From Candidatus Accumulibacter cognatus (GTDB lineage Bacteria; Pseudomonadota; Gammaproteobacteria; Burkholderiales; Rhodocyclaceae), in NCBI GenBank assembly GCA_013414765.1, contig CP058708.1, positions 4,335,553 to 4,399,552 of the forward strand: a DNA stretch of 64,000 bases. The letters run 5' to 3'. The notes under the pieces are model-generated. The model worked only from the letters and a program-made list of their open reading frames with translations. It was not told the origin of the DNA and ran no database searches. The position numbers were made by a program, and so were the translations under genes. Positions 1-64,000 of the stretch are shown piece by piece; positions within the stretch are counted from its first letter, which is position 1, and the number at the start of each line of letters is the position of its first letter.

Positions 1-690
1 AAGCGCGAGGCTGCAATCAGCTTGAATCGACCCCGGTCTGATATGAAGGTGCGTGAGTATTCCCGGTTTGCCGTCATGGTCACCAACCAGATCGAGATTC
101 TGGGCATAGTGGTGATGGCCGCCCTGAACGGCTACACTATTTGCGGCGGCCTCGAAATCGCCGAGGCCTCCATGTTGCTCAGGCTGTCGACCATGTTACC
201 CAGCGCGCCCATCAGGCGGCCGAGTTCATCGTTGCCGTCATCGTGCGGAGCTCTTGACAGATCGCCACGGGCGACCGTCTCAGCCACCTTGATGGCGCAC
301 CGCATGCGCCCGACGACGCTGCGCATGACCATCCAGGCGATCAGCGCGGGTCAGTATGACCGCCATGGTGACGGTGAGAATCATGCGGCGCAGCGCCTCG
401 GCGAGCGCCACGGCGGCCTTTTCGGCCACTTCGATGTTATTTCTGCTGTAACTCGATCAGCTTGCCGAAGCCCGCGACCGTCCTGGCGCTGAACGGCGTG
501 GTGGTCTTGCCCCGCCAGTCGGCCGCCTTCTCGAGCTTGCACTCGCCATAGAGCTGGAACCATTTCGGTCGCGCGTTCATGTACTTGCTGAAGATCTCGC
601 GCAACTCCTTGAGTGCCCGCATCCCCTCGGGGGAATGGCCGGTGGCCTCGAAGGCCTTGAGATTGTCCTCGACGATCTTGCGCAGACTAG
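1..690 (-). pseudogene. Methyl-accepting chemotaxis protein, degraded 5' fragment
   Basis: Leftward remnant of a chemoreceptor gene. The segment 437-703 encodes a helical sensor-like stretch (LRKIVEDNLKAFEATGHSPE and on), and 132-332 encodes a HAMP-like linker (VAETVARGDLS, then DELGRLMGALGNMVDSL). These lie in different frames, joined through a stretch reading EVAEKAAVALAEALRRM, so at least one frameshift separates sensor and HAMP regions. The signalling domain is not visible; it would lie left of position 1 or is lost. An IS5-type element abuts the 5' side at 691, which has removed the normal start. The gene is very unlikely to make a working receptor. Confidence 0.6.
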
Positions 691-824
691 GGGGTGTCCT
701 CAATTAAGGCGATTTCTCGGAATCAAGATACCGCAAAGATACGGGACGACTACCGAAGAGGCTTGTATTGCTGGCCATGAGCCCGGCCTATCATCATGAC
801 TATTGGTATGGCGTTTTGCGGAAA

Positions 825-1289
825 TCACCTAAGCCAGATGATCGTGGAAGTCAGGTAGATGGTGGCCAGAAAATTGCGGGCGGTGTTGTCGTAGAGGGTA
901 GCGATGGATCGGTATTGCTGGAGTTTCTGGAAGAAGTTTTCGATCAGGTGGCGGGTCAGGTAGAGGTCGCGGTCGTCCTCGCGGGGTTCAACACGGGGGC
1001 GTTTGGGGGGAATAAGGGCGGTTTTTCCGGCCTCGGCCAGTGCTTCCAGTACCCGCTGGTCGGCAGCGTCCCCCTTGTCGGCAATGATCGTGTTGGCGGC
1101 TGTCTGGGGCAACAGGACGTCCGCGCCGTCGAGGTTGCGGGACTGTCCGGGGGTGAGGTGGAAGCCGACCGGATTGCCCAGGATGTCCACGGAGGCATGG
1201 ATTTGGGTGCTCAGTCCGCCTCGGCTACGCCCGATGGCTTGCGGGCCGTGTTTATCGGGCGCCCTCGCTGTGCTGATGAACTCGCACAA
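825..1289 (-). CDS. IS5-family transposase, downstream frame (OrfB)
   Basis: C-terminal part of the IS427-type transposase. GRSRGGLSTQIHASVDILGNP and LLPQTAANTIIADKGDAAD are the family core containing the second catalytic Asp, and the segment NFFQKLQQYRSIATLYDNTA corresponds to the region with the YREK-like signature, here somewhat diverged. It overlaps OrfA by about 38 bases in another frame, consistent with programmed frameshifting in this group. It lies wholly inside the element bounded by the CTAG repeats. Confidence 0.75.
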   Translation of the reverse strand: MCEFISTARAPDKHGPQAIGRSRGGLSTQIHASVDILGNPVGFHLTPGQSRNLDGADVLLPQTAANTIIADKGDAADQRVLEALAEAGKTALIPPKRPRVEPREDDRDLYLTRHLIENFFQKLQQYRSIATLYDNTARNFLATIYLTSTIIWLR

Positions 1290-1500
1290 TCGTGCGGTCC
1301 ATCATCGCGTATTCATTGTCGGCCTCGATCGCCAAGTGCTTGAAAAGATTCTTCCAGAGGCCATTCCTGGCCCACCGGCTGAAGCGCGTGTGAACCACTT
1401 TCCAGGCACCAGAACATTCCGGCAAATCGCGCCACGGGATTCCCGCACGATAGAGATAAAGGACGGCCTCCACAAACAGCCGATTGTCCCGGGCGGTCAC
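1252..1500 (-). CDS. IS5-family transposase, upstream frame (OrfA)
   Basis: N-terminal part of an IS427-type DDE transposase. It shows the family block RDNRLFVEAVLYLYRAGIPW followed by RDLPE, and the DNEYAMMDRTIVRVHQHS segment that leads into the catalytic core. Homology continues upstream to about 1585 (WERIEPLLQGREDTVGV), but that frame has no ATG. The ATG at 1577 (reading left) is one base out of phase, suggesting a single-base indel near the start and an inactive copy. The downstream frame (825-1289) would be reached by a -1 shift around 1255-1289. Confidence 0.75.
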   Translation of the reverse strand: MTARDNRLFVEAVLYLYRAGIPWRDLPECSGAWKVVHTRFSRWARNGLWKNLFKHLAIEADNEYAMMDRTIVRVHQHSEGAR

Positions 1501-1674
1501 ACCGACCGTGTCTTCTCGACCCTGCAGCAGGGGTTCAATCCGCTCCCAAGGGGTCGTCGCGGGGCACGTCGCGTCATCAGTCCCTCCATACCGGCCAACC
1601 CGCTATGGACCCCATTTGGCCTCGTTTGTGAATCTCTTAGAGGACACGCCCTAGTGGGGGCAGGAAGGGAAGGG

Positions 1675-1857
1675 CTACTTGTTATGCGGGGCACAGGATT
1701 CACTTACCGGAGCGCGCCGGGCAATGAGCCGGACCCAGAACCACAGCTCGAACGCCGCGCCGGTGATTAGAGCGGCGCTACTCAAGCCCAAGAAACCCAG
1801 TGCGTAAAGCGTTAGCGCGACCAACAGGATTGAGACGGTGATGAGGTGATGTTTCAT
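1675..1857 (-). CDS. Small inner-membrane protein (60 aa), unknown function
   Basis: A 60-residue protein with two hydrophobic helices (about residues 5-24 and 27-45, ending in ELWFWVRLIARR) and a positively charged tail. The ATG at 1857 is preceded by a good Shine-Dalgarno sequence (TGAGGAGT, complement of about 1862-1870), which supports a real gene. I recognise this only as a type of short conserved membrane protein with no assigned role. It lies beside the IS5 element and is leftward, with no operon partner. Confidence 0.6.
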   Translation of the reverse strand: MKHHLITVSILLVALTLYALGFLGLSSAALITGAAFELWFWVRLIARRAPVSESCAPHNK

Positions 1858-2195
1858 TCCGTACTCCTCAAGTGGCTTAACAAATTGCGTTTGTCTGTCG
1901 CACCGAAAAATTTCGGTTCAAGCCCTGGCACATCCGCGGCGGATAAACGTTGTTGGACTGTACCGCTACAATCGCAGTATCGATGGAGATTGTAAGGCAG
2001 GCCCGGCGAAAGTCAATCGTTTGGCATGAAGTCGGTCAACGGATTGACGCTTACAGATGAGCAGAATGGCTGGAGGAAGGACGACTAGCCAAGGCGGCAG
2101 GAGTGAACGCGGGGTTCTTGGGAGCACTTGCCCGCCAGGCATGCGAACGGCACCGCCGTCCGATTGCTCCGGAAGAAAGGAATACCAATCGATCA
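1858..2195. other. Gap without a convincing gene
   Basis: Contains the ribosome-binding site and presumably the promoter of the leftward small membrane protein gene. The rest holds only short overlapping frames with no recognisable product. The right end runs into the IS91-type remnant. Confidence 0.4.
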
Positions 2196-2489
2196 TCAAG
2201 GAGGCTCGGAGGTTTGGATGGTCACATGGTGGCAGGAGGGGCCTGTCCACTGACCGATCCCGCCATGTGGGCAGCGCGCATGCTCGATGCACCCCGGCGG
2301 CATGGACGCGGCGACGGACTCGATCACCGCGTGCTCCGGCGGCGGCACGACGAGTACCGTGCGGGCGGATGCCAGAGTCTCTTTCTGGTGCGCCAGCGAG
2401 AGCAGGCCGTAGTGACGGATTCGCTTGAAACCGGCAGGCAGGGCATGTTGCAGAAAACGGTCGACAAGCTTGCAAGACTTGATAATCAA
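2196..2489 (-). pseudogene. IS91-family transposase, C-terminal remnant
   Basis: The leftward frame encodes VDRFLQHALPAGFKRIRHYG followed by LLSLAHQKETLASARTVLVVPPPE. This matches the conserved end of IS91-type (HUH/Y2 rolling-circle) transposases, where the LP-GF-RIRYYG block precedes a cysteine motif; HARCPHGGIG preserves part of that motif. The catalytic HUH and tyrosine motifs are absent, so this is a short dead fragment. Confidence 0.65.
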
Positions 2490-2589
2490 TTGGCCGGCTT
2501 CCTAACCTGGGAATTACAGTCGGTTTGGAAAATCACAGACTGACCACCACAGTAGGGGACATTTGTCCGATGCAAGCGCAACCAGTTGG

Positions 2590-2860
2590 TGGGGCAGAGA
2601 TCAAGGCAGATGTTGAGCATCGAGAATGTACTGAGTACTGAGTTGCGACACGTGAGGGCGCACGAGCGCCAACGAGATCAAGCGCTGGCAGGAAACGGAC
2701 GTTGAACAACTGGCTCTGGGAGAAAGAAGCCGTTTGGCCTTGAAGAGCAACTTGGCGGAAATGCACTGCCTGAACGAACAGATCGAAAGGCTGGAATCCG
2801 AGATCCTGAAAATGGCGAAGCTACGCCCGGAGGCCGAACGATGCCTGCCGACCGGGGGAG
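2590..2860 (+). pseudogene. IS110-family transposase, central remnant
   Basis: In a rightward frame starting near 2668 the sequence reads EIKRWQETDVEQLALGERSR, then LALKSNLAEMHCLNEQIERLE and KMAKLRPEAERCL. This matches the coiled-coil segment that joins the RuvC-like and C-terminal serine domains in IS110 transposases. The frame breaks before the C-terminal PG(I/V)G block and nothing of the N-terminal DEDD domain is visible. A decayed fragment. Confidence 0.6.
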
Positions 2861-3090
2861 GGACGGCCTCCGAGCGTTCCCTTTCTGTCGAGACGGTCAC
2901 CTGAACCGGAGGAGAAGAGGGCCGACTCCTTGGCGAGCATCACGAAAAGAAGCCGCCTACTCCAGGGCAAGCGAGCGATGACGGATAAAGAGCTCAAGCG
3001 TGCCCAGCGGACTCGCGACCGAAGAGCGGGAGTCGTCGATATTCGCAATGAGACGGACGCACCCCTCAAATCGCTGTTGAACCTCCTGGG

Positions 3091-3384
3091 TCATTGCCGG
3101 GATAGGTTACTCGAAGCGTGCGGATGCACCTGAATCTTGAGGCTGTCTTCGATAGGCGCTGTCACGGGCGCTTTGTCGTCTCGCATGAAACTCGGCGATG
3201 GTTGGTATGAGGTCATTTTGGGGACACGGATCTTCACCGGGAGCTGCGCCCCGAGCCTGTCGACGAGATCGGTACAGGACAGCAACCCGGCGTAGGGCAA
3301 GTGCCGTCGTCGCTCCTTGATGAGAGAGAGTCGTGCGACGCAGACGAGTGCCATGTGGTTGTGCCCGGCACGCCACTTGCGCAC
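3091..3384 (-). pseudogene. DDE transposase C-terminal remnant (IS4/IS701-like)
   Basis: The leftward frame encodes KWRAGHNHMALVCVARLSLI followed by KERRRHLPYAGLLSCTDLVDRL. This resembles the transposase tail in which a W..WH.HMAL motif is followed by an LLS..DIV block. No catalytic residues remain. The surroundings (2.9-3.6 kb) carry only short unrecognised frames, and the 280 bases before the kinase gene at 3669 show nothing else. Confidence 0.45.
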
Positions 3385-3668
3385 CTGGTAGTCGGCTCAT
3401 CCCGCCGCACCCTTTCGCATTCTCAATTCGACGCCAGTTCCAGTTGGACATGTCTTCCTGCACGACGGGACGTGAATCTATGACTCTCCATTAAATCATT
3501 CGTTGACAGGCATTTCTGAGGCCCCGTATGCTTGGTGGCCTGAATAGGTAATCATGGTTACCGGACACGGATTGCGAAGCGGGACCGAGGGTTTGGAACG
3601 CCGAATGCCTGGGTGCTTACACATGTGGCGTGCTGGCGGTAGACACGTACGGTACAGGGGGGAGAAGC

Positions 3669-5795
3669 ATGTTCAAGCTGGAACTGGGAAAGTACCGTAG
3701 TATCGTTCTGTCGATCGCGCTGTTCCTGATCTTCGATCTGGCTGTCTTGGTGCTCAATTTCGTGATCTCGAGCCAGATCAGCGGTGACGCACTAATGGTC
3801 AACCTTGCCGGGCGCCAGCGCATGCTGTCGCAGCGGATTGCCAAGACTGCCCTGCAAGTGGAGCGTCGGATGGTCGAGGTAAAGCCGTTCGTCAACGAAC
3901 TCGCCGAATTGCGACAGGCTTCTGCCGTCTTTAATCGAACGCTAATTGCTTTCTCCCAGGGCGGTACCACTCTCAGCGGTGCTGGTGATGAAGTCACGCT
4001 GGCCAGGATTGATGACGATCAGGTGCAAGCGATCCTGGTCCAGGCCAGCGCAAGCTGGAGCCCCTTGGTGGCATCGATCGGCTCGCTCTCTGATGAAAAC
4101 CTGAGTCTTGAGCAGGCAGAGAAACTCGCGCGCTTGGCGGAAACTACCAACTTGCAGCTACTCAAGTTAATGAACGATCTGACCAACCGTGTCGAACAGG
4201 CCGCAGCCTCCAAGGCCACCACGCTGCGCATGGTCCAGGTCACCGGGATCTCGCTGGCAACCATCAACTTCGCCGTTATCCTCTTCCACTTCATCGGTCA
4301 CCTGCGCCGTACTGACCGGGAACTGGAACGTGCGCGCAAGGAGACCGACGATATCCTGCGCACGACTCAGGAGGGACTCTTCCTGCTCGACCCCGAGTAC
4401 AACGTCGGTTCACAGCGTTCGCTGGCGCTCAGCGGCATTCTAGGCATGGCCGTGCCGAGCGGGGGCAATTTCCTCGAGCTTTTGCGCACGGGCGTAGATT
4501 CGAAGACACTCGATACGGCTCGCGAATACCTTGACCTGCTGTTCAATCACGATGTCAAGGAGAAACTGGTCGCCAGCGTCAATCCGCTCAACTGTGTGCA
4601 CTTGCTCGCTGGTCAGGGTTCGGGTGCTCCGGAAGCGCGCTACCTGCAGTTCTCTTTCAATCGTGTACGCGAAGGTGTCAAGGTGACCCACTTGCTGGTC
4701 ACGGTCAACGACATCACCCGCCGCGTGCTGCTCGAGCAGGAACTCAAGGCGAGCGAGGATCGCGCACGCGGGCAGCTCGGCATGCTGGTCGAGATCATGG
4801 TGGTCGAACCGGCGGCGCTGCACCAGTTCCTCCGCACAGCGGTCGACGGGCTGCAGGCGATCAATGCGTTGCTGCGCGATCAAGCCGATCCCCCAGGAAG
4901 CCGGAACAACCAGGTCAACGCCATTTTCCGCCAAGCCCACCGGATCAAGGGTGACGCGGCCGCGCTCGGAATGAACAGCCTGGCCGGCACCTTCGACCAG
5001 CTCGAAGATCTCCTGTCGGCATTGCGCGAGCGGACCTCGGTGTCTGGAGAGGACTTTCTGCCCGTCGTTGTACAGATACGGGGATTGTTCGAACAGATCG
5101 AAACGATCCAGAACGCGATCGTGCGGATCTCGCAGGTTCGCGGAATCACGACCATCGAAGACGCGCGTCCGCAACACGACCCGGTCGTCGGCAGGCTTCC
5201 TTTCGTCCAGCGCTGGTACGACTTTGCCGGGCAGATTGCCGCTCGCCACGGCAATAGGGCCGAGGTCAGCTACAGCGGAATCGACATCGGTACGCTGCCT
5301 CTGCCCCTGAGTGACACCATCCAGACGATCATCCATCAATTCCTTCGGAATGCCGTGGTGCACGGAATCGAACCCCCTGCTGAGCGCAAGGCGATCGGCA
5401 AGCCGGAATCCGGCAGAATCTCGATCTACATATCGCAGAGCGAAGACGGATCGATCGAACTGAGTTTCCGTGATGACGGCCGCGGCCTTTCGGTTGATCG
5501 AATCCGCAAAGCTGCCGTTGCCCAGGGCCGTTTGTCTGCCGAGGAGGCAGAGACCTGGGACTATCGCCGCATCGTCGGTCTGATTTTCGAGCCCGGAATG
5601 AGCTCGCAGGAGGTCGTAGATACTGACGCTGGACGTGGCGCCGGACTAGACGCCGTGCGGGATCTCGTCTCCCGTTTCGGCGGGCATATCCGCATCGGTT
5701 CGACGCCCAACGAGTACTGCCATTTTCGCATCCGCCTGACGCCTCATCCGGTTGGCAAATCACCACTGACTTCTGGGAGTGGGGGCACGCCATGA
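3669..5795 (+). CDS. Membrane PilJ-type sensor / CheA-like histidine kinase
   Basis: Predicted 708-residue inner-membrane kinase. An N-terminal transmembrane helix (about 11-33) precedes a PilJ-type sensor region with the signature NLAGRQRMLSQRIAKT (about 44-60). A second helix (about 186-208) leads to a PAS-like segment, then an HPt-type helical domain with the phospho-accepting candidate His424 in AHRIKGDAAALGM. A CheA-like ATPase follows, with N-box HQFLRNAVVHGIE (about 556-568), DDGRGLS (about 602) and GAGLDAV. It stops soon after the ATPase, with no CheW-like docking domain. The ATG at 3669 follows GGGGGGAGAAGC; an upstream start at 3630 lacks such a site. It overlaps the receiver gene by ATGA. 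Confidence 0.85.
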   Translation: MFKLELGKYRSIVLSIALFLIFDLAVLVLNFVISSQISGDALMVNLAGRQRMLSQRIAKTALQVERRMVEVKPFVNELAELRQASAVFNRTLIAFSQGGTTLSGAGDEVTLARIDDDQVQAILVQASASWSPLVASIGSLSDENLSLEQAEKLARLAETTNLQLLKLMNDLTNRVEQAAASKATTLRMVQVTGISLATINFAVILFHFIGHLRRTDRELERARKETDDILRTTQEGLFLLDPEYNVGSQRSLALSGILGMAVPSGGNFLELLRTGVDSKTLDTAREYLDLLFNHDVKEKLVASVNPLNCVHLLAGQGSGAPEARYLQFSFNRVREGVKVTHLLVTVNDITRRVLLEQELKASEDRARGQLGMLVEIMVVEPAALHQFLRTAVDGLQAINALLRDQADPPGSRNNQVNAIFRQAHRIKGDAAALGMNSLAGTFDQLEDLLSALRERTSVSGEDFLPVVVQIRGLFEQIETIQNAIVRISQVRGITTIEDARPQHDPVVGRLPFVQRWYDFAGQIAARHGNRAEVSYSGIDIGTLPLPLSDTIQTIIHQFLRNAVVHGIEPPAERKAIGKPESGRISIYISQSEDGSIELSFRDDGRGLSVDRIRKAAVAQGRLSAEEAETWDYRRIVGLIFEPGMSSQEVVDTDAGRGAGLDAVRDLVSRFGGHIRIGSTPNEYCHFRIRLTPHPVGKSPLTSGSGGTP

Positions 5796-6166
5796 AGCGA
5801 CTGCTGATCGTCGATGATTCGAACATCATTCGCAGTAAAATCGCTCGCTGCCTCGGCGAATACGGCCTGGAAATTGCTGGCCTGGCCGCCAACGGCCGCG
5901 ATGCGCTGCTGCGTTTCCAGGCGACACCTTGCGATCTCGTGACGATGGACTTGACGATGCCGCAAATGGACGGGATCGAATGCATCCGTGCACTGCGTGC
6001 GCTCGATCCCAAGGTGCACATCCTCGTCGTTTCGGCGCTGGCCGACAAGGCAACGGCAATTCAGGCGCTGAAGGAGGGAGCACAAGGCTTTCTCTGCAAA
6101 CCATTCAGCGAGTCGGAGTTGACCGAGGCGATCGGCGAGCTGTTATCGGACGACAGCAATGACTGA
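5792..6166 (+). CDS. CheY-like single-domain response regulator
   Basis: 124 residues, a stand-alone receiver. The acidic pair Asp8/Asp9, phospho-acceptor Asp53 (VTMDLTMPQMDG), Ser81 and Lys103 (CKPF) are all in place, so it should be phosphorylatable. There is no output domain. Its start overlaps the kinase stop (ATGA) and its end overlaps the CheX-like gene by 8 bases, implying co-translation. The natural partners are the upstream kinase as phosphodonor and the downstream protein as phosphatase. Confidence 0.92.
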   Translation: MKRLLIVDDSNIIRSKIARCLGEYGLEIAGLAANGRDALLRFQATPCDLVTMDLTMPQMDGIECIRALRALDPKVHILVVSALADKATAIQALKEGAQGFLCKPFSESELTEAIGELLSDDSND

Positions 6167-6605
6167 AGCGGAACTGCGCATTTTTATCGACATCGTCCAG
6201 CACTACTTCGAACAGCAGACTGGACGCCCAGCAGAAATGGGCACGCCGTTCCTCGGTGATCAGGGCACCCTGCCGGTCCTCGACTTTACCGGACTCATCG
6301 GCATCTCCGGCAATCGCCACGGCTGCGTCTATTTCACCGCCACGGCAGCACTATTGAGGCAGTTGCTCGTACATGGCGGAGAAACCGACGTCTCGTTGCG
6401 AAACCTCGCCGATCTCGCCGGAGAAATCGCCAACACGATTTCTGGCAACGCACGCCGGATGTTCGGTCACGAATTCATCATCTCGGTGCCGGACGTCATT
6501 ACAGATCCCCATCAGCAAATCGCACTGCCAGCAAACGTCAAGGCCTACGTCATACCACTGAGCTGGCAGCAAGAGGAGGCAGCCCTGGTTGTTAGCGTCG
6601 TCTGA
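6159..6605 (+). CDS. CheX-like chemotaxis phosphatase-fold protein
   Basis: 148 residues. The segment LADLAGEIANTISGNARR (about 84-101) matches the CheX/CheC/FliY phosphatase helix, with the E-x-x-N pair Glu89 and Asn92. CheX proteins remove phosphate from phospho-CheY, so it probably resets the adjacent receiver. The rest fits one alpha/beta CheX domain (FTGLIGISGNRHGCVYFTA; the C-terminal strand ends VVSVV). It is the last gene of the three-gene unit, with a gap of about 330 bases after it. Confidence 0.85.
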   Translation: MTEAELRIFIDIVQHYFEQQTGRPAEMGTPFLGDQGTLPVLDFTGLIGISGNRHGCVYFTATAALLRQLLVHGGETDVSLRNLADLAGEIANTISGNARRMFGHEFIISVPDVITDPHQQIALPANVKAYVIPLSWQQEEAALVVSVV

Positions 6606-6933
6606 CTGAGAGCTGGTGCCTTACCTTCCAGAATAACCCTTCAAATGGCAAGATGTATAAACCCATCCGATGCCATCCAAGGGGATCACTTCGGAACGCG
6701 CAGCAGGCAGTCCAGGCAGTTCAGGCGGTGCAGGCTGCCATTGACCAGGGTCTTCCCTTCGATTCTGAATGGGTGGTGGCGCCGTCGGATACGGGTTGCA
6801 ACCATGAACCTTCACCGGCCAGGGTGGAACCCGGCAAGGGGCAGGCAAGAGTCACCAGGAAAAGGCAGGGAGCAGGCAGGGCGACAGGAAAGTAAAACGT
6901 CGGTATGATGATTGAAAGCCGGGAGGAGTGAAC
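6606..6933. other. Gap with a short degenerate CAGGCAGT-type repeat
   Basis: No convincing gene. Around 6701-6740 a motif close to CAGGCAGTC is repeated in imperfect tandem (CAGGCAGTCCAGGCAGTTC and on). The right edge holds the strong ribosome-binding site GGGAGGAG at 6921-6928 of the WG-repeat gene. Confidence 0.4.
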
Positions 6934-8040
6934 ATGGATCGAGCGCATCTCTGGTTGGGCAGCGTGCTGACGATGGTTTCCCTGCTAGCACTGGCCGGCG
7001 GGAACGAACCGGCCCTCTTTCAGATTCGCCAGGGCGACCAGATCGGCCTTATCGACCGCAGCGGCAAAGTGATCGTCCCGCCGGAGTTCCGGGAGGCACC
7101 CACCATCGGCGACCCCCTGATCCGCGTCCGCAAGGGGACGCGCACCGCGTACTATGCCCACGACGGGACCCTCGTCATTCCGCCCCAGGAGGAACTGACA
7201 GAACCCTACACCGAAGGGCTTGCTCCGGCGCTCCTCAAGGACGAGGGCAGCAAGCGGCTTTGGGGCTATGTGGATGCTCGCGGCACGGTGGTCATTCCGC
7301 CGCGCTTTCAGGCAGCGGATGTCTTCTCCGGTGGACTGGCCCGAGTGGGCGTTGCCAATGAGTGGGGCGAACTCCGCTACGGCTACATCGACCGCAGCGG
7401 CAAACTGGTGGTCGCCGCCCGTTACGCCAAGGCCCTTTCTGCCAGGGACGGTATCGGGCGGGTGGAAACGGAGGGCGGTCTACGTGCGTTCGACACCCTG
7501 GGCCGGGACATCACACCGGAGGGCGTCGATTTCGTCGGCCAATCGGTCGAGGGCATGATTCGCATCTGGTCGGCCCGCAAGCAGGGATTCATGGACGCCA
7601 CGGGAAAAGTAGTGGTGCCGCCGAACTTTGCCAACGCCAGTGATTTTCACGAAGGCATGGCCCGCGTGTGGAGTGACGGCAAGTTCGGGTTCATCGACCG
7701 CAGTGGCCGCCAGGTGATCGCTACCCGCTTCGACAGCGCCGAGGACTTTTCCGACGGTCTCGCCCTCGTTCGGGAGGGGGAGAAGCGCAAATTCATCGAC
7801 AAGACCGGAAAAACCGTCCTGGAGGCGACCTGGGAGCGGGTTTCCGCGTTCGGCGACGGATTGGCGGCGGCCAAGGACGGCAAGCTCTGGGGCTATGTGG
7901 ACAAGAGCGGCAAGTGGCTCATCACCCCGCGCTATTCCTATGCACGGCCGTTCTGGAACGGCCTCGCCGCCGTCACCGACGGCGGCCGCAGCCTGTGGAT
8001 TGAACGGCGCGGCACCATCGTCTGGCAGGCTCAACCTTGA
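6934..8040 (+). CDS. Secreted WG-repeat protein
   Basis: 368 residues with an N-terminal signal peptide (hydrophobic LWLGSVLTMVSLLALAGG). The rest consists of WG/KWG repeats of the type GYIDRSGKLVVAARY, GFIDRSGRQVIATRF and GYVDKSGKWLITPRY, roughly eight to nine units of 40-45 residues spread over nearly the whole chain. WG-repeat proteins are usually extracytoplasmic beta-rich proteins of unknown ligand. The ATG at 6934 lies 7 bases after GGAGG; the in-frame GTG at 6928 overlaps that site and is less likely. The following small secreted protein gene begins just after this stop and may be co-transcribed. Confidence 0.85.
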   Translation: MDRAHLWLGSVLTMVSLLALAGGNEPALFQIRQGDQIGLIDRSGKVIVPPEFREAPTIGDPLIRVRKGTRTAYYAHDGTLVIPPQEELTEPYTEGLAPALLKDEGSKRLWGYVDARGTVVIPPRFQAADVFSGGLARVGVANEWGELRYGYIDRSGKLVVAARYAKALSARDGIGRVETEGGLRAFDTLGRDITPEGVDFVGQSVEGMIRIWSARKQGFMDATGKVVVPPNFANASDFHEGMARVWSDGKFGFIDRSGRQVIATRFDSAEDFSDGLALVREGEKRKFIDKTGKTVLEATWERVSAFGDGLAAAKDGKLWGYVDKSGKWLITPRYSYARPFWNGLAAVTDGGRSLWIERRGTIVWQAQP

Positions 8041-8063
8041 ACGACCCTTTTACGGAGGCTCCC

Positions 8064-8339
8064 TTGAAAACACGCCAACTGGTTGCCATCGCCCTGCTGG
8101 CCCCCTTCGCCGCCAGCACCTTTGCCAATGACGCCCTGCGCACCTTGCTGGAGGATTCGAAAGCCAGCGGCAAGGGCGTGAACCTCTACGTTAACGGACA
8201 AGCCATCCCCGCCGTGGTGGTGGCAGTCGATGATCGCTACGTGCTTGCCCGCAGCCAGTCTCAGGGAACGATCGTCATCCGCCTAGACCGTCTCGACGGC
8301 GCCTCCGGTTTCGCCAGCGCAGAGCGAAAGGCGCAATAG
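8064..8339 (+). CDS. Small secreted protein, unknown function
   Basis: 91 residues beginning at a TTG (8064) placed 5 bases after GGAGG. This start gives KTRQLVAIALLAPFAASTFA, a clean signal peptide ending near residue 22. An upstream TTG at 8037 overlaps the preceding stop but has no ribosome-binding site. The mature part is a short basic/hydrophobic domain (NLYVNGQAIPAVVVAVDDRY, then VLARSQSQGTIVIRLDRL) that looks like a small beta fold. No family recognised; probably co-transcribed with the WG-repeat gene. Confidence 0.6.
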   Translation: MKTRQLVAIALLAPFAASTFANDALRTLLEDSKASGKGVNLYVNGQAIPAVVVAVDDRYVLARSQSQGTIVIRLDRLDGASGFASAERKAQ

Positions 8340-8378
8340 CGACCAAGGAATTGCGCGAGAGGCGGAGTCACCCATTAA

Positions 8379-8441
8379 CAGGTCGGAACTTTCCTTGCCG
8401 AGCGGCGGATGGCGCAGCCCAAAATATTGCAGTTCCATCAT
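8379..8441 (-). pseudogene. Truncated AAA ATPase (ExeA/TniB-like) partner gene of a transposase
   Basis: Directly after the leftward transposase stop, an overlapping ATG (8441) starts MMELQYFGLRHPPLGKESSD. This resembles the opening of the small ExeA-like ATP-binding proteins that travel with IS481/Mu-like DDE transposases. Homology stops after about 21 codons; the Walker motifs are missing, so the element lost this end. Confidence 0.55.
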
Positions 8442-8844
8442 CAATCCTCCTGGCCGCCGTAGTCCTGTGCATGGACCTGCTCGACCAGATTCGGCCCAGC
8501 GTTCGGGCTCCTGACCGGAACCGCGACCACCGGATCAGGCTTGTGCCGCCGCCGATCGCGATTGGCGAGCGCATCGAGCGGCGTCGCCTGACCGATCGAC
8601 TCACCGGCGTCGTTCTCCACCCCGACGACGGTCTCGGCATGCGGATCGACGAGCAGGCGAACGTTCTTGCCGGCAAGCTCGAAAGGCACCTCGAGGTGCC
8701 CGGCCTGATACGACACTGTGCCATCCTTGCGCACCAAACGGCGGACGCGGTGCAGAAACAGCGCATCGAGCTTTGCCATCTGCGGTCCTAGCAGCCTGTC
8801 GGACTTGGAGCCCGGGAAACCGACAAATTTTACTTTTCGGCATG

Positions 8845-8880
8845 AAAAAGGCCGGAATTTGTCGATTTTCCGGCCTTTTT
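8845..8880. terminator. Bidirectional terminator-like hairpin inside IS1182
   Basis: Perfect 13-bp arms AAAAAGGCCGGAA (8845-8857) and TTCCGGCCTTTTT (8868-8880) with a 10-base loop and T-tracts on both strands. It lies just past the transposase stop, between the gene and the element end. It should stop transcription leaving the transposase and block host transcription entering. Confidence 0.8.
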
Positions 8881-8901
8881 GAGGTTTTTCCTCGTTTTTC
8901 T

Positions 8902-10260
8902 CTACTGCGGGCGCAACTTGGCCATGCGCTTCAAATTCCACGCCAGGCAGACCAGCGTCCATTCCCCGGTGACCTTCTGCCAACCCCGCAAGGAAAACTG
9001 GCGAAAGCCCATGACCGACTTGATGATGCCGAAGACCGGCTCGACGGTCTGCTTGCGCAACGCATAGAGCGCTCGCCCCGCTCTGGTCTTCAAACGATGC
9101 GACATGGCCTGCACGGGTGTCGCATGCTCCGGTAGCGCGGCCGGTTCGCTATGCCGCTCCCGCCAGTCAGGATGGTGCTCGTCGCGCGCCACCGCGATCA
9201 AGGGGACGATGCCGGCCGCCTCGCACGCCTTGATGTTCTTCTCGCTGTAGAAGCCCGTGTCGGCGATCATCCCGTGCACGGAACCCAGCCCATCGGCCTG
9301 CGCCTGGAGCGTCGCCAGCATCGGCTCGACCTGCTCCTTGTCGTTGGGGGCTTGCGTCACGCCGACCGCCACCACCAGCAGGGTCGCGGGATCAACCGCC
9401 GCCTGGGCGTTGTACGCCTGCTCGAAGCCGCCACCGGCCACCGGCATGATGCGCGATTCTTCGTCGGTCAGATTGATCTGGTCACTGTCCCGTACGCCGG
9501 GCTCGGGGGCTTTGGGCACTCTGCCCCCCCACTTCCTGCCGGTCTCTTCTTCTTTCGCCTTGCGCCGCGCCCTCTTCTCGTCGTACTGCGCCTTCTCTCG
9601 CTGATCGCGCTCCTCGGCCCGCGCCGCAATCTTCGCCTTGGCCGCCGCCATCGCCACCAGCCGATCTTCGCGGCGCTTGATTTCTTCCGGCAGGCTGACG
9701 CCGTCCGGAACCTCCGCCTGATCCGCCTGTTCGGCCAGCGCGAACAGTTCCTGCACCTCCGCCTTGAGTGGCGCTTCCAGCTTTTCGATGTGGCCGTGCG
9801 AAAGCGCACGGTGGCGGGAGGCGTTGGCCTGAATCTTCGTGCCGTCAAGACAGACATTGCCCAGTTTGAGCAGCTTCATCTCCCGGGCCATCTCCAGAAC
9901 CTGCACGAACAAGTCGCTCAGTTCCTCCAGAAAACGCCGGCGGAACGTCGCCAGGCTGTCGTGATCGGGATGGCTGCCGGCGGCAATGTAGCGAAAGGCG
10001 ACCGAATCGTAGGTCGCCTGCTCCAGCCTGCGGCTGGAGAAAATACCCGTCGCGTAGCCATAGACCAGAATGGCCAGCAGCGTCGCCGGATGGTACGCCT
10101 TCGATCCCCGTCCAGCGTACTGCCGCGTCAGCTTCGACAAATCAAGCGAGTCGATCACCTCCACAATGAATCGCGCCAAATGATCCTCGTTCAACCAATC
10201 GTCGAGTGACGGCGGCAGCAGGTAGTCGGTCTTGCGATCGGTGACGATGAAATGGGACAT
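8902..10260 (-). CDS. IS1182-family transposase
   Basis: 452-residue DDE transposase. The N-terminal HTH-like region (PPSLDDWLNEDHLARFIVEV) and LARFRRRF-like block (LATFRRRFLEELSDLF) precede VCLDGTKIQANASRHRALS, which carries the first catalytic Asp. A long charged insertion (about 180-250, AKIAARAEERDQREKAQYDE) precedes the MPVAGGGFEQAYNAQAAVD block, MIADTGFYSEKNIK with the second Asp, and the C-terminal VEPVFGIIKSVMGFRQFSLR with the Glu. Full length for the family, with GGAGGTCCGGC before the ATG. Likely active. Confidence 0.93.
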   Translation of the reverse strand: MSHFIVTDRKTDYLLPPSLDDWLNEDHLARFIVEVIDSLDLSKLTRQYAGRGSKAYHPATLLAILVYGYATGIFSSRRLEQATYDSVAFRYIAAGSHPDHDSLATFRRRFLEELSDLFVQVLEMAREMKLLKLGNVCLDGTKIQANASRHRALSHGHIEKLEAPLKAEVQELFALAEQADQAEVPDGVSLPEEIKRREDRLVAMAAAKAKIAARAEERDQREKAQYDEKRARRKAKEEETGRKWGGRVPKAPEPGVRDSDQINLTDEESRIMPVAGGGFEQAYNAQAAVDPATLLVVAVGVTQAPNDKEQVEPMLATLQAQADGLGSVHGMIADTGFYSEKNIKACEAAGIVPLIAVARDEHHPDWRERHSEPAALPEHATPVQAMSHRLKTRAGRALYALRKQTVEPVFGIIKSVMGFRQFSLRGWQKVTGEWTLVCLAWNLKRMAKLRPQ

Positions 10261-11316
10261 GCCGGACCTCCGTTCCTGGAACGGCTATGATTGTAGCATA
10301 TTCAGCGGGCGGCAAGGGTAAAGTCCGACAGGCTGCTAGCGAACGGATCTTCGGCAGATCCTGCTGATAGCGGGCGAGCGACGTCTGGCCATCGAGGCCC
10401 TCATGCGGGCTGCGGTGATAGACCTGTTCCAGCCAAGCCCACAGGCGCGCGTTGAGATCGTCGAGACTCTGGATAGGGCGTTCCTCGACCTTGCTGAGGA
10501 ACTGATCGCGGCAGGTCCGGTGCCAGCGTTCGAGCTTACCCTTGCTCTCGGGTGCGTAGGGCCGGCCATGGACCAGGACGATGCCCAGACGGGCGCAGAT
10601 CCCCTGCAGGATCTGCGCGACATAGGCGGCGCCGTTATCGACGACCAGCTTGACCGGAACGCCCCGTTTGAGGAGCGCCTGCTTGAGCATGCCCTCGATG
10701 TCGAGTGCCGTCTCGCCGCGGCAGAAGGCGCCGTGAGCGACCAGCCGGGAGGCATCGTCGAACAGCGACACCAGATTGCTCTTCCCCAGGCGACGGCCGA
10801 TCAGCACACGCGGGCCGTGCATCACGTCGCTGTACCCGATCTCGCCGGCGCAAGCAGCGACAAAACTGCGCCTTTCCTCGGGCAGGCTCGCCGAGCCGGG
10901 GATTTGCGACAGGCCCTGTTGCTGGAGCAGGCGGTGGATGCTCGAACGCGACAGGGTCCCCCGCGAGACGGTGCCGGCGACTTCGAGCAGGCGCTGGATC
11001 TGGCGGATCGAGCGGCGGGGGTGCTCGCGCTAGGCGGCGAGAATTGCCGTCTGGACGGTGGCGGAGAGTTTCGACTGGCCGCGATCGGCCCGCACCTTGG
11101 GGATCAGTCCGTCGAGGCCGCGGGCCCGGTAGCGGTAATCCCCCCCTCGATCGTCTTCTCACCCAGAGAGCGCCGGTCGGTACCAGGAATCACGTACTCG
11201 CGAGCAGCCAGCTCACGCCGGATCTTCTGCAACTCGCCCTGCGGCAGCTGTCGCTGGCTGATCAGCGGACCCTGGATAGAGAAGCGAAACAGCGCTTGCG
11301 GATCAATTTGGTTCAT

Positions 11317-11808
11317 GGGGACTCCTCGAGTCACCGCATTCGGCCGGAGCGGCGCCCACTCGAGGCGACAGGGATTGCTGTTGCACCGACCAAGTGTCAA
11401 TGGTGCTTGAAACCCGCGTAAACCTGGCTGCGATGCGCAAAGGGGTCTCCCCGTTGGGATTTGCTGAGGCAGGATTGAATCGGGGTTTTGAGGCGGCCTG
11501 GATAGCCGAGGTGCGGCTGAGGGCGTGTTTCCAGTCGCCCTTCGGGCTCCTTTCAACACGCCCTCAGCCGCACGGCCGCGGCCCCGGTAGTTCGGGAGCG
11601 GGTCGGCCGTTGGGCGGTAGCGCAGGGATGACAGGCCTGTTCGGTTGCGGTAAAAAGATGCCGCCAAGAAGAACGGGCACGACACCGGCCCCAACCGCCA
11701 AGTTCACACCGATGCCGTGCCCACACCGTGCTGGGCGCGGGTGCAGGGGAAGTATTCCACGGCTTGCCATTCCCTGTTGATATCTCGTTGGCGTGACGGG
11801 AATCGCCG
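11317..11808. other. Gap with a long perfect inverted repeat (hairpin)
   Basis: No convincing gene. It holds perfect 19-bp arms GTGCGGCTGAGGGCGTGTT at 11511-11529 and the complement at 11555-11573, with a 25-base loop that itself contains the small palindrome GCCCTTCGGGC. The hairpin lies between the end of the transposase element on the left and the IS21-type module on the right, so it could be an element end or a terminator (it lacks a T-tract). Confidence 0.55.
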
Positions 11809-12252
11809 ATGGAAGCTACGGGCCGACTGTTCCTCTGCAATCGCTGTCGGGCGCAGGTGATCGTCTGCAGCTGCTGCGATCGGGGTCAAATCTACTGTGC
11901 CGACGGCTGTGCCGAGGCCGCTCGCCGTGCGTCGTTGCGCGCCGCCGGTCGCCGTTATCAGAAGAGCCGGAAAGGCCGCTTCAAACATGCCGAGCGGAAC
12001 CGCCGCTACCGGCTGCGCCAGCAGAAGATGACGCATCAGGGTTCTATGCCACCGGCACTGAATGATCTACTGGCGGCGAACTCGGTGCTGGGCCGGGAAC
12101 CGGGAGTTGCTGCCGAATTGCCCGCCCCTTCCCCAACAGCGCACGGTCACTTTTGTGGCTGCCGCTGTTCGGCGCTGGTCCGACAAGGCTTCCTGCACAG
12201 CCGCCGGGTTCCATCTGTCGTCCCACCTGAGCGAAGAGGAGCCCCCCCTTGA
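11809..12252 (+). CDS. Cysteine-rich small protein associated with IS21-type istA
   Basis: 147 residues. The N-terminus has paired cysteines typical of a zinc ribbon (FLCNRCRAQVIVCSCCDRGQ and YCADGCAEAARR), followed by a very basic stretch (GRRYQKSRKGRFKHAERNRR) and a C-terminal FCGCRCSALVRQGFL motif. Proteins of this type are found immediately upstream of some IS21-type istA genes; the role is unknown, with nucleic-acid binding a reasonable guess. It overlaps the istA start at 12249. The last 20 residues may be altered by frameshift. Confidence 0.6.
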   Translation: MEATGRLFLCNRCRAQVIVCSCCDRGQIYCADGCAEAARRASLRAAGRRYQKSRKGRFKHAERNRRYRLRQQKMTHQGSMPPALNDLLAANSVLGREPGVAAELPAPSPTAHGHFCGCRCSALVRQGFLHSRRVPSVVPPERRGAPP

Positions 12253-12819
12253 CCCTTTCCCCTGAACTGGAAGCGCAAATTCTGCGCTACGACCATGCCG
12301 AACACTGGCGCCGGCACCATGGCCAACCAACTGAAGGGGCATCACGGCACCGTCTCGCGCGTCATCACACAGGCCGGCTGACCACAGGTTGGCGTGCCCA
12401 CGGCGCGCTTCGCGCATCGACCCCTACCTGCCCTTCATTCGCGAGACCCTGAAACAGTTTCCCAGCCTGACCGCGAGCCGGCGCTACGTCATGGTCAAGG
12501 GACGCGGCTACCGCGGGCAGCCTGATCATTTCCGGCATCTGGTCGCCTTGCACCGACCGCGGCCCAAGGACGAAGCCTACCTGCGGTTGCGTACGCTGCC
12601 CGGTGAACTAGGACAAATCGACTGGGCTCACTTTAGTCATCTCGACATCGGCCGCGCCCGCCGGCCGTGGATGGCTTTCGTGATGGGGCTGTCTTGGTCG
12701 CGACAGATCTTCCTGCGCTTCTTTCTCGATGCCCGCATGGAGAATTTCCTGCGCGGTCACACCGCCGCCTTCGCGGCCTGGGACGGCTTGCCGAGGGTTC
12801 TGCTCTATGACAACCTAAG

Positions 12820-14446
12820 CCGGCGAAGCCGGAACCAAACAGGTCAAGGTTTTGGTCATAGCCTTAGCAAGTAATCGGAGGCGGCCATGACACAGATGCT
12901 GACGGATCGATATCACGACCGGCTTGCAGGAACGCTCTCCTGCTACGACCGGATCGTGATTACGGGGACGTTGCCCGGTGCGTGCTACGCGGCGGGGATG
13001 ACGAGTTTTCTCAATGCCAGGCACATTCGAATTTTTGACTATCCGCGCTTTGCCGAGCCGCTGCGTGACCGCATTCGTGAAGCCGCACTGGCTCTGGCGA
13101 CCGCGCAGGGAGCGCGAATCGAGCACGTTGCCAAGGCGCAGATCCGCAAGGAAGACCTCGTTGCCGCGGTGCTCAAGGAGCGTGGGGATCATCCAGGACT
13201 GGTGCATGTGCTCTCCGCCATGGAAGCCTGCAACGCCTACGAACCCTGGCACGACAAGCAAAGTCACCAAACCTTTCTGCGCCACACCTCGGGCAAGTGC
13301 CTGCACTACTATTTCTACTGGATGGACGAAACCCTCGGACTCATCTACCTGCGCGTGCCGACGTGGAGTCCATTCCGGCTGCAGTTCTACTGCAATGGCC
13401 ACAGTCGGTTGGCACACTCGCTGACAACGGCAGGTATCGACTACGCGATGGCGGACAATGCTTTCATCCGTATCGCCGATTGGGAGCGGGCTCAGCAACT
13501 CGCGGACGCCTTCTCGCCGGACACCCTGCACGCTCTCCTGGACCGCTACGCCGAGCAGTGCTGCCCGATCCTCGAGGTCTTTGGACAGTCCTATCACTGG
13601 AGCCTGATGCAGGTGGAGTACTCGACCGATCTGCTGTTCCGCTCCGATACGATCCTGAAGTCGCTCTACGAGGAACTCTCCCGGCAGGCGATCTTCTCGG
13701 TCAAGGCAGACCAGGTCGCCAACTTCCTGGGCAAGAAGATCACACCGCAACTGGCGCAGGAACTCGGCAGCCGCTTCACGACGCGCATCGAGGGCACTTG
13801 CATCAAGCACCATTTTGGCAAAGTATCGGTCAAGATGTACGACAAGTTCAACCGCGTGCTGCGTCTGGAGACCACGACCAATAACGTTTCCTTCTTCAAG
13901 CACCACCGCAAGGTGGAACATCGGGATGGTCACGACTCGCGCGAGATCGCCCCCCTCCGAAAGACCATCTACAGCCTCATCGATTTGCGCGAGATCCTGC
14001 TCGGGTGTAATCGCCGCTATCTCGAATATCTCTCCGCACTGGACGACTTCTCCGCCGACGATCGCAACCTGCATCGACTGACCAGCCCCCAAATCGTCAA
14101 TGGCCATAGCCTCAAGGGCTTCAACTTCTTCGACGCCACTCAGCAAGCCCTGCTGCGCGCGCTTCAGCGTCCCGAATTCAACATCCGTGGTATCCGCCGT
14201 GCCGACCTCGCTCCCTTCTTGCGCCAGATCTCGCCGGCCAGCATCACGCGCTATCTTTGGCGCCTGCGCCAGTTCGGTCTCATCAAGAAGGTCGTTCATG
14301 GCTATCGCTATTACCTTACCCGCCTTGGCCGCTCTACCATCGCCGCCGCTTGTCGAATCACGGAAGAAAGCATCGTTCCGGCACTCGCCCACGCGACCCC
14401 TTGACAGAATCTGCTCACGAAATGTAAAGACCTGAGTCATAAGAGA
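12820..14446 (+). mobile_element. Unassigned 1.6-kb insertion element inside istA
   Basis: The split istA reading frame defines the ends: host sequence reads to CTAAG (12815-12819) and resumes at CTAAG (14447-14451), giving a 1,627-bp insert with an apparent 5-bp duplication. I see no terminal inverted repeats. Instead the left end starts with a perfect hairpin CCGGC-GAA-GCCGG (12820-12832), followed by a second potential stem ACCAAA/TTTTGGT. The right end holds a small palindrome GACCTGAGTC. Only 67 bases precede and 42 follow the single 505-residue gene, so the element is compact like an IS. No known transposase motif recognised. Confidence 0.65.
12887..14404 (+). CDS. 505-aa protein of unknown function, sole gene of the unassigned element
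   Basis: Begins MTQMLTDRYHDRLAGTLSCY after GGAGGCGG. Blocks that look functional include YDRIVITGTLPG (about 20-31), KAQIRKEDLVAAVLKERGDH, KCLHYYFYWMDETLGLIYLR, TWSPFRLQFYCNGH, EGTCIKHHFGKVSVKMYDKF (about 302-321) followed by NRVLRLETTTNNVSFFKHHR, and a C-terminal winged-helix-like stretch (ITRYLWRLRQFGLIKKVVHG, then YRYYLTRLGR). It resembles a family of multicopy uncharacterised proteins I have seen in other genomes but cannot name. No DDE, HUH, serine or tyrosine recombinase signature is clear. The IKxxxGK-x-VKMYDK-x-RVLRLE pattern loosely recalls phage/plasmid rolling-circle initiators. Being alone in a mobile element suggests it moves it. Confidence 0.75.
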   Translation: MTQMLTDRYHDRLAGTLSCYDRIVITGTLPGACYAAGMTSFLNARHIRIFDYPRFAEPLRDRIREAALALATAQGARIEHVAKAQIRKEDLVAAVLKERGDHPGLVHVLSAMEACNAYEPWHDKQSHQTFLRHTSGKCLHYYFYWMDETLGLIYLRVPTWSPFRLQFYCNGHSRLAHSLTTAGIDYAMADNAFIRIADWERAQQLADAFSPDTLHALLDRYAEQCCPILEVFGQSYHWSLMQVEYSTDLLFRSDTILKSLYEELSRQAIFSVKADQVANFLGKKITPQLAQELGSRFTTRIEGTCIKHHFGKVSVKMYDKFNRVLRLETTTNNVSFFKHHRKVEHRDGHDSREIAPLRKTIYSLIDLREILLGCNRRYLEYLSALDDFSADDRNLHRLTSPQIVNGHSLKGFNFFDATQQALLRALQRPEFNIRGIRRADLAPFLRQISPASITRYLWRLRQFGLIKKVVHGYRYYLTRLGRSTIAAACRITEESIVPALAHATP

Positions 14447-14609
14447 CTAAGAGCGCCGTCCTGGAGAGACAAGGCCAGGCGATCCGATTCAACCCGACGC
14501 TGCTGCATTTCGCTGGTCACTACCGCTACGAAGCACGACCCGTGGCGATATACCGAGGCAATGAGAAAGGGCGTGTTGAGCGGGCCATTCGGTACATCCG
14601 GGATGCAAT

Positions 14610-15834
14610 CCGGTCTCGAAACGCCCACAGGATTGCGCGAGCATCGCCTCTTCCTGGAGTTGCCGATTCGGCGAGTGGCAATACAGGCAGAGTTCCTTGC
14701 CATCCGGGCTCAGCTCTTTTTGGAGATGCAGCAACTCCTCTCCGGCGGTTTCGATAGTCACCGAGCGTGTCTCATCGAACTGGCGCATGCCGCCGCGACG
14801 AACCACCAGATAGCGATAGCCGTGCTCGACCAGCCAGGTCACGTTGGCGTCGGTGGCAATGCCGGCATCCATGACCACCAGCGCTCCTGCCGGCGTTGCC
14901 AGTCCGGCCAGCATGGACGCCAGCGTGGCGGGCTCGGAGACGTTGACGGCGAAGGTCTGTAAGCGCCTGACGAAGCCACTTCCGTCGAGCACCAGGCCGA
15001 GCGTTACCAACGGGCAGTCGCTGCGTTTCTCCTTCGAACGTCCGCGCCTGGCCCGACGATTGTGCTTGGCTTCGCCTTCGAAATAGGTGTTGCTCAGGTC
15101 GTACAGGGTGACCGTCTCCTGCAGATCAAAGAGGGTGCGAGCGGTACTGAACAAACGCGTTTCGATCACCTCCCGATGTTTCATCAGCACATCCGAGGCC
15201 CGGTACAGACTCATGTGTGACATCGACAGAAAGTCGACGTCGACAACTCGCCGAGGGCGCTGTGCTCCTGCAGCCAGTTCCAGGTCGCCAGTTCAAACCC
15301 CGGTTGACCCATTCTCCCGATCACGTTACCAATGATCGACGCCTGCACCACCCCATTGACGCCCAGTTCGTTCAGCGTCTCGAGCAAACCCAACTCGGTC
15401 AACGCGTGCAAACCGACATGCTCCACTCCCAGTGACCGCGGCTGCGTCATCTGCAGGGAGTCAACATCGACTTCCAGAAAGTCCGCTGGCGGGCGAGTTT
15501 CGCCGGCCGGTTCAGCCACATCCCCGACCGGCCCGGAAATTTCCGAGTCGATCGTCGGCGCGCGTGTAACCAGTTGCTCATGGTAACGCTGGGCCGCCCG
15601 CTCGATAGGCTCTGAGCATTCCAGCATCAGGAGGACCACCTGCCCGTGCAGCAACTGCTCGATACGGATGCACAGGACCGGCCAGTCTTTCTGCTGGATC
15701 GGAAAATACCGCCCGAGGTTCAACACCGTGACCTGACGGACCTTGCCACCGATGCGCTCGCTGCGCACCAGTCGGTAGGTGAAGTAGCCTTCGCCCGTCG
15801 CCTGGTTTCTGGTCCGTGTCTGTAGAATAAACAT
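14610..15834 (-). pseudogene. IS1634-family transposase, frameshifted and 3'-truncated
   Basis: Starts at 15834 (MFILQTRTRNQATGEGYFTY, then RLVRSERIGGKVRQVTVLNLG), the IS1634 (IS4-superfamily) opening. The frame breaks near 15215-15235 and continues at 14610-15223 with SLYRASDVLMKHREVIETRLF, TVTLYDLSNTYFEGEAKHN and DCPLVTLGLVLDGSGF, carrying the first two catalytic Asp regions. It ends at [15 protein letters not shown], where it meets the istA fragment; the third catalytic residue region is missing. Confidence 0.75.
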
Positions 15835-15983
15835 GCCCACGATCGTACAAAAAAACAAGGGGATCGCCCGAATCTAGCCATATATTATGGCACTATAAAA
15901 CGTCAGAAATATCGACTATCAGAAAAATCAACAAGTTACAAATTCCCCCCCGCAAAAAGCGCGAAATATGCCTTTCGTGTATT

Positions 15984-16353
15984 ATGAACAGATTAGACCT
16001 GCCGTTGGAGTACATTCGCGGGGCGTTGTTCGGAGACACGGGGTTCATCCGTTTCATTCTGACCGAGGATATATCCGCGATGGGCATGACTCTCCATACC
16101 CCCCTTGCGCAAGAACATGATGGACTCTCGCCCCCAATCGCTCGTCACTCTCAGGGGCTCGGTGCGCCACCGTGTCGAGAGCGTCATCGGACAGCTTTCG
16201 GAACGTTTCTCCGCCGAACTTACCGGCGCACGCAAACTCTGGCAGTGGGTGACCCGTCTCTACAGGAATGTCGCCACCCATACCTTGTGCGTTCTGATCA
16301 ACCAGTCCTTGGGACGACCCCTGCTGGATTTCGAAGGGCTAGCCACGGACTAA
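15984..16353 (+). pseudogene. IS982-family transposase, C-terminal remnant (copy 1)
   Basis: The frame 15984-16100 (GALFGDTGFIRFILTEDISA) joins by frameshift near 16105 to RKNMMDSRPQSLVTLRGSVR, then HRVESVIGQLSERFSAELTG and THTLCVLINQSLGRPLLDFE. This is the IS982 tail with the catalytic Glu in the VESVIGQL block. The N-terminal half is absent. Confidence 0.65.
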
Positions 16354-16440
16354 AAGGTGCACATCGCGTAGGATAACGTCAGTTCGGGATATCGAAGCCA
16401 AAATTATGGCGCTAACCCATTGATGATAAACGGATGAGCG

Positions 16441-16877
16441 TCAATGTTATCTTGATTAATCGAGTGCACTGCACGAGTTGATCGACCACGTACACGGAGG
16501 CCTCATCATGGACGATCTGACCGGGACTTACTGCCGGATGGTCGACTGTTACAAAGCGTTCGAACCTCAACTGAAAGCCCGGCTGCTGACCGATGGCAAG
16601 CGCCATCGGTCGAGAAGAAAGCAGCCTGTCCGTGGCGGAGTTGATGACCCGGGTAGTGCTGTTCCATCAGATACGTTACCGACAGTTAATAAATCGTCAT
16701 CGACGAACTGAATGACCTCTGTCAGATCGAGCACACCAGCCTTCGCTTGCACATCCATTTCGCAGTCAATTTGCTGGCTGGCCTCATTGCCTATTGCCTT
16801 ATGCCCAACAAGCCCGGGCTACCGCTTCAGGAGTTTCGCCGGTTCTCTCAGTCCCCCAAACTTTTCCCGAACTGACG
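16441..16877 (+). pseudogene. IS982-family transposase, internally deleted (copy 2)
   Basis: From about 16463, LHELIDHVHGGLIMDDLTGT and KAFEPQLKARLLTDGKRHR match the IS982 N-terminus. It then shifts frame to LSVAELMTRVVLFHQIRYRQ near 16630-16690. After an internal deletion, VIDELNDLCQIEHTSLRLHI and FAVNLLAGLIAYCLMPNKPG (16693-16860) match the C-terminus. It follows copy 1 in the same orientation, so the two are separate decayed insertions or a tandem pair. Confidence 0.65.
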
Positions 16878-17026
16878 TTACCCTACGCATCCGCGATCGG
16901 ATGCACCTGGCTGGGCCGCCACGGTAGTCGCAGGTCGCTCCCGTTGCCCGTGCATTGGTCGTTCCGGCGCGTGCGAGCAAGGGCAGGCCGCGGGTTGCTA
17001 CCGTCGGCCTTGGCCGGATCAGGCAC

Positions 17027-17326
17027 TCACTCCGGCGGCAGGCTGCGGTAGTAAACTGCCTGCAGATAGCGTGCAACTTCGTCGACGTCTTCCCGGTTCC
17101 AGCGCAGGGACGTGATTTCCCCCCAGTGACGGACTTCCGACCGCAGACTTTGCCAGTCGGTTACCCGTTTCCTGTCTCGCCAATGCACCTGTTCGTTGTG
17201 GCAGGCGATGCAATGCGTCGAGTACAACAACTCGCCGCGACTGGCTGCCGGCAATGGTGGCGCCTCGGCGCCGGCAAGCGCTGCCCAACAGGACAACGAG
17301 ACAATCGCTGGAATTCGGCGCAGCAT
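17027..17326 (-). CDS. Small periplasmic c-type cytochrome
   Basis: 99 residues starting at the ATG at 17326 (MLRRIPAIVSLSCWAALAGA), with GGAG about 8 bases upstream; a longer upstream frame lacks this site. The signal peptide is followed by one heme-binding motif CIACH (about residues 39-43). The tail DWQSLRSEVRHWGEITSLRW and DVDEVARYLQAVYYRSLPPE is typical of short mono-heme cytochromes that follow diheme or cytochrome b partners; the axial Met is not obvious. No partner gene sits next to it. Probably an electron carrier in the periplasm. Confidence 0.75.
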   Translation of the reverse strand: MLRRIPAIVSLSCWAALAGAEAPPLPAASRGELLYSTHCIACHNEQVHWRDRKRVTDWQSLRSEVRHWGEITSLRWNREDVDEVARYLQAVYYRSLPPE

Positions 17327-17686
17327 AGTTTTCTCCAAGAGTGGTCTGTCGATTCCTTTCAGCATACAGGGATCGGCGCCGGTGACCAAGGTGGTTGCGG
17401 TGTTGCGGTCAGGGAACGAAGTGGTCGCCGCCGCACGTCGCGGCGCTGACCCGGCAGTTGCTGCTTGCCAGAACGCTGCCTCAAGCATTTCGCTTCCTTG
17501 CCGGTTCCTGATCTGTTTCGATCAGTGCCATCTGACATGCCAATCGCTGAAGTGAACATATGTCGAAAAATATTACAGTCGAATCCAATCAAATTTGCAA
17601 CTAATTGAAATAATTGATCTATCGCAAATTAAATGGATCGTTCTTCTATTATCCCACCGTTAAATTAATGGAAAGAGGAAAAAATC
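17327..17686. other. AT-rich intergenic region between divergent genes
   Basis: Between the leftward cytochrome gene and the rightward PEP-CTERM gene. The right half (about 17555-17686) is markedly AT-rich for this genome and ends in the ribosome-binding site GGAAAGAGGAAAAAATC. It presumably carries both promoters. I see no gene. Confidence 0.4.
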
Positions 17687-18231
17687 ATGAAGATCAGATT
17701 GATCATTACAGCGGCGATCATCGGCCTTGGCATTTCGGCAGCGCTGACTCCCGCGCAAGCCACTCCCGTCAACAGCGACCAGTGGTATACCTTTGGTTTT
17801 GGTGGGACCGGCTCGTCCCTGCTGTCCGGCCCCGGTTTTATAACTGGCATACGTAGTATCGTTGCTCCAGATACCCCGTGGGAATTCAACTGCAATGCGG
17901 ACCACTGCAAGTTCATCATTACCGATGGCTTCAATGCAGGCGACAAGTTCACGATTTTGGATTTTGGCGTATCCATCGGGGCCACTTCGCCCGCAGCAAA
18001 CATTCCGGGGATCAGTTGCGGCAACGATGAAGTGGCGTGCCTTTTGACTACGGATTTCAGTATCGCACCTATATTCTGGCGAACGGCCCCCACTCTCTCA
18101 CGGGAATCGTCAGTGATTCTCCCTATGGTGGCGGGGCAGGCTTCTTCATCATCCGCGTGCCCGGGCCCGCAAGCCTCGCGCTGATGGGTATCGGGTTACT
18201 GGGCCTCGCGCCGCGCCGCCGCAAGAGCTGA
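17687..18231 (+). pseudogene. PEP-CTERM exported protein, split by a frameshift
   Basis: A signal peptide (MKIRLIITAAIIGLGISAAL, cleavage near TPAQA) starts at 17687 after GGAAAGAGGAAA. The frame reads to about 18040 (ISCGNDEVAC) and the family-like sequence then continues in the next frame (FDYGFQYRTYILANGPHSLT), ending in a PEP-CTERM signal, VPGPASLALMGIGLLGLAPR plus RRKS. PEP-CTERM proteins are exported and processed by exosortase (usually with extracellular polysaccharide genes). One base is gained or lost near 18040, either a real mutation or a sequencing error. A terminator follows. Confidence 0.75.
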
Positions 18232-18255
18232 ATCGATTCTGCTCGGCATGGGAGA

Positions 18256-18282
18256 AACGGCTGCGCGGCAGCCGTTTTCTTT
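18256..18282 (+). terminator. Rho-independent terminator after the PEP-CTERM gene
   Basis: Stem AACGGCTGC (18256-18264), loop GCG, stem GCAGCCGTT (18268-18276), then TTCTTT. It lies 25 bases past the stop codon. The rest of 18283-18638 has no recognisable gene before the acyl-CoA synthetase start. Confidence 0.85.
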
Positions 18283-18769
18283 GGAGCTTCTTTTGTTCGT
18301 ACTTTTCTTTGATGCAGGTCAATGTGAAATCCGCGTCGGCGAATCACCTTTCCCATCGGTGGCATGCGGAGGGTAACTGACCCGCAGGGCAGCGCCCGGC
18401 GCGCCCCTGTCCTCCTGCAAGTCCCTTACAATATTGAACTGCAACAGCGAGCAGGAATTGACCGGAAAGCGGAGATCGGCAGGCGGTGACGCATCCGCCG
18501 CGCTCGTCAGGAAAAGCCGTCCCGGCCAGAGCCTGCAATCCAATGGGGAGAAAGCCGGTGGCCAGACCCGTCGTCTTGCCGTGCGTTTCTGCGCTGACCG
18601 GCTGTTTCGGAGCTTTCATCAACAAGAGAGGAACCAACATGTCTTATTCGGCTTTCGTGCAGGCGCGCGATTTCCTTCTGGCTCACCGCACCGACTACGA
18701 AACGGCGTACCGGGATTTTCAATGGCCGCAATTGGCTGAATTCAACTGGGCGCTGGATTATTTCGATGT

Positions 18770-20356
18770 CTGAAGTTTAGACACACGCCTCTCCCACCGG
18801 CCGCGATTTCCCCGGTGGCGTGGGCTGACCAACAGGACAAAGGCATGCCCCGACACTAGCCGAGGCAGGGTGAGACGGGCTCAACACTGCAAACGCTGAT
18901 CCTGGCCGGGGACGGGCATCACGAATTGACCGGACTTCGGGTCGTAGGCGTCGCGCACGGGAAGTCCGATAAATTGCATGCGCAGCCATTGAGCGAAAAG
19001 GCCCGCGGTGATCATGGCACCCTTTCTCCAGGGGGCGATGGCCATCAGCGGAAAGGACTGCCACAACTGCAGGGCGAGCAGTTGCGTCAACGCGTAGGCC
19101 GTGGAACGAATCTGCATCCACAGTTCCAGGGCAGCCTTCGACTGCTGCCACAGATTGGCCACTCCCCACCAGCGCTTCAGGTTGTGAAACAAGGGCTCGA
19201 TCCCCCAGCGCTCGGCGTAGATCTCCACCACCTGTTGTGCCGACAGGTTGGTCTCGGTCGCCAGAATCAGGCGCGGCCGTGACCAGGTGTGGTCGGACAG
19301 GAACATCTCGCACCATACCGCGCGGACCGGGAGCCCCTTCAGGAATCGCGCCACGGCGAGGACCGAGCGCACCCGAACCCGCTGCACCGTGCCGTACAGC
19401 ATCAGTTCCATCGCCTGCACCGGCAAGGCTTCGAGTACCACGGCATCGATCCGGCGGCCGTACTTGCGCTTCCGTCCTCGGCGTTTCGGCTCCGGTTCCG
19501 GCGGCAGAAACAAGGCCGTATCGCGGCGCACCTGTCCGATGATGCGGACCTGTTGTTCGAGCAAAGGAAGAATCAGAGTGCGGCGCATGAACCAGGCATC
19601 GATCAGCAAGCGCACTCCCTTGACGTGCCCCCGGACCGAGTCCATCAACTGCCGTGCCACCCAGAGTTTGCCACGTTGGCCCGACTCTTCGACCAGCCAG
19701 GAGCGAATTGGCACCGTCAGCGCCGAGCCCAGGCGGACGCGAACGACCAGTGCCAGCGTGACCCAGCACTGGCAGTTCAGAAAGGTCGGCCGATTGGCCT
19801 TGTGGCTGTGATCGTGCTTGATACTGATCCCCGGCCCGACCTTCGCACAGCGCGGAACCAGCGTATCGTCGAGAATCAGGGTGACCAGTTCGGCCGGGCA
19901 CACCCTCAGCACCAGTTGCAGCAAACGGAGGGACAGTTCCGTGACCGACACGTTTGCCCGCTCGATGAGCTTGTAATAGGTCGTCCAGTGCGCTTCTCGG
20001 CGAATGGCCCCGATGGCCCGAGTGACCCAGCCTTCCGGGTTGAGCAGGCAGCCGATCAGCAGTTCGACGAAGGTCTGGCGAGAACGCGGTGGCACAGCCA
20101 CCAAGAGAAAGGAAATCCATTCCGAGAGCAGCAAGCAAACGTTGGCAGCGAGGGACATGAGGGAAAGCCCGGGATCGAAAATGATCCCTCATTGGTCGCC
20201 GCGCGCTGCTTGCGCGAGAACCATGCGCAAGCAGCGCGCGGCGACCTCACGATCCCCACGTCATGTCAAGTCTTTTTTGCATTTCTTCGAAAAATTTTTC
20301 TACGGCGCCGGAATGTCTTCGGCATCCGCTGGCGATCGCGAGTGTCTAAACTTCAG
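18770..20356 (-). mobile_element. IS4-like insertion sequence with 9-bp target duplication
   Basis: 1,587 bp. Inverted ends CTGAAGTTTAGACAC are perfect for 15 bases at 18770 and, reversed, at 20356. The target TTTCGATGT is duplicated at 18761-18769 and 20357-20365. A 9-bp duplication points to the IS4 family rather than IS701. It holds one intact leftward transposase. Insertion inside the acyl-CoA synthetase gene is fresh enough that the host frame rejoins exactly. Confidence 0.92.
18881..20158 (-). CDS. DDE transposase of the IS4-like element
   Basis: 425 residues. ELVTLILDDTLVPRCAKVGP gives the first catalytic Asp region, GHVKGVRLLIDAWFMRRTLI the second, and QVVEIYAERWGIEPLFHNLK the Y-(2)-R-(3)-E-(6)-K-like Glu region. 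A basic central stretch (PKRRGRKRKYGRR) is probably DNA-contacting. The ORF is intact and bounded by element ends, so it may be active. An overlapping longer leftward frame (18777-20192) is a shadow. Confidence 0.88.
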   Translation of the reverse strand: MSLAANVCLLLSEWISFLLVAVPPRSRQTFVELLIGCLLNPEGWVTRAIGAIRREAHWTTYYKLIERANVSVTELSLRLLQLVLRVCPAELVTLILDDTLVPRCAKVGPGISIKHDHSHKANRPTFLNCQCWVTLALVVRVRLGSALTVPIRSWLVEESGQRGKLWVARQLMDSVRGHVKGVRLLIDAWFMRRTLILPLLEQQVRIIGQVRRDTALFLPPEPEPKRRGRKRKYGRRIDAVVLEALPVQAMELMLYGTVQRVRVRSVLAVARFLKGLPVRAVWCEMFLSDHTWSRPRLILATETNLSAQQVVEIYAERWGIEPLFHNLKRWWGVANLWQQSKAALELWMQIRSTAYALTQLLALQLWQSFPLMAIAPWRKGAMITAGLFAQWLRMQFIGLPVRDAYDPKSGQFVMPVPGQDQRLQC

Positions 20357-22045
20357 TTTCGATGTGATGGCCGCGGGCAACGACCGTCCGGCGTTGTGGG
20401 TGGTCAACGAAGACGGTACGGAACAGAAGATGTCGTTCTCCGAAATGTCGAAGCGTTCGAGCCAGGTCGCCAACTGGCTGCGTGCGCAGGGCGTAAGGCG
20501 CGGCGATCGCATCCTGATGATGCTCGGCAACGAGGTGCCGCTGTGGGATACGATGCTGGCTTCGATCAAACTCGGCGCGGTGTTGTCGCCGGCGACCACG
20601 CTGCTTGCTCCCGATGACCTGCGCGACCGTCTCGACCGCGGGCAGGTGCGGCATGTGGTCATCGGCCATACGCACGCCGACAAGTTCAGTGGCCTGCCCG
20701 GCGACTACACGCGCATCACCGTTGGGGGCGCGGTTCCCGGCTGGAAGCAGCTCGAAGAGGCTTACCAGGGGTCGAACGAGTTCGTCCCCGACGGTTCGAC
20801 CCTGGCGACCGATCCGCAATTGCTCTTTTTTACTTCCGGCACGACTTCCAAACCCAAGCTGGTGTTACACAGCCAGCAGAGCTATCCGGTCGGACATCTG
20901 TCGACCATGTACTGGCTCGGACTACAGCCTGGTGACGTGCATTGGAACATCAGTTCGGCCGGCTGGGCGAAGCACGCCTGGAGCTGCTTTTTCGCACCGT
21001 GGAACGCTGGCGCGACGGTATTCATCTACAACTACTCGCGCTTTGCTGCGGCGTCGATCCTTGAAACGCTGGTCCGATGCTCGGTGACCACCCTCTGTGC
21101 GCCGCCGACGGTATGGCGGATGCTGATCCAGGAAGACCTTGGCAAGTATCCGGTCAAGGTACGCGAACTGATCGGTGCCGGCGAGCCGCTGAATCCGGAA
21201 GTCATCGATCAGGTCAAGGCCGCCTGGGGAATCACCCTGCGCGACGGTTTTGGCCAGACCGAAACCACCGCCCAAGTCGGCAATTCGCCCGGACAGACGG
21301 TCAAGCTCGGTTCCATGGGTCGCCCGATGCCCGGCTATCAGGTGCGCCTGGTTGATGTTGACGGTCAGGTCTCCGACGAAGGCGAAATCTGTCTGATGCT
21401 GTCGCCGCGTCCGCTCGGGCTGATGATCTCCTACGACGACGACCCCGAGAAGACCGCCGAGGTGATGCGTGATGGCTTCTATCACACCGGTGACACCGCC
21501 TCCGTCGATGCCGATGGCTACATCACTTATGTTGGCCGCGCCGACGACGTGTTCAAGGCTTCCGACTATCGCATCAGCCCGTTCGAACTCGAGAGCGTCC
21601 TGATCGAACACGAGGCGGTCGCAGAGGCTGCCGTCGTGCCGAGTCCCGACCCCCTGCGCCTGGCCGTACCAAAAGCGTTCCTGACCTTGCGCGCCGGCTA
21701 TGAACCAGGGCGTGAACTGGCGCGCGACATCTTCGTATTCCTGCGCAGCCGTCTGTCGCCGTACAAGCGTGTGCGACGACTCGAATTCGGCGAACTGCCG
21801 AAGACCATCTCAGGCAAGATTCGTCGCGTCGAACTGCGCAAGGGCGAACAGGGTCGGGATCGCGCCGCCACGACGCGCGGGGAATTCGAATACTACGAGG
21901 AGGATTTCGAGTTCTAGTCGAACGATCCGGTCTGGCATTGACAGGCAGGGTTGGCGGCCTGAGCTTGTCGAGGGCCGCGATCATCCTGCCATTCGCCCTG
22001 GGGTCGGGTCAGACCGAAGGGTGAATGGCCTTTCCAGATTTGTCC

Positions 22046-22172
22046 TAACGGTCATGACTTTTCCAGACGCCCCCGATCATGAAAGTCATGACCGTATTTC
22101 CTCTCCCCCAACCCCTCTCCCGCGAGGAGAGAGGGGAGGTTCGTGAGTCGCTGACGCGACTTTCACATTAAC
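22046..22172. repeat. Dispersed palindromic intergenic repeat, copy 1
   Basis: Perfect 14-bp inverted arms ACGGTCATGACTTT (22048-22061) and AAAGTCATGACCGT (22082-22095) around a spacer containing CGCCCCCGATCATG. They are followed by a C/G-rich palindrome (CTCTCCCCCAACCCCTCTCC and complement) and GAGTCGCTGACGCGACTTTC. Related copies lie at 35563-35668 and 60831-60950. It separates the acyl-CoA synthetase remnant from the pilus operon. Confidence 0.85.
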
Positions 22173-22202
22173 CGGGACCTTCAGGATCCCTGGAGCTTTG
22201 CC

Positions 22203-23909
22203 ATGGCTCGACCGGAAAAGATTCGCCTCGGCGATCTGCTCGTTCAGCAAGGCCTACTCACTGACGAACAACTCAAGTTTGCGCTCGATGAGCAAAAACG
22301 CAGCGGACGCAAGCTGGGCCGCATCGTCGTCGACAGTTCATTTGTCACCGAAGAGGCGATTTCGCAGGCGCTCGCAAAACAATTGCAAGTTCCCTACGTC
22401 GATCTCAGGCACTTCAATCCACGCGCTGAACTGGTCAATCTCCTGCCCGAGGCGCAGGCGAGGCGTTTTCGCGCGGTCGTGCTCGACGAGATTCGCGGCC
22501 GACTGCGGGTTGGTTTCGTCGATCCCACCGACCTGCAGGCTTATGACGAAGTCCTGCGTCTTCTGCGTCGCGAAATCGACTTGGTGGTAGTGGCCGAGGG
22601 CCATTTGCTGGCGCTGGTCGATCGCGTCTATCGGCGTACCGAAGAAATCAGCGGCCTGGCCAGGGAACTGACCGCCGAACTGGAAGATGTGCCGATCGAA
22701 TTTGGCGGCCTGATCGGAACGGCTACGGGTGCCGAGGAAGCTCCCGTCGTCAAATTGCTGCAGACCGTATTCGAAGAAGCCATTCGTTCGCGTGCTTCGG
22801 ATATCCATATCGAACCACAGGATCGCTCGCTGCGTGTTCGCTTCCGTATCGACGGCATCTTGCAGGTACAGATGGAAGCCGATGCCAAAATTGCCCCGGC
22901 CCTCTCTCTGCGTCTCAAGTTGATGTCCGGACTCGACATCTCGGAAAAGCGCTTGCCGCAGGACGGTCGTTTTGCCATCAAGGTGCGCAACAACCAGATC
23001 GACGTGCGGATTTCGACCATGCCGACGCAGTACGGCGAGTCGGTCGTGATGCGCCTGCTGAACCAGAACACCGGACTGCTCGGGCTGGATCGGCTGAACA
23101 TGCCGCCACCTACGCTCGAACGTCTGCGCCATGCGATACGTCGTCCCAGTGGCATGGTGCTGGTCACCGGTCCGACCGGCAGCGGCAAGACGACGACGCT
23201 CTATGCTGCCCTGTCCGAACTCAATACCACCGAGAAGAAGATCATCACCGTTGAAGACCCGGTGGAATACCGGCTTCCCGGCATCAATCAGGTGCAGGTG
23301 CACGAGAAGATCGATCTGTCCTTCGAGCGGGTGTTGCGTTCCGCACTGCGACAAGATCCGGACATCGTTCTGGTCGGCGAGATGCGCGATCAGACCACCG
23401 CTGAAATCGGCATGCGCGCCGCGATTACGGGCCACATGGTACTCTCGACCCTGCATACCAACGATGTCATCTCGACCCCCATTCGACTGCTCGACATGGG
23501 CGTTCCCCGTTACATGGTTGCACTATCGTTGCAACTGGTGCTGGCACAGCGGCTGGTGCGGGTGATCTGCGGCAACTGCGCCGAACCACACCGCCCGTCG
23601 CCGCAAGAACACGAATGGCTGCGCTACGAGTTGGGCGACACGGTCGACCAGCACCGCTTCCTGCAGGGGAAGGGCTGCCTGCATTGCGCCGGAACAGGCT
23701 ACCAGGGTCGTACCGGGGTTTACGAGATGCTCGAAATGACCAACGAAATTGTCGAGGCGATCAACGTCGACGACACGGGCAGCTTCGTTCAGGCGGCACG
23801 CCGGCAGATGGCCGGCGAAACGCTGCGCCGCGATGCCCTGCGACTGGTGGTGCAAGGCCGCACGACCATCGAGGAAGCGATGCGCATCAGCAATCAGTTC
23901 GAAGATTGA
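22203..23909 (+). CDS. mshE: MSHA-type pilus assembly ATPase (MshE)
   Basis: 568 residues, a GspE/PilB-type hexameric ATPase that powers pilin polymerisation at the inner membrane. The N-terminal MshEN/T2SSE domain (RLGDLLVQQGLLTDEQLKFA, about 8-150) is the region that binds cyclic-di-GMP in known MshE proteins. Next come Walker A GPTGSGKTTT (about 323-332), the Asp box EDPVEYRLPGINQVQVHEK, Walker B DPDIVLVGEMRD and the His box THLHTND-like STLHTNDV. The C-terminal zinc site has CGNCAEP and CLHCAGTGYQGRTG. It starts the rightward pilus operon; the platform gene follows 2 bases later. Confidence 0.93.
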   Translation: MARPEKIRLGDLLVQQGLLTDEQLKFALDEQKRSGRKLGRIVVDSSFVTEEAISQALAKQLQVPYVDLRHFNPRAELVNLLPEAQARRFRAVVLDEIRGRLRVGFVDPTDLQAYDEVLRLLRREIDLVVVAEGHLLALVDRVYRRTEEISGLARELTAELEDVPIEFGGLIGTATGAEEAPVVKLLQTVFEEAIRSRASDIHIEPQDRSLRVRFRIDGILQVQMEADAKIAPALSLRLKLMSGLDISEKRLPQDGRFAIKVRNNQIDVRISTMPTQYGESVVMRLLNQNTGLLGLDRLNMPPPTLERLRHAIRRPSGMVLVTGPTGSGKTTTLYAALSELNTTEKKIITVEDPVEYRLPGINQVQVHEKIDLSFERVLRSALRQDPDIVLVGEMRDQTTAEIGMRAAITGHMVLSTLHTNDVISTPIRLLDMGVPRYMVALSLQLVLAQRLVRVICGNCAEPHRPSPQEHEWLRYELGDTVDQHRFLQGKGCLHCAGTGYQGRTGVYEMLEMTNEIVEAINVDDTGSFVQAARRQMAGETLRRDALRLVVQGRTTIEEAMRISNQFED

Positions 23910-23911
23910 GG

Positions 23912-25135
23912 ATGCCGAACTTCGCTTACAAAGGACGGAACGCTGGCGGAGATCTCGTCGAGGGATCGCTTGAAGGGGCGAATAGTGGTGCCATCGTCGA
24001 TTTTCTGCGCGGGCAGGGACTGACGCCGGTCGAGATCAGGGAGAGCAGGGCGGGCGAACCGGCATCCCGCCGGAAAGTCACGCTGTTCAGGCAAAAAATC
24101 TCGCCAATCGACCTCTTGCTCTTCAGCCGGCAGATGCATCGACTGCTCAAATCGGGCGTACCGATCATGCGTTCCCTGAGCGGTCTGCAGGAAGCGGCGA
24201 TCAATCCCGAGATGAAGCGCGTCATTGGCGAGGTTCGCGAGAGTCTGGAAGGCGGTCGGGAATTGTCACAGACCCTGGCCCGGCATCCGCGCGTTTTCTC
24301 CCCGTTCTACCTGTCGATGGTTCGTGTCGGTGAAGCGACCGGTCTGCTCGACGAAGTTTTCTTCCGCCTGTTCGAGCACCTTGAGTTCGAGCGCTACATG
24401 CGCGAACAGGTTAAATCGGCGTTGCGCTACCCTAGCTTTGTGGTGTTGGCGATGGTGATGGCCCTGGTCATCGTCAATCTCTTCGTGATTCCTGCCTTTG
24501 CCAAGGTCTTTGCCGGTTTTGGGGCCGAATTGCCGATGATGACCCGGCTATTGCTCGGCTTTTCCGATTTCATGGTGGCTTACTGGCCATCCCTGTTGCT
24601 TGGTGCCATCGGCTGCGGGATGGCCTTTGGCATCTGGCTGCGAACGACCCCGGGGCGTTACCGCTGGGACCGGATATCCCTGAAATTTCCGATTGCCGGC
24701 AAAATCCTGCACAAGGCTGCGCTTTCCCGCTTCGCCCGCAGTTTTTCTCTGGGAATGCGCAGCGGCGTTCCGGTCATGCAGGCCTTATCCAATTCGGCGC
24801 AAACGGTCGATAACCGTTACATCGCGCATTGCATCGAAGGAATGCGCGAAAGCATCGAACGGGGCGAAAGCCTGTTGCGCGCCGCCATCAGTTCCGGCAT
24901 CTTTACCCCCGTCGTCCTGCAGATGGTGGCTGTCGGAGAAGAGTCGGGAGCGGTCGATGACATGATGGAAGAGATTGGCGACATGTACCGGCAGGAAGTC
25001 GAATACGAACTCAAGACGCTCAGCCAGCAGATCGAACCGATTCTGATCGTCATGCTCGGCATCATGGTGCTGATCCTGGCGCTGGGCATCTTCCTGCCGA
25101 TGTGGGATTTGGGCAAGGTGGCCATCAAGCGGTGA
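23912..25135 (+). CDS. mshG: Pilus inner-membrane platform protein (MshG)
   Basis: 407 residues, PilC/GspF family. There are two GspF domains, one at about 65-190 (LLFSRQMHRLLKSGVPIMRS) and one at about 270-390 (LSRFARSFSLGMRSGVPVMQ), each followed by membrane helices (FVVLAMVMALVIVNLFVIPA; PSLLLGAIGCGMAFGIW; IEPILIVMLGIMVLILALG). It forms the platform that couples the ATPase to pilin insertion. The ATG at 23912 sits in GAGGATG right after the mshE stop; the stop overlaps the next gene's start. Confidence 0.92.
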   Translation: MPNFAYKGRNAGGDLVEGSLEGANSGAIVDFLRGQGLTPVEIRESRAGEPASRRKVTLFRQKISPIDLLLFSRQMHRLLKSGVPIMRSLSGLQEAAINPEMKRVIGEVRESLEGGRELSQTLARHPRVFSPFYLSMVRVGEATGLLDEVFFRLFEHLEFERYMREQVKSALRYPSFVVLAMVMALVIVNLFVIPAFAKVFAGFGAELPMMTRLLLGFSDFMVAYWPSLLLGAIGCGMAFGIWLRTTPGRYRWDRISLKFPIAGKILHKAALSRFARSFSLGMRSGVPVMQALSNSAQTVDNRYIAHCIEGMRESIERGESLLRAAISSGIFTPVVLQMVAVGEESGAVDDMMEEIGDMYRQEVEYELKTLSQQIEPILIVMLGIMVLILALGIFLPMWDLGKVAIKR

Positions 25136-25674
25136 TGCCGCGGGAGATCCGGCGTTCCGGCCACGATGCCACTTCGCACTGGTTCGAGTGGGCCGTGCTG
25201 TGGGTGGTGGTCGGCTTGCTGGCCTTCGGCCTGTTGTCGGCCTTGCACGATGCCAGTGAACGAGCGGAAAGGCTGGCGGTCGAGTTGACCATCCGCAACA
25301 TGCGAACCGGGATGCAGCAGGCCATGGGTGAAGCGCTCATGCAGCAGCGGGAAAGTGAAATCGCTGCATGGGTGGGTAATAACCCTGTACACTGGCTGGG
25401 TTCAGATCCGGCAGGGTATCGCGGTGAGTGTTCGGCCGCAGAAAGCCGGGAATTGCCCGCAGGGGCGTGGTGTTTTGACCGTGACCGTCGCGAGCTGGTT
25501 TATCGGCCACGCCATACCAGCCATCTGCGTATTCCTTCGGCGGACAGCGGGGATCGCTGCAATGTCTTGGGCTGGAGTGTGACGCGCGTGCCGGAACGAA
25601 TGGCGAGTGGCGCTTTTGTGGGCCTGAAATTGGCCGCCACTGCAGACTGCCGATGGGTTTTGGGTAGAAGTTGA
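25135..25674 (+). CDS. mshF: MshF-like bitopic membrane protein
   Basis: 179 residues starting at the ATG at 25135, overlapping the mshG stop. One N-terminal helix (WAVLWVVVGLLAFGLLSALH, about 15-36) is followed by a periplasmic domain with four cysteines (C-x-AAESRELPAGAWC; RCNVLGW; DCRWVLG) that could form disulfides. Position after MshG and topology match the poorly characterised MshF of Vibrio-type MSHA loci; sequence evidence alone is weak. Confidence 0.65.
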   Translation: MPREIRRSGHDATSHWFEWAVLWVVVGLLAFGLLSALHDASERAERLAVELTIRNMRTGMQQAMGEALMQQRESEIAAWVGNNPVHWLGSDPAGYRGECSAAESRELPAGAWCFDRDRRELVYRPRHTSHLRIPSADSGDRCNVLGWSVTRVPERMASGAFVGLKLAATADCRWVLGRS

Positions 25675-25763
25675 AATATCGGTAAAGAAATCGGCGATTT
25701 TTGCCGTCATCAGGCCATGAGGCGTACCTTTCCGTTTCTGTGGCTGTTCTGGGAGCGTAGTCA

Positions 25764-26243
25764 ATGCGGCGTACAGCACAAGGTTTTACCCTGATCGAAC
25801 TCATCATCGTGATCACCATCATCGGCATTCTGGCGGCGGTTGCGCTGCCGCGCTTCATCAACGCCCAGCAGGATGCGCGCATTGCCAAGGCACAAGCCTT
25901 GTTCGGCAGTGTCCGGTCAGCGGCGGCATTGGCCAGATCCCGTTGCGAGCTGGATCTGGCCGGAGGAGCGGCGGTCGGCGCCACCTGTACGACAACGGCA
26001 GGAACCGCGAACATGGACGGCACCGCCATCACGATGGTCAATCGTTATCCGGCGGCGACCGCGGCGGGCATCATCGCCGCCACCCAGATCGATACGACCA
26101 ATGATGGCGTTACGGTTGCCGTCGGGCCACCTTTGACGATCACGATCAACGGGGCAACGACTGCGGCGAACTGCCGCATCAGTTATACGGCGGCGACGGC
26201 GGTTCTGGCACCGGTCATTACCCTGGATACCTCAGGCTGTTGA
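25764..26243 (+). CDS. mshB: Type IV prepilin, MshB-like
   Basis: 159 residues. A short leader MRRTAQG is cut before Phe8 by prepilin peptidase; FTLIELIIVITIIGILAAVA carries Glu5 of the mature pilin and the hydrophobic assembly helix. The globular part is Ala/Thr-rich with cysteines near residues 55, 69, 138 and 159, giving possible disulfide loops. In MSHA loci the pilin before MshA is MshB, a minor pilin; assignment is by order. Confidence 0.85.
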   Translation: MRRTAQGFTLIELIIVITIIGILAAVALPRFINAQQDARIAKAQALFGSVRSAAALARSRCELDLAGGAAVGATCTTTAGTANMDGTAITMVNRYPAATAAGIIAATQIDTTNDGVTVAVGPPLTITINGATTAANCRISYTAATAVLAPVITLDTSGC

Positions 26244-26265
26244 TATATTACCAAGGAGAAAAACC

Positions 26266-26700
26266 ATGAAACAAATGCAGCGGGGCTTTACATTGATTGA
26301 ACTGGTGGTGGTGATCGTCATTCTCGGCATCCTGGCGGCCACGGCCTTGCCGAAGTTCGTCGATCTGACCGACGATGCGCAGACGGCCGCGATCAAGGGC
26401 GTCAGTGGTGGGCTGGCCTCTGCAGATTCGATCAACTACGCGGGTTGTTCGGTCATTGGCAATGTCGCGACCGCCGGCAAGTGCGTCAAGATGACCAAAT
26501 GCTCGGATGTCGGCACGCTGATGCATCCTTCGATGACCCTGGGCACCGCTTGCAGCACTTCAGCGTACTACCTCACCGCGGATACCGCCGCGAGCACCAC
26601 CAACGGGACTCCGGTGACCTGCACGTTGAATATGGGCAAAGGATCTCCTTGTGCTTCAGGCTGGACTGCAACGTATGTGGTCACGGGTGCGGGTAACTAG
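26266..26700 (+). CDS. mshA: Type IV prepilin, MshA-like (probable major pilin)
   Basis: 144 residues. The leader MKQMQRG is followed by FTLIELVVVIVILGILAATA and LPKFVDLTDDAQTAAIKGVS, the classical MshA opening including the PKFVDL block. Cysteines in YAGCSV, GKCVKMTKC, GTACSTS, VTCTLN and SPCASG would rigidify the globular domain. The ribosome-binding site AAGGAGAAAAACC before the ATG is the strongest in the operon, fitting high expression of the shaft subunit. Confidence 0.88.
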   Translation: MKQMQRGFTLIELVVVIVILGILAATALPKFVDLTDDAQTAAIKGVSGGLASADSINYAGCSVIGNVATAGKCVKMTKCSDVGTLMHPSMTLGTACSTSAYYLTADTAASTTNGTPVTCTLNMGKGSPCASGWTATYVVTGAGN

Positions 26701-29700
26701 GCACGATTCCAGACAGGATACGACCTCACTGCGGCAGCGGAGCGATCCGTGTTCGGCAACCCGCGCGTTGCTCACGCTGCTGATGTGGTTCTGTGCCTGC
26801 TCCACCGAAGCCGCGATTGTCTATGTCGGCGCAAGCAGCGGCCTGAATCCGGCCATCCCGACCGATGGCACGGCAGCGGCGCTGGTCATTCCCAAACCGG
26901 CCGGGGTCACGCCCGGAATGGCGCTGATCGCTTCGATCGCGGCGCGTCCGCAGCAGCAAAATCCTCCCGGCGTACCGCAGGGGGTCGTGTGGACGCCGCC
27001 GCCCGGCTGGAACCTGATGACCTCGACGAATCAGCCTGGTGGTGGTCTGTTAACCTTGCCACAGGGCATGACCCTGCTGACCTACTACCGGATTGCCGGC
27101 ACTTCGGAGCCCAACAGTTACACCTGGACTTTCGTCAATAACTACCTCAATCAGGGCGGCAGCGCGGTCGGCGGCATCCTTGCCTTCTCGGGGGTGGATA
27201 CTTCCGCCAGTCCGATCGACGTCTGGAGTCAGCGCCTGACTGCCAGCGGCCTGACGCATGGCACGACCTCGATTACGACGACCGTCGCCAACACCATGCT
27301 GGTTTCGTCGATCAGTTACCTTTCGGGGAGCAGCTTTGCCAATCCCACGGGCATTGCCGGTATGACCGAGCGCCTCGATGTCCGGGCGCCGGCGGTAGAG
27401 AGTGATATCGGTACGACACTCCAGATGGCGACGGCGCCGTGGGCGGCCATCGGCGCCACGGGGGCCACGGAGGCCGTTGCTGCGGGCAATGCCGATACCG
27501 GGGTCGGCCACCTGATGGCCCTGAAACCTTCCCTGCGCGACCTCAACCTGGCCATGAGCCGCAGCAGCCCGCTGGTGCCGAGCGGAACCGCCAGCTACAC
27601 CCTGACCGTGACCAACATCGGCTCCCTGTCGGAGCCCGGGCCGCTGAGCATCGTCGATACCTTGCCGACGGGGGTGACCTACGCTTCGCTATCGGGTGCC
27701 GGATGGTCCTGTTCGGTGGCTGCGCAAGTGCTGACCTGCACGAATGCAGGTGCGCTGGCTGCCGGTGCTTCGGCAACGCCCCTGGTGATCAATGTCAGCG
27801 TGGCGGCCAGTGCCAACGGGGTTCTGGTCAATACGGCAACCGTATCGGGTACGGGTGGCGACGGCAATCTTGCCAACAATACGGCGACCGATACCTACGT
27901 CTTGCTGCCGAATCCATACACCTATTACCCACTGGACGAAACGGCCGGGGCAAACATTTTTACCGATACCAGCGGCAATGGCCGCCATGCCTCGCAACTC
28001 GGGAGTGCGACGACCACCGGCAACCCGCCCGGCAGCGGCGCGGCCATTTCCGGTAGCCCCGGTACCTGTGGCGTGGCCAGCATCCCGTCGGGAACCAGCG
28101 CGATTGGCATCAATACGGCCATCGACGTGAACAATATCGGTAACGCCGGTACCATTGCCTTCTGGTATCGCAGCAATGCGAAATGGGACGACACAAATTC
28201 GCGCATGCTCTTCGATGCCTCGAACGATCTGGGAAATCCTGTGCTGGACAAGCACTTCTTTCTGATCAAGGATGGTTCCGGCAGCTTGCGCTTTGCCCTT
28301 GAAGATACCTCCGATACCGATTCCAGGGCGAGTTCGGTGGCCTACAATTTTGCAGCCAATGTCTGGCATCACATCGCGGTAAGCTGGGATCTCCCGGCCA
28401 ACAGGCTGTACATTTATCTCGATGGGAACACCAGTCCAGTGGCCAGTTCGGTGACGGCAAGCAACGGTGTTCTCGGCGATATGGCACCCCTGTATTTCGG
28501 CGCGCAGCACATGACGAAAATCAATGGCATCCCAGCCGGCTACACGGCCAATACGGCCAACGGTGACATTGACGAGATTCGCATCTACAACCGCGCACTC
28601 ACACCGTTGGAAATCGAAGCGCTTGCCGGTTTGGTCCATGCCTGTGCGGCGACCGTGGATCACTATGAATTGTCGCTGCCGACCTCCAGCATTGCCTGTT
28701 TGCCGACATCAGTAATCGTAACGGCCTGTGCCGACGCCAGCAGCCCCTGCAGTAATCGCCAGGGAGCCGTGAATGGCAAAACGGCGACTCTGGCGACTTC
28801 GTCCGGCACGCTTTTCAGTCCGGTAGTTTTTGATTCGACCGGCATTGGCAGTGCCACCTTGAGCTACCCGGCCGCGGTGAACGGAACTGGAGTGACGGTC
28901 ACCCTCTCCGGTGAGCAGACACCGGCCACCAATCCGCGAAAATGTTGTCCCGATGGCATCAACTGCGTGCTCGCCAGCAGTTGTGCGACGACCTTCCATA
29001 CGGCCGGGTTCATTTTCTCGACGGCCAGTGATGCGCTGGAAGCAACCGTACCCGATCAGGTTGCGGGGGTGAACTCCGCTTCGTACTGGTTACGGGCGGT
29101 CAAGACGAATACCTCGACCAAGAGCTGCGAAGCGGCGTTTACCTCGCCACATCCGGTGACCTTCAACTACCAGTGCATCAATCCGTCCGCATGCAGCAGT
29201 GGCAACCTGTTGTCGATTGGAGGCTCGGCCATCGGTACCGGAGGCACATCGATCAATTTGTCCTTCGATGCCAACGGCAACGCCAGCCTGGGTTCCTTCA
29301 ATTTCGTCGATGTCGGGAAGATCGGCATCTCGGCCACCGCGACGGCGGGCGGTGCAACCCTGTCAGGGACGGTGAAAGGTACGGGCGGATCGGGGTTTGT
29401 GGTCAGGCCATATGCATTCGTGCTAACCGATATCAGGCAGACCGCTGCTCCAAACACGGCTAACCCGGGTGCTGCCGATGCTTCAGGAGGCGCGTTTGTC
29501 AGAGCAGGAGAAAATTTCTCGGCCACGGTGAGCGCGGTCAATGCCGCATGTGCAGCGAATCTGTCCACCTATACGCGCCTGATCGACATTCCATCTGCGT
29601 GCCTCACCCGGAATTTCGGCAAGGAAGCCCCGCCCGAATCGGTCATGCTCAGCCGCGCACTGGCCAGTGGCCTGGTCGAGCTGACCAACAACCCGGCGCT

Positions 29701-30754
29701 CGGCAATCCGGCCGCCTTTGGCAGCTTTAACAATGGCTCGGCTAGCAACACCACGCTGAACTGGAGCGAAGCAGGAATCATCACCCTGACGCCCAGCGTC
29801 GGCGATGGCAATTATCTCGGTGCCGGCGAGACGGTCGGCATCACCAGTGGCAAGGTCGGGCGCTTTTATCCTGACCATTTTGCGATTACCGCCAGCCCGC
29901 CAAGCGCTGGCTGCGGCACCTTCACCTATTTCGGGCAGGATGGCTTCACGACTCCCTTCACCCTGACCGCGCAGAACACCGCCAATGTCACCACGCGGAA
30001 TTACACGGGTTCGTTCGCCAAATTGGGACTCACCACCTGGAGTCATTTTGCCTTCACCACGAGTTCCGCCTTACCCGCCGGCTCAACGCTCTCAGGCAGT
30101 GCCACGGCGCCGAGCGGCACCTGGAACCAGGGCGTTGCCACGGTCAGTGCCAAACACCAGATCAGCCGCCCCAGTGCATTGGCCGGTGAAACCAGCGTCA
30201 CGCTGTTTGCCCGGCCGACGGATAGCGACGGAGTCACCATGATCAACGCCAGCGCGGTTCAAACGGCGAGTACACCGTTGCGCTATGGCCGCCTGTGGTT
30301 GGGCAATGCCTACGGTTCGGAGCGCAATGATCTTTCCTTACCCTATGAAACGCAGTACTGGAACGGTTTGGCCTTCATCAGGAATACGCTTGATGGCTGT
30401 ACGGCACTGAGCACGGCCAACGTCGGCATCGGAAACTATCAGGGCTCGGTCAACGGCAGCAGTCTGCCGACGGGATCGATCACGATGGGCGCGTTCAGTA
30501 GCGGCGTCGGCACGGTTAGACTGAAGGCTCCGAATGCGGCGGGCAGCGTCGATGTGGTATTGCGTCTCGATCCTGCGCTGGCCATGTGTCCGGCCTGGGC
30601 GCCAACGTATCCGGCGGGAACGGCAAGATCCGCGACCTACCTGCGCGGCAAATGGTGCGGCGCGGCCTTCGATCGCGATGCCGTGGCACGAGCGACCTTC
30701 GGTATTTACAGCAGCAACACCAACCGTCAGATCTATCTGCGGGAAGGCTTTTGA
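26651..30754 (+). CDS. mshQ: MshQ-like giant secreted surface protein with DUF11 and LamG-type domains
   Basis: 1,367 codons; the start is uncertain (GTG 26651, ATG 26675 or GTG 26687, all overlapping the end of mshA), giving a signal-peptide-like RALLTLLMWFCACSTEAA. A beta-rich N-terminal domain (about 50-290) is followed by a DUF11-type repeat (about 300-415, YTLTVTNIGSLSEPGPLSIV) and a LamG/concanavalin-like domain (about 420-660, GTIAFWYRSNAKWDDT). A cysteine-containing region and a long C-terminal part (PYAFVLTDIRQTAAPNTANP, RFYPDHFAITASPPSAGCG, AGSVDVVLRLDPALAMCPAW) match MshQ. Probably a pilus-tip or surface adhesin. Here it sits between mshA and mshC rather than at the operon end. Confidence 0.8.
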   Translation: MLQAGLQRMWSRVRVTRHDSRQDTTSLRQRSDPCSATRALLTLLMWFCACSTEAAIVYVGASSGLNPAIPTDGTAAALVIPKPAGVTPGMALIASIAARPQQQNPPGVPQGVVWTPPPGWNLMTSTNQPGGGLLTLPQGMTLLTYYRIAGTSEPNSYTWTFVNNYLNQGGSAVGGILAFSGVDTSASPIDVWSQRLTASGLTHGTTSITTTVANTMLVSSISYLSGSSFANPTGIAGMTERLDVRAPAVESDIGTTLQMATAPWAAIGATGATEAVAAGNADTGVGHLMALKPSLRDLNLAMSRSSPLVPSGTASYTLTVTNIGSLSEPGPLSIVDTLPTGVTYASLSGAGWSCSVAAQVLTCTNAGALAAGASATPLVINVSVAASANGVLVNTATVSGTGGDGNLANNTATDTYVLLPNPYTYYPLDETAGANIFTDTSGNGRHASQLGSATTTGNPPGSGAAISGSPGTCGVASIPSGTSAIGINTAIDVNNIGNAGTIAFWYRSNAKWDDTNSRMLFDASNDLGNPVLDKHFFLIKDGSGSLRFALEDTSDTDSRASSVAYNFAANVWHHIAVSWDLPANRLYIYLDGNTSPVASSVTASNGVLGDMAPLYFGAQHMTKINGIPAGYTANTANGDIDEIRIYNRALTPLEIEALAGLVHACAATVDHYELSLPTSSIACLPTSVIVTACADASSPCSNRQGAVNGKTATLATSSGTLFSPVVFDSTGIGSATLSYPAAVNGTGVTVTLSGEQTPATNPRKCCPDGINCVLASSCATTFHTAGFIFSTASDALEATVPDQVAGVNSASYWLRAVKTNTSTKSCEAAFTSPHPVTFNYQCINPSACSSGNLLSIGGSAIGTGGTSINLSFDANGNASLGSFNFVDVGKIGISATATAGGATLSGTVKGTGGSGFVVRPYAFVLTDIRQTAAPNTANPGAADASGGAFVRAGENFSATVSAVNAACAANLSTYTRLIDIPSACLTRNFGKEAPPESVMLSRALASGLVELTNNPALGNPAAFGSFNNGSASNTTLNWSEAGIITLTPSVGDGNYLGAGETVGITSGKVGRFYPDHFAITASPPSAGCGTFTYFGQDGFTTPFTLTAQNTANVTTRNYTGSFAKLGLTTWSHFAFTTSSALPAGSTLSGSATAPSGTWNQGVATVSAKHQISRPSALAGETSVTLFARPTDSDGVTMINASAVQTASTPLRYGRLWLGNAYGSERNDLSLPYETQYWNGLAFIRNTLDGCTALSTANVGIGNYQGSVNGSSLPTGSITMGAFSSGVGTVRLKAPNAAGSVDVVLRLDPALAMCPAWAPTYPAGTARSATYLRGKWCGAAFDRDAVARATFGIYSSNTNRQIYLREGF

Positions 30755-30777
30755 TCCCGTTTGATGGCCATGAGAAA

Positions 30778-31206
30778 ATGAGAATGCGCGGTTTTACGCT
30801 GATTGAGCTGATTACCGTGCTGATCCTCGTCGGCATCCTGGCCATTGTCGCATGGCCGCGATTTCTTGACCGGAACGTCTTTGAATCGCGAGGGTTTTAC
30901 GACGAAACCAAGTCCCTGCTGCGTTATGCTCAGAAGACGGCCGTGGCGCAGCGGCGCACGGTTTGTGTGACCCTGGGGGCGACCGGCGTAGGCTTGACGA
31001 TCGCCGCGGCGGCCAACTCGAATGTTTGCGATACCCCGCTGGCTTTGCCCAATCCGCCGCGGGGTGGCACAGGGCTGTCTTCGTCGGTTGCGGCCTTGCA
31101 GTTTCGCAGCCTCGGCGATACTGATCAGGCGAGCAATGTAACCATCAACGTGGCCGGTACGGCCGGTACAATGACCATCGATCATACGACCGGTCATGTT
31201 CACTGA
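30778..31206 (+). CDS. mshC: Minor prepilin, MshC/GspH-like
   Basis: 142 residues from the ATG at 30778 (MRMRGFTLIELITVLILVGI). The leader is only five residues before Phe, within the pattern for prepilin peptidase. The later part (GFYDETKSLLRYAQKTAVAQ, RRTVCVTLGATGVG) resembles GspH/FimT-type minor pilins that prime assembly. Its end overlaps the first candidate start of mshD (ATG 31196). Confidence 0.82.
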   Translation: MRMRGFTLIELITVLILVGILAIVAWPRFLDRNVFESRGFYDETKSLLRYAQKTAVAQRRTVCVTLGATGVGLTIAAAANSNVCDTPLALPNPPRGGTGLSSSVAALQFRSLGDTDQASNVTINVAGTAGTMTIDHTTGHVH

Positions 31207-31969
31207 AACCGCCTGTCAGCGCTCCGGTCAGGGTGCGAATGAAAGTGTTGGTCGAAGTACTTGGTTCGATGGAAAGGCGTTGGCATGGTGTGATCGCCCC
31301 TCCCCCCTCGCGGGGGAGGGGTTGGGGGAGAGGGGGTCATGGTTGCACACGACTTCGTCGAATCCTTGCGAAAACAAGTGGTCAGAGCCGTCAATCTGCT
31401 CTGCTGGCCTCTGCGAGGGCATGGACGCCCCCTCTCCCCGAACCCCTCCCCCGCGAGGGGGGAGGGGAGCCTGTCGGACTCTCCCAACACTTTCATTTAC
31501 CCCCTCCAGTCAACGTGGCTTGACACTGATCGAGCTGATCCTGTTCATCCTCATCATCAACGTGGGGATCTTCGGCATTCTCGTGGTGATGAATTCAGGC
31601 ACCCGAGCGAGTGCCGACCCGATGCTGCGCAAGCAGGCAGTAGCAATGGCCGAGGCAATTCTCGAAGAGGTGCTGCCTCGGGATGCGACGGCAACCCTGC
31701 CGGAAACCGATTTCAATACCTGTTCCAACCGCGCCCTGTATGTCGGCGTGACGGATTACACCTGCTTTGACGGAGCGCCTGCAAGCGCCGTCATCCGCGG
31801 TGTCGATACGCTCGGTGCAACGTTGATCCCTGCTCTCGCGAATCTTTCGGCAACGGTGGCCGTGACCGCGGTGAACGTTAGCGGGGTTGCCATGCAAAGG
31901 GTCACTGTGACCGTGACGGGCGGTGGGCAGGAAATCACGCTGTTCGGCTATCGCGCCGCGGGTTTCTGA
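31196..31969 (+). CDS. mshD: Minor prepilin, MshD-like, with repeat-encoded 5' region
   Basis: The true pilin part starts at SSQRGLTLIELILFILIINV (about 31503 onward) and continues RASADPMLRKQAVAMAEAIL, matching MshD minor pilins, with TVTVTGGGQEITLFGYRAAGF at the C-terminus. The only in-frame starts I find are ATG 31196, overlapping the mshC stop, and ATG 31421. Everything from 31238 to 31497 is a repeat element, so either start makes the leader partly or wholly repeat-encoded, 33 residues or longer, unusually long for a prepilin. If neither start is used, the gene may be unexpressed. Confidence 0.7.
   Translation: MFTETACQRSGQGANESVGRSTWFDGKALAWCDRPSPLAGEGLGERGSWLHTTSSNPCENKWSEPSICSAGLCEGMDAPSPRTPPPRGGRGACRTLPTLSFTPSSQRGLTLIELILFILIINVGIFGILVVMNSGTRASADPMLRKQAVAMAEAILEEVLPRDATATLPETDFNTCSNRALYVGVTDYTCFDGAPASAVIRGVDTLGATLIPALANLSATVAVTAVNVSGVAMQRVTVTVTGGGQEITLFGYRAAGF
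31238..31497. repeat. 260-bp MITE-like repeat with perfect 14-bp inverted ends
   Basis: Ends AATGAAAGTGTTGG (31238-31251) and CCAACACTTTCATT (31484-31497) are perfect inverted repeats. Inside are two mirrored C/G-rich modules (CCCCTCGCGGGGGAGGGG type at about 31290-31330 and its inverse at about 31430-31470) separated by a unique stretch. No transposase is encoded. No target duplication is obvious. It sits between mshC and the pilin signal of mshD. Confidence 0.8.
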
Positions 31970-31971
31970 TC

Positions 31972-32877
31972 ATGAATGGCCTGCGCACCAGGAATTGCGG
32001 CTTCACGCTGATCGAGGCGATTGTGGTGATCGTCATCACGGGCATCATTGCCAGTATGGTGGCAGTGTTCATCCGCACGCCAGTCGATGGCTACCTGGAT
32101 GCCGAACGCCGGGCGGGTCTGACCGACATCGCCGATACGGCGGTGCGGCGCATGGCCCGGGACATCCGGCTGGCCTTGCCGAATAGCGTGCGAACTTCAG
32201 CGGACGGGTCCGGGTTGTGCATCGAATTCATTCCGACCAAGATCGGCGCACGCTATCGCGCCGAAGTCGATGTGACGACCGGGAATGGCGATCCGCTGGA
32301 CTTTACGGCGATTGACGATCGCTTCGATATGCTCTGGCTGAACAGCACCTTGCCCGCCGACAGCCGGATTGCCGCGGGCGATGTCGTGGTGGTGTTCAAC
32401 GACGGCAGCTCCAGCGGCAATGCATATACCGGCATCAACGCCATTCAGGTAGCGACGGTGGCCGAGCCAGGCGGCACGCCAAACACCACCGCGATCAGCT
32501 TTGTCGGAACCGGTGCGGCAGCGCCCTTCGGCCGCAAGCAATTGCCCAGCCAATCTCCGGGAAGCCGATTCCAGGTGATCCCGGCCGGCTCGCACGTGGT
32601 TTCTTTCCGATGTGACGGAGGATTGCTGACCCGGCATGTGCGTGTTCTGGGTGCGGCCTGGACACCACCGGCGACCTGCGCGGCGATGGTCGCTGGGGCA
32701 ACCTCTTCGGTGTTGGCAAGCAATCTTGGCAGTTGCAGTCTCACTTATGATCCGCCGGGAGTCAGTACCGGACTAAGCCGCTTCGGCATGGTCTCGATGT
32801 CCCTGGGGATTACCGATGTGGCTTCCGGCGAGACTATTTCTCTTTATCACCAGGCGCACGTGGACAATACGCCATGA
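31972..32877 (+). CDS. mshO: Minor prepilin, MshO-like
   Basis: 301 residues. The leader MNGLRTRNCG precedes FTLIEAIVVIVITGIIASMV, with Glu5 present. DAERRAGLTDIADTAVRRMA and RDIRLALPNSVR match the MshO/GspJ-like minor pilin region. Three bases after mshD, and overlapping mshP by ATGA, so co-translated. Confidence 0.88.
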   Translation: MNGLRTRNCGFTLIEAIVVIVITGIIASMVAVFIRTPVDGYLDAERRAGLTDIADTAVRRMARDIRLALPNSVRTSADGSGLCIEFIPTKIGARYRAEVDVTTGNGDPLDFTAIDDRFDMLWLNSTLPADSRIAAGDVVVVFNDGSSSGNAYTGINAIQVATVAEPGGTPNTTAISFVGTGAAAPFGRKQLPSQSPGSRFQVIPAGSHVVSFRCDGGLLTRHVRVLGAAWTPPATCAAMVAGATSSVLASNLGSCSLTYDPPGVSTGLSRFGMVSMSLGITDVASGETISLYHQAHVDNTP

Positions 32878-33287
32878 ACCGCCGACGAACCCGTTCAACG
32901 GTGATCGCTCAGGGCGGTTTCGCCCTTGTCTCGGCGATCTTCCTGCTCGTCGTGCTGGCGGCTCTGGGTGCTTTCATGCTCACCTTCTCGAATACCCAGC
33001 AGCTCACTTCCGCGCAGGATGTGCAGGGTTCGCGAGCGTACTGGGCGGCAAAAGGCGGTGTGCAATGGGCGGCAGGAGTGATCATCGCCAGCAACGCGTG
33101 TCCGCCAGGTCAACCGGCGTTTACCGACGGATTTACGGTATGGGTGACTTGTACCTCGAATACTTACACGGAAGGCGCAAGCAACCGGACGATTTTCTGG
33201 GTGACATCCACCGCTTCGGCGGGGGGGGCGGTCGGTAATGCTGGTTATGTCGAAAGACAGATTCAGGTGTTCATCGAAACGGATTGA
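32874..33287 (+). CDS. mshP: Pilus assembly protein, MshP-like
   Basis: 137 residues. A basic N-terminus is followed by GGFALVSAIFLLVVLAALGA, a class III signal variant without Glu5, then SNTQQLTSAQDVQGSRAYWA and AAKGGVQWA, the PilX/MshP-type helix. MshP is a minor pilin-like component. It is the last gene of the operon; hemN converges on it 30 bases away. Confidence 0.85.
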   Translation: MNRRRTRSTVIAQGGFALVSAIFLLVVLAALGAFMLTFSNTQQLTSAQDVQGSRAYWAAKGGVQWAAGVIIASNACPPGQPAFTDGFTVWVTCTSNTYTEGASNRTIFWVTSTASAGGAVGNAGYVERQIQVFIETD

Positions 33288-33317
33288 CGTGGCAGAGCCG
33301 GCAGGCATGAATCAGGT

Positions 33318-34715
33318 TCAGATCACCTTCGAGTAGCGGGTACGCTGCCGGTCGGCACGCAGATAGCGGTCGAAGACCATCGAGATCGCTCTGACCAGCA
33401 TGCGGCCGCGCGGCAGCACGCTGATCCATTTGTCATCGACGCGAACCAGGCCGGCATCGACCATTTCGTGGAGATCGTCGAGCTCGGTGGCGAAATAGCT
33501 CTTGAAGTCGATCAGGTGGGCGATTTCGATCGACTCGATCGACAGTTCGAAATGGCACATCAGCGACTGAATGATCGAACGCCGCAGCAGGTCATCCGCG
33601 TTCAGCTCGATGCCGCGGTAGACCGGCAGGGTGCCGCTGTCCAGCCGGTCGTAGTATTCGTCAAGGGTCTTCACGTTCTGACTGTACGTGGGTCCGACCT
33701 TGCTGATCGACGAGATGCCGAAGGCCAGCAGATCGCAGTCCGAATGCGTCGAATACCCCTGGAAGTTGCGGTGCAGACGCCCCTGCCGCTGCGCGACCGC
33801 AAGTTCATCGTCGGGTTTCGCGAAGTGGTCCATGCCGATGTAGACATAGCCCGCGTCGGTCATCCTGCGAATCGCCAGGGCAAGAATCTGCAGACGCGCG
33901 TCGGCGGAGGGCATGTCCGACTCCAGGATGCGGCGTTGCGGCTTGAACAGACTGGGCAGGTGGGCGTAGTTGTAGATCGAGACGCGATCCGGACTGAGCT
34001 CGATCACGCGGTCGAGGGTGCGTCCAAAGCCCATCACCGTCTGCTTCGGCAGGCCGTAGATCAGGTCGACGCTGATCGACTTGAAACCGGTGGCGCGTGC
34101 TGCGTCGATGACGGCGCAGGTTTCTTCCTCGCTCTGCACGCGGTTCACGGCCAACTGGACGCTTGCATCGAAATCCTGCACGCCGACGCTCATGCGATTG
34201 AAGCCCAGTTCGCCGAGCAGTTCGACGGTGCTGCGATCCACCTTGCGCGGATCGACTTCGATCGAATACTCGCCGCCCTCGATCAGTCTGAAGTGCCTGC
34301 GTGTCGCGGCCATCAACTGACGCATCTCGTCGTGTGTCAGAAAGGTCGGAGTACCTCCTCCCCAGTGCAACTGCGCCACTTCCTGATCGCCACCTTCGAG
34401 ATAGCTGCTCTGCAGAGCCAGTTCACGTGCCAGGTATTTCAGGTATTTGGCCGAACGACCATGGTCCTTGGTGATGATCTTGTTACACGCGCAGTAATAG
34501 CAAATGGTGTTGCAGAAGGGAATGTGGAAGTACAATGACAGCTGTCGGCTGATGGCGCCAATATTGCGCTTGCCGAGCCAGAGTCTGGAGGCATCTTCGC
34601 CAAAGGCTTCAACGAAGCGATCCGCTGTCGGGTACGACGTGTAGCGCGGACCGTTGATGTCGAAACGGCGGATGATCTGAGGATCAAAAACCAGGTTGCC
34701 TGTGGCAGAGTTCAT
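33318..34715 (-). CDS. hemN: Oxygen-independent coproporphyrinogen III oxidase (HemN)
   Basis: 465 residues, radical-SAM enzyme that decarboxylates coproporphyrinogen III to protoporphyrinogen IX in anaerobic heme synthesis. The N-terminal ...GPRYTSYPTADRF substrate block, the SAM cluster motif FCNTICYYCACNK (C-x3-C-x2-C with the extra Cys typical of HemN, about residues 70-82), WGGGTPTFL, and VDLIYGLPKQT are present. Length is standard. It is divergent from fnr, with an FNR box in the shared promoter region, so anaerobic induction is likely. Confidence 0.95.
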   Translation of the reverse strand: MNSATGNLVFDPQIIRRFDINGPRYTSYPTADRFVEAFGEDASRLWLGKRNIGAISRQLSLYFHIPFCNTICYYCACNKIITKDHGRSAKYLKYLARELALQSSYLEGGDQEVAQLHWGGGTPTFLTHDEMRQLMAATRRHFRLIEGGEYSIEVDPRKVDRSTVELLGELGFNRMSVGVQDFDASVQLAVNRVQSEEETCAVIDAARATGFKSISVDLIYGLPKQTVMGFGRTLDRVIELSPDRVSIYNYAHLPSLFKPQRRILESDMPSADARLQILALAIRRMTDAGYVYIGMDHFAKPDDELAVAQRQGRLHRNFQGYSTHSDCDLLAFGISSISKVGPTYSQNVKTLDEYYDRLDSGTLPVYRGIELNADDLLRRSIIQSLMCHFELSIESIEIAHLIDFKSYFATELDDLHEMVDAGLVRVDDKWISVLPRGRMLVRAISMVFDRYLRADRQRTRYSKVI

Positions 34716-34770
34716 GTTCCCACGACACTAATTATTGTCTGCATTATCGGGCCGAGGCGATGCCGTCGGG

Positions 34771-34784
34771 TTGACGTGGATCAA
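34771..34784. promoter_or_regulatory. FNR/Anr box between hemN and fnr
   Basis: TTGACGTGGATCAA differs at one base from the consensus TTGAT-N4-ATCAA. It sits 29 bases before the fnr start codon and 55 bases upstream of hemN. The regulator encoded alongside has the E-xx-SR recognition helix expected to read this site, so both autoregulation and anaerobic control of hemN are plausible. Confidence 0.75.
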
Positions 34785-34812
34785 ACGCAGGGTTTGGAGA
34801 AAAAAGCTCGGT

Positions 34813-35556
34813 ATGTCCAAAGATACCGCGACAGCGAGGCTGGCCTTTGAAATCGTGAAAACCGCCTGTTCGAACTGCAACCTCCGCGAGCTGTGCCTCC
34901 CCATTGGTCTCGCCCCGGAGGAACTGAAGAAGCTCGACGAACTGGTTTCCGCGCGCCGGCGACTGAAACGCGGCGATTATCTCTACCGCGCCGGGCAGGT
35001 CTTCGAATCGATCTACGCAGTGCGCAGCGGTTTTTTCAAGACCGACGTGCTGATCGAGGATGGCCGTGACCAGGTCACCGGTTTCCAGATGACCGGCGAG
35101 CTGCTCGGCCTCGACGGCATCAGCAGCGAAATTCATACCTGTAACGCCATCGCCCTCGAAGACAGTGAAGTCTGTGCGATTCCCTTCTCGCATCTCGAAG
35201 GGCTGTCGAGACAAATCCACACCCTGCAGCATCACTTCCACAAGGTAATGAGCCGCGAGATCGTTCGTGACCACGGGGTGATGATGTTGCTCGGGACGAT
35301 GCGTGCCGAAGAACGTCTGGCGGCATTTCTCCTCAACCTCTCGCAACGTTTCAAGGCCCGCGGCTATTCGCCTGCCGAATTCAATCTGCGCATGTCACGC
35401 GACGAAATCGGCAGCTACCTCGGCCTCAAACTGGAAACCGTCAGTCGAGCCTTTTCGCATTTCCAGGAGGAAAAACTGCTCGCCGTCCATCAAAGAAAAA
35501 TCCGGATTCTCAATACCGAAGGGTTAAAGAAACTGATGACTCACCAGCGCGGTTGA
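34813..35556 (+). CDS. fnr: FNR/Anr-type oxygen-sensing transcription regulator
   Basis: 247 residues. Cys19, Cys22, Cys28 (CSNCNLRELC) and Cys110 (EIHTCNA) supply the four ligands for an oxygen-labile [4Fe-4S] cluster. A cyclic-nucleotide-type effector domain (about 30-150) leads via a dimer helix to the C-terminal HTH MSRDEIGSYLGLKLETVSRA, whose ETVSR matches FNR DNA specificity. The ATG at 34813 is chosen because it gives the standard FNR length; upstream starts add a non-family extension. Controls anaerobic genes; the neighbours hemN, hemerythrin and UspA are typical targets. Confidence 0.93.
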   Translation: MSKDTATARLAFEIVKTACSNCNLRELCLPIGLAPEELKKLDELVSARRRLKRGDYLYRAGQVFESIYAVRSGFFKTDVLIEDGRDQVTGFQMTGELLGLDGISSEIHTCNAIALEDSEVCAIPFSHLEGLSRQIHTLQHHFHKVMSREIVRDHGVMMLLGTMRAEERLAAFLLNLSQRFKARGYSPAEFNLRMSRDEIGSYLGLKLETVSRAFSHFQEEKLLAVHQRKIRILNTEGLKKLMTHQRG

Positions 35557-35562
35557 TGTGGA

Positions 35563-35668
35563 GTTGCGTCAGCAACTCACGAATCCCCCCTCCCCACATG
35601 CGGGGGAGGGAAACAAACGGTCATGACTTTCATGATCGGGGGTGCCTGGAAAAGTCATGACCGTTAGG
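35563..35668. repeat. Dispersed palindromic intergenic repeat, copy 2
   Basis: Begins GTTGCGTCAGCAACTCACGA, then a C/G palindrome (CCCTCCCC...GGGGGAGGG), then the palindromic module ACGGTCATGACTTTCATGAT ... AAAGTCATGACCGTTAGG. It is the reverse of copy 1 in orientation and matches copy 3. It lies between the convergent genes fnr and the SirB-like gene, where it may also stop transcription. Confidence 0.85.
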
Positions 35669-35676
35669 CAGTCGCT

Positions 35677-36069
35677 TCAAGCCAGTCCTGCAATCAAGCC
35701 ATAGGGGCTGCGCGTTAAGGCGACGGTGACGATGTAGGCAAAAGCAGTGAGTGCAGCAACCAGAAAAGCGGCTCTCTGCGCCTTGCTGCGCGCGCGTTTT
35801 AGAGCCATCGTCCCACAGCCGATGTAGATCAGCAGACCGATCAGCTTGGCAGTCAACCAGGCGGCGGCGAAGGGATATTGACTGCTGAGCACGGCCAGGG
35901 CGATCGCGCTAGTCAGCAGGACGGTGTCTACTAGGTGAGGCAACACCCGCACGCCTGGTCGCTGCAGCCAGGGGGAGTCCGCCAGCATCCACAGACCACG
36001 CAGGAGGAAGCCGGCGCCGCTGATCACGACACAGCCAATGTGCAGGTGCTTGAGAAACAGGTAGCTCAT
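35677..36069 (-). CDS. SirB-family inner-membrane protein
   Basis: 130 residues with four predicted helices. YLFLKHLHIGCVVISGAGFL, LRGLWMLADSPWLQRPGVRV and LPHLVDTVLLTSAIAL match the SirB2-type family (His-containing helix 1, then R-x2-WM, then PH-x2-D). Function unknown. It overlaps the upstream polytopic membrane gene by one base in the leftward group with DUF2249 and hemerythrin genes. Confidence 0.82.
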   Translation of the reverse strand: MSYLFLKHLHIGCVVISGAGFLLRGLWMLADSPWLQRPGVRVLPHLVDTVLLTSAIALAVLSSQYPFAAAWLTAKLIGLLIYIGCGTMALKRARSKAQRAAFLVAALTAFAYIVTVALTRSPYGLIAGLA

Positions 36070-37385
36070 CAGGAGTCCTGCTCGGCAGGTTTAGAGGCCA
36101 TCCCGGCAGCGATCTTCAAGCAATGCTGCCGGTAGCATGCGAGGGCGCTCAGCAGGTTGCGCAGCAGACTGGCATTGGCAATCAGCAGCATCAGTCCGGC
36201 CGGATAAGTGAACCATCCGGGCCATAACGCTGCGGCCAGCAGCAAGGCCAGAGCCAGGAAGTGGGCGTACATCTGCCGGTCGATCTGACGCATGGCAATG
36301 ACCTTGTTCATGTTCGGTGCCAGCACTCGTCCATCACCCAGATTCTGCAAGTGCAACCAAACCAGAAAAGGAACGATCTTGTAGAGCATGCCGATCATCA
36401 CCGACAGTCCTCCGCCAAACAATGCCAGTACACCGCAGAGCAGCGGCCACGCTTGATGCTCGGCAAGTAACGGCAGGTGGTTTGCCGCCAGCGACAGCAC
36501 GCAGCTGGCCAGCGTGCACAGCATCGCCAGGCGCCAGTAATGCTGGGTCGCGTCGAAGCGGGCACGTTTGCTGCGGCTCTGCACCTGCAGCGTCAGCACC
36601 GCCAGTGCAGCAACCGTCAGCAGCACTGCATCCGCCAGCAGCGCCGCCAGCCATGTCCAGCCAAGGCCATCCGCAATACTCCACAGGCACAGCATAGTCA
36701 TCAGCGAGCCGGCAAAACGATTCGCAAACCAGGTCGGATAAGGCGGCGTGATCTGGAACATCGGTACCACCACGAAGGCGATGCTGGCCAGCAGGATGAT
36801 GCTCCAGCCGACGAAGCCCCAGGCGAAGTGAATCGACGTCAGTTGCAGTAGCGGCACCTCGAACGATCCGGCGAGAGCCATTGCCAGCAGCATTCCGAGG
36901 CAAACGGTCATGCCCAGACCCGGCAACGCCAGTTTCAGGCCGCGAATGGTGGGATTGCTCGATGCCACCGCATACAGGGCATGGCCTGCGGCGCCAAGGA
37001 AGAGTGCCGTGCCGCTGCCCAGCAACAGCGCCGCCAAGCGGAATGCGAGTGGCTCGGAAGTCAGAAAACCTGTAGCCAGGAGCAATACTCCCGGCGTGAT
37101 CGCGGCATGCACCAGGGTCGCCAGCAGCAGCGGTTGCGCGATGTTTGCCCCGGCCACTACTGGCAGAATCTGGATCATCGCCCCGAACATCACCTGCAGC
37201 ATGAATCCAGCGCTGATCAGATGCGTCAGCGCCAGCGCTGCGGGTGTCCAGCGCGAGGCGAACAGCTCTGGCCCGCTCCACAACAGGAGCATGCCGGCGA
37301 ACAGGGCGAACAGCGGGGCAGTGAGAAAAAAGCGGAACGGGGCGGCAAACGGCGGCGCCTGATCAAACGACAGCAGTGCCTGCAT
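36069..37385 (-). CDS. Polytopic (about 12 TM) membrane protein, heme-copper-oxidase-like/NnrS-like
   Basis: 438 residues, almost entirely hydrophobic helices. Conserved-looking histidines in LALTHLISAGFMLQVMFGAM, LVHAAITPG, TSIHFAWGFVGW and FLVWLHLQNLGDG are placed like heme or metal ligands, recalling subunit I of cbb3/NO-reductase-like proteins or NnrS. The redox metal ligand set is not complete enough for me to call an oxidase. The neighbours hemerythrin, DUF2249 and fnr suggest a role in NO or low-oxygen metabolism. Leftward, directly after the DUF2249 gene. Confidence 0.65.
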   Translation of the reverse strand: MQALLSFDQAPPFAAPFRFFLTAPLFALFAGMLLLWSGPELFASRWTPAALALTHLISAGFMLQVMFGAMIQILPVVAGANIAQPLLLATLVHAAITPGVLLLATGFLTSEPLAFRLAALLLGSGTALFLGAAGHALYAVASSNPTIRGLKLALPGLGMTVCLGMLLAMALAGSFEVPLLQLTSIHFAWGFVGWSIILLASIAFVVVPMFQITPPYPTWFANRFAGSLMTMLCLWSIADGLGWTWLAALLADAVLLTVAALAVLTLQVQSRSKRARFDATQHYWRLAMLCTLASCVLSLAANHLPLLAEHQAWPLLCGVLALFGGGLSVMIGMLYKIVPFLVWLHLQNLGDGRVLAPNMNKVIAMRQIDRQMYAHFLALALLLAAALWPGWFTYPAGLMLLIANASLLRNLLSALACYRQHCLKIAAGMASKPAEQDS

Positions 37386-37619
37386 TTATTGTTTATGCTG
37401 GATCAGGACTTCTACCGTGCCGTCTGGCCGATATGCCGTCTGCCAGGAGAAGCCATTGATCTCGAGCGCCCGGTAGAGCGGGTAAGGTTCACGGGGAAGC
37501 AGCACCAGGAGTTTCTGGGCTGAGCCCAGTTGACCGAGCGCTTCCATGCTGCGTACCATCGGCTCTGGCGGTTCGAGGCCGCGTGCGTCAATGACGATGT
37601 CGGCATCGACCCTAGTCAT
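37386..37619 (-). CDS. DUF2249 (TusA-like fold) protein
   Basis: 77 residues. DADIVIDARGLEPPEPMVRS and LLVLLPREPYPLYRALEING match the DUF2249 fold, similar to the sulfur-carrier TusA but without the Cys-Pro motif (here ..EPPEPM). Such proteins often sit beside hemerythrin and NnrS-like genes in denitrifiers. It overlaps the hemerythrin gene by 8 bases and is one base from the next gene, so all belong to one leftward operon. Confidence 0.82.
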   Translation of the reverse strand: MTRVDADIVIDARGLEPPEPMVRSMEALGQLGSAQKLLVLLPREPYPLYRALEINGFSWQTAYRPDGTVEVLIQHKQ

Positions 37620-38076
37620 GTCGGGACTTTTCTGGTCCGGCGAGCTGCTTCTGCAGCTCCGGCAGCAAGGCTTCGACCTGATCGGTCAAATGCTGATCAC
37701 ACATCGGATATAGCACGTTCTCTTCCTTGAGGTTATGTTGTTGCATCATGACCAATAGCGTTTCTGCAATGCCAGTATAATCGTCAAAGTCCTGCCCGAC
37801 CAGAGCCTCGGCGGCGGCGGCGAGCAGTTGTCGCATCTGTGCGTGCTCACCGCGCATCACCTGCGTAGGCCCTCGGTACATGCCGGTGCTCTGTTCGAAG
37901 AGCGGAAAGAGGAGCGACTCTTCGGCCTCAAAATGATCCTGCATCGCTTTTTGAAATAGACCGAAATCGGTCCTCGCCAGAGCCCAGTCGCCGCTGGCGA
38001 CAGCCTGCTCGACCGCGACCATCAGATGGTCACAAGAGCGATGATCGTTGGCCATGAAATTCGTGATCGTGTGCAT
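37612..38076 (-). CDS. Hemerythrin-like di-iron protein
   Basis: 154 residues from the ATG at 38076 (MHTITNFMANDHRSCDHLMV); longer upstream starts lack a site and family sequence. Ligand residues line up in four helices: NDHRSCDHL, DHFEAEESLLFPLFE, RGEHAQMRQLL and QHNLKEENVLYPMCD. Hemerythrin domains bind O2 or NO at a di-iron site or act in Fe-S repair (RIC/YtfE-like); which one is not decidable. First gene of the leftward operon with DUF2249, the polytopic protein and the SirB-like protein. Confidence 0.88.
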   Translation of the reverse strand: MHTITNFMANDHRSCDHLMVAVEQAVASGDWALARTDFGLFQKAMQDHFEAEESLLFPLFEQSTGMYRGPTQVMRGEHAQMRQLLAAAAEALVGQDFDDYTGIAETLLVMMQQHNLKEENVLYPMCDQHLTDQVEALLPELQKQLAGPEKSRHD

Positions 38077-38131
38077 ACAGAACCTCGCTGAACTAACACT
38101 ATTATTGTCAAGCGGGTGCTTGCCGCCAACC

Positions 38132-38145
38132 ATGACCAATATCAA
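38132..38145. promoter_or_regulatory. Possible FNR-type half-matched box
   Basis: ATGACCAATATCAA has a perfect ATCAA half-site and a weak second half (3 of 5). It lies in the roughly 100-base region between the divergent hemerythrin and UspA genes, both classic FNR/Anr targets. The match is weak on its own. Confidence 0.35.
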
Positions 38146-38175
38146 TTAGAATGAATACTCTGAGGAGGAAATGCC

Positions 38176-38619
38176 ATGTTCAAACACATCCTTGTCCCTA
38201 CCGATGGCTCCCAGCTTTCCCAGGACACTGCCCGACGAGCAATTTCCTTCGCCAAGGAGACCGGGGCGCGCATTACGGTATTCTTCGCCAAACCGGAATA
38301 CCCGGTCACTTATTATGGAGAAGGAGCGTTGATCGACCCGACGACACCTGAGAAGTTTGCCGAACTTGCCGAGCAACAAGCTGAGCAGACGCTGGATTTC
38401 GTCGTCGAACTCGGCGCAACCGAGGGTGTCCAGGTTGCCAAGCGATCGCTGACCAGTGACATTCCCTACCAGGCGATCATCGACGCTGCCACCGAGGCAG
38501 GCTGCGACCTGATTTTCATGGCCTCGCATGGTCGTCGTGGCATCACCGCCCTGTTGCTTGGCAGTGAGACCAACAAGGTGCTCACGCACTCGAAAATTCC
38601 GGTGCTTGTTTACCGCTGA
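38176..38619 (+). CDS. Universal stress protein UspA family
   Basis: 147 residues. MFKHILVPTDGSQLSQDTAR opens the fold and the ATP-binding signature G-x2-G-x9-G-(S/T) is visible in SHGRRGITALLLGSETNKVL, so it is the ATP-binding type. AGGAGGAAATGCC gives a good ribosome-binding site. Divergent from the hemerythrin operon; probably induced under low oxygen. Confidence 0.92.
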   Translation: MFKHILVPTDGSQLSQDTARRAISFAKETGARITVFFAKPEYPVTYYGEGALIDPTTPEKFAELAEQQAEQTLDFVVELGATEGVQVAKRSLTSDIPYQAIIDAATEAGCDLIFMASHGRRGITALLLGSETNKVLTHSKIPVLVYR

Positions 38620-38651
38620 GTCCGCCAGGTTTGCCTGGAGGAGGATACGGG

Positions 38652-39338
38652 ATGGTCAAGCGCCGTGTCGGCAATGGTGGCCACTGGCGTTGTGGATGGA
38701 TGGCGATTCGGCAGGTACTCTGCCTGTCTTCCTGCTTGCTCTGTGGGTCTGCACTGGCGGTTGATGTCGGGTTGGCCGGCGTGTTTCCAGGAAAGGCTTT
38801 GCTGACCATCAATGGTGGAGCGCCTCGAACCGTGGCAGTCGGCACGAAAACCGACGAAGGCATCAAGGTGCTCTCGGTCGATAATGACACCGCTACCATC
38901 GAGACCGACGGAAAGAAGCGTATCCTGCGGGTTGGGCAGAACGTCGCGTCGCAACCCGCAGGTGAGGGAGGGGGCAAGGCAGTCCTGACTGCTGATGGGA
39001 GTGGCCATTTCCTGACCACTGGAAACATCAACGGAACGACCGTTCGCTTTCTTGTGGATACCGGCGCCACCATGATCTCGCTCGGTGCCGGCGATGCGCG
39101 GCGCATCGGGATTGACGCCAGCAAAGGACAGCGGGGGGTCACCAGTACGGCCAATGGCCCCGCCCTGGTGATTCATATCAAGCTGGATACGGTACGGGTT
39201 GGCGAGATTGTCCTGAATAATGTCGATGCCCTGGTGCATCAGCAGGACCTGCCGTTTGCCCTGCTGGGCATGAGTTTCCTGAACCGGATGGAAATGCAGC
39301 GCGATGGTCAGACCATGACTCTCAGGAAGCGCTACTAG
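38652..39338 (+). CDS. Secreted retropepsin-like aspartic protease
   Basis: 228 residues. The ATG at 38652 follows GGAGGAGGATACGG; an uncleaved-looking N-terminus (about 1-38, hydrophobic LCLSSCLLCGSALAVDV) is a signal peptide or anchor. The C-terminal half holds the retroviral-type active site FLVDTGATMISLG and the second conserved block LPFALLGMSFLNRM, matching the TIGR02281-type clan AA protease. Acts in the periplasm; substrate unknown. Confidence 0.88.
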   Translation: MVKRRVGNGGHWRCGWMAIRQVLCLSSCLLCGSALAVDVGLAGVFPGKALLTINGGAPRTVAVGTKTDEGIKVLSVDNDTATIETDGKKRILRVGQNVASQPAGEGGGKAVLTADGSGHFLTTGNINGTTVRFLVDTGATMISLGAGDARRIGIDASKGQRGVTSTANGPALVIHIKLDTVRVGEIVLNNVDALVHQQDLPFALLGMSFLNRMEMQRDGQTMTLRKRY

Positions 39339-39350
39339 GAGAAGTCGAAT

Positions 39351-39614
39351 ATGCCTCACCGCGACAAACAAGGATCGATGTTGGGCCACGAGCTCGAGCT
39401 TTTGATGAGCGAGCGACAGAGGCTGCTGCAGGTCGTCGGTGCAACGGCTGCACTGGTCGCCTCTCTGGACAGCAATGTGCTGCCGCAGGGAGCCATCAAG
39501 TCCGCGAATCTGGTTTCGAGCACGCTCAACGCCCTGCCCGAAGAAACCCTGCGCGACGCCCTTGCCGCGGTGCGTGCAGAGATCGAGGAGGAAGAGCGTG
39601 TTGTCGGCAGCTGA
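39351..39614 (+). CDS. Short helical protein, unknown function
   Basis: 87 residues, mostly charged helix (LGHELELLMSERQRLLQVVG, then EETLRDALAAVRAEIEEEER). Lies 12 bases after the protease gene and overlaps the Nudix gene start by 17 bases, so it belongs to the same transcript. I do not recognise a family. Translational coupling to the Nudix gene is likely. Confidence 0.65.
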   Translation: MPHRDKQGSMLGHELELLMSERQRLLQVVGATAALVASLDSNVLPQGAIKSANLVSSTLNALPEETLRDALAAVRAEIEEEERVVGS

Positions 39615-40242
39615 GTCCTTGCTTGCCCCAGCACTCGAGCCGGCAATGGGCAGCGGTGTTGGGGACCTCGACCGTATACGCGAGGTCCTGCACCGCGAGC
39701 CTTCACTGGTGACAGCGGTGCTCGAAGACGGTATTGGTGACGAGGAGTTGCTGCCGGCTGCCGTGCTCTTCCCGATCGTTCGGCGCATCGGTGGGCCAAC
39801 CGTATTGCTGACACAGCGCACTGCGCATCTGAAGGATCATCCAGGCCAGATCAGTTTCCCAGGCGGGCGGTGCGAGCCAACCGACGCTTCGCCGGCGCAT
39901 ACGGCCTTGCGTGAGGCTGCCGAGGAGATCGGCCTGGCCGCCGCGCATGTCGACATCGCCGGCTACCTGCCTGAATACCTCACCAGTACCGGCTTTCGGG
40001 TCACCCCGGTGGTAGCCCTGGTGACCCCACCTTTCGAGTTGCAGCTTGACGCTTTTGAGGTCGCAGAGGCCTTCGAGGTGCCGCTGGCCTTTCTGCTGGA
40101 TCCCGCCAACCACCAGCAGCATTCGCTTCATTACCGAGGCAGGCTGCGCCACTATACGGCAATGCCGTACGGGGAGTATTTCATCTGGGGAGCGACCGCA
40201 GGAATCATCCTGTCCCTCTGGCGAGCCCTCGCCAAGGGGTGA
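39598..40242 (+). CDS. Nudix hydrolase, CoA-pyrophosphatase (NudL)-like
   Basis: 214 residues from GTG 39598, preceded by GAGGAGGAAGAGC. The Nudix box GGRCEPTDASPAHTALREAAEEIGL reads G-x5-E-x7-RE-x2-EE-x-G with an extended spacing as in the NudL group, preceded by DHPGQISFPGG, the UPF0035 signature for CoA pyrophosphatases. Likely cleaves CoA or acyl-CoA to phosphopantetheine. Overlaps the preceding short gene. Confidence 0.85.
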   Translation: MLSAAESLLAPALEPAMGSGVGDLDRIREVLHREPSLVTAVLEDGIGDEELLPAAVLFPIVRRIGGPTVLLTQRTAHLKDHPGQISFPGGRCEPTDASPAHTALREAAEEIGLAAAHVDIAGYLPEYLTSTGFRVTPVVALVTPPFELQLDAFEVAEAFEVPLAFLLDPANHQQHSLHYRGRLRHYTAMPYGEYFIWGATAGIILSLWRALAKG

Positions 40243-40728
40243 TCAATCGAGCACCATCGCGAGTTTCACCAGAAACTGCTTGGCCTTTTTCTGGTCGGGC
40301 GCAGCGCGCAGCGCAGCGCGGAGTTTGCCGACCTTCTGCCGGAGGTCAGCGGCGGTTTTTGCCTGTTTGACCTCCGCGATCAGCGCGTCGGCCTGCGAAC
40401 CCAGCAATTCCTGCAAAGCCCGGACAGTGTAGCTTTTGGCGAGGCTGATGTCTTCCCGGTCGGCTGGTGATGGCCGAACGACCGCTTCGGCCGTTTTATG
40501 TACCGGCGCCTGTACCTGCACGAACCCGCCATCCAGCAGGGCGGCCAGTTGCTTCGCACCCTCGGTAGCGGATGCGCCAAAAGCCAGCAACTGGTTTCCG
40601 GTACGCTGCCCATCGACCATGATCAACATGGCTCGCATGCGAAAAGGTAGGTGGCTCGCGCGGGTAGAGATCTCCTCGATGCCTTTGGGCGTTTTACTGA
40701 AGACTGACGACAGATCCATTTTCGCCAT
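40243..40728 (-). CDS. Conserved hypothetical protein (161 aa)
   Basis: Soluble, predominantly helical. The N-terminal part (FSKTPKGIEEISTRASHLPF, then RMRAMLIMVDGQRTGNQLLAF) looks like a small winged-helix-type fold similar to those in helix-rich regulators; the C-terminal part is an Ala/Lys helix. Leftward, convergent with the Nudix gene end. I cannot assign a function. Confidence 0.7.
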   Translation of the reverse strand: MAKMDLSSVFSKTPKGIEEISTRASHLPFRMRAMLIMVDGQRTGNQLLAFGASATEGAKQLAALLDGGFVQVQAPVHKTAEAVVRPSPADREDISLAKSYTVRALQELLGSQADALIAEVKQAKTAADLRQKVGKLRAALRAAPDQKKAKQFLVKLAMVLD

Positions 40729-40930
40729 TATACTGACATTCTGCGGGCGCTTGGCACACGCGAAAGTGACGCCAGCGTGAAGTCCGCAGAGGGCAATTTC
40801 GGAAGCCTTGCACAGCGAACCTTTGCTATCATTGGCCGGCTGCCGGTGCGGCTCGCTGCTGCGGTGGTGGTTTTTGATGAGGCTTGCCAGTCTGGTAGGC
40901 GGTTGATCGATTATCTACAGGAGTTTCTTC

Positions 40931-42112
40931 ATGAGCAGAGAAGTCGTTGTACTAAGCGCGGTTCGTTCAGCCATTGGCACCTTCGGTGGTTCGCTCGCCA
41001 ACATGGAGCCGCATGAGCTGGCGGGTACCGTGATGAAGGAGTCGATCGCCCGTTCCGGTGTCGACCCGCAGCAAATCACTTACGTGACGGTCGGCAATTG
41101 CATTCCGACCGATTCGCGCTTTGCCTATGTGGCCCGCGTTGCTTCGATCCAGGCCGGATTGTCGATGGATTCGGTGGCCATGGCGGTCAACCGTCTGTGT
41201 GCATCGGGCTTGCAGGGCATCGTGACGACAGCTCAGAATATCATGCTCGGCGATGCCGACTATGGTATCGGCGGCGGTGTCGAAGTCATGTCACGTGGTT
41301 CCTACATGCTGACAGCGATGCGCAGCGGTGCCCGCATGGGCGACACCAAGGCCATCGACATGATGGTCGCCACGCTCAACGACCCGTTCGGAGCGGGGCA
41401 CATGGGCGTCACTGCGGAGAATCTCGCTACCAAGTGGCAAATTAGCCGTGAAGAGCAGGACGCCTTGTCCGCCGAGTCGCATCGCCGTGCGGCCGCCGCC
41501 ATCGCCGATGGCCGCTTCAAATCGCAGATCGTTCCGATTGTCCTGAAAACCCGCAAGGGCGATGTCGTGTTCGACACCGACGAACATGTCAAACCGGCGA
41601 CGACGATCGAAACCCTGGCCAAGATGAAGCCAGCTTTCACCAAGGACGGGACGGTAACCGCCGGCAATGCTTCCGGAATCAATGACGGAGCCGCCTTCAT
41701 GGTGCTCACCGCTGCCGACGTCGCCGCCCGTGCTGGTCAGAAGCCGATTGCCCGTCTCGTTGCCTACGCCGTTGCCGGTGTGCCGAACGAGATCATGGGC
41801 GAAGGTCCGATCCCGGCGACCAAAGCGGTGCTCAAGAAAGCCGGCCTGACGCTCGATCAGATGGACGTCATCGAGTCCAACGAGGCCTTTGCCGCGCAAG
41901 CCATCGCGGTCAGCAAGGGGCTCGGTCTCGACCCGGTGAAAACCAACCCGAATGGTGGCGCGATCGCTCTCGGCCACCCGGTCGGTTGCTCGGGCGCTTT
42001 CATCGCAACGAAAGCGATCTACGAGTTGCAGCGTGTCGGCGGCAAGTATGCGCTGGTCACCATGTGCATCGGTGGCGGGCAGGGCATCGCGGTGATTTTC
42101 GAACGCACCTGA
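40931..42112 (+). CDS. Acetyl-CoA C-acyltransferase / beta-ketothiolase (BktB-like)
   Basis: 393 residues, thiolase family. The nucleophile Cys is in NRLCASGLQGI, and the catalytic His and second Cys are in GGAIALGHPVGCSG and TMCIGGGQG. Overall pattern (MSREVVVLSAVRSAIGTFGG) is closest in my recognition to BktB, which condenses acetyl- and propionyl-CoA in polyhydroxyalkanoate synthesis; PhaA or FadA activity is possible. AGGAG precedes the ATG by about 9 bases. Not next to phaB/phaC in this window. Confidence 0.88.
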   Translation: MSREVVVLSAVRSAIGTFGGSLANMEPHELAGTVMKESIARSGVDPQQITYVTVGNCIPTDSRFAYVARVASIQAGLSMDSVAMAVNRLCASGLQGIVTTAQNIMLGDADYGIGGGVEVMSRGSYMLTAMRSGARMGDTKAIDMMVATLNDPFGAGHMGVTAENLATKWQISREEQDALSAESHRRAAAAIADGRFKSQIVPIVLKTRKGDVVFDTDEHVKPATTIETLAKMKPAFTKDGTVTAGNASGINDGAAFMVLTAADVAARAGQKPIARLVAYAVAGVPNEIMGEGPIPATKAVLKKAGLTLDQMDVIESNEAFAAQAIAVSKGLGLDPVKTNPNGGAIALGHPVGCSGAFIATKAIYELQRVGGKYALVTMCIGGGQGIAVIFERT

Positions 42113-42126
42113 TCTTCGCGTTCTGA

Positions 42127-42164
42127 GTAGGTCGTGTGAGCCCGTAGGGCGCCACCCGACCTAC
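42127..42164. terminator. Inverted repeat between convergent thiolase and bioD genes
   Basis: GTAGGTCG (42127-42134) and CGACCTAC (42157-42164) with an inner GCCCGTAGGGC palindrome. It lies between the ends of two convergent genes and lacks T-tracts; it resembles common short REP-type palindromes and may act as an mRNA 3'-end stabiliser or a weak bidirectional terminator. Confidence 0.5.
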
Positions 42165-42171
42165 CTGTTGT

Positions 42172-42861
42172 CTACGTACCTGGACTCAAGGCCGGCCCCA
42201 TGGCCGGTAACTGCAGCCGGTGCGCGGCTTCTGCAGGTGTCGTGCCATGTGTGACGACGCCAAGCAGCGGCGCCGCCAGCCGTTGCTGCAGTGCCGCCAG
42301 GTTCTCGCTGAAACGGGACATCGCCGGATCGATGCGGTTGGCCACCCAGCCGGCCAGCGACAGGCCGCAGGCAGCGATCGCCTGTTGGGTCAGCAGCGCA
42401 TGGTTGATGCACCCGAGGCGCATGCCGACGACGAGAATCACCGGCAAGCGGAGCATCATCGCCAGATCGGCGGTATCGCAGTCGGCGCCGAGCGGCACAC
42501 AGAAACCGCCGACTCCCTCGACGAGAACCACGTCGGCGAGGGTCTGCAGCTCGGCAAAAGACGCGGCGATGCACGGCAGTTCGATGCTCCGGCCTTCCTC
42601 TGTGGCGGCAATGTGCGGCGCGATCGCAGCACGGAATCCGTAGGGATTGACCAGCGAACGTGCGGGCTGGATCGACGAAGCCGCGAGCAAGCGTTCGACA
42701 TCCTCGTTACGACCCTGTTCATCGAGGCCGGCGGCGACCGGCTTCATCGCCACTGCGCTCAGCCCGGCCTGGCGGAAGGCGTGCAGTAGCGCGCAGGCGA
42801 CAAAAGTCTTGCCGATCTCGGTATCAGTGCCGGTGATGAACCAGCCGCGTAGGTCTGTCAT
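42172..42861 (-). CDS. bioD: Dethiobiotin synthetase
   Basis: 229 residues. GWFITGTDTEIGKTFVACAL has the P-loop GTDTEIGKT, and AMKPVAAG, VNPYGFRAAIAPHIAATEEG and VVLVEGVGGFCVPLG match BioD. Uses ATP and CO2 to close the ureido ring of diaminopelargonate. Last gene of the leftward biotin operon, overlapping bioC by ATGA. Confidence 0.94.
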   Translation of the reverse strand: MTDLRGWFITGTDTEIGKTFVACALLHAFRQAGLSAVAMKPVAAGLDEQGRNEDVERLLAASSIQPARSLVNPYGFRAAIAPHIAATEEGRSIELPCIAASFAELQTLADVVLVEGVGGFCVPLGADCDTADLAMMLRLPVILVVGMRLGCINHALLTQQAIAACGLSLAGWVANRIDPAMSRFSENLAALQQRLAAPLLGVVTHGTTPAEAAHRLQLPAMGPALSPGT

Positions 42862-43628
42862 TTTCTGGCGTAAGCAAGAATCACGTCGTAACGCGCCGGC
42901 AGGCCGGCCGCCGTGCGGTGCGCTTCGTAGGCGATCTGCACCCGCTGCCAGGCAGCACGCCCAAGAAGGCCGCTACGCCCACCTTCGCCCACCGAGTTGG
43001 CGCCGATGTCCTTGACCGCGCGCAACAAAGTTTTCAAGTCGGGGTAGTGCAGGCTGATGGTCTCGCGGTGCAGGCGGATTTCGGAGAAGCCGGCTCCCAC
43101 CAGCGCCGCTTCTATTGTCGCTGGTTCGTTAAAAGTCAAGGTGTGGAGATGGCGGTCGATGCCGCTGAAGGCCTTGCGCAGTTCGTCGAATGTCCCGGGA
43201 CCGAGCGTGCTTAGCGCCAATTGTCCGCCTGGGCGAAGGACGCGCCGCGCTTCCCGGAAAACCGGGTCAACCGCACACCACTGTACGGTCAGGTTCGACC
43301 ACCAGGTCGTATAACAGTCCGCCTGGCAGGGCAGGGCCTCGATGTCGGCAACAAGGCAAAGATCGGCGTCCTGGCGTGCTCGGGCCAGCATCGCCGGCGC
43401 GAAGTCTACCGCGGTGATCGTCGCGTCTGGCCAGCGTCCGCGCAACAGGCGGGCGCCGTAGCCAGTACCGCAGCCGGCGTCGAGGATGCTAATTGGTCCC
43501 GGACTGGGCATAAAACCTGCCAGCAGCGATTCGCAGACCTGTCGCTGCAGAACCGCAGCATCGTCATAGGAGGCAGCAGCGCGATCGAAGGATGCTCGAA
43601 CACGTTGCCTAGGAGGCGGTGCGGACAT
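42858..43628 (-). CDS. bioC: Malonyl-[ACP] O-methyltransferase
   Basis: 256 residues. RVRASFDRAAASYDDAAVLQ is the BioC opening, ISILDAGCGTGYGARLLRGR the SAM-binding motif I, and NLTVQWCAVDPVFREARRVL and GGQLALSTLGPGTFDELRKAF are typical. Methylates malonyl-ACP to disguise it for fatty-acid-type elongation to pimeloyl-ACP. Overlaps the bioH end by 20 bases. Confidence 0.92.
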   Translation of the reverse strand: MSAPPPRQRVRASFDRAAASYDDAAVLQRQVCESLLAGFMPSPGPISILDAGCGTGYGARLLRGRWPDATITAVDFAPAMLARARQDADLCLVADIEALPCQADCYTTWWSNLTVQWCAVDPVFREARRVLRPGGQLALSTLGPGTFDELRKAFSGIDRHLHTLTFNEPATIEAALVGAGFSEIRLHRETISLHYPDLKTLLRAVKDIGANSVGEGGRSGLLGRAAWQRVQIAYEAHRTAAGLPARYDVILAYARK

Positions 43629-44373
43629 GGCAGAATTCGTCCAGCAGGGCTACGAAGCGATCAGGATCGGCAAGGAAGGGTGCGTGCGCGGCGCCGATGA
43701 ATACCTCCAGTCGGGCGTTCGGCATCGCTTTCTCCAGGGACTTCGCCGCTGCGAGCGGGTTGAGCAGGTCCTGATCACCGTGGATGAGCAGGCTCGGTGT
43801 CGCAATCTTCGGCAACAGCAAACGCAGGTCGAGGTCACGAAGCCAGTCAAGGCCGCGGCGCAGTGTTTCCGGGTCAGGCATCCGGCCGGCGCGCAGACCG
43901 GCGCGCAGCGTGCGGCAAAGCGCCCGCGCCTGCTCGTCACCCTGGTTCAGCAGCCCGACAAAACGCTGCAAAGTCTGTTCCGGTTGTTGCCGGATACTCG
44001 CCGAGAAGCTGTCGAGCAGTTCCGGTGCCTGTGCCTGCTTCCAGCCGTCGCGCTGGATGAAACTGGCGGTGGCGCCGACCAGGACCAAGGCGGCGACGCG
44101 TTGCGGTGCGAGCAGGGCGGCGCGCATGGCCAGCATGGCACCGAGTGACCAGCCACAGAGGATCACCGAATCGGGAAGCGCATCGATCAGGTTTCGTGCA
44201 GTCTCCGTGAAATCCGTATCGCTGGCCGGTGAAGGGCCGTAGCCGGGGAGATCGACGAGGTGCACCCGGCAGGATCGCGACAAAGGTGCGAGCAGCGGCT
44301 GCCAGACGGCGCTGCCGAGTCCCCAGCCGTGCACCAGCGCGAGCTCGGGATCCTGGCCGATGAGCACGGTCAT
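43609..44373 (-). CDS. bioH: Pimeloyl-[ACP] methyl ester esterase
   Basis: 254 residues, alpha/beta hydrolase. ALVHGWGLGSAVW oxyanion loop, nucleophile elbow LCGWSLGAMLAM (Ser in G-W-S-L-G), Asp in LLIHGDQDLLNP, and His in FIGAAHAPFLADPD. Removes the methyl ester from pimeloyl-ACP to end BioC-directed elongation. Overlaps bioF by ATGA. Confidence 0.93.
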   Translation of the reverse strand: MTVLIGQDPELALVHGWGLGSAVWQPLLAPLSRSCRVHLVDLPGYGPSPASDTDFTETARNLIDALPDSVILCGWSLGAMLAMRAALLAPQRVAALVLVGATASFIQRDGWKQAQAPELLDSFSASIRQQPEQTLQRFVGLLNQGDEQARALCRTLRAGLRAGRMPDPETLRRGLDWLRDLDLRLLLPKIATPSLLIHGDQDLLNPLAAAKSLEKAMPNARLEVFIGAAHAPFLADPDRFVALLDEFCHVRTAS

Positions 44374-45524
44374 GCCAGCGCTCGCAAGGCGTCGACCAGC
44401 CGGGCCAGGTCGGCTTCGCGGTGGGCTGCGGTCAGCGACACGCGCAGACGCGCGCTTCCCCTGGGCACCGTCGGCGGTCGGATCGCCGGTACCCAGAGGC
44501 CACGCTCGAAAAGCGCGCTGGCGACCCCCAGGACCTCATGGTTGTCGCCGATGATCACCGGCTGGATCGCCGTCGATGAAGGCAGTAGCTGCCAGCGTGT
44601 GTCGGCGAGCCCAGCGCGCAACTGCGCGACGAGTTGCCTCAAATGCTGACGACGAGCATCGCCGGCAGCGATCAGGTCGAGGCTGGTGGCCAGCGCGCAG
44701 GCGATGATCGGGCTGGCGGCGGTAGTGAAGATGTAGCTTCGTGCACGCTGCTCCAGCCATTCGATCACTGTCGCGTCACCCGCAACGAAAGCGCCGGCAG
44801 CTCCCGCCGCCTTGCCGAGGGTGCCCATATAGACGAGGCGCCTGGCCGCAGGAAGGTTGAAATGGTCAAGGCTGCCGCGCCCTTGCCGACCGAGAACCCC
44901 GAAACCATGCGCATCGTCGACCACCAGCCAGGCATCGAAGCGCTCGGCGAGCGCCAGCAGGCCGGGCAAGGGGGCAAGATCGCCGTCCATGCTGAACACC
45001 GCGTCGCTGAGGATCAGCTTGCGTCTGGCCGGACTCGTGGCGAGCAGACGTTCGAGTGCCGCCAGATCGCCGTGCGGGTAGCGCTGGCTGTCGGCGCGCG
45101 CGAGCTGCACGGCGTCGATCAGGGAGGCGTGGTTGAGCCGGTCGGCGAACACTGCGTCGTGACGCCCGACCAGCGCCGGAACGATCCCCAGGTTGGCCAG
45201 GTAGCCGGTCGAAAAGAGTAGGGCGCGTGCAAAACCGGTGAACGCGGCGAGCTTCTCCTCCAGCACGGCATGTGCCCCCAGATGGCCGCTGACCAGATGC
45301 GAAGCGCCGCTGCCGACTCCCCAGGCCCTGGCACCGGCGCAGGCGGCTTCGACCAGCGCCGGGTCATTGGCCAGGCCAAGGTAATCGTTGCTGCAGAAGC
45401 TGAGCAGTGAGCGACCTTCAAGCCGGGCAACCGGTCCGCAAGGGCATTCGAGAGTCCGGCGCTGGCGTTTGAGTCCGTCACGCTGCAGGGTATCGAGTTC
45501 GCTTTGCAGTTCTTCCCAGATCAT
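44370..45524 (-). CDS. bioF: 8-amino-7-oxononanoate synthase
   Basis: 384 residues from the ATG at 45524 (MIWEELQSELDTLQRDGLKR), which overlaps the bioA stop as ATGA; longer upstream readings are shadows. PLP-dependent alpha-oxoamine synthase: SFCSNDYLGLANDP, GVGSGASHLVSGH, LLFSTGYLANLG, VVDDAHGFGVLG, and the PLP lysine in YMGTLGKAAGAAG. Condenses pimeloyl-ACP with alanine. Confidence 0.94.
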   Translation of the reverse strand: MIWEELQSELDTLQRDGLKRQRRTLECPCGPVARLEGRSLLSFCSNDYLGLANDPALVEAACAGARAWGVGSGASHLVSGHLGAHAVLEEKLAAFTGFARALLFSTGYLANLGIVPALVGRHDAVFADRLNHASLIDAVQLARADSQRYPHGDLAALERLLATSPARRKLILSDAVFSMDGDLAPLPGLLALAERFDAWLVVDDAHGFGVLGRQGRGSLDHFNLPAARRLVYMGTLGKAAGAAGAFVAGDATVIEWLEQRARSYIFTTAASPIIACALATSLDLIAAGDARRQHLRQLVAQLRAGLADTRWQLLPSSTAIQPVIIGDNHEVLGVASALFERGLWVPAIRPPTVPRGSARLRVSLTAAHREADLARLVDALRALA

Positions 45525-46849
45525 CTGCCGAGCGCTGCCTCGAGTGCAGCGCGGGCGCGATCCACGAGGAACGCGCATTGATCGCGGCTGATCACGTAGG
45601 GCGGCATGAAATAGACGGTATTGCCGATTGGTCGCAGCAGGATTTCGTTGACCAGAGCCTGCCGGTAGAAGCGTTGTGAGAACTCCGGATCGTCGGTGTA
45701 CACGTCGAACGCAGCGATCATGCCACGCTGGCGGAGGTGGCGCACCTGCGGGTGCCCAGCCAGCGCGGCCAGGCATTGGCCGAGATGCTCGGCGAGGCTG
45801 CGATTGGCGTCGATCACCTGTTCATCAGCGAAAAGGTCGAGGGTTGCCAGGGCCGCCCGGCAGGCCAGCGCGTTGCCGGTATAAGAGTGCGAGTGGAGAA
45901 AACCGCGGCTGGTTCGTTCGTCATAAAAATCGGCGTAGACCGCATCGCTGGTCATCACGATCGACAGCGGCAGGTAGCCGCCGGAGATGCCTTTCGACAG
46001 GCAGAGGAAGTCCGGCTGGATCGCCGCCTGCTGATGGGCAAAAAAGGTGCCGGTACGCCCACAACCGACGGCGATCTCGTCACAGATCAGATGCACCTGG
46101 TAGCGGTCGCAGAGGCCACGCGCCAGGCGCAGATATTCCGGATCGTACATCGCCATGCCACTGGCACATTGGATCAACGGTTCGACGATCAGCGCGGCGA
46201 TGCGCGGATGGTGTCGTTCGAGATGGTTCTCAAGTGCGGCAGCCGCACGGCGGGCGACATCGACCGGGGTTTCCCCCGCCTCGGCGAGGCGTGCATCGGG
46301 CGTCGGCACAATGCCAGCCGGGCGGATCAGCGGCGCATAGGCGTCCTTGAATAAGGCGACGTCGGTGACTGCAAGCGCACCGATGGTCTCGCCATGATAG
46401 CTGCCGGCCAGGCACAGGAATTCCTGCTTGTCCTGGAAACCGCGGTTCTGCCAGGAGTGGAAAGACATCTTGAGCGCGATTTCGGTGGCCGAAGCACCGT
46501 CGGAAGCATAGAAACAATGGCCGAGCATGCCGCCGGCCAGTGCCGACAGCCGCTCCGAGAGCTCGACCACCGGCCGGTGCGTGCAACCGGCAAGGATGAC
46601 ATGTTCAAGTTCATCGAGCTGCTCGCGCAGCGCCGCATTGATGCGCGGATGGCAATGGCCGAAGAGGTTGACCCACCACGAGCTGATGCCGTCGAGGTAG
46701 CGCCGGCCGTCGAAGTCATACAGCCAGACCCCCTTGCCGCAGGCAATGGGAACCAGCGGCAGGGCCTCGGAAGCATGCTGCTTCATCTGGGTGCATGGAT
46801 GCCAGACGGCATCGAGGCTGCGTTGCAGCAGGTCGCGATTGCTCATCAT
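45521..46849 (-). CDS. bioA: Adenosylmethionine-8-amino-7-oxononanoate aminotransferase
   Basis: 442 residues starting MMSNRDLLQRSLDAVWHPCT at 46849 (or one codon later). Class III PLP aminotransferase: KGVWLYDFDGRRYLDGISSW, NLFGHCHPRINAAL, FYASDGASATEIALKMSFHS, LICDEIAVGCGRTG, PLP lysine in FLCLSKGISGGYLPLS, and the Pro-rich GNTVYFMPPYVIS end. Uses SAM as amino donor. The DUF2863 gene ends 4 bases upstream, so it is probably in the same transcript. Confidence 0.94.
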   Translation of the reverse strand: MMSNRDLLQRSLDAVWHPCTQMKQHASEALPLVPIACGKGVWLYDFDGRRYLDGISSWWVNLFGHCHPRINAALREQLDELEHVILAGCTHRPVVELSERLSALAGGMLGHCFYASDGASATEIALKMSFHSWQNRGFQDKQEFLCLAGSYHGETIGALAVTDVALFKDAYAPLIRPAGIVPTPDARLAEAGETPVDVARRAAAALENHLERHHPRIAALIVEPLIQCASGMAMYDPEYLRLARGLCDRYQVHLICDEIAVGCGRTGTFFAHQQAAIQPDFLCLSKGISGGYLPLSIVMTSDAVYADFYDERTSRGFLHSHSYTGNALACRAALATLDLFADEQVIDANRSLAEHLGQCLAALAGHPQVRHLRQRGMIAAFDVYTDDPEFSQRFYRQALVNEILLRPIGNTVYFMPPYVISRDQCAFLVDRARAALEAALGR

Positions 46850-46853
46850 CGGT

Positions 46854-48029
46854 TCAATGCAGGGTCTGCGATGGCACGTTGTTCTGCTCCGGCATTTCGG
46901 CGTGTACGGTATCGCCGTCGATATTCGGATAGAGCGGCGCACCACAATCGTCACAGAACTCGTAGGGAAACTGTTGGTCAAGCGTGACCACATCCTTGAG
47001 GCCAGATTTGCGCAAAGCGGTTTCGATCTCGCCGGCGACATCGGTGTTTTCATCTTCGATGCCCAGCAATGGCCAGACGACACCATGAAAAACCAGGTCA
47101 CCGTCTTTCGGGCCAAAACCGATTCGGTACTCCTCCAGCCGCTTGTCATGGAAACCGCCGATGACTGCACGCAGGCTCTCGATGGGCTGCCCGAGAGTGG
47201 CCTGCAGAAACGCCACCGAAGCCTTCAGCGAATACGGACGCGAAGCGCTGTCGGCCGCCCTGCAGGCGGCATGGTAGGCGTCAGCTAGCAGGGGCTCATA
47301 GGAACAGCCGGTGAGCAGGGCCTCGAAGCACGGTCCGCCCTGTTTGACCCATTCCTTGAGGGCACTCTCGCGGGTGCTCTTGTCGGCTTCGTTCCAGCGA
47401 AAGAGGGGCTGTCCACGGCGAACCGCCAGCGCACCGACGAGGTAACGGGTATCGGAAAGGAAGCGATTGGTTTCAGGCATGCCCGATGCGTCGATACCGA
47501 GGTCGCTGCCGGCCATCGCTGCGGTCCCCAGTCGTTGCATCAGTTGCCAGGTATCGGTGAAGCTGTGCGGCAGCTGATCCGGGCTATACAGATAATCGGC
47601 GAGCGCCAGCCGGGCACCCGCAGCAAAGACATGCGCGCCGAGGTGCACCTTCAGCGTCTGCAGAATGCTTCTCGGAATCATCACGGTGGGAATCGAAAAG
47701 CGCGACCAGGCCAGCAGCGGTACCGTGAAGAGCAGGATGTCGAACTCCTGCTCGAGGTGCGACAGCACGCATGACTCGGCGTGCGCCTCGATGGTGTCTG
47801 CAAGATCGTCATGCGCCATGGCATGTGCGTCGAACAGACGGTCCAGCGAGCCGGTGAAGTCGTCCTCGGCACCGTCATGAAACAGTTTGTCGACGAGTTT
47901 GCCGAGACGGTTTTGCCAGAACATGTCCTCCAGCTTGCTGCCGGATTCGGCAAGACCGATGGCCAGACGGCTCAACTCGGTGGCGTCAGCCGAAATACGC
48001 TTGCGGGAGGTAAAGCGGTTGCGTTTCAT
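46854..48029 (-). CDS. DUF2863-family protein
   Basis: 391 residues, soluble. MKRNRFTSRKRISADATELS, CVLSHLEQEFDILLFTVPLL, AWSRFSIPTVMIPRS and the zinc-like EFCDDCGAPLYPNIDGD near the C-terminus match a betaproteobacterial family of unknown function. Immediately upstream of bioA in the same direction, so a link to biotin synthesis or shared regulation is possible but untested. Confidence 0.8.
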   Translation of the reverse strand: MKRNRFTSRKRISADATELSRLAIGLAESGSKLEDMFWQNRLGKLVDKLFHDGAEDDFTGSLDRLFDAHAMAHDDLADTIEAHAESCVLSHLEQEFDILLFTVPLLAWSRFSIPTVMIPRSILQTLKVHLGAHVFAAGARLALADYLYSPDQLPHSFTDTWQLMQRLGTAAMAGSDLGIDASGMPETNRFLSDTRYLVGALAVRRGQPLFRWNEADKSTRESALKEWVKQGGPCFEALLTGCSYEPLLADAYHAACRAADSASRPYSLKASVAFLQATLGQPIESLRAVIGGFHDKRLEEYRIGFGPKDGDLVFHGVVWPLLGIEDENTDVAGEIETALRKSGLKDVVTLDQQFPYEFCDDCGAPLYPNIDGDTVHAEMPEQNNVPSQTLH

Positions 48030-48126
48030 GGTCGGGAGCCTGCAGGACGGTCAATTCATCATTGTACCAAGCTGGCGGGCCTAGCGTTGGTGCGCATACA
48101 TCTTCGTCAGTGTATCTCTGCAACTT

Positions 48127-49598
48127 GGGTGCAATCGAAAGTCACGGGAGCGTTGTGACTCGAAGGGGGCAGTGGGATGAGGCGGCAGGCACGAAACGTG
48201 TATAGTCGGATAGGGTGACCTTATCGGAGAGATGCCATGGATCTGGAAAGGAAGATTGCGGTAGGCAAGCGAGAAACGGTTGCGGAGCGGTTAGAACGTC
48301 ATCCGGCCTTAAAAGCTCGGATGGAAAGGATGCTGGATGTTGTCGAAATCGCCTCAGGGGACGTGCGACGAGCAGACGAAGCCGAGCGCCGAGCGATTGA
48401 AGAACTCCGCCCAATGGGGCTTGAGGTCATGCAGGACTGGGGCCGGAAGACTGCAAATGAGGCTGCAGTCGAGCTGGAAGCAAGGAGTGGGGTTGTTCGC
48501 GAGGTAAAAAACTGCACTGGACTGGTACGTTTGGTGACGTGACGGTGGAAGAGCAGACCTACCGGACAAAGGAAGGCGGCAAATGGTGCCGGCCCTTTCA
48601 GAGCCAGGCGGGCATTTCATGCCGGGGATATTCCACATGGCTGCAGAGGGCCCTCACCGATTTGGGTGCTGACGTTCCGTTTGCCCAGGTTCGGGAGAAG
48701 ATTCGCGAGCATGACGGGATCGGGATTGCGAATGGAGCTGCGGCAACGATCACAGAAGATCACGCCCGCAGGATAAGCATTACGGACAGGACAGGACGCC
48801 CGAAGCTCGCCCGACGAAGGAGGCGCTGACGTGGATCGCCGAAATCGACGGCAGCCTGATTCCGATGGTAGAAACGGGAAAGGCAGGCGATGAGGGTCCG
48901 CGGGATCGACGCAAGACCCGCCACTTGTTCTGGAAAGAAGGCAAGCTGTCGATGATCCGCCGTGCTGGCGAAGTAGCGCCCACCTTCGCGGTTACCTTGG
49001 GCGATGCCGCAGCCGCAGGAGCCGACATCCTGCGGCTGGCGATAGCGGCCGGCTTCAACGAGCGCAGCCCTATCCATGGATGGGGTGACGGCGCCGTTTG
49101 GATTGAAGATCAGAGGGAGCGTCCGTTCGGTGCGCGATGCAAGGACCCTGTCGACTTCTTTCACGTGTGTGATTACTTTGAGGCGGCTAAGGTTTGCGCT
49201 GCCCACGATCCGAACTGGATTGAACGGCAGAAAGACTGCCTGAAAACGGACAGGCTTTCCGCGGTCTTGACGGCCCTTGCGCCTTTCCAGGAACCGGACT
49301 CCGTGCCGTCAGAACAGGCCCCGGTCCGTGGGGGTTACCGTGATCTGATCAACCGCCCAGGGCAATTCGACTATCCGGCCGCCATTCAAGCCGGCTTGCC
49401 TATCGGCTCCGGCGAGGTCGAGAGCGCACATCGCTATGTGATTCAGAAACGCCTCAAACTACCAGGCGCCTGGTGGACACCAGAAAATGCCCAAGCCATG
49501 CTGAACCTCTGCGTCACCCGTGCAAACGGCGGCCGGGATCGGTATTGGGACGCCTTGGCTGCTTGAGGTCTTTGCAACCGTCACTTTCGATCACACCC
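48127..49598 (+). mobile_element. ISKra4-family insertion sequence
   Basis: About 1.47 kb. The ends are inverted repeats of 21 bp matching at 18 positions (left end GGGTGCAATCGAAAGTCACG; right end GGGTGTGATCGAAAGTGACG when reversed). Flanks CTGCAACTT (48118-48126) and CTGCATCTT (49599-49607) look like a 9-bp target duplication with one change. It encodes one rightward transposase broken into three frames. Confidence 0.75.
48237..49566 (+). pseudogene. ISKra4-family transposase with two frameshifts
   Basis: Part 1 (48237 to about 48515) is a helical N-terminus (MERMLDVVEIASGDVRRADE). Part 2 (about 48515-48780) reads GDVTVEEQTYRTKEGGKWCR, then PFAQVREKIREHDGIGIANG. Part 3 (from about 48790 to 49566) has ALTWIAEIDGSLIPMVETGK, HGWGDGAVWIEDQ and FHVCDYFEAAKVCA, ending PIGSGEVESAHRYVIQKRLK, GAWWTPENAQAMLNLCVTRA and NGGRDRYW, the ISKra4 signature. 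Frames change near 48515 and 48785. Probably inactive. Confidence 0.75.
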
Positions 49599-49680
49599 CT
49601 GCATCTTCATGTGACCGGGAGCAGGCCTTGGCCTGTGTTATCATGTGCAGTTGCCGATTTCCGGCTGCACCCATGGGTCT

Positions 49681-50517
49681 ATGCACGTGCTCAACTGCGA
49701 TCTCCATTGTCATTCCACCTGCTCGGATGGCCTCCTTTCTGCGGACGACCTGGTCCGTCGAGCGGCGGCGAATGGCGTGGACATGCTGGCGCTGACCGAC
49801 CACGATGACCTCGATGGTCTACCGTCAGCACGGGCGATCGCGGAAGAACTGGGGGTGGCCTTCATCAACGGCGTCGAGATCTCGATCGAGTGGGAGGGGC
49901 TGCAGATTCATATCCTGGGTTTCGCTTTCGACAGCACTGATCCGGTACTGAACGACGGTCTGGCCACGATCCGTTCTGGACGGATCGAGCGTGCGCGGCG
50001 CATGTCGGAGGCGCTCGAAAAGGTCGGCATTGCTGGCGCTTTCGAAGGCGCGATGCGTTATGCGGCCAACCCGAGCCTGGTCAGCCGCGCGCATTTCGGT
50101 CGCTATCTTGTTGAAAGTAGCGTCTGCAAGGACCTGCGCAGCGTCTTCGAATCGTACCTGGTTCCTGGTCGGCCGGGTTATGTCGATCATCGCTGGGCGA
50201 CGCTGGCCGATGCGGTGCGCTGGATTCTTGGCGCCGGCGGGATTGCAGCGGTGGCGCACCCCGGGCGCTACAAACTGTCGCGCACCGAAATGCGGCGCTT
50301 TCTCGGCGACTTCAAGGCCTTGGGCGGGCAGGCAATCGAGGTCATGTCGGGAAGTCATACGCAGGAGCATGTGGAAGTTTTCGGCCGCCTGGCCAGAGAA
50401 TACGATTTTCTGGCGTCGCGCGGCTCCGATTTTCACGGGCCGGGCGAAAGTCATGTCGATCTGGGCAAACTGGCACCCCTGCCGGAGGGCTTGAAGCCCG
50501 TCTGGCAGGGGTTCTGA
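49681..50517 (+). CDS. PHP-domain phosphoesterase (RNase AM / 3',5'-nucleoside bisphosphate phosphatase-like)
   Basis: 278 residues from the ATG at 49681. NCDLHCHSTCSDGLLSADDL is the PHP motif I metal site, followed by LALTDHDDLDGL, NGVEISIEW, VAHPGRYKLS and RGSDFHGPGE (metal ligands Glu, His, Asp). Matches the TrpH/YciV family that trims 5' ends of RNA or hydrolyses pAp; substrate not distinguishable. Heads the rightward housekeeping block. Confidence 0.88.
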   Translation: MHVLNCDLHCHSTCSDGLLSADDLVRRAAANGVDMLALTDHDDLDGLPSARAIAEELGVAFINGVEISIEWEGLQIHILGFAFDSTDPVLNDGLATIRSGRIERARRMSEALEKVGIAGAFEGAMRYAANPSLVSRAHFGRYLVESSVCKDLRSVFESYLVPGRPGYVDHRWATLADAVRWILGAGGIAAVAHPGRYKLSRTEMRRFLGDFKALGGQAIEVMSGSHTQEHVEVFGRLAREYDFLASRGSDFHGPGESHVDLGKLAPLPEGLKPVWQGF

Positions 50518-50533
50518 GCCACGGAAACGCGTC

Positions 50534-51160
50534 ATGGCTCAGTACATCACGATTCATCCCGATAATCCGCAAGCAAGGCTGCTGCAGAAGGCGGCCGAAG
50601 TCGTCCGCCAGGGTGGGGTCATCGCGCTGCCGACGGACTCGAGTTATGCCCTCGGTTGCCATCTCGGCGACAAGGCTGCAGTCGAACGAATCCGCAGCCT
50701 GCGCGGTGTCGATGACCGGCACCACCTGACGCTGATGTGCCGCGACCTGTCGCAGATCGGCCAGTTCGCGCGCGTCGACAATGCCCGCTATCGCCTGCTC
50801 AGGGCGACGACGCCGGGCAGCTATACCTTCATTCTCGAGGGAACCCGCGAACTGCCGAGGCGCGTCCTGCACCCCAGGCGCAAGACCATCGGGCTGCGCA
50901 TTCCGGCACATACGGTCACGCTGGCCCTGCTCGAGGCGCTTGGCGAGCCATTGCTGACTTCGACCCTGATCGTCGCCGGTGACGAAGACCCGCTGACCGA
51001 AGGCTGGGAAATCCGCGAGCGGCTCGACGGCCAGCTTGAACTGATCCTCGACGGCGGCTTTTGCGGGACCGAGCCGACGACGGTGGTTGATCTGACCGGT
51101 GCGCTGCCGGTGCTGGTGCGCGCCGGGCTCGGTGCGCTGGCGCCGGTGGGACTTGACTGA
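50534..51160 (+). CDS. yciO: YciO/Sua5-family protein
   Basis: 208 residues. GGVIALPTDSSYALGCHLGD, RIRSLRGVDDRHHLTLMCRD, TPGSYTFILEGTRELPRRVL and KTIGLRIPAHTV match the YciO/YrdC fold that forms threonylcarbamoyl-AMP in tRNA t6A synthesis. The YciO branch is related to Sua5/TsaC but its role is less certain. Immediately after the PHP gene, which is a common arrangement. Confidence 0.9.
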   Translation: MAQYITIHPDNPQARLLQKAAEVVRQGGVIALPTDSSYALGCHLGDKAAVERIRSLRGVDDRHHLTLMCRDLSQIGQFARVDNARYRLLRATTPGSYTFILEGTRELPRRVLHPRRKTIGLRIPAHTVTLALLEALGEPLLTSTLIVAGDEDPLTEGWEIRERLDGQLELILDGGFCGTEPTTVVDLTGALPVLVRAGLGALAPVGLD

Positions 51161-51170
51161 GGAACCTTGC

Positions 51171-51824
51171 ATGCAGGCGCTGATCCAGACGATTGCCATT
51201 GCCGCGTTGCCGGTAATCCTCGCGATTACCCTGCACGAAGCTGCGCATGGTTATGCCGCCCGCCACTTCGGTGATCCAACCGCCTGGCAGGCAGGGCGGA
51301 TCACGGCCAATCCCCTCAAGCATGTCGACCTGGTGGGAACGATCCTGGTACCGGCGATCATTCTGCTGCTGTCGACGGGAGGCATCCTGTTCGGCTGGGC
51401 CAAACCGGTGCCGGTGAATTTCGGTCGCCTGCATCACCCGAAGAGCGACATGTTGTGGGTGGCCGCTGCCGGCCCGGCGGCCAATTTCGCGATGCTGCTA
51501 TTCTGGGCCGCCTTGTTCAAGCTGGCCTTGCTGCTACCGATCAACTTCTTCAGCCTGCCGATGGCGCGCATGGCGGAGGTCGGCATTTCGATCAATATCG
51601 CACTGATGGTACTCAACCTGTTTCCGTTGCCGCCGCTCGATGGCGGACGGATTGCCGTCAGCCTGCTGCCGCCAGAAGCCGCCTGGCGCTTTGCGCAAAT
51701 CGAGCGTTTCGGCTTTCCGATCCTGCTGTTGCTGCTGTTTACCGGGGTGTTGGGCTCGCTGCTTACACCGGTGATGCAACTCGTTGGCGGGCTGATTGAT
51801 ACCCTTTTTCAATTCTCTTCCTGA
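51171..51824 (+). CDS. Site-2-protease-like membrane metalloprotease (M50)
   Basis: 217 residues, about five to six helices. The zinc motif H-E-x-x-H appears as ITLHEAAHGYAARHFG (about 23-38), and the third ligand in NLFPLPPLDGGRIAVSLLPP (Asp). Belongs to the short Rip1/YwhC-like group without PDZ domain. Same transcript as yciO and trpS. Confidence 0.9.
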   Translation: MQALIQTIAIAALPVILAITLHEAAHGYAARHFGDPTAWQAGRITANPLKHVDLVGTILVPAIILLLSTGGILFGWAKPVPVNFGRLHHPKSDMLWVAAAGPAANFAMLLFWAALFKLALLLPINFFSLPMARMAEVGISINIALMVLNLFPLPPLDGGRIAVSLLPPEAAWRFAQIERFGFPILLLLLFTGVLGSLLTPVMQLVGGLIDTLFQFSS

Positions 51825-51833
51825 ACCCAGAAC

Positions 51834-53036
51834 ATGTACGCAGAACGAGTCCTCTCCGGGATGCGCCCGACCGGCAGCCTGCATCTCGGCCACTACCACG
51901 GTGTGCTGAAGAATTGGGTGCAGCTCCAGTACGAGTATCCATGCCTCTTTTTCGTAGCCGACTGGCACGCGCTGACCACTCAGTACGACGACCCGCAGGG
52001 CATTGTCGATTCTACCTGGGAAATGGTCGTCGACTGGCTGGCAGCAGGCGTTGACCCCGCACGGGCGACCCTGTTCATTCAGTCGCAGGTGCCCGAACAT
52101 GCCGAGCTGCATCTGCTGTTGTCGATGATGGTGCCACTGGGCTGGCTGGAACGCGTGCCGACCTACAAGGATCAGCAGGAGAAACTCGAGAACAAGGATC
52201 TATCGACCTATGGCTTTCTCGGTTATCCCTTGCTGCAGTCGGCCGACATCCTGATCTACCGGGCCGACAAGGTGCCGGTAGGCGAGGATCAGGTTCCGCA
52301 CATCGAGTTTTCGCGTGAGGTGGCGCGCCGCTTCAATCATCTCTATGGGCGCGAGCCGGGTTTCGCGGACAAGGCCAGGGAGGCGGTCAAGAAGCTCGGA
52401 TCGAAGCGGGCCCGCCGTTATGAAGAATTGCGCATGCGTTTCCAGCAACAGGGTGAGCAGGCGGCGGTCGGGCAGGCACATGCCTTGCTCGACGAAGCTC
52501 ATGACCTGTCACACGCTGATCGCGAGCGCCTCTGCGGCTACCTTGAAGGCACCGGCAAGATGATTCTCGTCGAGCCGGGTGCTCTGCTGACCGAGGCCTC
52601 GCGGATGCCGGGGGTTGATGGCCAGAAGATGTCAAAGTCCTACGGCAACACGATCACGCTGCGCGAGGATGCCACCTCGGTGACGCAGAAGATACGGCGC
52701 ATGCCGACCGACCCGGCGCGGATTCGCCGCACCGATGTCGGTGATCCGGATAAATGTCCGGTTTGGCAACTGCATCAGGTGTACTCGGACGCAGCTTGTC
52801 AGGCCTGGGTGCAGCAAGGTTGCCGCAGCGCCGGCATCGGGTGCCTGGATTGCAAGCAGCCGGTGATCGACGCCATCTTGCGCGAGCAGGCGCCCATGCG
52901 CGAGCGCGCACAACCCTTTCTGGACGATCCGCAGCTGGTGCGATCGATCATTGCCGACGGCAACAGCAAGGCGCGCCATCTCGCGCGCGAAACGATGCGC
53001 GACGTGCGCCAGGCGATGGGAATGGATTACCGCTAA
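51834..53036 (+). CDS. trpS: Tryptophan-tRNA ligase
   Basis: 400 residues, class I synthetase. Signature one GSLHLGHYHGVL (HIGH) near residue 15, and signature two DGQKMSKSYGNTI (KMSKS). An insertion between them (RARRYEELRMRFQQQGEQA and on) fits the larger betaproteobacterial TrpS form with a C-terminal YRDVRQAM-like end. Starts 9 bases after the protease stop. Confidence 0.95.
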   Translation: MYAERVLSGMRPTGSLHLGHYHGVLKNWVQLQYEYPCLFFVADWHALTTQYDDPQGIVDSTWEMVVDWLAAGVDPARATLFIQSQVPEHAELHLLLSMMVPLGWLERVPTYKDQQEKLENKDLSTYGFLGYPLLQSADILIYRADKVPVGEDQVPHIEFSREVARRFNHLYGREPGFADKAREAVKKLGSKRARRYEELRMRFQQQGEQAAVGQAHALLDEAHDLSHADRERLCGYLEGTGKMILVEPGALLTEASRMPGVDGQKMSKSYGNTITLREDATSVTQKIRRMPTDPARIRRTDVGDPDKCPVWQLHQVYSDAACQAWVQQGCRSAGIGCLDCKQPVIDAILREQAPMRERAQPFLDDPQLVRSIIADGNSKARHLARETMRDVRQAMGMDYR

Positions 53037-53061
53037 GTGATGTGCAGTTCGTCGATCCGCG

Positions 53062-53898
53062 ATGAGCGCTAGCGCGACCATCGCCGGGGCAGCGGTCGAG
53101 GCCCCGGTCAGTCCGCTGGCCAGGATCTACGGCGAGCCTCTGGTACAGATGCCGCACGACCTCTACATCCCTCCCGATGCGATGGCGGTCATGCTCGACG
53201 CCTTCGAGGGACCGCTGGATCTGCTGTTGTACCTGATTCACAGGGCCAATGTAAATGTGCTCGACATTCCGATGGCGCCACTGACCGAGCAGTATCTGGT
53301 CTACGTCGAAGTGATGCGCTCGCAGAACCTCGAACTGGCCGCTGACTATCTGGTGATGGCAGCGATGCTGATCGAGATCAAGTCGCGGATGCTGTTGCCG
53401 AGACCGAAAGCCGCCGTCGGCGATGATGCGGAGGATCCGCGCGCCGAACTGGTACGGCGACTGATCGAATATGAGCAGATGAAGCTGGCCGCGCAGGCGC
53501 TCAATCAACTGCCGCAAGCCGAGCGTGATTTCGACTGGGTAGAGGTATGGGTCGAGAAAACCCTGCTGCGTCGGTTGCCGGAAGTCACGGTGCTGGATCT
53601 GCAAAACGCCTGGCGAGGCATCCTGCGGCAGGCCAAGCTGCATACCCGGCATCTGGTGCAGCGCGAGGAACTGTCGGTACGCGAGCACATGACGCTGATC
53701 TTGCGCCGCCTGCGCGATGCCGGCGGTTTTGTCGAATTTGTCGATCTTTTCGATCCGACCCTGGGCGCGCCGGTGCTGGTAGTTCACTTTCTTGCACTGC
53801 TGGAGCTGGCGCGTGAGCATTTGCTCGAAATGACCCAGCGGGAAGCATTCGCTCCAATCTACCTGCGTTTGGCCAATGCCCATGGTGACTCCCGGTAA
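53062..53898 (+). CDS. scpA: Segregation and condensation protein A
   Basis: 278 residues. [40 protein letters not shown]-like (here [20 protein letters not shown]) and a C-terminal winged-helix ([20 protein letters not shown]). ScpA is the kleisin that bridges SMC heads. Overlaps scpB. Confidence 0.92.
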
Positions 53899-54469
53899 GA
53901 TGACGGCGCTGCCGGCTGCGTTGCCCCCCGATACCACGGCCGTCAAGCGGGTGCTGGAAGCGGTGCTGCTGAGCACTCGGGAACCCTTGTCGCTGGCCGA
54001 TCTGCGCAGGGTGTTCGCCGACCAGGTCACTACCGAGGTTCTGCGCGGGCTGCTCGACGAGCTGCACAGCGAATGGCGCGAGCGACCGCTCGAACTGCTG
54101 TCGGTAGCGAGCGGCTGGCGTTTCCGGACGCGCGCTGAGTACATGCCCTATCTGGAACGGCTGCACCCGGAAAAACCGCCGCGCTATTCACGTGCAGTGT
54201 TGGAAACGCTGGCCATCATCGCCTATCGTCAGCCGGTGACGCGTGGTGACATCGAGGACATCCGCGGTGTGACAGTCGCCACACAGGTAATTCGGGCGCT
54301 CGAAGAGCGTGGCTGGGTCGAGGTCGTTGGCCATCGCGATACGCCCGGTCGACCGGCCCTTCTGGCGACGACCAGAAAATTCCTCGATGACCTTGGCCTC
54401 TGCAGCCTAGCCGAGTTGCCCGCGCTCGATCAAATTAATTCCACACTGGACCTTGCTGATGCCCAATAA
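53876..54469 (+). CDS. scpB: Segregation and condensation protein B
   Basis: 197 residues as read from 53876; ATG 53900 just after the scpA stop is an equally likely start. [20 protein letters not shown] and [20 protein letters not shown] plus [20 protein letters not shown] and [20 protein letters not shown] are ScpB hallmarks (paired winged helices). Dimer binds ScpA. Its stop overlaps the rluB start. Confidence 0.92.
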
Positions 54470-55439
54470 CAATCATAAACGCCGCATGCTCGCCGAATCA
54501 GCTCGTTCGCCACGTCCGGCGGCGCTGGCCACACCGCCGAGGGGGCGACGGCGACCACCGGAGCTGCCGGAATCTGCCGCCGGAGCCGGGAATGCACGCC
54601 CGGCGCCGGGAACGGGTGCCGGCGAGTCAGCCCGGCGTACCCGTCACCAGGAAGCTGCAGGCAAACCGGAGCGATTGCACAAGCTGCTGGCCAACAGTGG
54701 CATTGGCTCACGCCGGGAGATGGAAGCGCTGATTGCCGCCGGTCGCATCCACGTCAATGGCGAGCCGGCGCACCTCGGACAGACGGTCAGCCCGGGTGAC
54801 CGGATCAAGGTCAATGGCAAGCTGGTGCAGTTACGCTTCTCCGACCGCTTGCCGCGGATAATCCTCTATCACAAGCCCGAAGGCGAGATCGTTTCGCGCA
54901 ACGACCCGGAGCATCGGCCGAACGTGTTTACCTCGTTGCCGCGGATGTCGGTCGGACGCTGGGTGGCGGTCGGCCGCCTTGACTTCAATACCAGCGGCCT
55001 GCTGCTGCTGAGCACCTCGGGGGACCTTGCCAATCGACTGATGCACCCGCGCTATCAGCTAGTACGCGAGTACGCGGTGCGCATCCTCGGCGACTTGCCC
55101 GACGATGCCCGTCAGCGCCTGCTCGATGGCGTCGAGCTCGACGACGGGCTGGCGAAATTCGCGAGCTTTCAGGAAGCTGGCGGCGAGGGCGCCAACCGCT
55201 GGTTCCGTGTATCACTTTTCGAGGGCCGCAACCGTGAAGTGCGGCGCATGTTCGAAGCCGTTGGCGTGGTCGTCAGTCGCCTGATACGTGTTCGTTATGG
55301 TCCTTTCGTGTTGCCGCCGAGCCTGAAGCGGGGGCAGGTCTACGAACTTGCCGAGGCCGAGGTGAAGAAGCTGATGGTCGATTTCGGCATGGCGATTGCC
55401 GAATCCGGCCGCCCGCCGCGGCGACCGAGATCCGCCTGA
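54459..55439 (+). CDS. rluB: 23S rRNA pseudouridine synthase (RluB-like)
   Basis: 326 residues from the ATG at 54459. A low-complexity basic N-terminus (about 1-65) precedes an S4 RNA-binding domain ([20 protein letters not shown]) and the RsuA/RluB catalytic core: [20 protein letters not shown] contains the catalytic Asp, and [20 protein letters not shown] follows. Overlaps scpB by 11 bases. Confidence 0.93.
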
Positions 55440-55536
55440 GGAGGTGTTGCGCACACACAGGCTGATTTACCCCCGCCAATATTTTCGTTATAATCCAACG
55501 GTTTTCCGCTCGCCCCTGAGGGGGCAATTTTCGGGG

Positions 55537-55558
55537 ATGGGCTTTTCGCCCATTTTTT
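55537..55558 (+). terminator. Terminator-like hairpin in the rimP leader
   Basis: Stem ATGGGC (55537-55542), loop TTTTC, stem GCCCAT (55548-55553), then TTTTTAT. It lies between rluB and rimP, 11 bases before the rimP start. It would end rluB transcripts or act as an attenuator for the rimP-nusA-infB operon; a second C/G stem (CGCCCCTGAGGGGGC, 55510-55525) precedes it, so two alternative foldings may be possible. Confidence 0.65.
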
Positions 55559-55568
55559 ATTTGCAGCC

Positions 55569-56036
55569 ATGGATGTACACGAACTACTTGAAATCACGGT
55601 GACTGGCCTTGGCTATGAGCTGGTGGACGTCGAACGCAGTCCGCGTAGCCGCGTTTTGCGCGTTTTCATCGACAAACCGGAGAAGCCGCGCGGCGTGGAT
55701 ATCGAAGACTGTGTGCTGGTCAGCAATCAGCTTTCTCGCGTGCTGACCGTTGAGAACGTTGACTATGACCGTCTTGAGGTCTCTTCGCCGGGGATCGACA
55801 GGCCATTGAAGAAAGCGTCTGACTTCGAACGTTTCGCGGGTTCGGAGATTAGTTTCAAGCTGCGCCTGCCCTTGAACGGTCGGCGCAATTTCAGTGGTGT
55901 CCTGCTTGGCTTGCGTGATGGCAAGGTGCATCTGCAAACCGATGTGGGCGATATGGAATTCGATCTGGTCAATCTTGACAAGGCTCGGGTGGTTCCCAAA
56001 TTCGACACGATGAAATCGGGCGAGAAGCTGGTTTAG
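55569..56036 (+). CDS. rimP: Ribosome maturation factor RimP
   Basis: 155 residues. [40 protein letters not shown] and [20 protein letters not shown] match RimP, needed for 30S maturation. Starts 11 bases past the leader hairpin and 14 bases before nusA. Confidence 0.95.
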
Positions 56037-56050
56037 GAGGTAATAAGGAA

Positions 56051-57523
56051 ATGAGCCGCGAAATCTTGCTGCTGGTAGATGTCTTGGCACGTGAAAAGAA
56101 CGTGACCAGAGACATCGTCTTCGGCGCGCTGGAGTTGGCGCTGGCATCGGCTACCAAGAAGCGCATCCACGACGACGCTAATGTGCGCGTCGCGGTTGAT
56201 CGCGAAACCGGTGATTTCGAGACCTTCCGGCGCTGGGAGGTCGTTGCCGACGAGGACTTTCTCGACGAGGAACAGCAGGTGCCGCTGTCGGAAGCCCAGA
56301 AGCAGGATCCCGAGGTCGAGATCGGTGATTATCTGGAGGAGTCTCTCGAACCCATCGACTTTGGTCGCATCGGCGCACAGGCGGCCAAACAGGTGATTCT
56401 GCAGAAGATTCGTGACGCCGAGCGCGAACAGGTGCTGAGTGAATTCCTGGCGCGCAAGGAGCATCTGGTGACCGGGACGATCAAGCGCATGGAGCGCGGC
56501 AATGCGATTGTCGAAACCGGCAAGATGGAGGCACTGCTGCCACGTGACCAGATGATTCCGCGCGAGAACCTGCGCGTGGGTGATCGTGTCAAGGCGTATC
56601 TGCTGCGCATCGACCGTTCTGCCCGTGGCCCGCAACTGATCCTGTCGCGTACCGCGCCGGAGTTCATCATTCAGCTCTTCGCGCTGGAAGTTCCGGAAGT
56701 CGATGATGGCCTGCTGGAGATCAAAGCGGCTGCCCGTGACCCCGGCATGCGCGCCAAGATTGCCGTCAAGTCCAATGACCAGCGGATCGATCCGATCGGT
56801 ACCTGCGTCGGCATGCGCGGCTCACGAGTCACGGCGGTGACCAATGAACTGGCGGGTGAACGGGTTGACATCGTGCTCTGGTCGGCCGATCCTGCACAGT
56901 TCGTGGTTGGCGCCCTGGCGCCAGCCGAAGTCAGCTCGATCATCGTCGATGAAGACAAGCACAGCATGGACGTGGTCGTCGACGAGCAGAACTTGGCGAT
57001 CGCCATTGGCCGCGGCGGTCAGAATGTTCGCCTAGCTTCGGAAATGACCGGCTGGACGATCAACCTTATGACCGAGGAAGAATCGAAGACCCTGGTCGAG
57101 GCCGAAGCGGCGGCCATTCGCGTGCTGTTCATGGAGAAACTCGATGTCGACGAGGATGTGGCGAATATCCTCATCGACGAAGGATTCTCGACTCTCGAGG
57201 AAGTCGCCTATGTGCCGCTGCACGAGATGCTCGAGATCGAGTCCTTCGACGAGGTCACGGTGCAGGAGTTGCGCGAGCGGGCGCGCAACGTGTTGCTCAC
57301 TGAGGCCATTGACACCGAGGAAAAAATCGGTAACGTCGCCGAAGATCTGCTGACCCTTGAAGGGATGGACAAGTCACTGGCCGGAAAACTGGCTGGTCAT
57401 GACATCAAGACGCGCGACGATCTTGCCGACTTGGCTGTCGACGAACTGACAGAAATGACTGGCATTGATGCGCAACGGGCCACACAACTGATCACCACGG
57501 CGCGTGCGCACTGGTTCGAGTAA
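56051..57523 (+). CDS. nusA: Transcription termination/antitermination factor NusA
   Basis: 490 residues. N-terminal RNAP-binding domain ([20 protein letters not shown]), S1 domain ([20 protein letters not shown], about 135-200), two KH domains ([20 protein letters not shown] and [20 protein letters not shown]), and the betaproteobacterial acidic C-terminal repeats ([40 protein letters not shown]). AGGAGG lies 7 bases before the ATG. Confidence 0.96.
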
Positions 57524-57543
57524 GCGGGGAAAGAGGAATTCAC

Positions 57544-60429
<2,886 letters not shown>

Positions 60430-60816
60430 GTGCCTTCGAACAAGGGATTTTCACGGCGCGACCGGGTTTCTGAACAGATCCGGCGCGAGCTTGCCGAGGT
60501 AATCAGGAGCGAACTCAAGGATCCCCGCGTCGGCATGATCAGCCTTACCGAGGTCGAGGTCAGTCCGGACTACGCGCATGCCAAGGTGTACTTCAGCAGC
60601 ATGGCGGGAAGCGACACGCTCGACTCGGTGCAGGCCGGTCTGCAGCAGGCCTCCGGGTTTCTGCGCAGCGTGCTGGGCAGGCGCATCAGCATTCACATGA
60701 TCCCGCAACTGCATTTCGTTTTCGACGACTCGCTGGAGCGTGGCGCACAGATCTCGAAACTGATCAGCGAGGCGGCGGCGATCTCGGATCAAAGCGAAGA
60801 ACCAGACCAGGCCTGA
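60430..60816 (+). CDS. rbfA: Ribosome-binding factor A
   Basis: 128 residues from GTG 60430, which follows the infB stop directly. RVSEQIRRELAEVIRSELKD, PRVGMISLTEVEVSPDYAHA and IPQLHFVFDDSLERGAQISK are the RbfA KH-fold signature. Helps late 16S rRNA maturation. Confidence 0.95.
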   Translation: MPSNKGFSRRDRVSEQIRRELAEVIRSELKDPRVGMISLTEVEVSPDYAHAKVYFSSMAGSDTLDSVQAGLQQASGFLRSVLGRRISIHMIPQLHFVFDDSLERGAQISKLISEAAAISDQSEEPDQA

Positions 60817-60830
60817 GTTGGGCTTACCCT

Positions 60831-60950
60831 GAAAGTCGCGTCAGCGACTCACGAAACTCCCCACCCCCTCGCGCGAGGGATTGGGGAGAGGAAAACGGTC
60901 ATGACTTCCATCATCAGCGGGGGTGTCTTGCAAAGTCATGAACGTTAGGA
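60831..60950. repeat. Dispersed palindromic intergenic repeat, copy 3
   Basis: GAAAGTCGCGTCAGCGACTC, a C/G palindrome (CCCCACCCCCTCGCGCGAGG...), then ACGGTCATGACTTCCATCAT ... CAAAGTCATGAACGTTAGG. Same order as copy 2. The last module is slightly diverged and includes the ATG (60938) used as the truB start. Confidence 0.85.
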
Positions 60951-61831
60951 AGAGCTGGCGCCGTGTCGACGGTGTGTTGCTCCTTGACAAGCCGACCGGG
61001 ATGTCCTCGAACTCGGCGCTGCAAGCGGCCAGGCGGCTTTTTTCGGCAGCCAAGGCCGGGCACTCCGGCACGCTCGATCCCATGGCCAGCGGGCTGCTGC
61101 CGCTCTGTTTCGGCGAAGCGACCAAATTCTCGGTCGATCTGCTGGCTGCCGACAAGATCTACGAAGCGGAACTCCTGTTCGGTATCCGGACCGATACCGG
61201 CGATGCCGACGGTACGGTCGTGATGCAGTCTCCGGTAACCTTCGGGCGCGCCGAACTCGAAGCCGCGCTGAGCCGTTTCCGCGGTCCGATTCTCCAGATC
61301 CCACCGATGTACTCGGCGCTCAAGCGCGACGGCCGACCGCTCTATGAACTGGCCCGGCAGGGGATTGAAGTCGAGCGCGAGGCACGCGCGGTAACGATCC
61401 ACGAACTGTGGCTGCTCGATTTCTCGCAGGACCGCTGTCGTCTACGGGTCGCCTGCAGCAAGGGCACCTATATTCGCAGCCTGGCCGAGGATCTCGGCAC
61501 GGTGCTCGCTTGCGGCGCGCATCTGACGGTCCTGCGTCGGGTCGCCGTCGGCCCGTTGCGAATTGCCGATGCGGTAACGCTCGACCAACTGGCCGCGCTG
61601 GCCGAAGAAGCCCGTGCAGGCTGGCTGCTACCGCCGGACACACTGCTGAAGAGCCTGCCGGCAGTTGATCTGGACGATGCGGCAGGTCGGCGTTTTGTCC
61701 ATGGTAATCCAGTCTGCATCGTCGGTTCGCCAGGGCGATACCGAGTCTATTCCGGAAACCGACTTCTCGGTCTCGGCGAACTCGATGGCGAAGGCAGGTT
61801 GCAGCCGCGCCGCGTGCTGGGCGCGCCGTAG
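60938..61831 (+). CDS. truB: tRNA pseudouridine-55 synthase
   Basis: 297 residues. RRVDGVLLLDKPTGMSSNSA, KAGHSGTLDPMASGLLPLCF (catalytic Asp in HSGTLDP), YEAELLFGIRTDTGDADG and CSKGTYIRSLAEDLGTVLAC match TruB. The ATG at 60938 gives the normal N-terminus (MNVRKSWRRVDG) and lies inside a dispersed repeat; no strong ribosome-binding site is visible before it. Last gene of the nusA-infB block. Confidence 0.94.
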   Translation: MNVRKSWRRVDGVLLLDKPTGMSSNSALQAARRLFSAAKAGHSGTLDPMASGLLPLCFGEATKFSVDLLAADKIYEAELLFGIRTDTGDADGTVVMQSPVTFGRAELEAALSRFRGPILQIPPMYSALKRDGRPLYELARQGIEVEREARAVTIHELWLLDFSQDRCRLRVACSKGTYIRSLAEDLGTVLACGAHLTVLRRVAVGPLRIADAVTLDQLAALAEEARAGWLLPPDTLLKSLPAVDLDDAAGRRFVHGNPVCIVGSPGRYRVYSGNRLLGLGELDGEGRLQPRRVLGAP

Positions 61832-61893
61832 GGATCGATGCTGCGCGACATCATCCTGCACATTGTTGGGGGGCTGAATTTCCTTCCAGGCCC

Positions 61894-62853
61894 TCAGTCA
61901 GTCAGTGCCGCCGCCAGCGTCTTCGCGTTCTGCCGCATCATGCCGAGATAGCTGTCGGCTGCGCTACCGGGTTTCGCCAGCGAGTCGGAGTACAGCGTGC
62001 CGCCGATGCGCGCACCCGATTCGCGGCTGATACGTTCGAGCAGGCGCGGGTCGGTGATGTTTTCGACGAACATCGCCCTGATCTTTTCCTGGCGGATCTG
62101 CCGGATGATCGCGCCGACCTCGCCGGCCGAAGGCTCGGCGTCGGTGCTGACGCCAACCGGAGCGATGAAGCGGATCCCGTAGGCGCGGCCGAAGTAGGCG
62201 AAAGCGTCATGTGAACTGACGACTTTGCGCCTTTCCGCCGGCAGGGCGCTGAAGGTGGCGCGGATTTCGCCGTCGAGAGTCGCCATCGCCTGGTCCAGGC
62301 GGGCCGCATTGGCCTGATAGACGCTGCGGTTTGCCGGGTCCGCCTCGCCGAGTGCGGCAGCGATGTTGGCGATGTAACGGCGAGCGTTGGCGAGGTCCTG
62401 CCAGGCATGCGGATCGAGGTCGCCGGGATGCTGGTGAGGGTCAGCATGCTTGCCGGCATGCGCCCGCGGCTGGCGCAACGCATGGACTCCCTGGCTGGCG
62501 ACGACCAGCGGACCGGGATAGCCGGATGACTTGATCAGGCGGCCGATCCAGCCTTCGAAACCAAGCCCATTGACGATCACCAGTCGCGCCCGGGAAAGCG
62601 TCCTGGCGTCGCTGGGTGTCGGTTGGTAGACATGCGCATCGGCACCAGGGCCGACCAGGGTGTACACCTGCACGCGGTCGCCGCCGACCTGCTGCGTCAG
62701 ATCGCCGAGAATGCTGAAGCTGGCGACCACCGGAAGTGCTTCGCCAGCCACCGTCCGGCCGGTTGGCCCCAGACTGGCGATGGCCAGCAGCCATATTGCC
62801 GCGAGTCGGAAAGGCGCGCTCAGAAGAATCATGTGCATGATTGGATTTCTCAT
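61894..62853 (-). CDS. Zinc/manganese ABC transporter substrate-binding protein (ZnuA-like)
   Basis: 319 residues with a signal peptide (hydrophobic FRLAAIWLLAIASLG). Metal ligands are suggested in GPGADAHVYQPTPSDA, the His-rich loop HAGKHADPHQHPGDLDPHAW, VVSSHDAFAYFGRAYG and GTLYSDSLAK. Cluster A-1 family; the His-rich loop is typical of zinc-specific members, but Mn or Fe cannot be excluded. First in the pathway, last-transcribed of the leftward group with the permease and ATPase. Confidence 0.9.
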   Translation of the reverse strand: MRNPIMHMILLSAPFRLAAIWLLAIASLGPTGRTVAGEALPVVASFSILGDLTQQVGGDRVQVYTLVGPGADAHVYQPTPSDARTLSRARLVIVNGLGFEGWIGRLIKSSGYPGPLVVASQGVHALRQPRAHAGKHADPHQHPGDLDPHAWQDLANARRYIANIAAALGEADPANRSVYQANAARLDQAMATLDGEIRATFSALPAERRKVVSSHDAFAYFGRAYGIRFIAPVGVSTDAEPSAGEVGAIIRQIRQEKIRAMFVENITDPRLLERISRESGARIGGTLYSDSLAKPGSAADSYLGMMRQNAKTLAAALTD

Positions 62854-62859
62854 CAGGGT

Positions 62860-63741
62860 TCAGCGTTCGAAATGCCAATTCGGCCGCCAGCGGCTGGCCA
62901 GCGGCCCGAGCCGGCCGACTCCCATCGACAGCAGGTAGAGGGCGCCAAGCGTCAGCACGATGGCCGGTCCGGCCGGTAGGTTGACGTAGTACGACAGCAG
63001 CAGGCCGATCAGTGACCCGAAAAAAGCCGTCAGCACGGCGATCAGCAGCAGTGGGCCAAGGGTACCCACCCACAGGCGTGCCGTGGCCGCCGGCAGGATC
63101 ATGATGCCGACCGCCATCAACGTGCCGAGGGCGTGGAAACCGGCCACCAGGTTGAGCACCAGCAGGATCATGAAACCGTAGTGGGCGACCGGTGCGAGGC
63201 GGCTGATGCGCGCCAGGAAAGCCGGATCGCAGCCTTCGAGGGCGAACAGACGCAGCCCGATCGCGAGCGCGACCACCGATAGCGAGGCGAAACTGGCGAG
63301 CAGGTACAGCGCTGCGTCGTCGAGCGCGAGCACGCTGCCGAAGAGGACATGTAACAGATCCACGCTACTGCCGCGCAGCGAGATGATCAACACACCGGTG
63401 GAAAGCGAGAGCAGGTAGAAGGTCGCCAGGCTGGCATCCTCCTTGATCACCGTATTGCGCGCCACGCCACCGGCCAACACCGCCACCGCCAGGCCTGCGA
63501 TGAGGCCGCCGAGAGTCATCGCAGGGAGTGAAAGTCCGGCAATCAGATAGCCAATGGCCGCGCCCGGCAGGACCGCGTGCGACATCGCATCACCAGCGAG
63601 ACTCATGCGGCGCAACATCAGGAAGACACCGACTGGCGTTGCACCGAGCGACAGTGCCAGGCAACCGGCCAGTGCCCGGCGCATGAAGCTGAACTCTATG
63701 AATGGCGAGAACAGCGGCAGCGACGCGAACGTTTCGGTCAT
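62860..63741 (-). CDS. Zinc/manganese ABC transporter permease (ZnuB-like)
   Basis: 293 residues, eight to nine helices, ABC-3 family. FIEFSFMRRALAGCLALSLG, MSLAGDAMSHAVLPGAAIGY and KEDASLATFYLLSLSTGVLI are the family blocks. Overlaps the ATPase gene by 4 bases, and the substrate-binding gene starts 7 bases after it. Confidence 0.92.
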   Translation of the reverse strand: MTETFASLPLFSPFIEFSFMRRALAGCLALSLGATPVGVFLMLRRMSLAGDAMSHAVLPGAAIGYLIAGLSLPAMTLGGLIAGLAVAVLAGGVARNTVIKEDASLATFYLLSLSTGVLIISLRGSSVDLLHVLFGSVLALDDAALYLLASFASLSVVALAIGLRLFALEGCDPAFLARISRLAPVAHYGFMILLVLNLVAGFHALGTLMAVGIMILPAATARLWVGTLGPLLLIAVLTAFFGSLIGLLLSYYVNLPAGPAIVLTLGALYLLSMGVGRLGPLASRWRPNWHFER

Positions 63742-64000
63742 GTGCCCATCCGGTTGCTGTGACAGATCGCCGTGGTCTGGCCTTCACGGTGGCCTTCGGC
63801 GAGTTGGTGAGCGCGCAAGAGGTTTGCCTCGCTGAGTACGCTCGCGGTGTCACCGCGCGCGACGACTTCACGAGCGAGCAATAGTGTCTCCGGATACTCC
63901 TGGCGAACATGCTCGAGATCGTGCAGAACGGAGATCACCGTTCGTCCTTCACCGTGCCAGCGGCGTACCAGCGCCGCCAGGTCATGCACGCTGGCCACGT
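63738..64000 (-). CDS. Metal ABC transporter ATPase, C-terminal part (cut by window edge)
   Basis: The last 87 or so residues: VHDLAALVRRWHGEGRTVIS, then VLHDLEHVRQEYPETLLLAR and VARGDTASVLSEANLLRAHQ. HDLEHV is the H-loop. Walker A, Walker B and signature motifs lie beyond 64000. Overlaps the permease start, so the order is ATPase-permease-binding protein. Confidence 0.85.
   Translation of the reverse strand, partial: VASVHDLAALVRRWHGEGRTVISVLHDLEHVRQEYPETLLLAREVVARGDTASVLSEANLLRAHQLAEGHREGQTTAICHSNRMGT

Follow-up and report, generated by a model that had tools for sequence, protein, structure and literature searches.

Comparison of copies defines a mobile element of 1632 bp at positions 12,818 to 14,449, plus strand, of the window (the 64,000-nucleotide stretch of the Candidatus Accumulibacter cognatus genome analyzed here). 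That this discrete and compact element is real is near certain. Our best reading, to which we assign a probability of roughly 0.57, is that it represents a new family of insertion sequences that moves as a single strand by means of a Rep_trans-like transposase; as part of this joint reading, and at the same odds, the element would be an insertion sequence that is autonomous and whose family is unclassified. The reading is supported by the fixed ends, an empty site, the lack of terminal inverted repeats, the asymmetric target, the offset of a hairpin and the order of motifs in the protein. The element has inserted repeatedly and precisely after CCTA, asymmetrically and with a hairpin at its left end. 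Movement as single-stranded DNA is plausible, as the protein may be a nicking enzyme of the rolling-circle type.

The preliminary description of this DNA proposed a mobile element at this place, in agreement with the copies reported here, which are multiple and have ends that are fixed across the element's own and related genomes. The borders given then (12,820 and 14,446) shift to 12,818 and 14,449, the points at which aligned copies part. A DNA search of the genome (5.17 Mb, single contig) gave ten matches to the element. Full, near-identical copies number three (the window copy and those at 2593002 and 990079), and over 1637 bp the latter two share 99.7% identity with the copy in the window, so movement is recent. 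Two more near-identical copies are split in two pieces (1588795 and 1587034; 2649874 and 2654472), one full copy at 80% identity has three in-frame TAG stops, and two matches are short remnants; remnants apart, the genome holds six insertions. The split copies (L004/L008 and L005/L007) were themselves hit by other insertions: the interrupting DNA measures approximately 1.3 and 3.5 kb, and 3 and 8 element bases, respectively, are present on both of its sides. A larger mobile unit carrying the gene as a passenger was rejected, since the copies coincide at both ends. Inverted-repeat ends were rejected as well: the end score of 15 at the element ends is reached by 197 of 500 shuffles, in line with the earlier remark that terminal inverted repeats are lacking. 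Several of the closest named relatives were found in MAGs labeled Accumulibacter. In the MAG JAKOZI (G006, L046–L071), about a dozen distinct left and about a dozen distinct right ends lie mostly at contig breaks, which suggests that a high copy number of the element broke the assembly. Elsewhere in the window (8902 to 10,260, minus strand) a transposase gene has at least 26 matching places in the genome, and an 86% relative of this gene holds one copy of the element.

The tetranucleotide CCTA at 12,814 to 12,817 (plus strand) is the target, retained 5' of the element. Clades A and B (clade labels A to E are our own) gave 40 distinct left junctions, 37 of which have CCTA, and an empty paralogous site has it once. 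In the own and related genomes the count is 31/34 distinct junctions, the remaining three reading CTTA, CCTG and TCTA, and in genome G347, whose protein is approximately 50% identical, it is 6/6. The left end of the element always faces CCTA, and the site is usually CCTA↓A (arrows mark junctions). The first host base after the right end is A in 21 of 24 junctions, and in four of six in G347; the right ends of the former set were collected with a pattern containing CTA, hence CTA at the right is in that set partly by construction. Right-end exceptions, placed by alignment, are GATTA (L013), GACGATA (L021) and GGGACCA (L034), plus two truncated matches.

Empty sites were sought for four insertions, and one is clear. 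This site (L122, same genome, 98% identity) reads CATACC-CCTA-GACAATCC, with CCTA present once, and pairs with the split copy at 2649874/2654472, where the filled site reads CATACC-CCTA↓element...GACTA↓GACAATCC. A 93% relative (L123) has CCCA in place of CCTA. For the copy at 990079, relatives of fitting length read CCCA or ACCA and not CCTA; CAAGCC-CCCA-ATGAC is the sequence in L090, a relative at 93%, and in paralogues at 86% within this genome, with CCTA absent. A joined site was not found for the copy at 2593002, and for the 80% copy bases around the insertion point are missing from the best relative. The junction counts and the empty site therefore indicate insertion after CCTA with a duplication no longer than TA or CTA. 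There may be a target duplication of TA or CTA, indistinguishable from a core shared by both junctions. The sequence CTAAG, noted earlier on both sides of the window copy, was rejected as a target duplication because other copies have different right flanks: on the left, CCTA is host target, as the empty site demonstrates, and on the right, CTA is the element end or a shared core, while the A and G that follow belong to the host and are not the same in other copies. In two relatives, L044 (ends CCTG/GATTA) and L013 (CCTA/GATTA), the two ends of the element differ. This is a weak argument against duplication, as both are single copies with right ends set by analogy, and AATAGG directly follows the presumed right end in both and in L047, all three being in different genomes. 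Either the end of the element is longer in that lineage, or AATAGG is a preferred target. Both the left junction and the target have CTA↓A, as does the right junction of most copies. This is the pattern expected of a single nickase that reads all three places.

The window copy sits in an istA remnant, and the clean split of the istA reading frame described earlier is contradicted. At the insertion place an intact homologous istA (L188) reads GACAACCTGAAGAGC, whereas the joined window flanks read GACAACCTAAGAGC, which is 1 nt shorter; istA was therefore frameshifted beforehand, or one base was lost.

The left end carries the hairpin CCGGC-GAA-GCCGG (12,820 to 12,832, plus strand), which starts 2 nt after the junction, an offset that is the same in six left-end types. 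Stems are perfect in types A, B, C, D, the Rhodococcus group and E (5, 5, 6, 5, 5 and 11 bp, respectively), with loops of three bases in five types and of six bases in one. Types A and B have the same stem sequence and the others differ, giving five stem sequences in six types. As background in sampled chromosomes, a 5-bp stem with a 3-nt loop lies at this offset after 15 of 9379 CTA sites, and loops of 3–6 nt raise this to 55/9379. Compared with shuffles, the left 40-mers gave p values of 0.010 for the window and 0.047 for L075, 0/300 for L022, and 0.09–0.33 for the others. The evidence for the left hairpin is thus its fixed position and not its energy, because only some of the 40-mers fold better than shuffles. 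At L120, where the position of the left end was guessed, p was 0.74 and the hairpin was not seen. The stretch AACCAAACAGG (12,833 to 12,843, plus strand) adjoins the hairpin with small changes among clade A copies, and AACCAAAA is found also in clades B and C. AACCAAA after the hairpin is common to clades A, B and C despite their differing targets; in clade A, judging by sequence, the AGG after the hairpin could pair with the CCT of the target in a guide-like manner. The right end, AGTC-ATAAGA-GACT-A (14,435 to 14,449, plus strand), ends in CTA and forms a small hairpin that is not strictly kept. The 45-nt right end of the window copy folds no better than shuffles (p 0.65), and no hairpin common to the six right ends folded was found (p 0.007 for B and 0.08–0.65 for the others). 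Of the hairpin ends proposed at the outset, the left one is real, and its 2-nt offset recurs in other clades; support for hairpins is confined to the left end.

Relatives at 23–30% protein identity occur in the same genus and on plasmids of Rhodococcus, Mycobacterium, Paraburkholderia and Caballeronia. Matches were found in 18 of 101 related genomes and in 15 of 369 genomes of the class, the own genome being included in both counts. Relatives with 23–50% identity, compared through copies with unrelated flanks, have sharp ends too; those with ends compared contain a single gene, and from clade to clade the ends have diverged along with it. The one-gene architecture therefore moves in several lineages, with (C)CTA or TA as target. 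Clade B (G347) is approximately 1.65 kb, with left CCTA↓ and right TACTA↓. Clade C is approximately 1.73 kb, with left TA↓GCGCGGCCGTTGGCCGC in both loci holding a left end (L016 and L032) and right CATA↓G in 3/3 (L016, L017 and L019). Clade D, approximately 1.81 kb, has left CTA↓ in all four outer ends (L079, L182, L078 and L020) and right AATCTA↓G in all five right ends (the same loci and L161); L020 has a second, inverted copy of the hairpin inside the element, without CTA. For clade E, known by left ends, the junction is CTA↓GG-CTTTTCCCAAG (L037 and L022). The Rhodococcus group, counted with D, reads CTA↓CC-GGGGC-TGC-GCCCC at the left (L080, L183 and L184). Its junction is approximate, because a single plasmid carries both L080 and L183 within a longer duplication, and their flanks already diverge 10 nt ahead of the presumed cut. 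Among viral contigs, one scan gave relatives at two loci, another gave one of those contigs again, and three further scans were without a relative. The clade E relative L120 lies on contig IMGVR_UViG_3300043184_000187 of IMG/VR, classed as viral, and adjoins a large gene that, in our reading of the open reading frame, resembles a primase-helicase.

Six near-identical clade B copies are found in G347 (contig C2) at 39.9, 183.7 and 199.3 kb and at 3.500, 3.569 and 3.611 Mb (L253, L257, L262, L265, L267 and L269). All are on the same strand, in a region of approximately 420 kb that spans the contig ends; the GC skew switches sign there, and the region may be the terminus. Strand bias was judged in G347, the GC skew of G000 and G839 being too noisy. 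The copies split 3:3 by replichore, so lagging-strand insertion of the IS608 kind is unsupported in this genome.

The only intact gene of the element, as first described, is the 505-residue open reading frame at 12,887 to 14,404 (plus strand, stop included), which encodes the putative transposase. Its dN/dS is approximately 0.13–0.22 against four intact homologues, and values of 0.11–0.22 were obtained for six pairs among five intact clade A genes; the gene evolves under purifying selection. Pfam, NCBIfam and PHROGs gave no family match for the catalytic region, and NCBIfam has no model for the window protein. Among the annotated relatives whose records were opened, one is called an ArsR regulator (Paraburkholderia) and the others hypothetical proteins. 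No such element was found in the titles and abstracts of the literature searched, among the matches listed. An undescribed class of element, as suggested earlier, is thus supported as far as these libraries, annotations and literature go. A winged helix-turn-helix occupies the C-terminus (approximately residues 410–500; 14,114 to 14,386, plus strand), with Pfam matches in relatives and weak PDB profile matches to ArsR/MarR proteins. In the relative L075, HTH_5 is above its cut-off (E 3.4e-6) and HVO_A0261_N is below its own (E 4.8e-7); the latter is matched by nine of 28 members at E 0.5 or better. PDB sequence searches returned three chance-level matches for the single protein and mainly weak winged-helix matches for profiles. 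Stray Pfam matches outside the winged helix (YAcAr, E 0.01; IcmF_helical, E 0.0036) are weak, occur in one member each and were set aside as chance. The decayed member L161 matches an ISL3 transposase in a neighboring reading.

Conservation was taken from columns 1–400 of a 28-row alignment (A6), counted over rows with letters; several rows begin with N-terminal extensions that precede the true start, and decayed copies are included (L161, L015 and those of the L048 type). Invariant are R22 (20/20), G171 (28/28) and Q242, E244, K316, Y318, R326 and E328 (27/27 each); D21 is kept in 18/20 rows and K320 in 25/27. Within residues 1–400, Y318 is the only tyrosine and H140 the only histidine conserved at 85% or more, H172 being kept in 21 of 28 rows. 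In Rep_trans enzymes the motifs are described as N' (Asp), I (RxD), II, III (YxKxxE) and IV (W/LxRxE), with the tyrosine on strand 10 and the metal ligands on separate strands (PMC5714925, PMC4797284). Q242/E244, K316/Y318 and R326/E328 match in order the RxD, YxK and RxE of these accounts, with D21 for N'. The candidate motifs are encoded on the plus strand at 12,947 to 12,952 (D21-R22, motif N', first metal ligand; predicted strand 20–28), 13,610 to 13,618 (Q242-x-E244, motif I, second metal ligand; predicted strand 237–246), 13,832 to 13,846 (K316-x-Y318-x-K320, motif III with the nucleophilic tyrosine; strand 313–318 at low confidence) and 13,862 to 13,870 (R326-x-E328, motif IV, third metal ligand; strand 324–329 at low confidence). 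The preliminary description had likened the blocks IKHHFGKVSVKMYDKF...RVLRLETT to rolling-circle initiators. The place was right, as K316-x-Y318-x-K320 and R326-x-E328 appear to fit Rep_trans motifs III and IV; the kinship would be with Rep_trans and not with HUH initiators. Motif order, predicted strands and invariance together suggest a Rep_trans fit, the hhalign scores being non-significant. On these grounds the protein is somewhat more probably than otherwise a tyrosine nickase of a Rep_trans-like (PF02486), non-HUH kind, with a TBP fold and, at its C-terminus, a winged helix.

The fit has its discrepancies. Motif I of the family is QxE vs RxD in Rep_trans, motif II (T/S-x-Y/E-x-G) and the E of YxKxxE have no conserved equivalent in A6, and Y318 and E328 are 10 residues apart vs 23 in the staphylococcal Rep (PMC4797284). 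The nearly invariant D147, N170 and N191 are unexplained by the Rep_trans reading. PF02486 is absent among the 25 listed of the 27 Pfam families matched by the 28 members (E 0.5 or better), and neither PF02486 nor PF25227 has a match in the own genome. A first AlphaFold model from eight sequences had a mean pLDDT of 38. A second (residues 1–350, 11 sequences) reached 62 with a pTM of 0.63, and four others average 46–55. In the second model D21, E244, Y318 and E328 are on separate predicted strands. Its first half has a strand, helices, four strands and a helix; its second half repeats this with a strand, helices and three of four expected strands, at low confidence. The order of predicted strands and helices is for the most part that of a TBP-like fold. 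Confidence is lowest at motifs III and IV (10-residue means of 25–58 over residues 241–350). Foldseek gave best E values of 0.019 (PDB) and 0.011 (viral), neither significant, and no Rep_trans or TBP structure is named among the best 50 PDB rows. The second-ranked viral match is the TBP-fold A0A2N9QVX7 (E 0.021, TM 0.22), whose probability of 0.57 is the highest among the best 50 rows and which is a reported match of RepSNJ2, an archaeal Rep_trans relative (PMC13107129). We take this match to the model as a hint only. By hhalign, A6 against Rep_trans gave E 0.54, with 33 of 150 shuffles as good and the alignment away from the motifs; alignment A2 gave E 0.079, with 4/150 and 2/60 shuffles as good. 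Against Rep-Arvir, two of 60 shuffles were as good for A6 and for A2 alike, with alignments away from the motifs. Motifs III and IV were covered by one of the local alignments; the rest lay elsewhere. The shuffle test has little power, because the accepted pair of Rep_trans and Rep-Arvir fails it too (5/60). The relation of RepSNJ2 to Rep_trans is itself stated to be unrecognizable in sequence (PMC13107129), with which the 5/60 result agrees. Mutations in RelSt3 (PMC6499999) and RepSNJ2 (PMC13107129) are described as showing that sites of this type require the tyrosine and most of the acidic residues.

A new insertion-sequence family whose enzyme has another unrecognized fold (for example a diverged RNase H-type DDE/DNE or other double-strand nuclease), with a TA or CTA duplication and the hairpin as a palindromic protein-binding site, is possible but on the whole doubtful. 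The TA found at both junctions in nearly all copies would serve as a 2–3 bp duplication as well as a shared core, D147...DN191...E244 resembles, in our reading, an RNase H arrangement, and none of the fold matches is significant. Yet position 190 varies (D, S or G in the rows of A6), the invariant KxY and RxE would be left unexplained by a DDE enzyme, and the element lacks the inverted repeats of DDE insertion sequences; the differing ends of L044 and L013 speak weakly against it as well. That the gene is a passenger, whether regulator or plasmid Rep, on a unit mobilized in trans by another transposase is very improbable. The ArsR annotation of the Paraburkholderia relative and the many other insertion-sequence copies in the genome would suit it, but the gene fills the element, is the sole gene in the relatives with compared ends, and diverges together with those ends.

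An element that has diverged within one of the known HUH single-strand families (IS200/IS605 Y1 or IS91 Y2) would share the style of the ends, namely a flanking target tetranucleotide, no inverted repeats, no long duplication and a subterminal hairpin. We consider it most unlikely, and an HUH transposase was rejected on the lack of an HUH motif and on the histidine conservation given above; the candidate tyrosine is on a predicted strand and not a helix, and no Y1 or IS91 model is among the 25 of 27 Pfam families listed. IS200/IS605 elements are described as likewise inserting on the 3' side of a short target that is retained at the left, without inverted repeats and with a hairpin near the end (PMC6006769). 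They are unlike the present element in their HUH motif and helix tyrosine, and here the hairpin is 2 nt from the cut, the target is CCTA(A) and no fork bias is seen in G347, the one genome judged. IS91/ISCR elements resemble it in their single gene, lack of inverted repeats and lack of a demonstrated duplication; the present protein, of 505 residues with a C-terminal winged helix, has neither the conserved tyrosine pair nor the HUH motif. A catalogued family, a passenger gene or an artifact is not supported by these tools.

The Rep_trans and MOBT enzymes share with the present family the order of D, an acidic residue two after Q/R, R/K-x-Y-x-K and R-x-E, the candidate residues on separate predicted strands and a separate DNA-binding domain. 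In contrast, there is no significant similarity in sequence or fold, and their genes reside in a plasmid, phage or ICE, whereas the present gene is in a free-standing transposable element. Rep-Arvir proteins (DUF7845, PF25227; for example RepSNJ2) are described with a similar layout, a catalytic part of approximately 300 residues followed by a MarR-like winged helix, and with K-x-Y and an N-terminal acidic ligand (PMC13107129). They differ in belonging to archaeal viruses and plasmids, with no transposition reported in that account (PMC13107129), and the profile match to them is non-significant.

Under the Rep_trans-like reading, the protein would bind the hairpin beside the left junction, and Y318, aided by a metal that D21, E244 and E328 coordinate, would cut one strand after TA at both ends. 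Joining of the right-end 3'-OH to the left-end 5'-phosphotyrosine would give a single-stranded circle with the junction CTA↓AG, and the donor would be resealed or copied after excision. The reverse reaction at another CCTA↓A would insert the strand, and replication would make the element double-stranded.

To our knowledge, the known single-strand transposases are HUH enzymes. In its treatment of the subject, one review names only HUH enzymes in this role (PMC5714925). Rep_trans enzymes start plasmid and phage replication and ICE conjugation, and use as a transposase is not described in the accounts consulted. We lean slightly toward a single-strand transposase of a third kind, unrelated to the others: a TBP-fold, Rep_trans-like tyrosine nickase that would read a hairpin 2 nt from the cut, insert after (C)CTA and move a superfamily of bacterial transposons extending from beta-proteobacteria to Rhodococcus and Mycobacterium plasmids. 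If so, single-strand transposition would have arisen independently in a second tyrosine-nickase fold, and a small, strand-specific and sequence-directed inserter would be on offer. Annotators could then give a name to a superfamily whose members are at present labeled regulators or hypothetical proteins. Even with another enzyme fold, the family of elements stands as an unclassified one.
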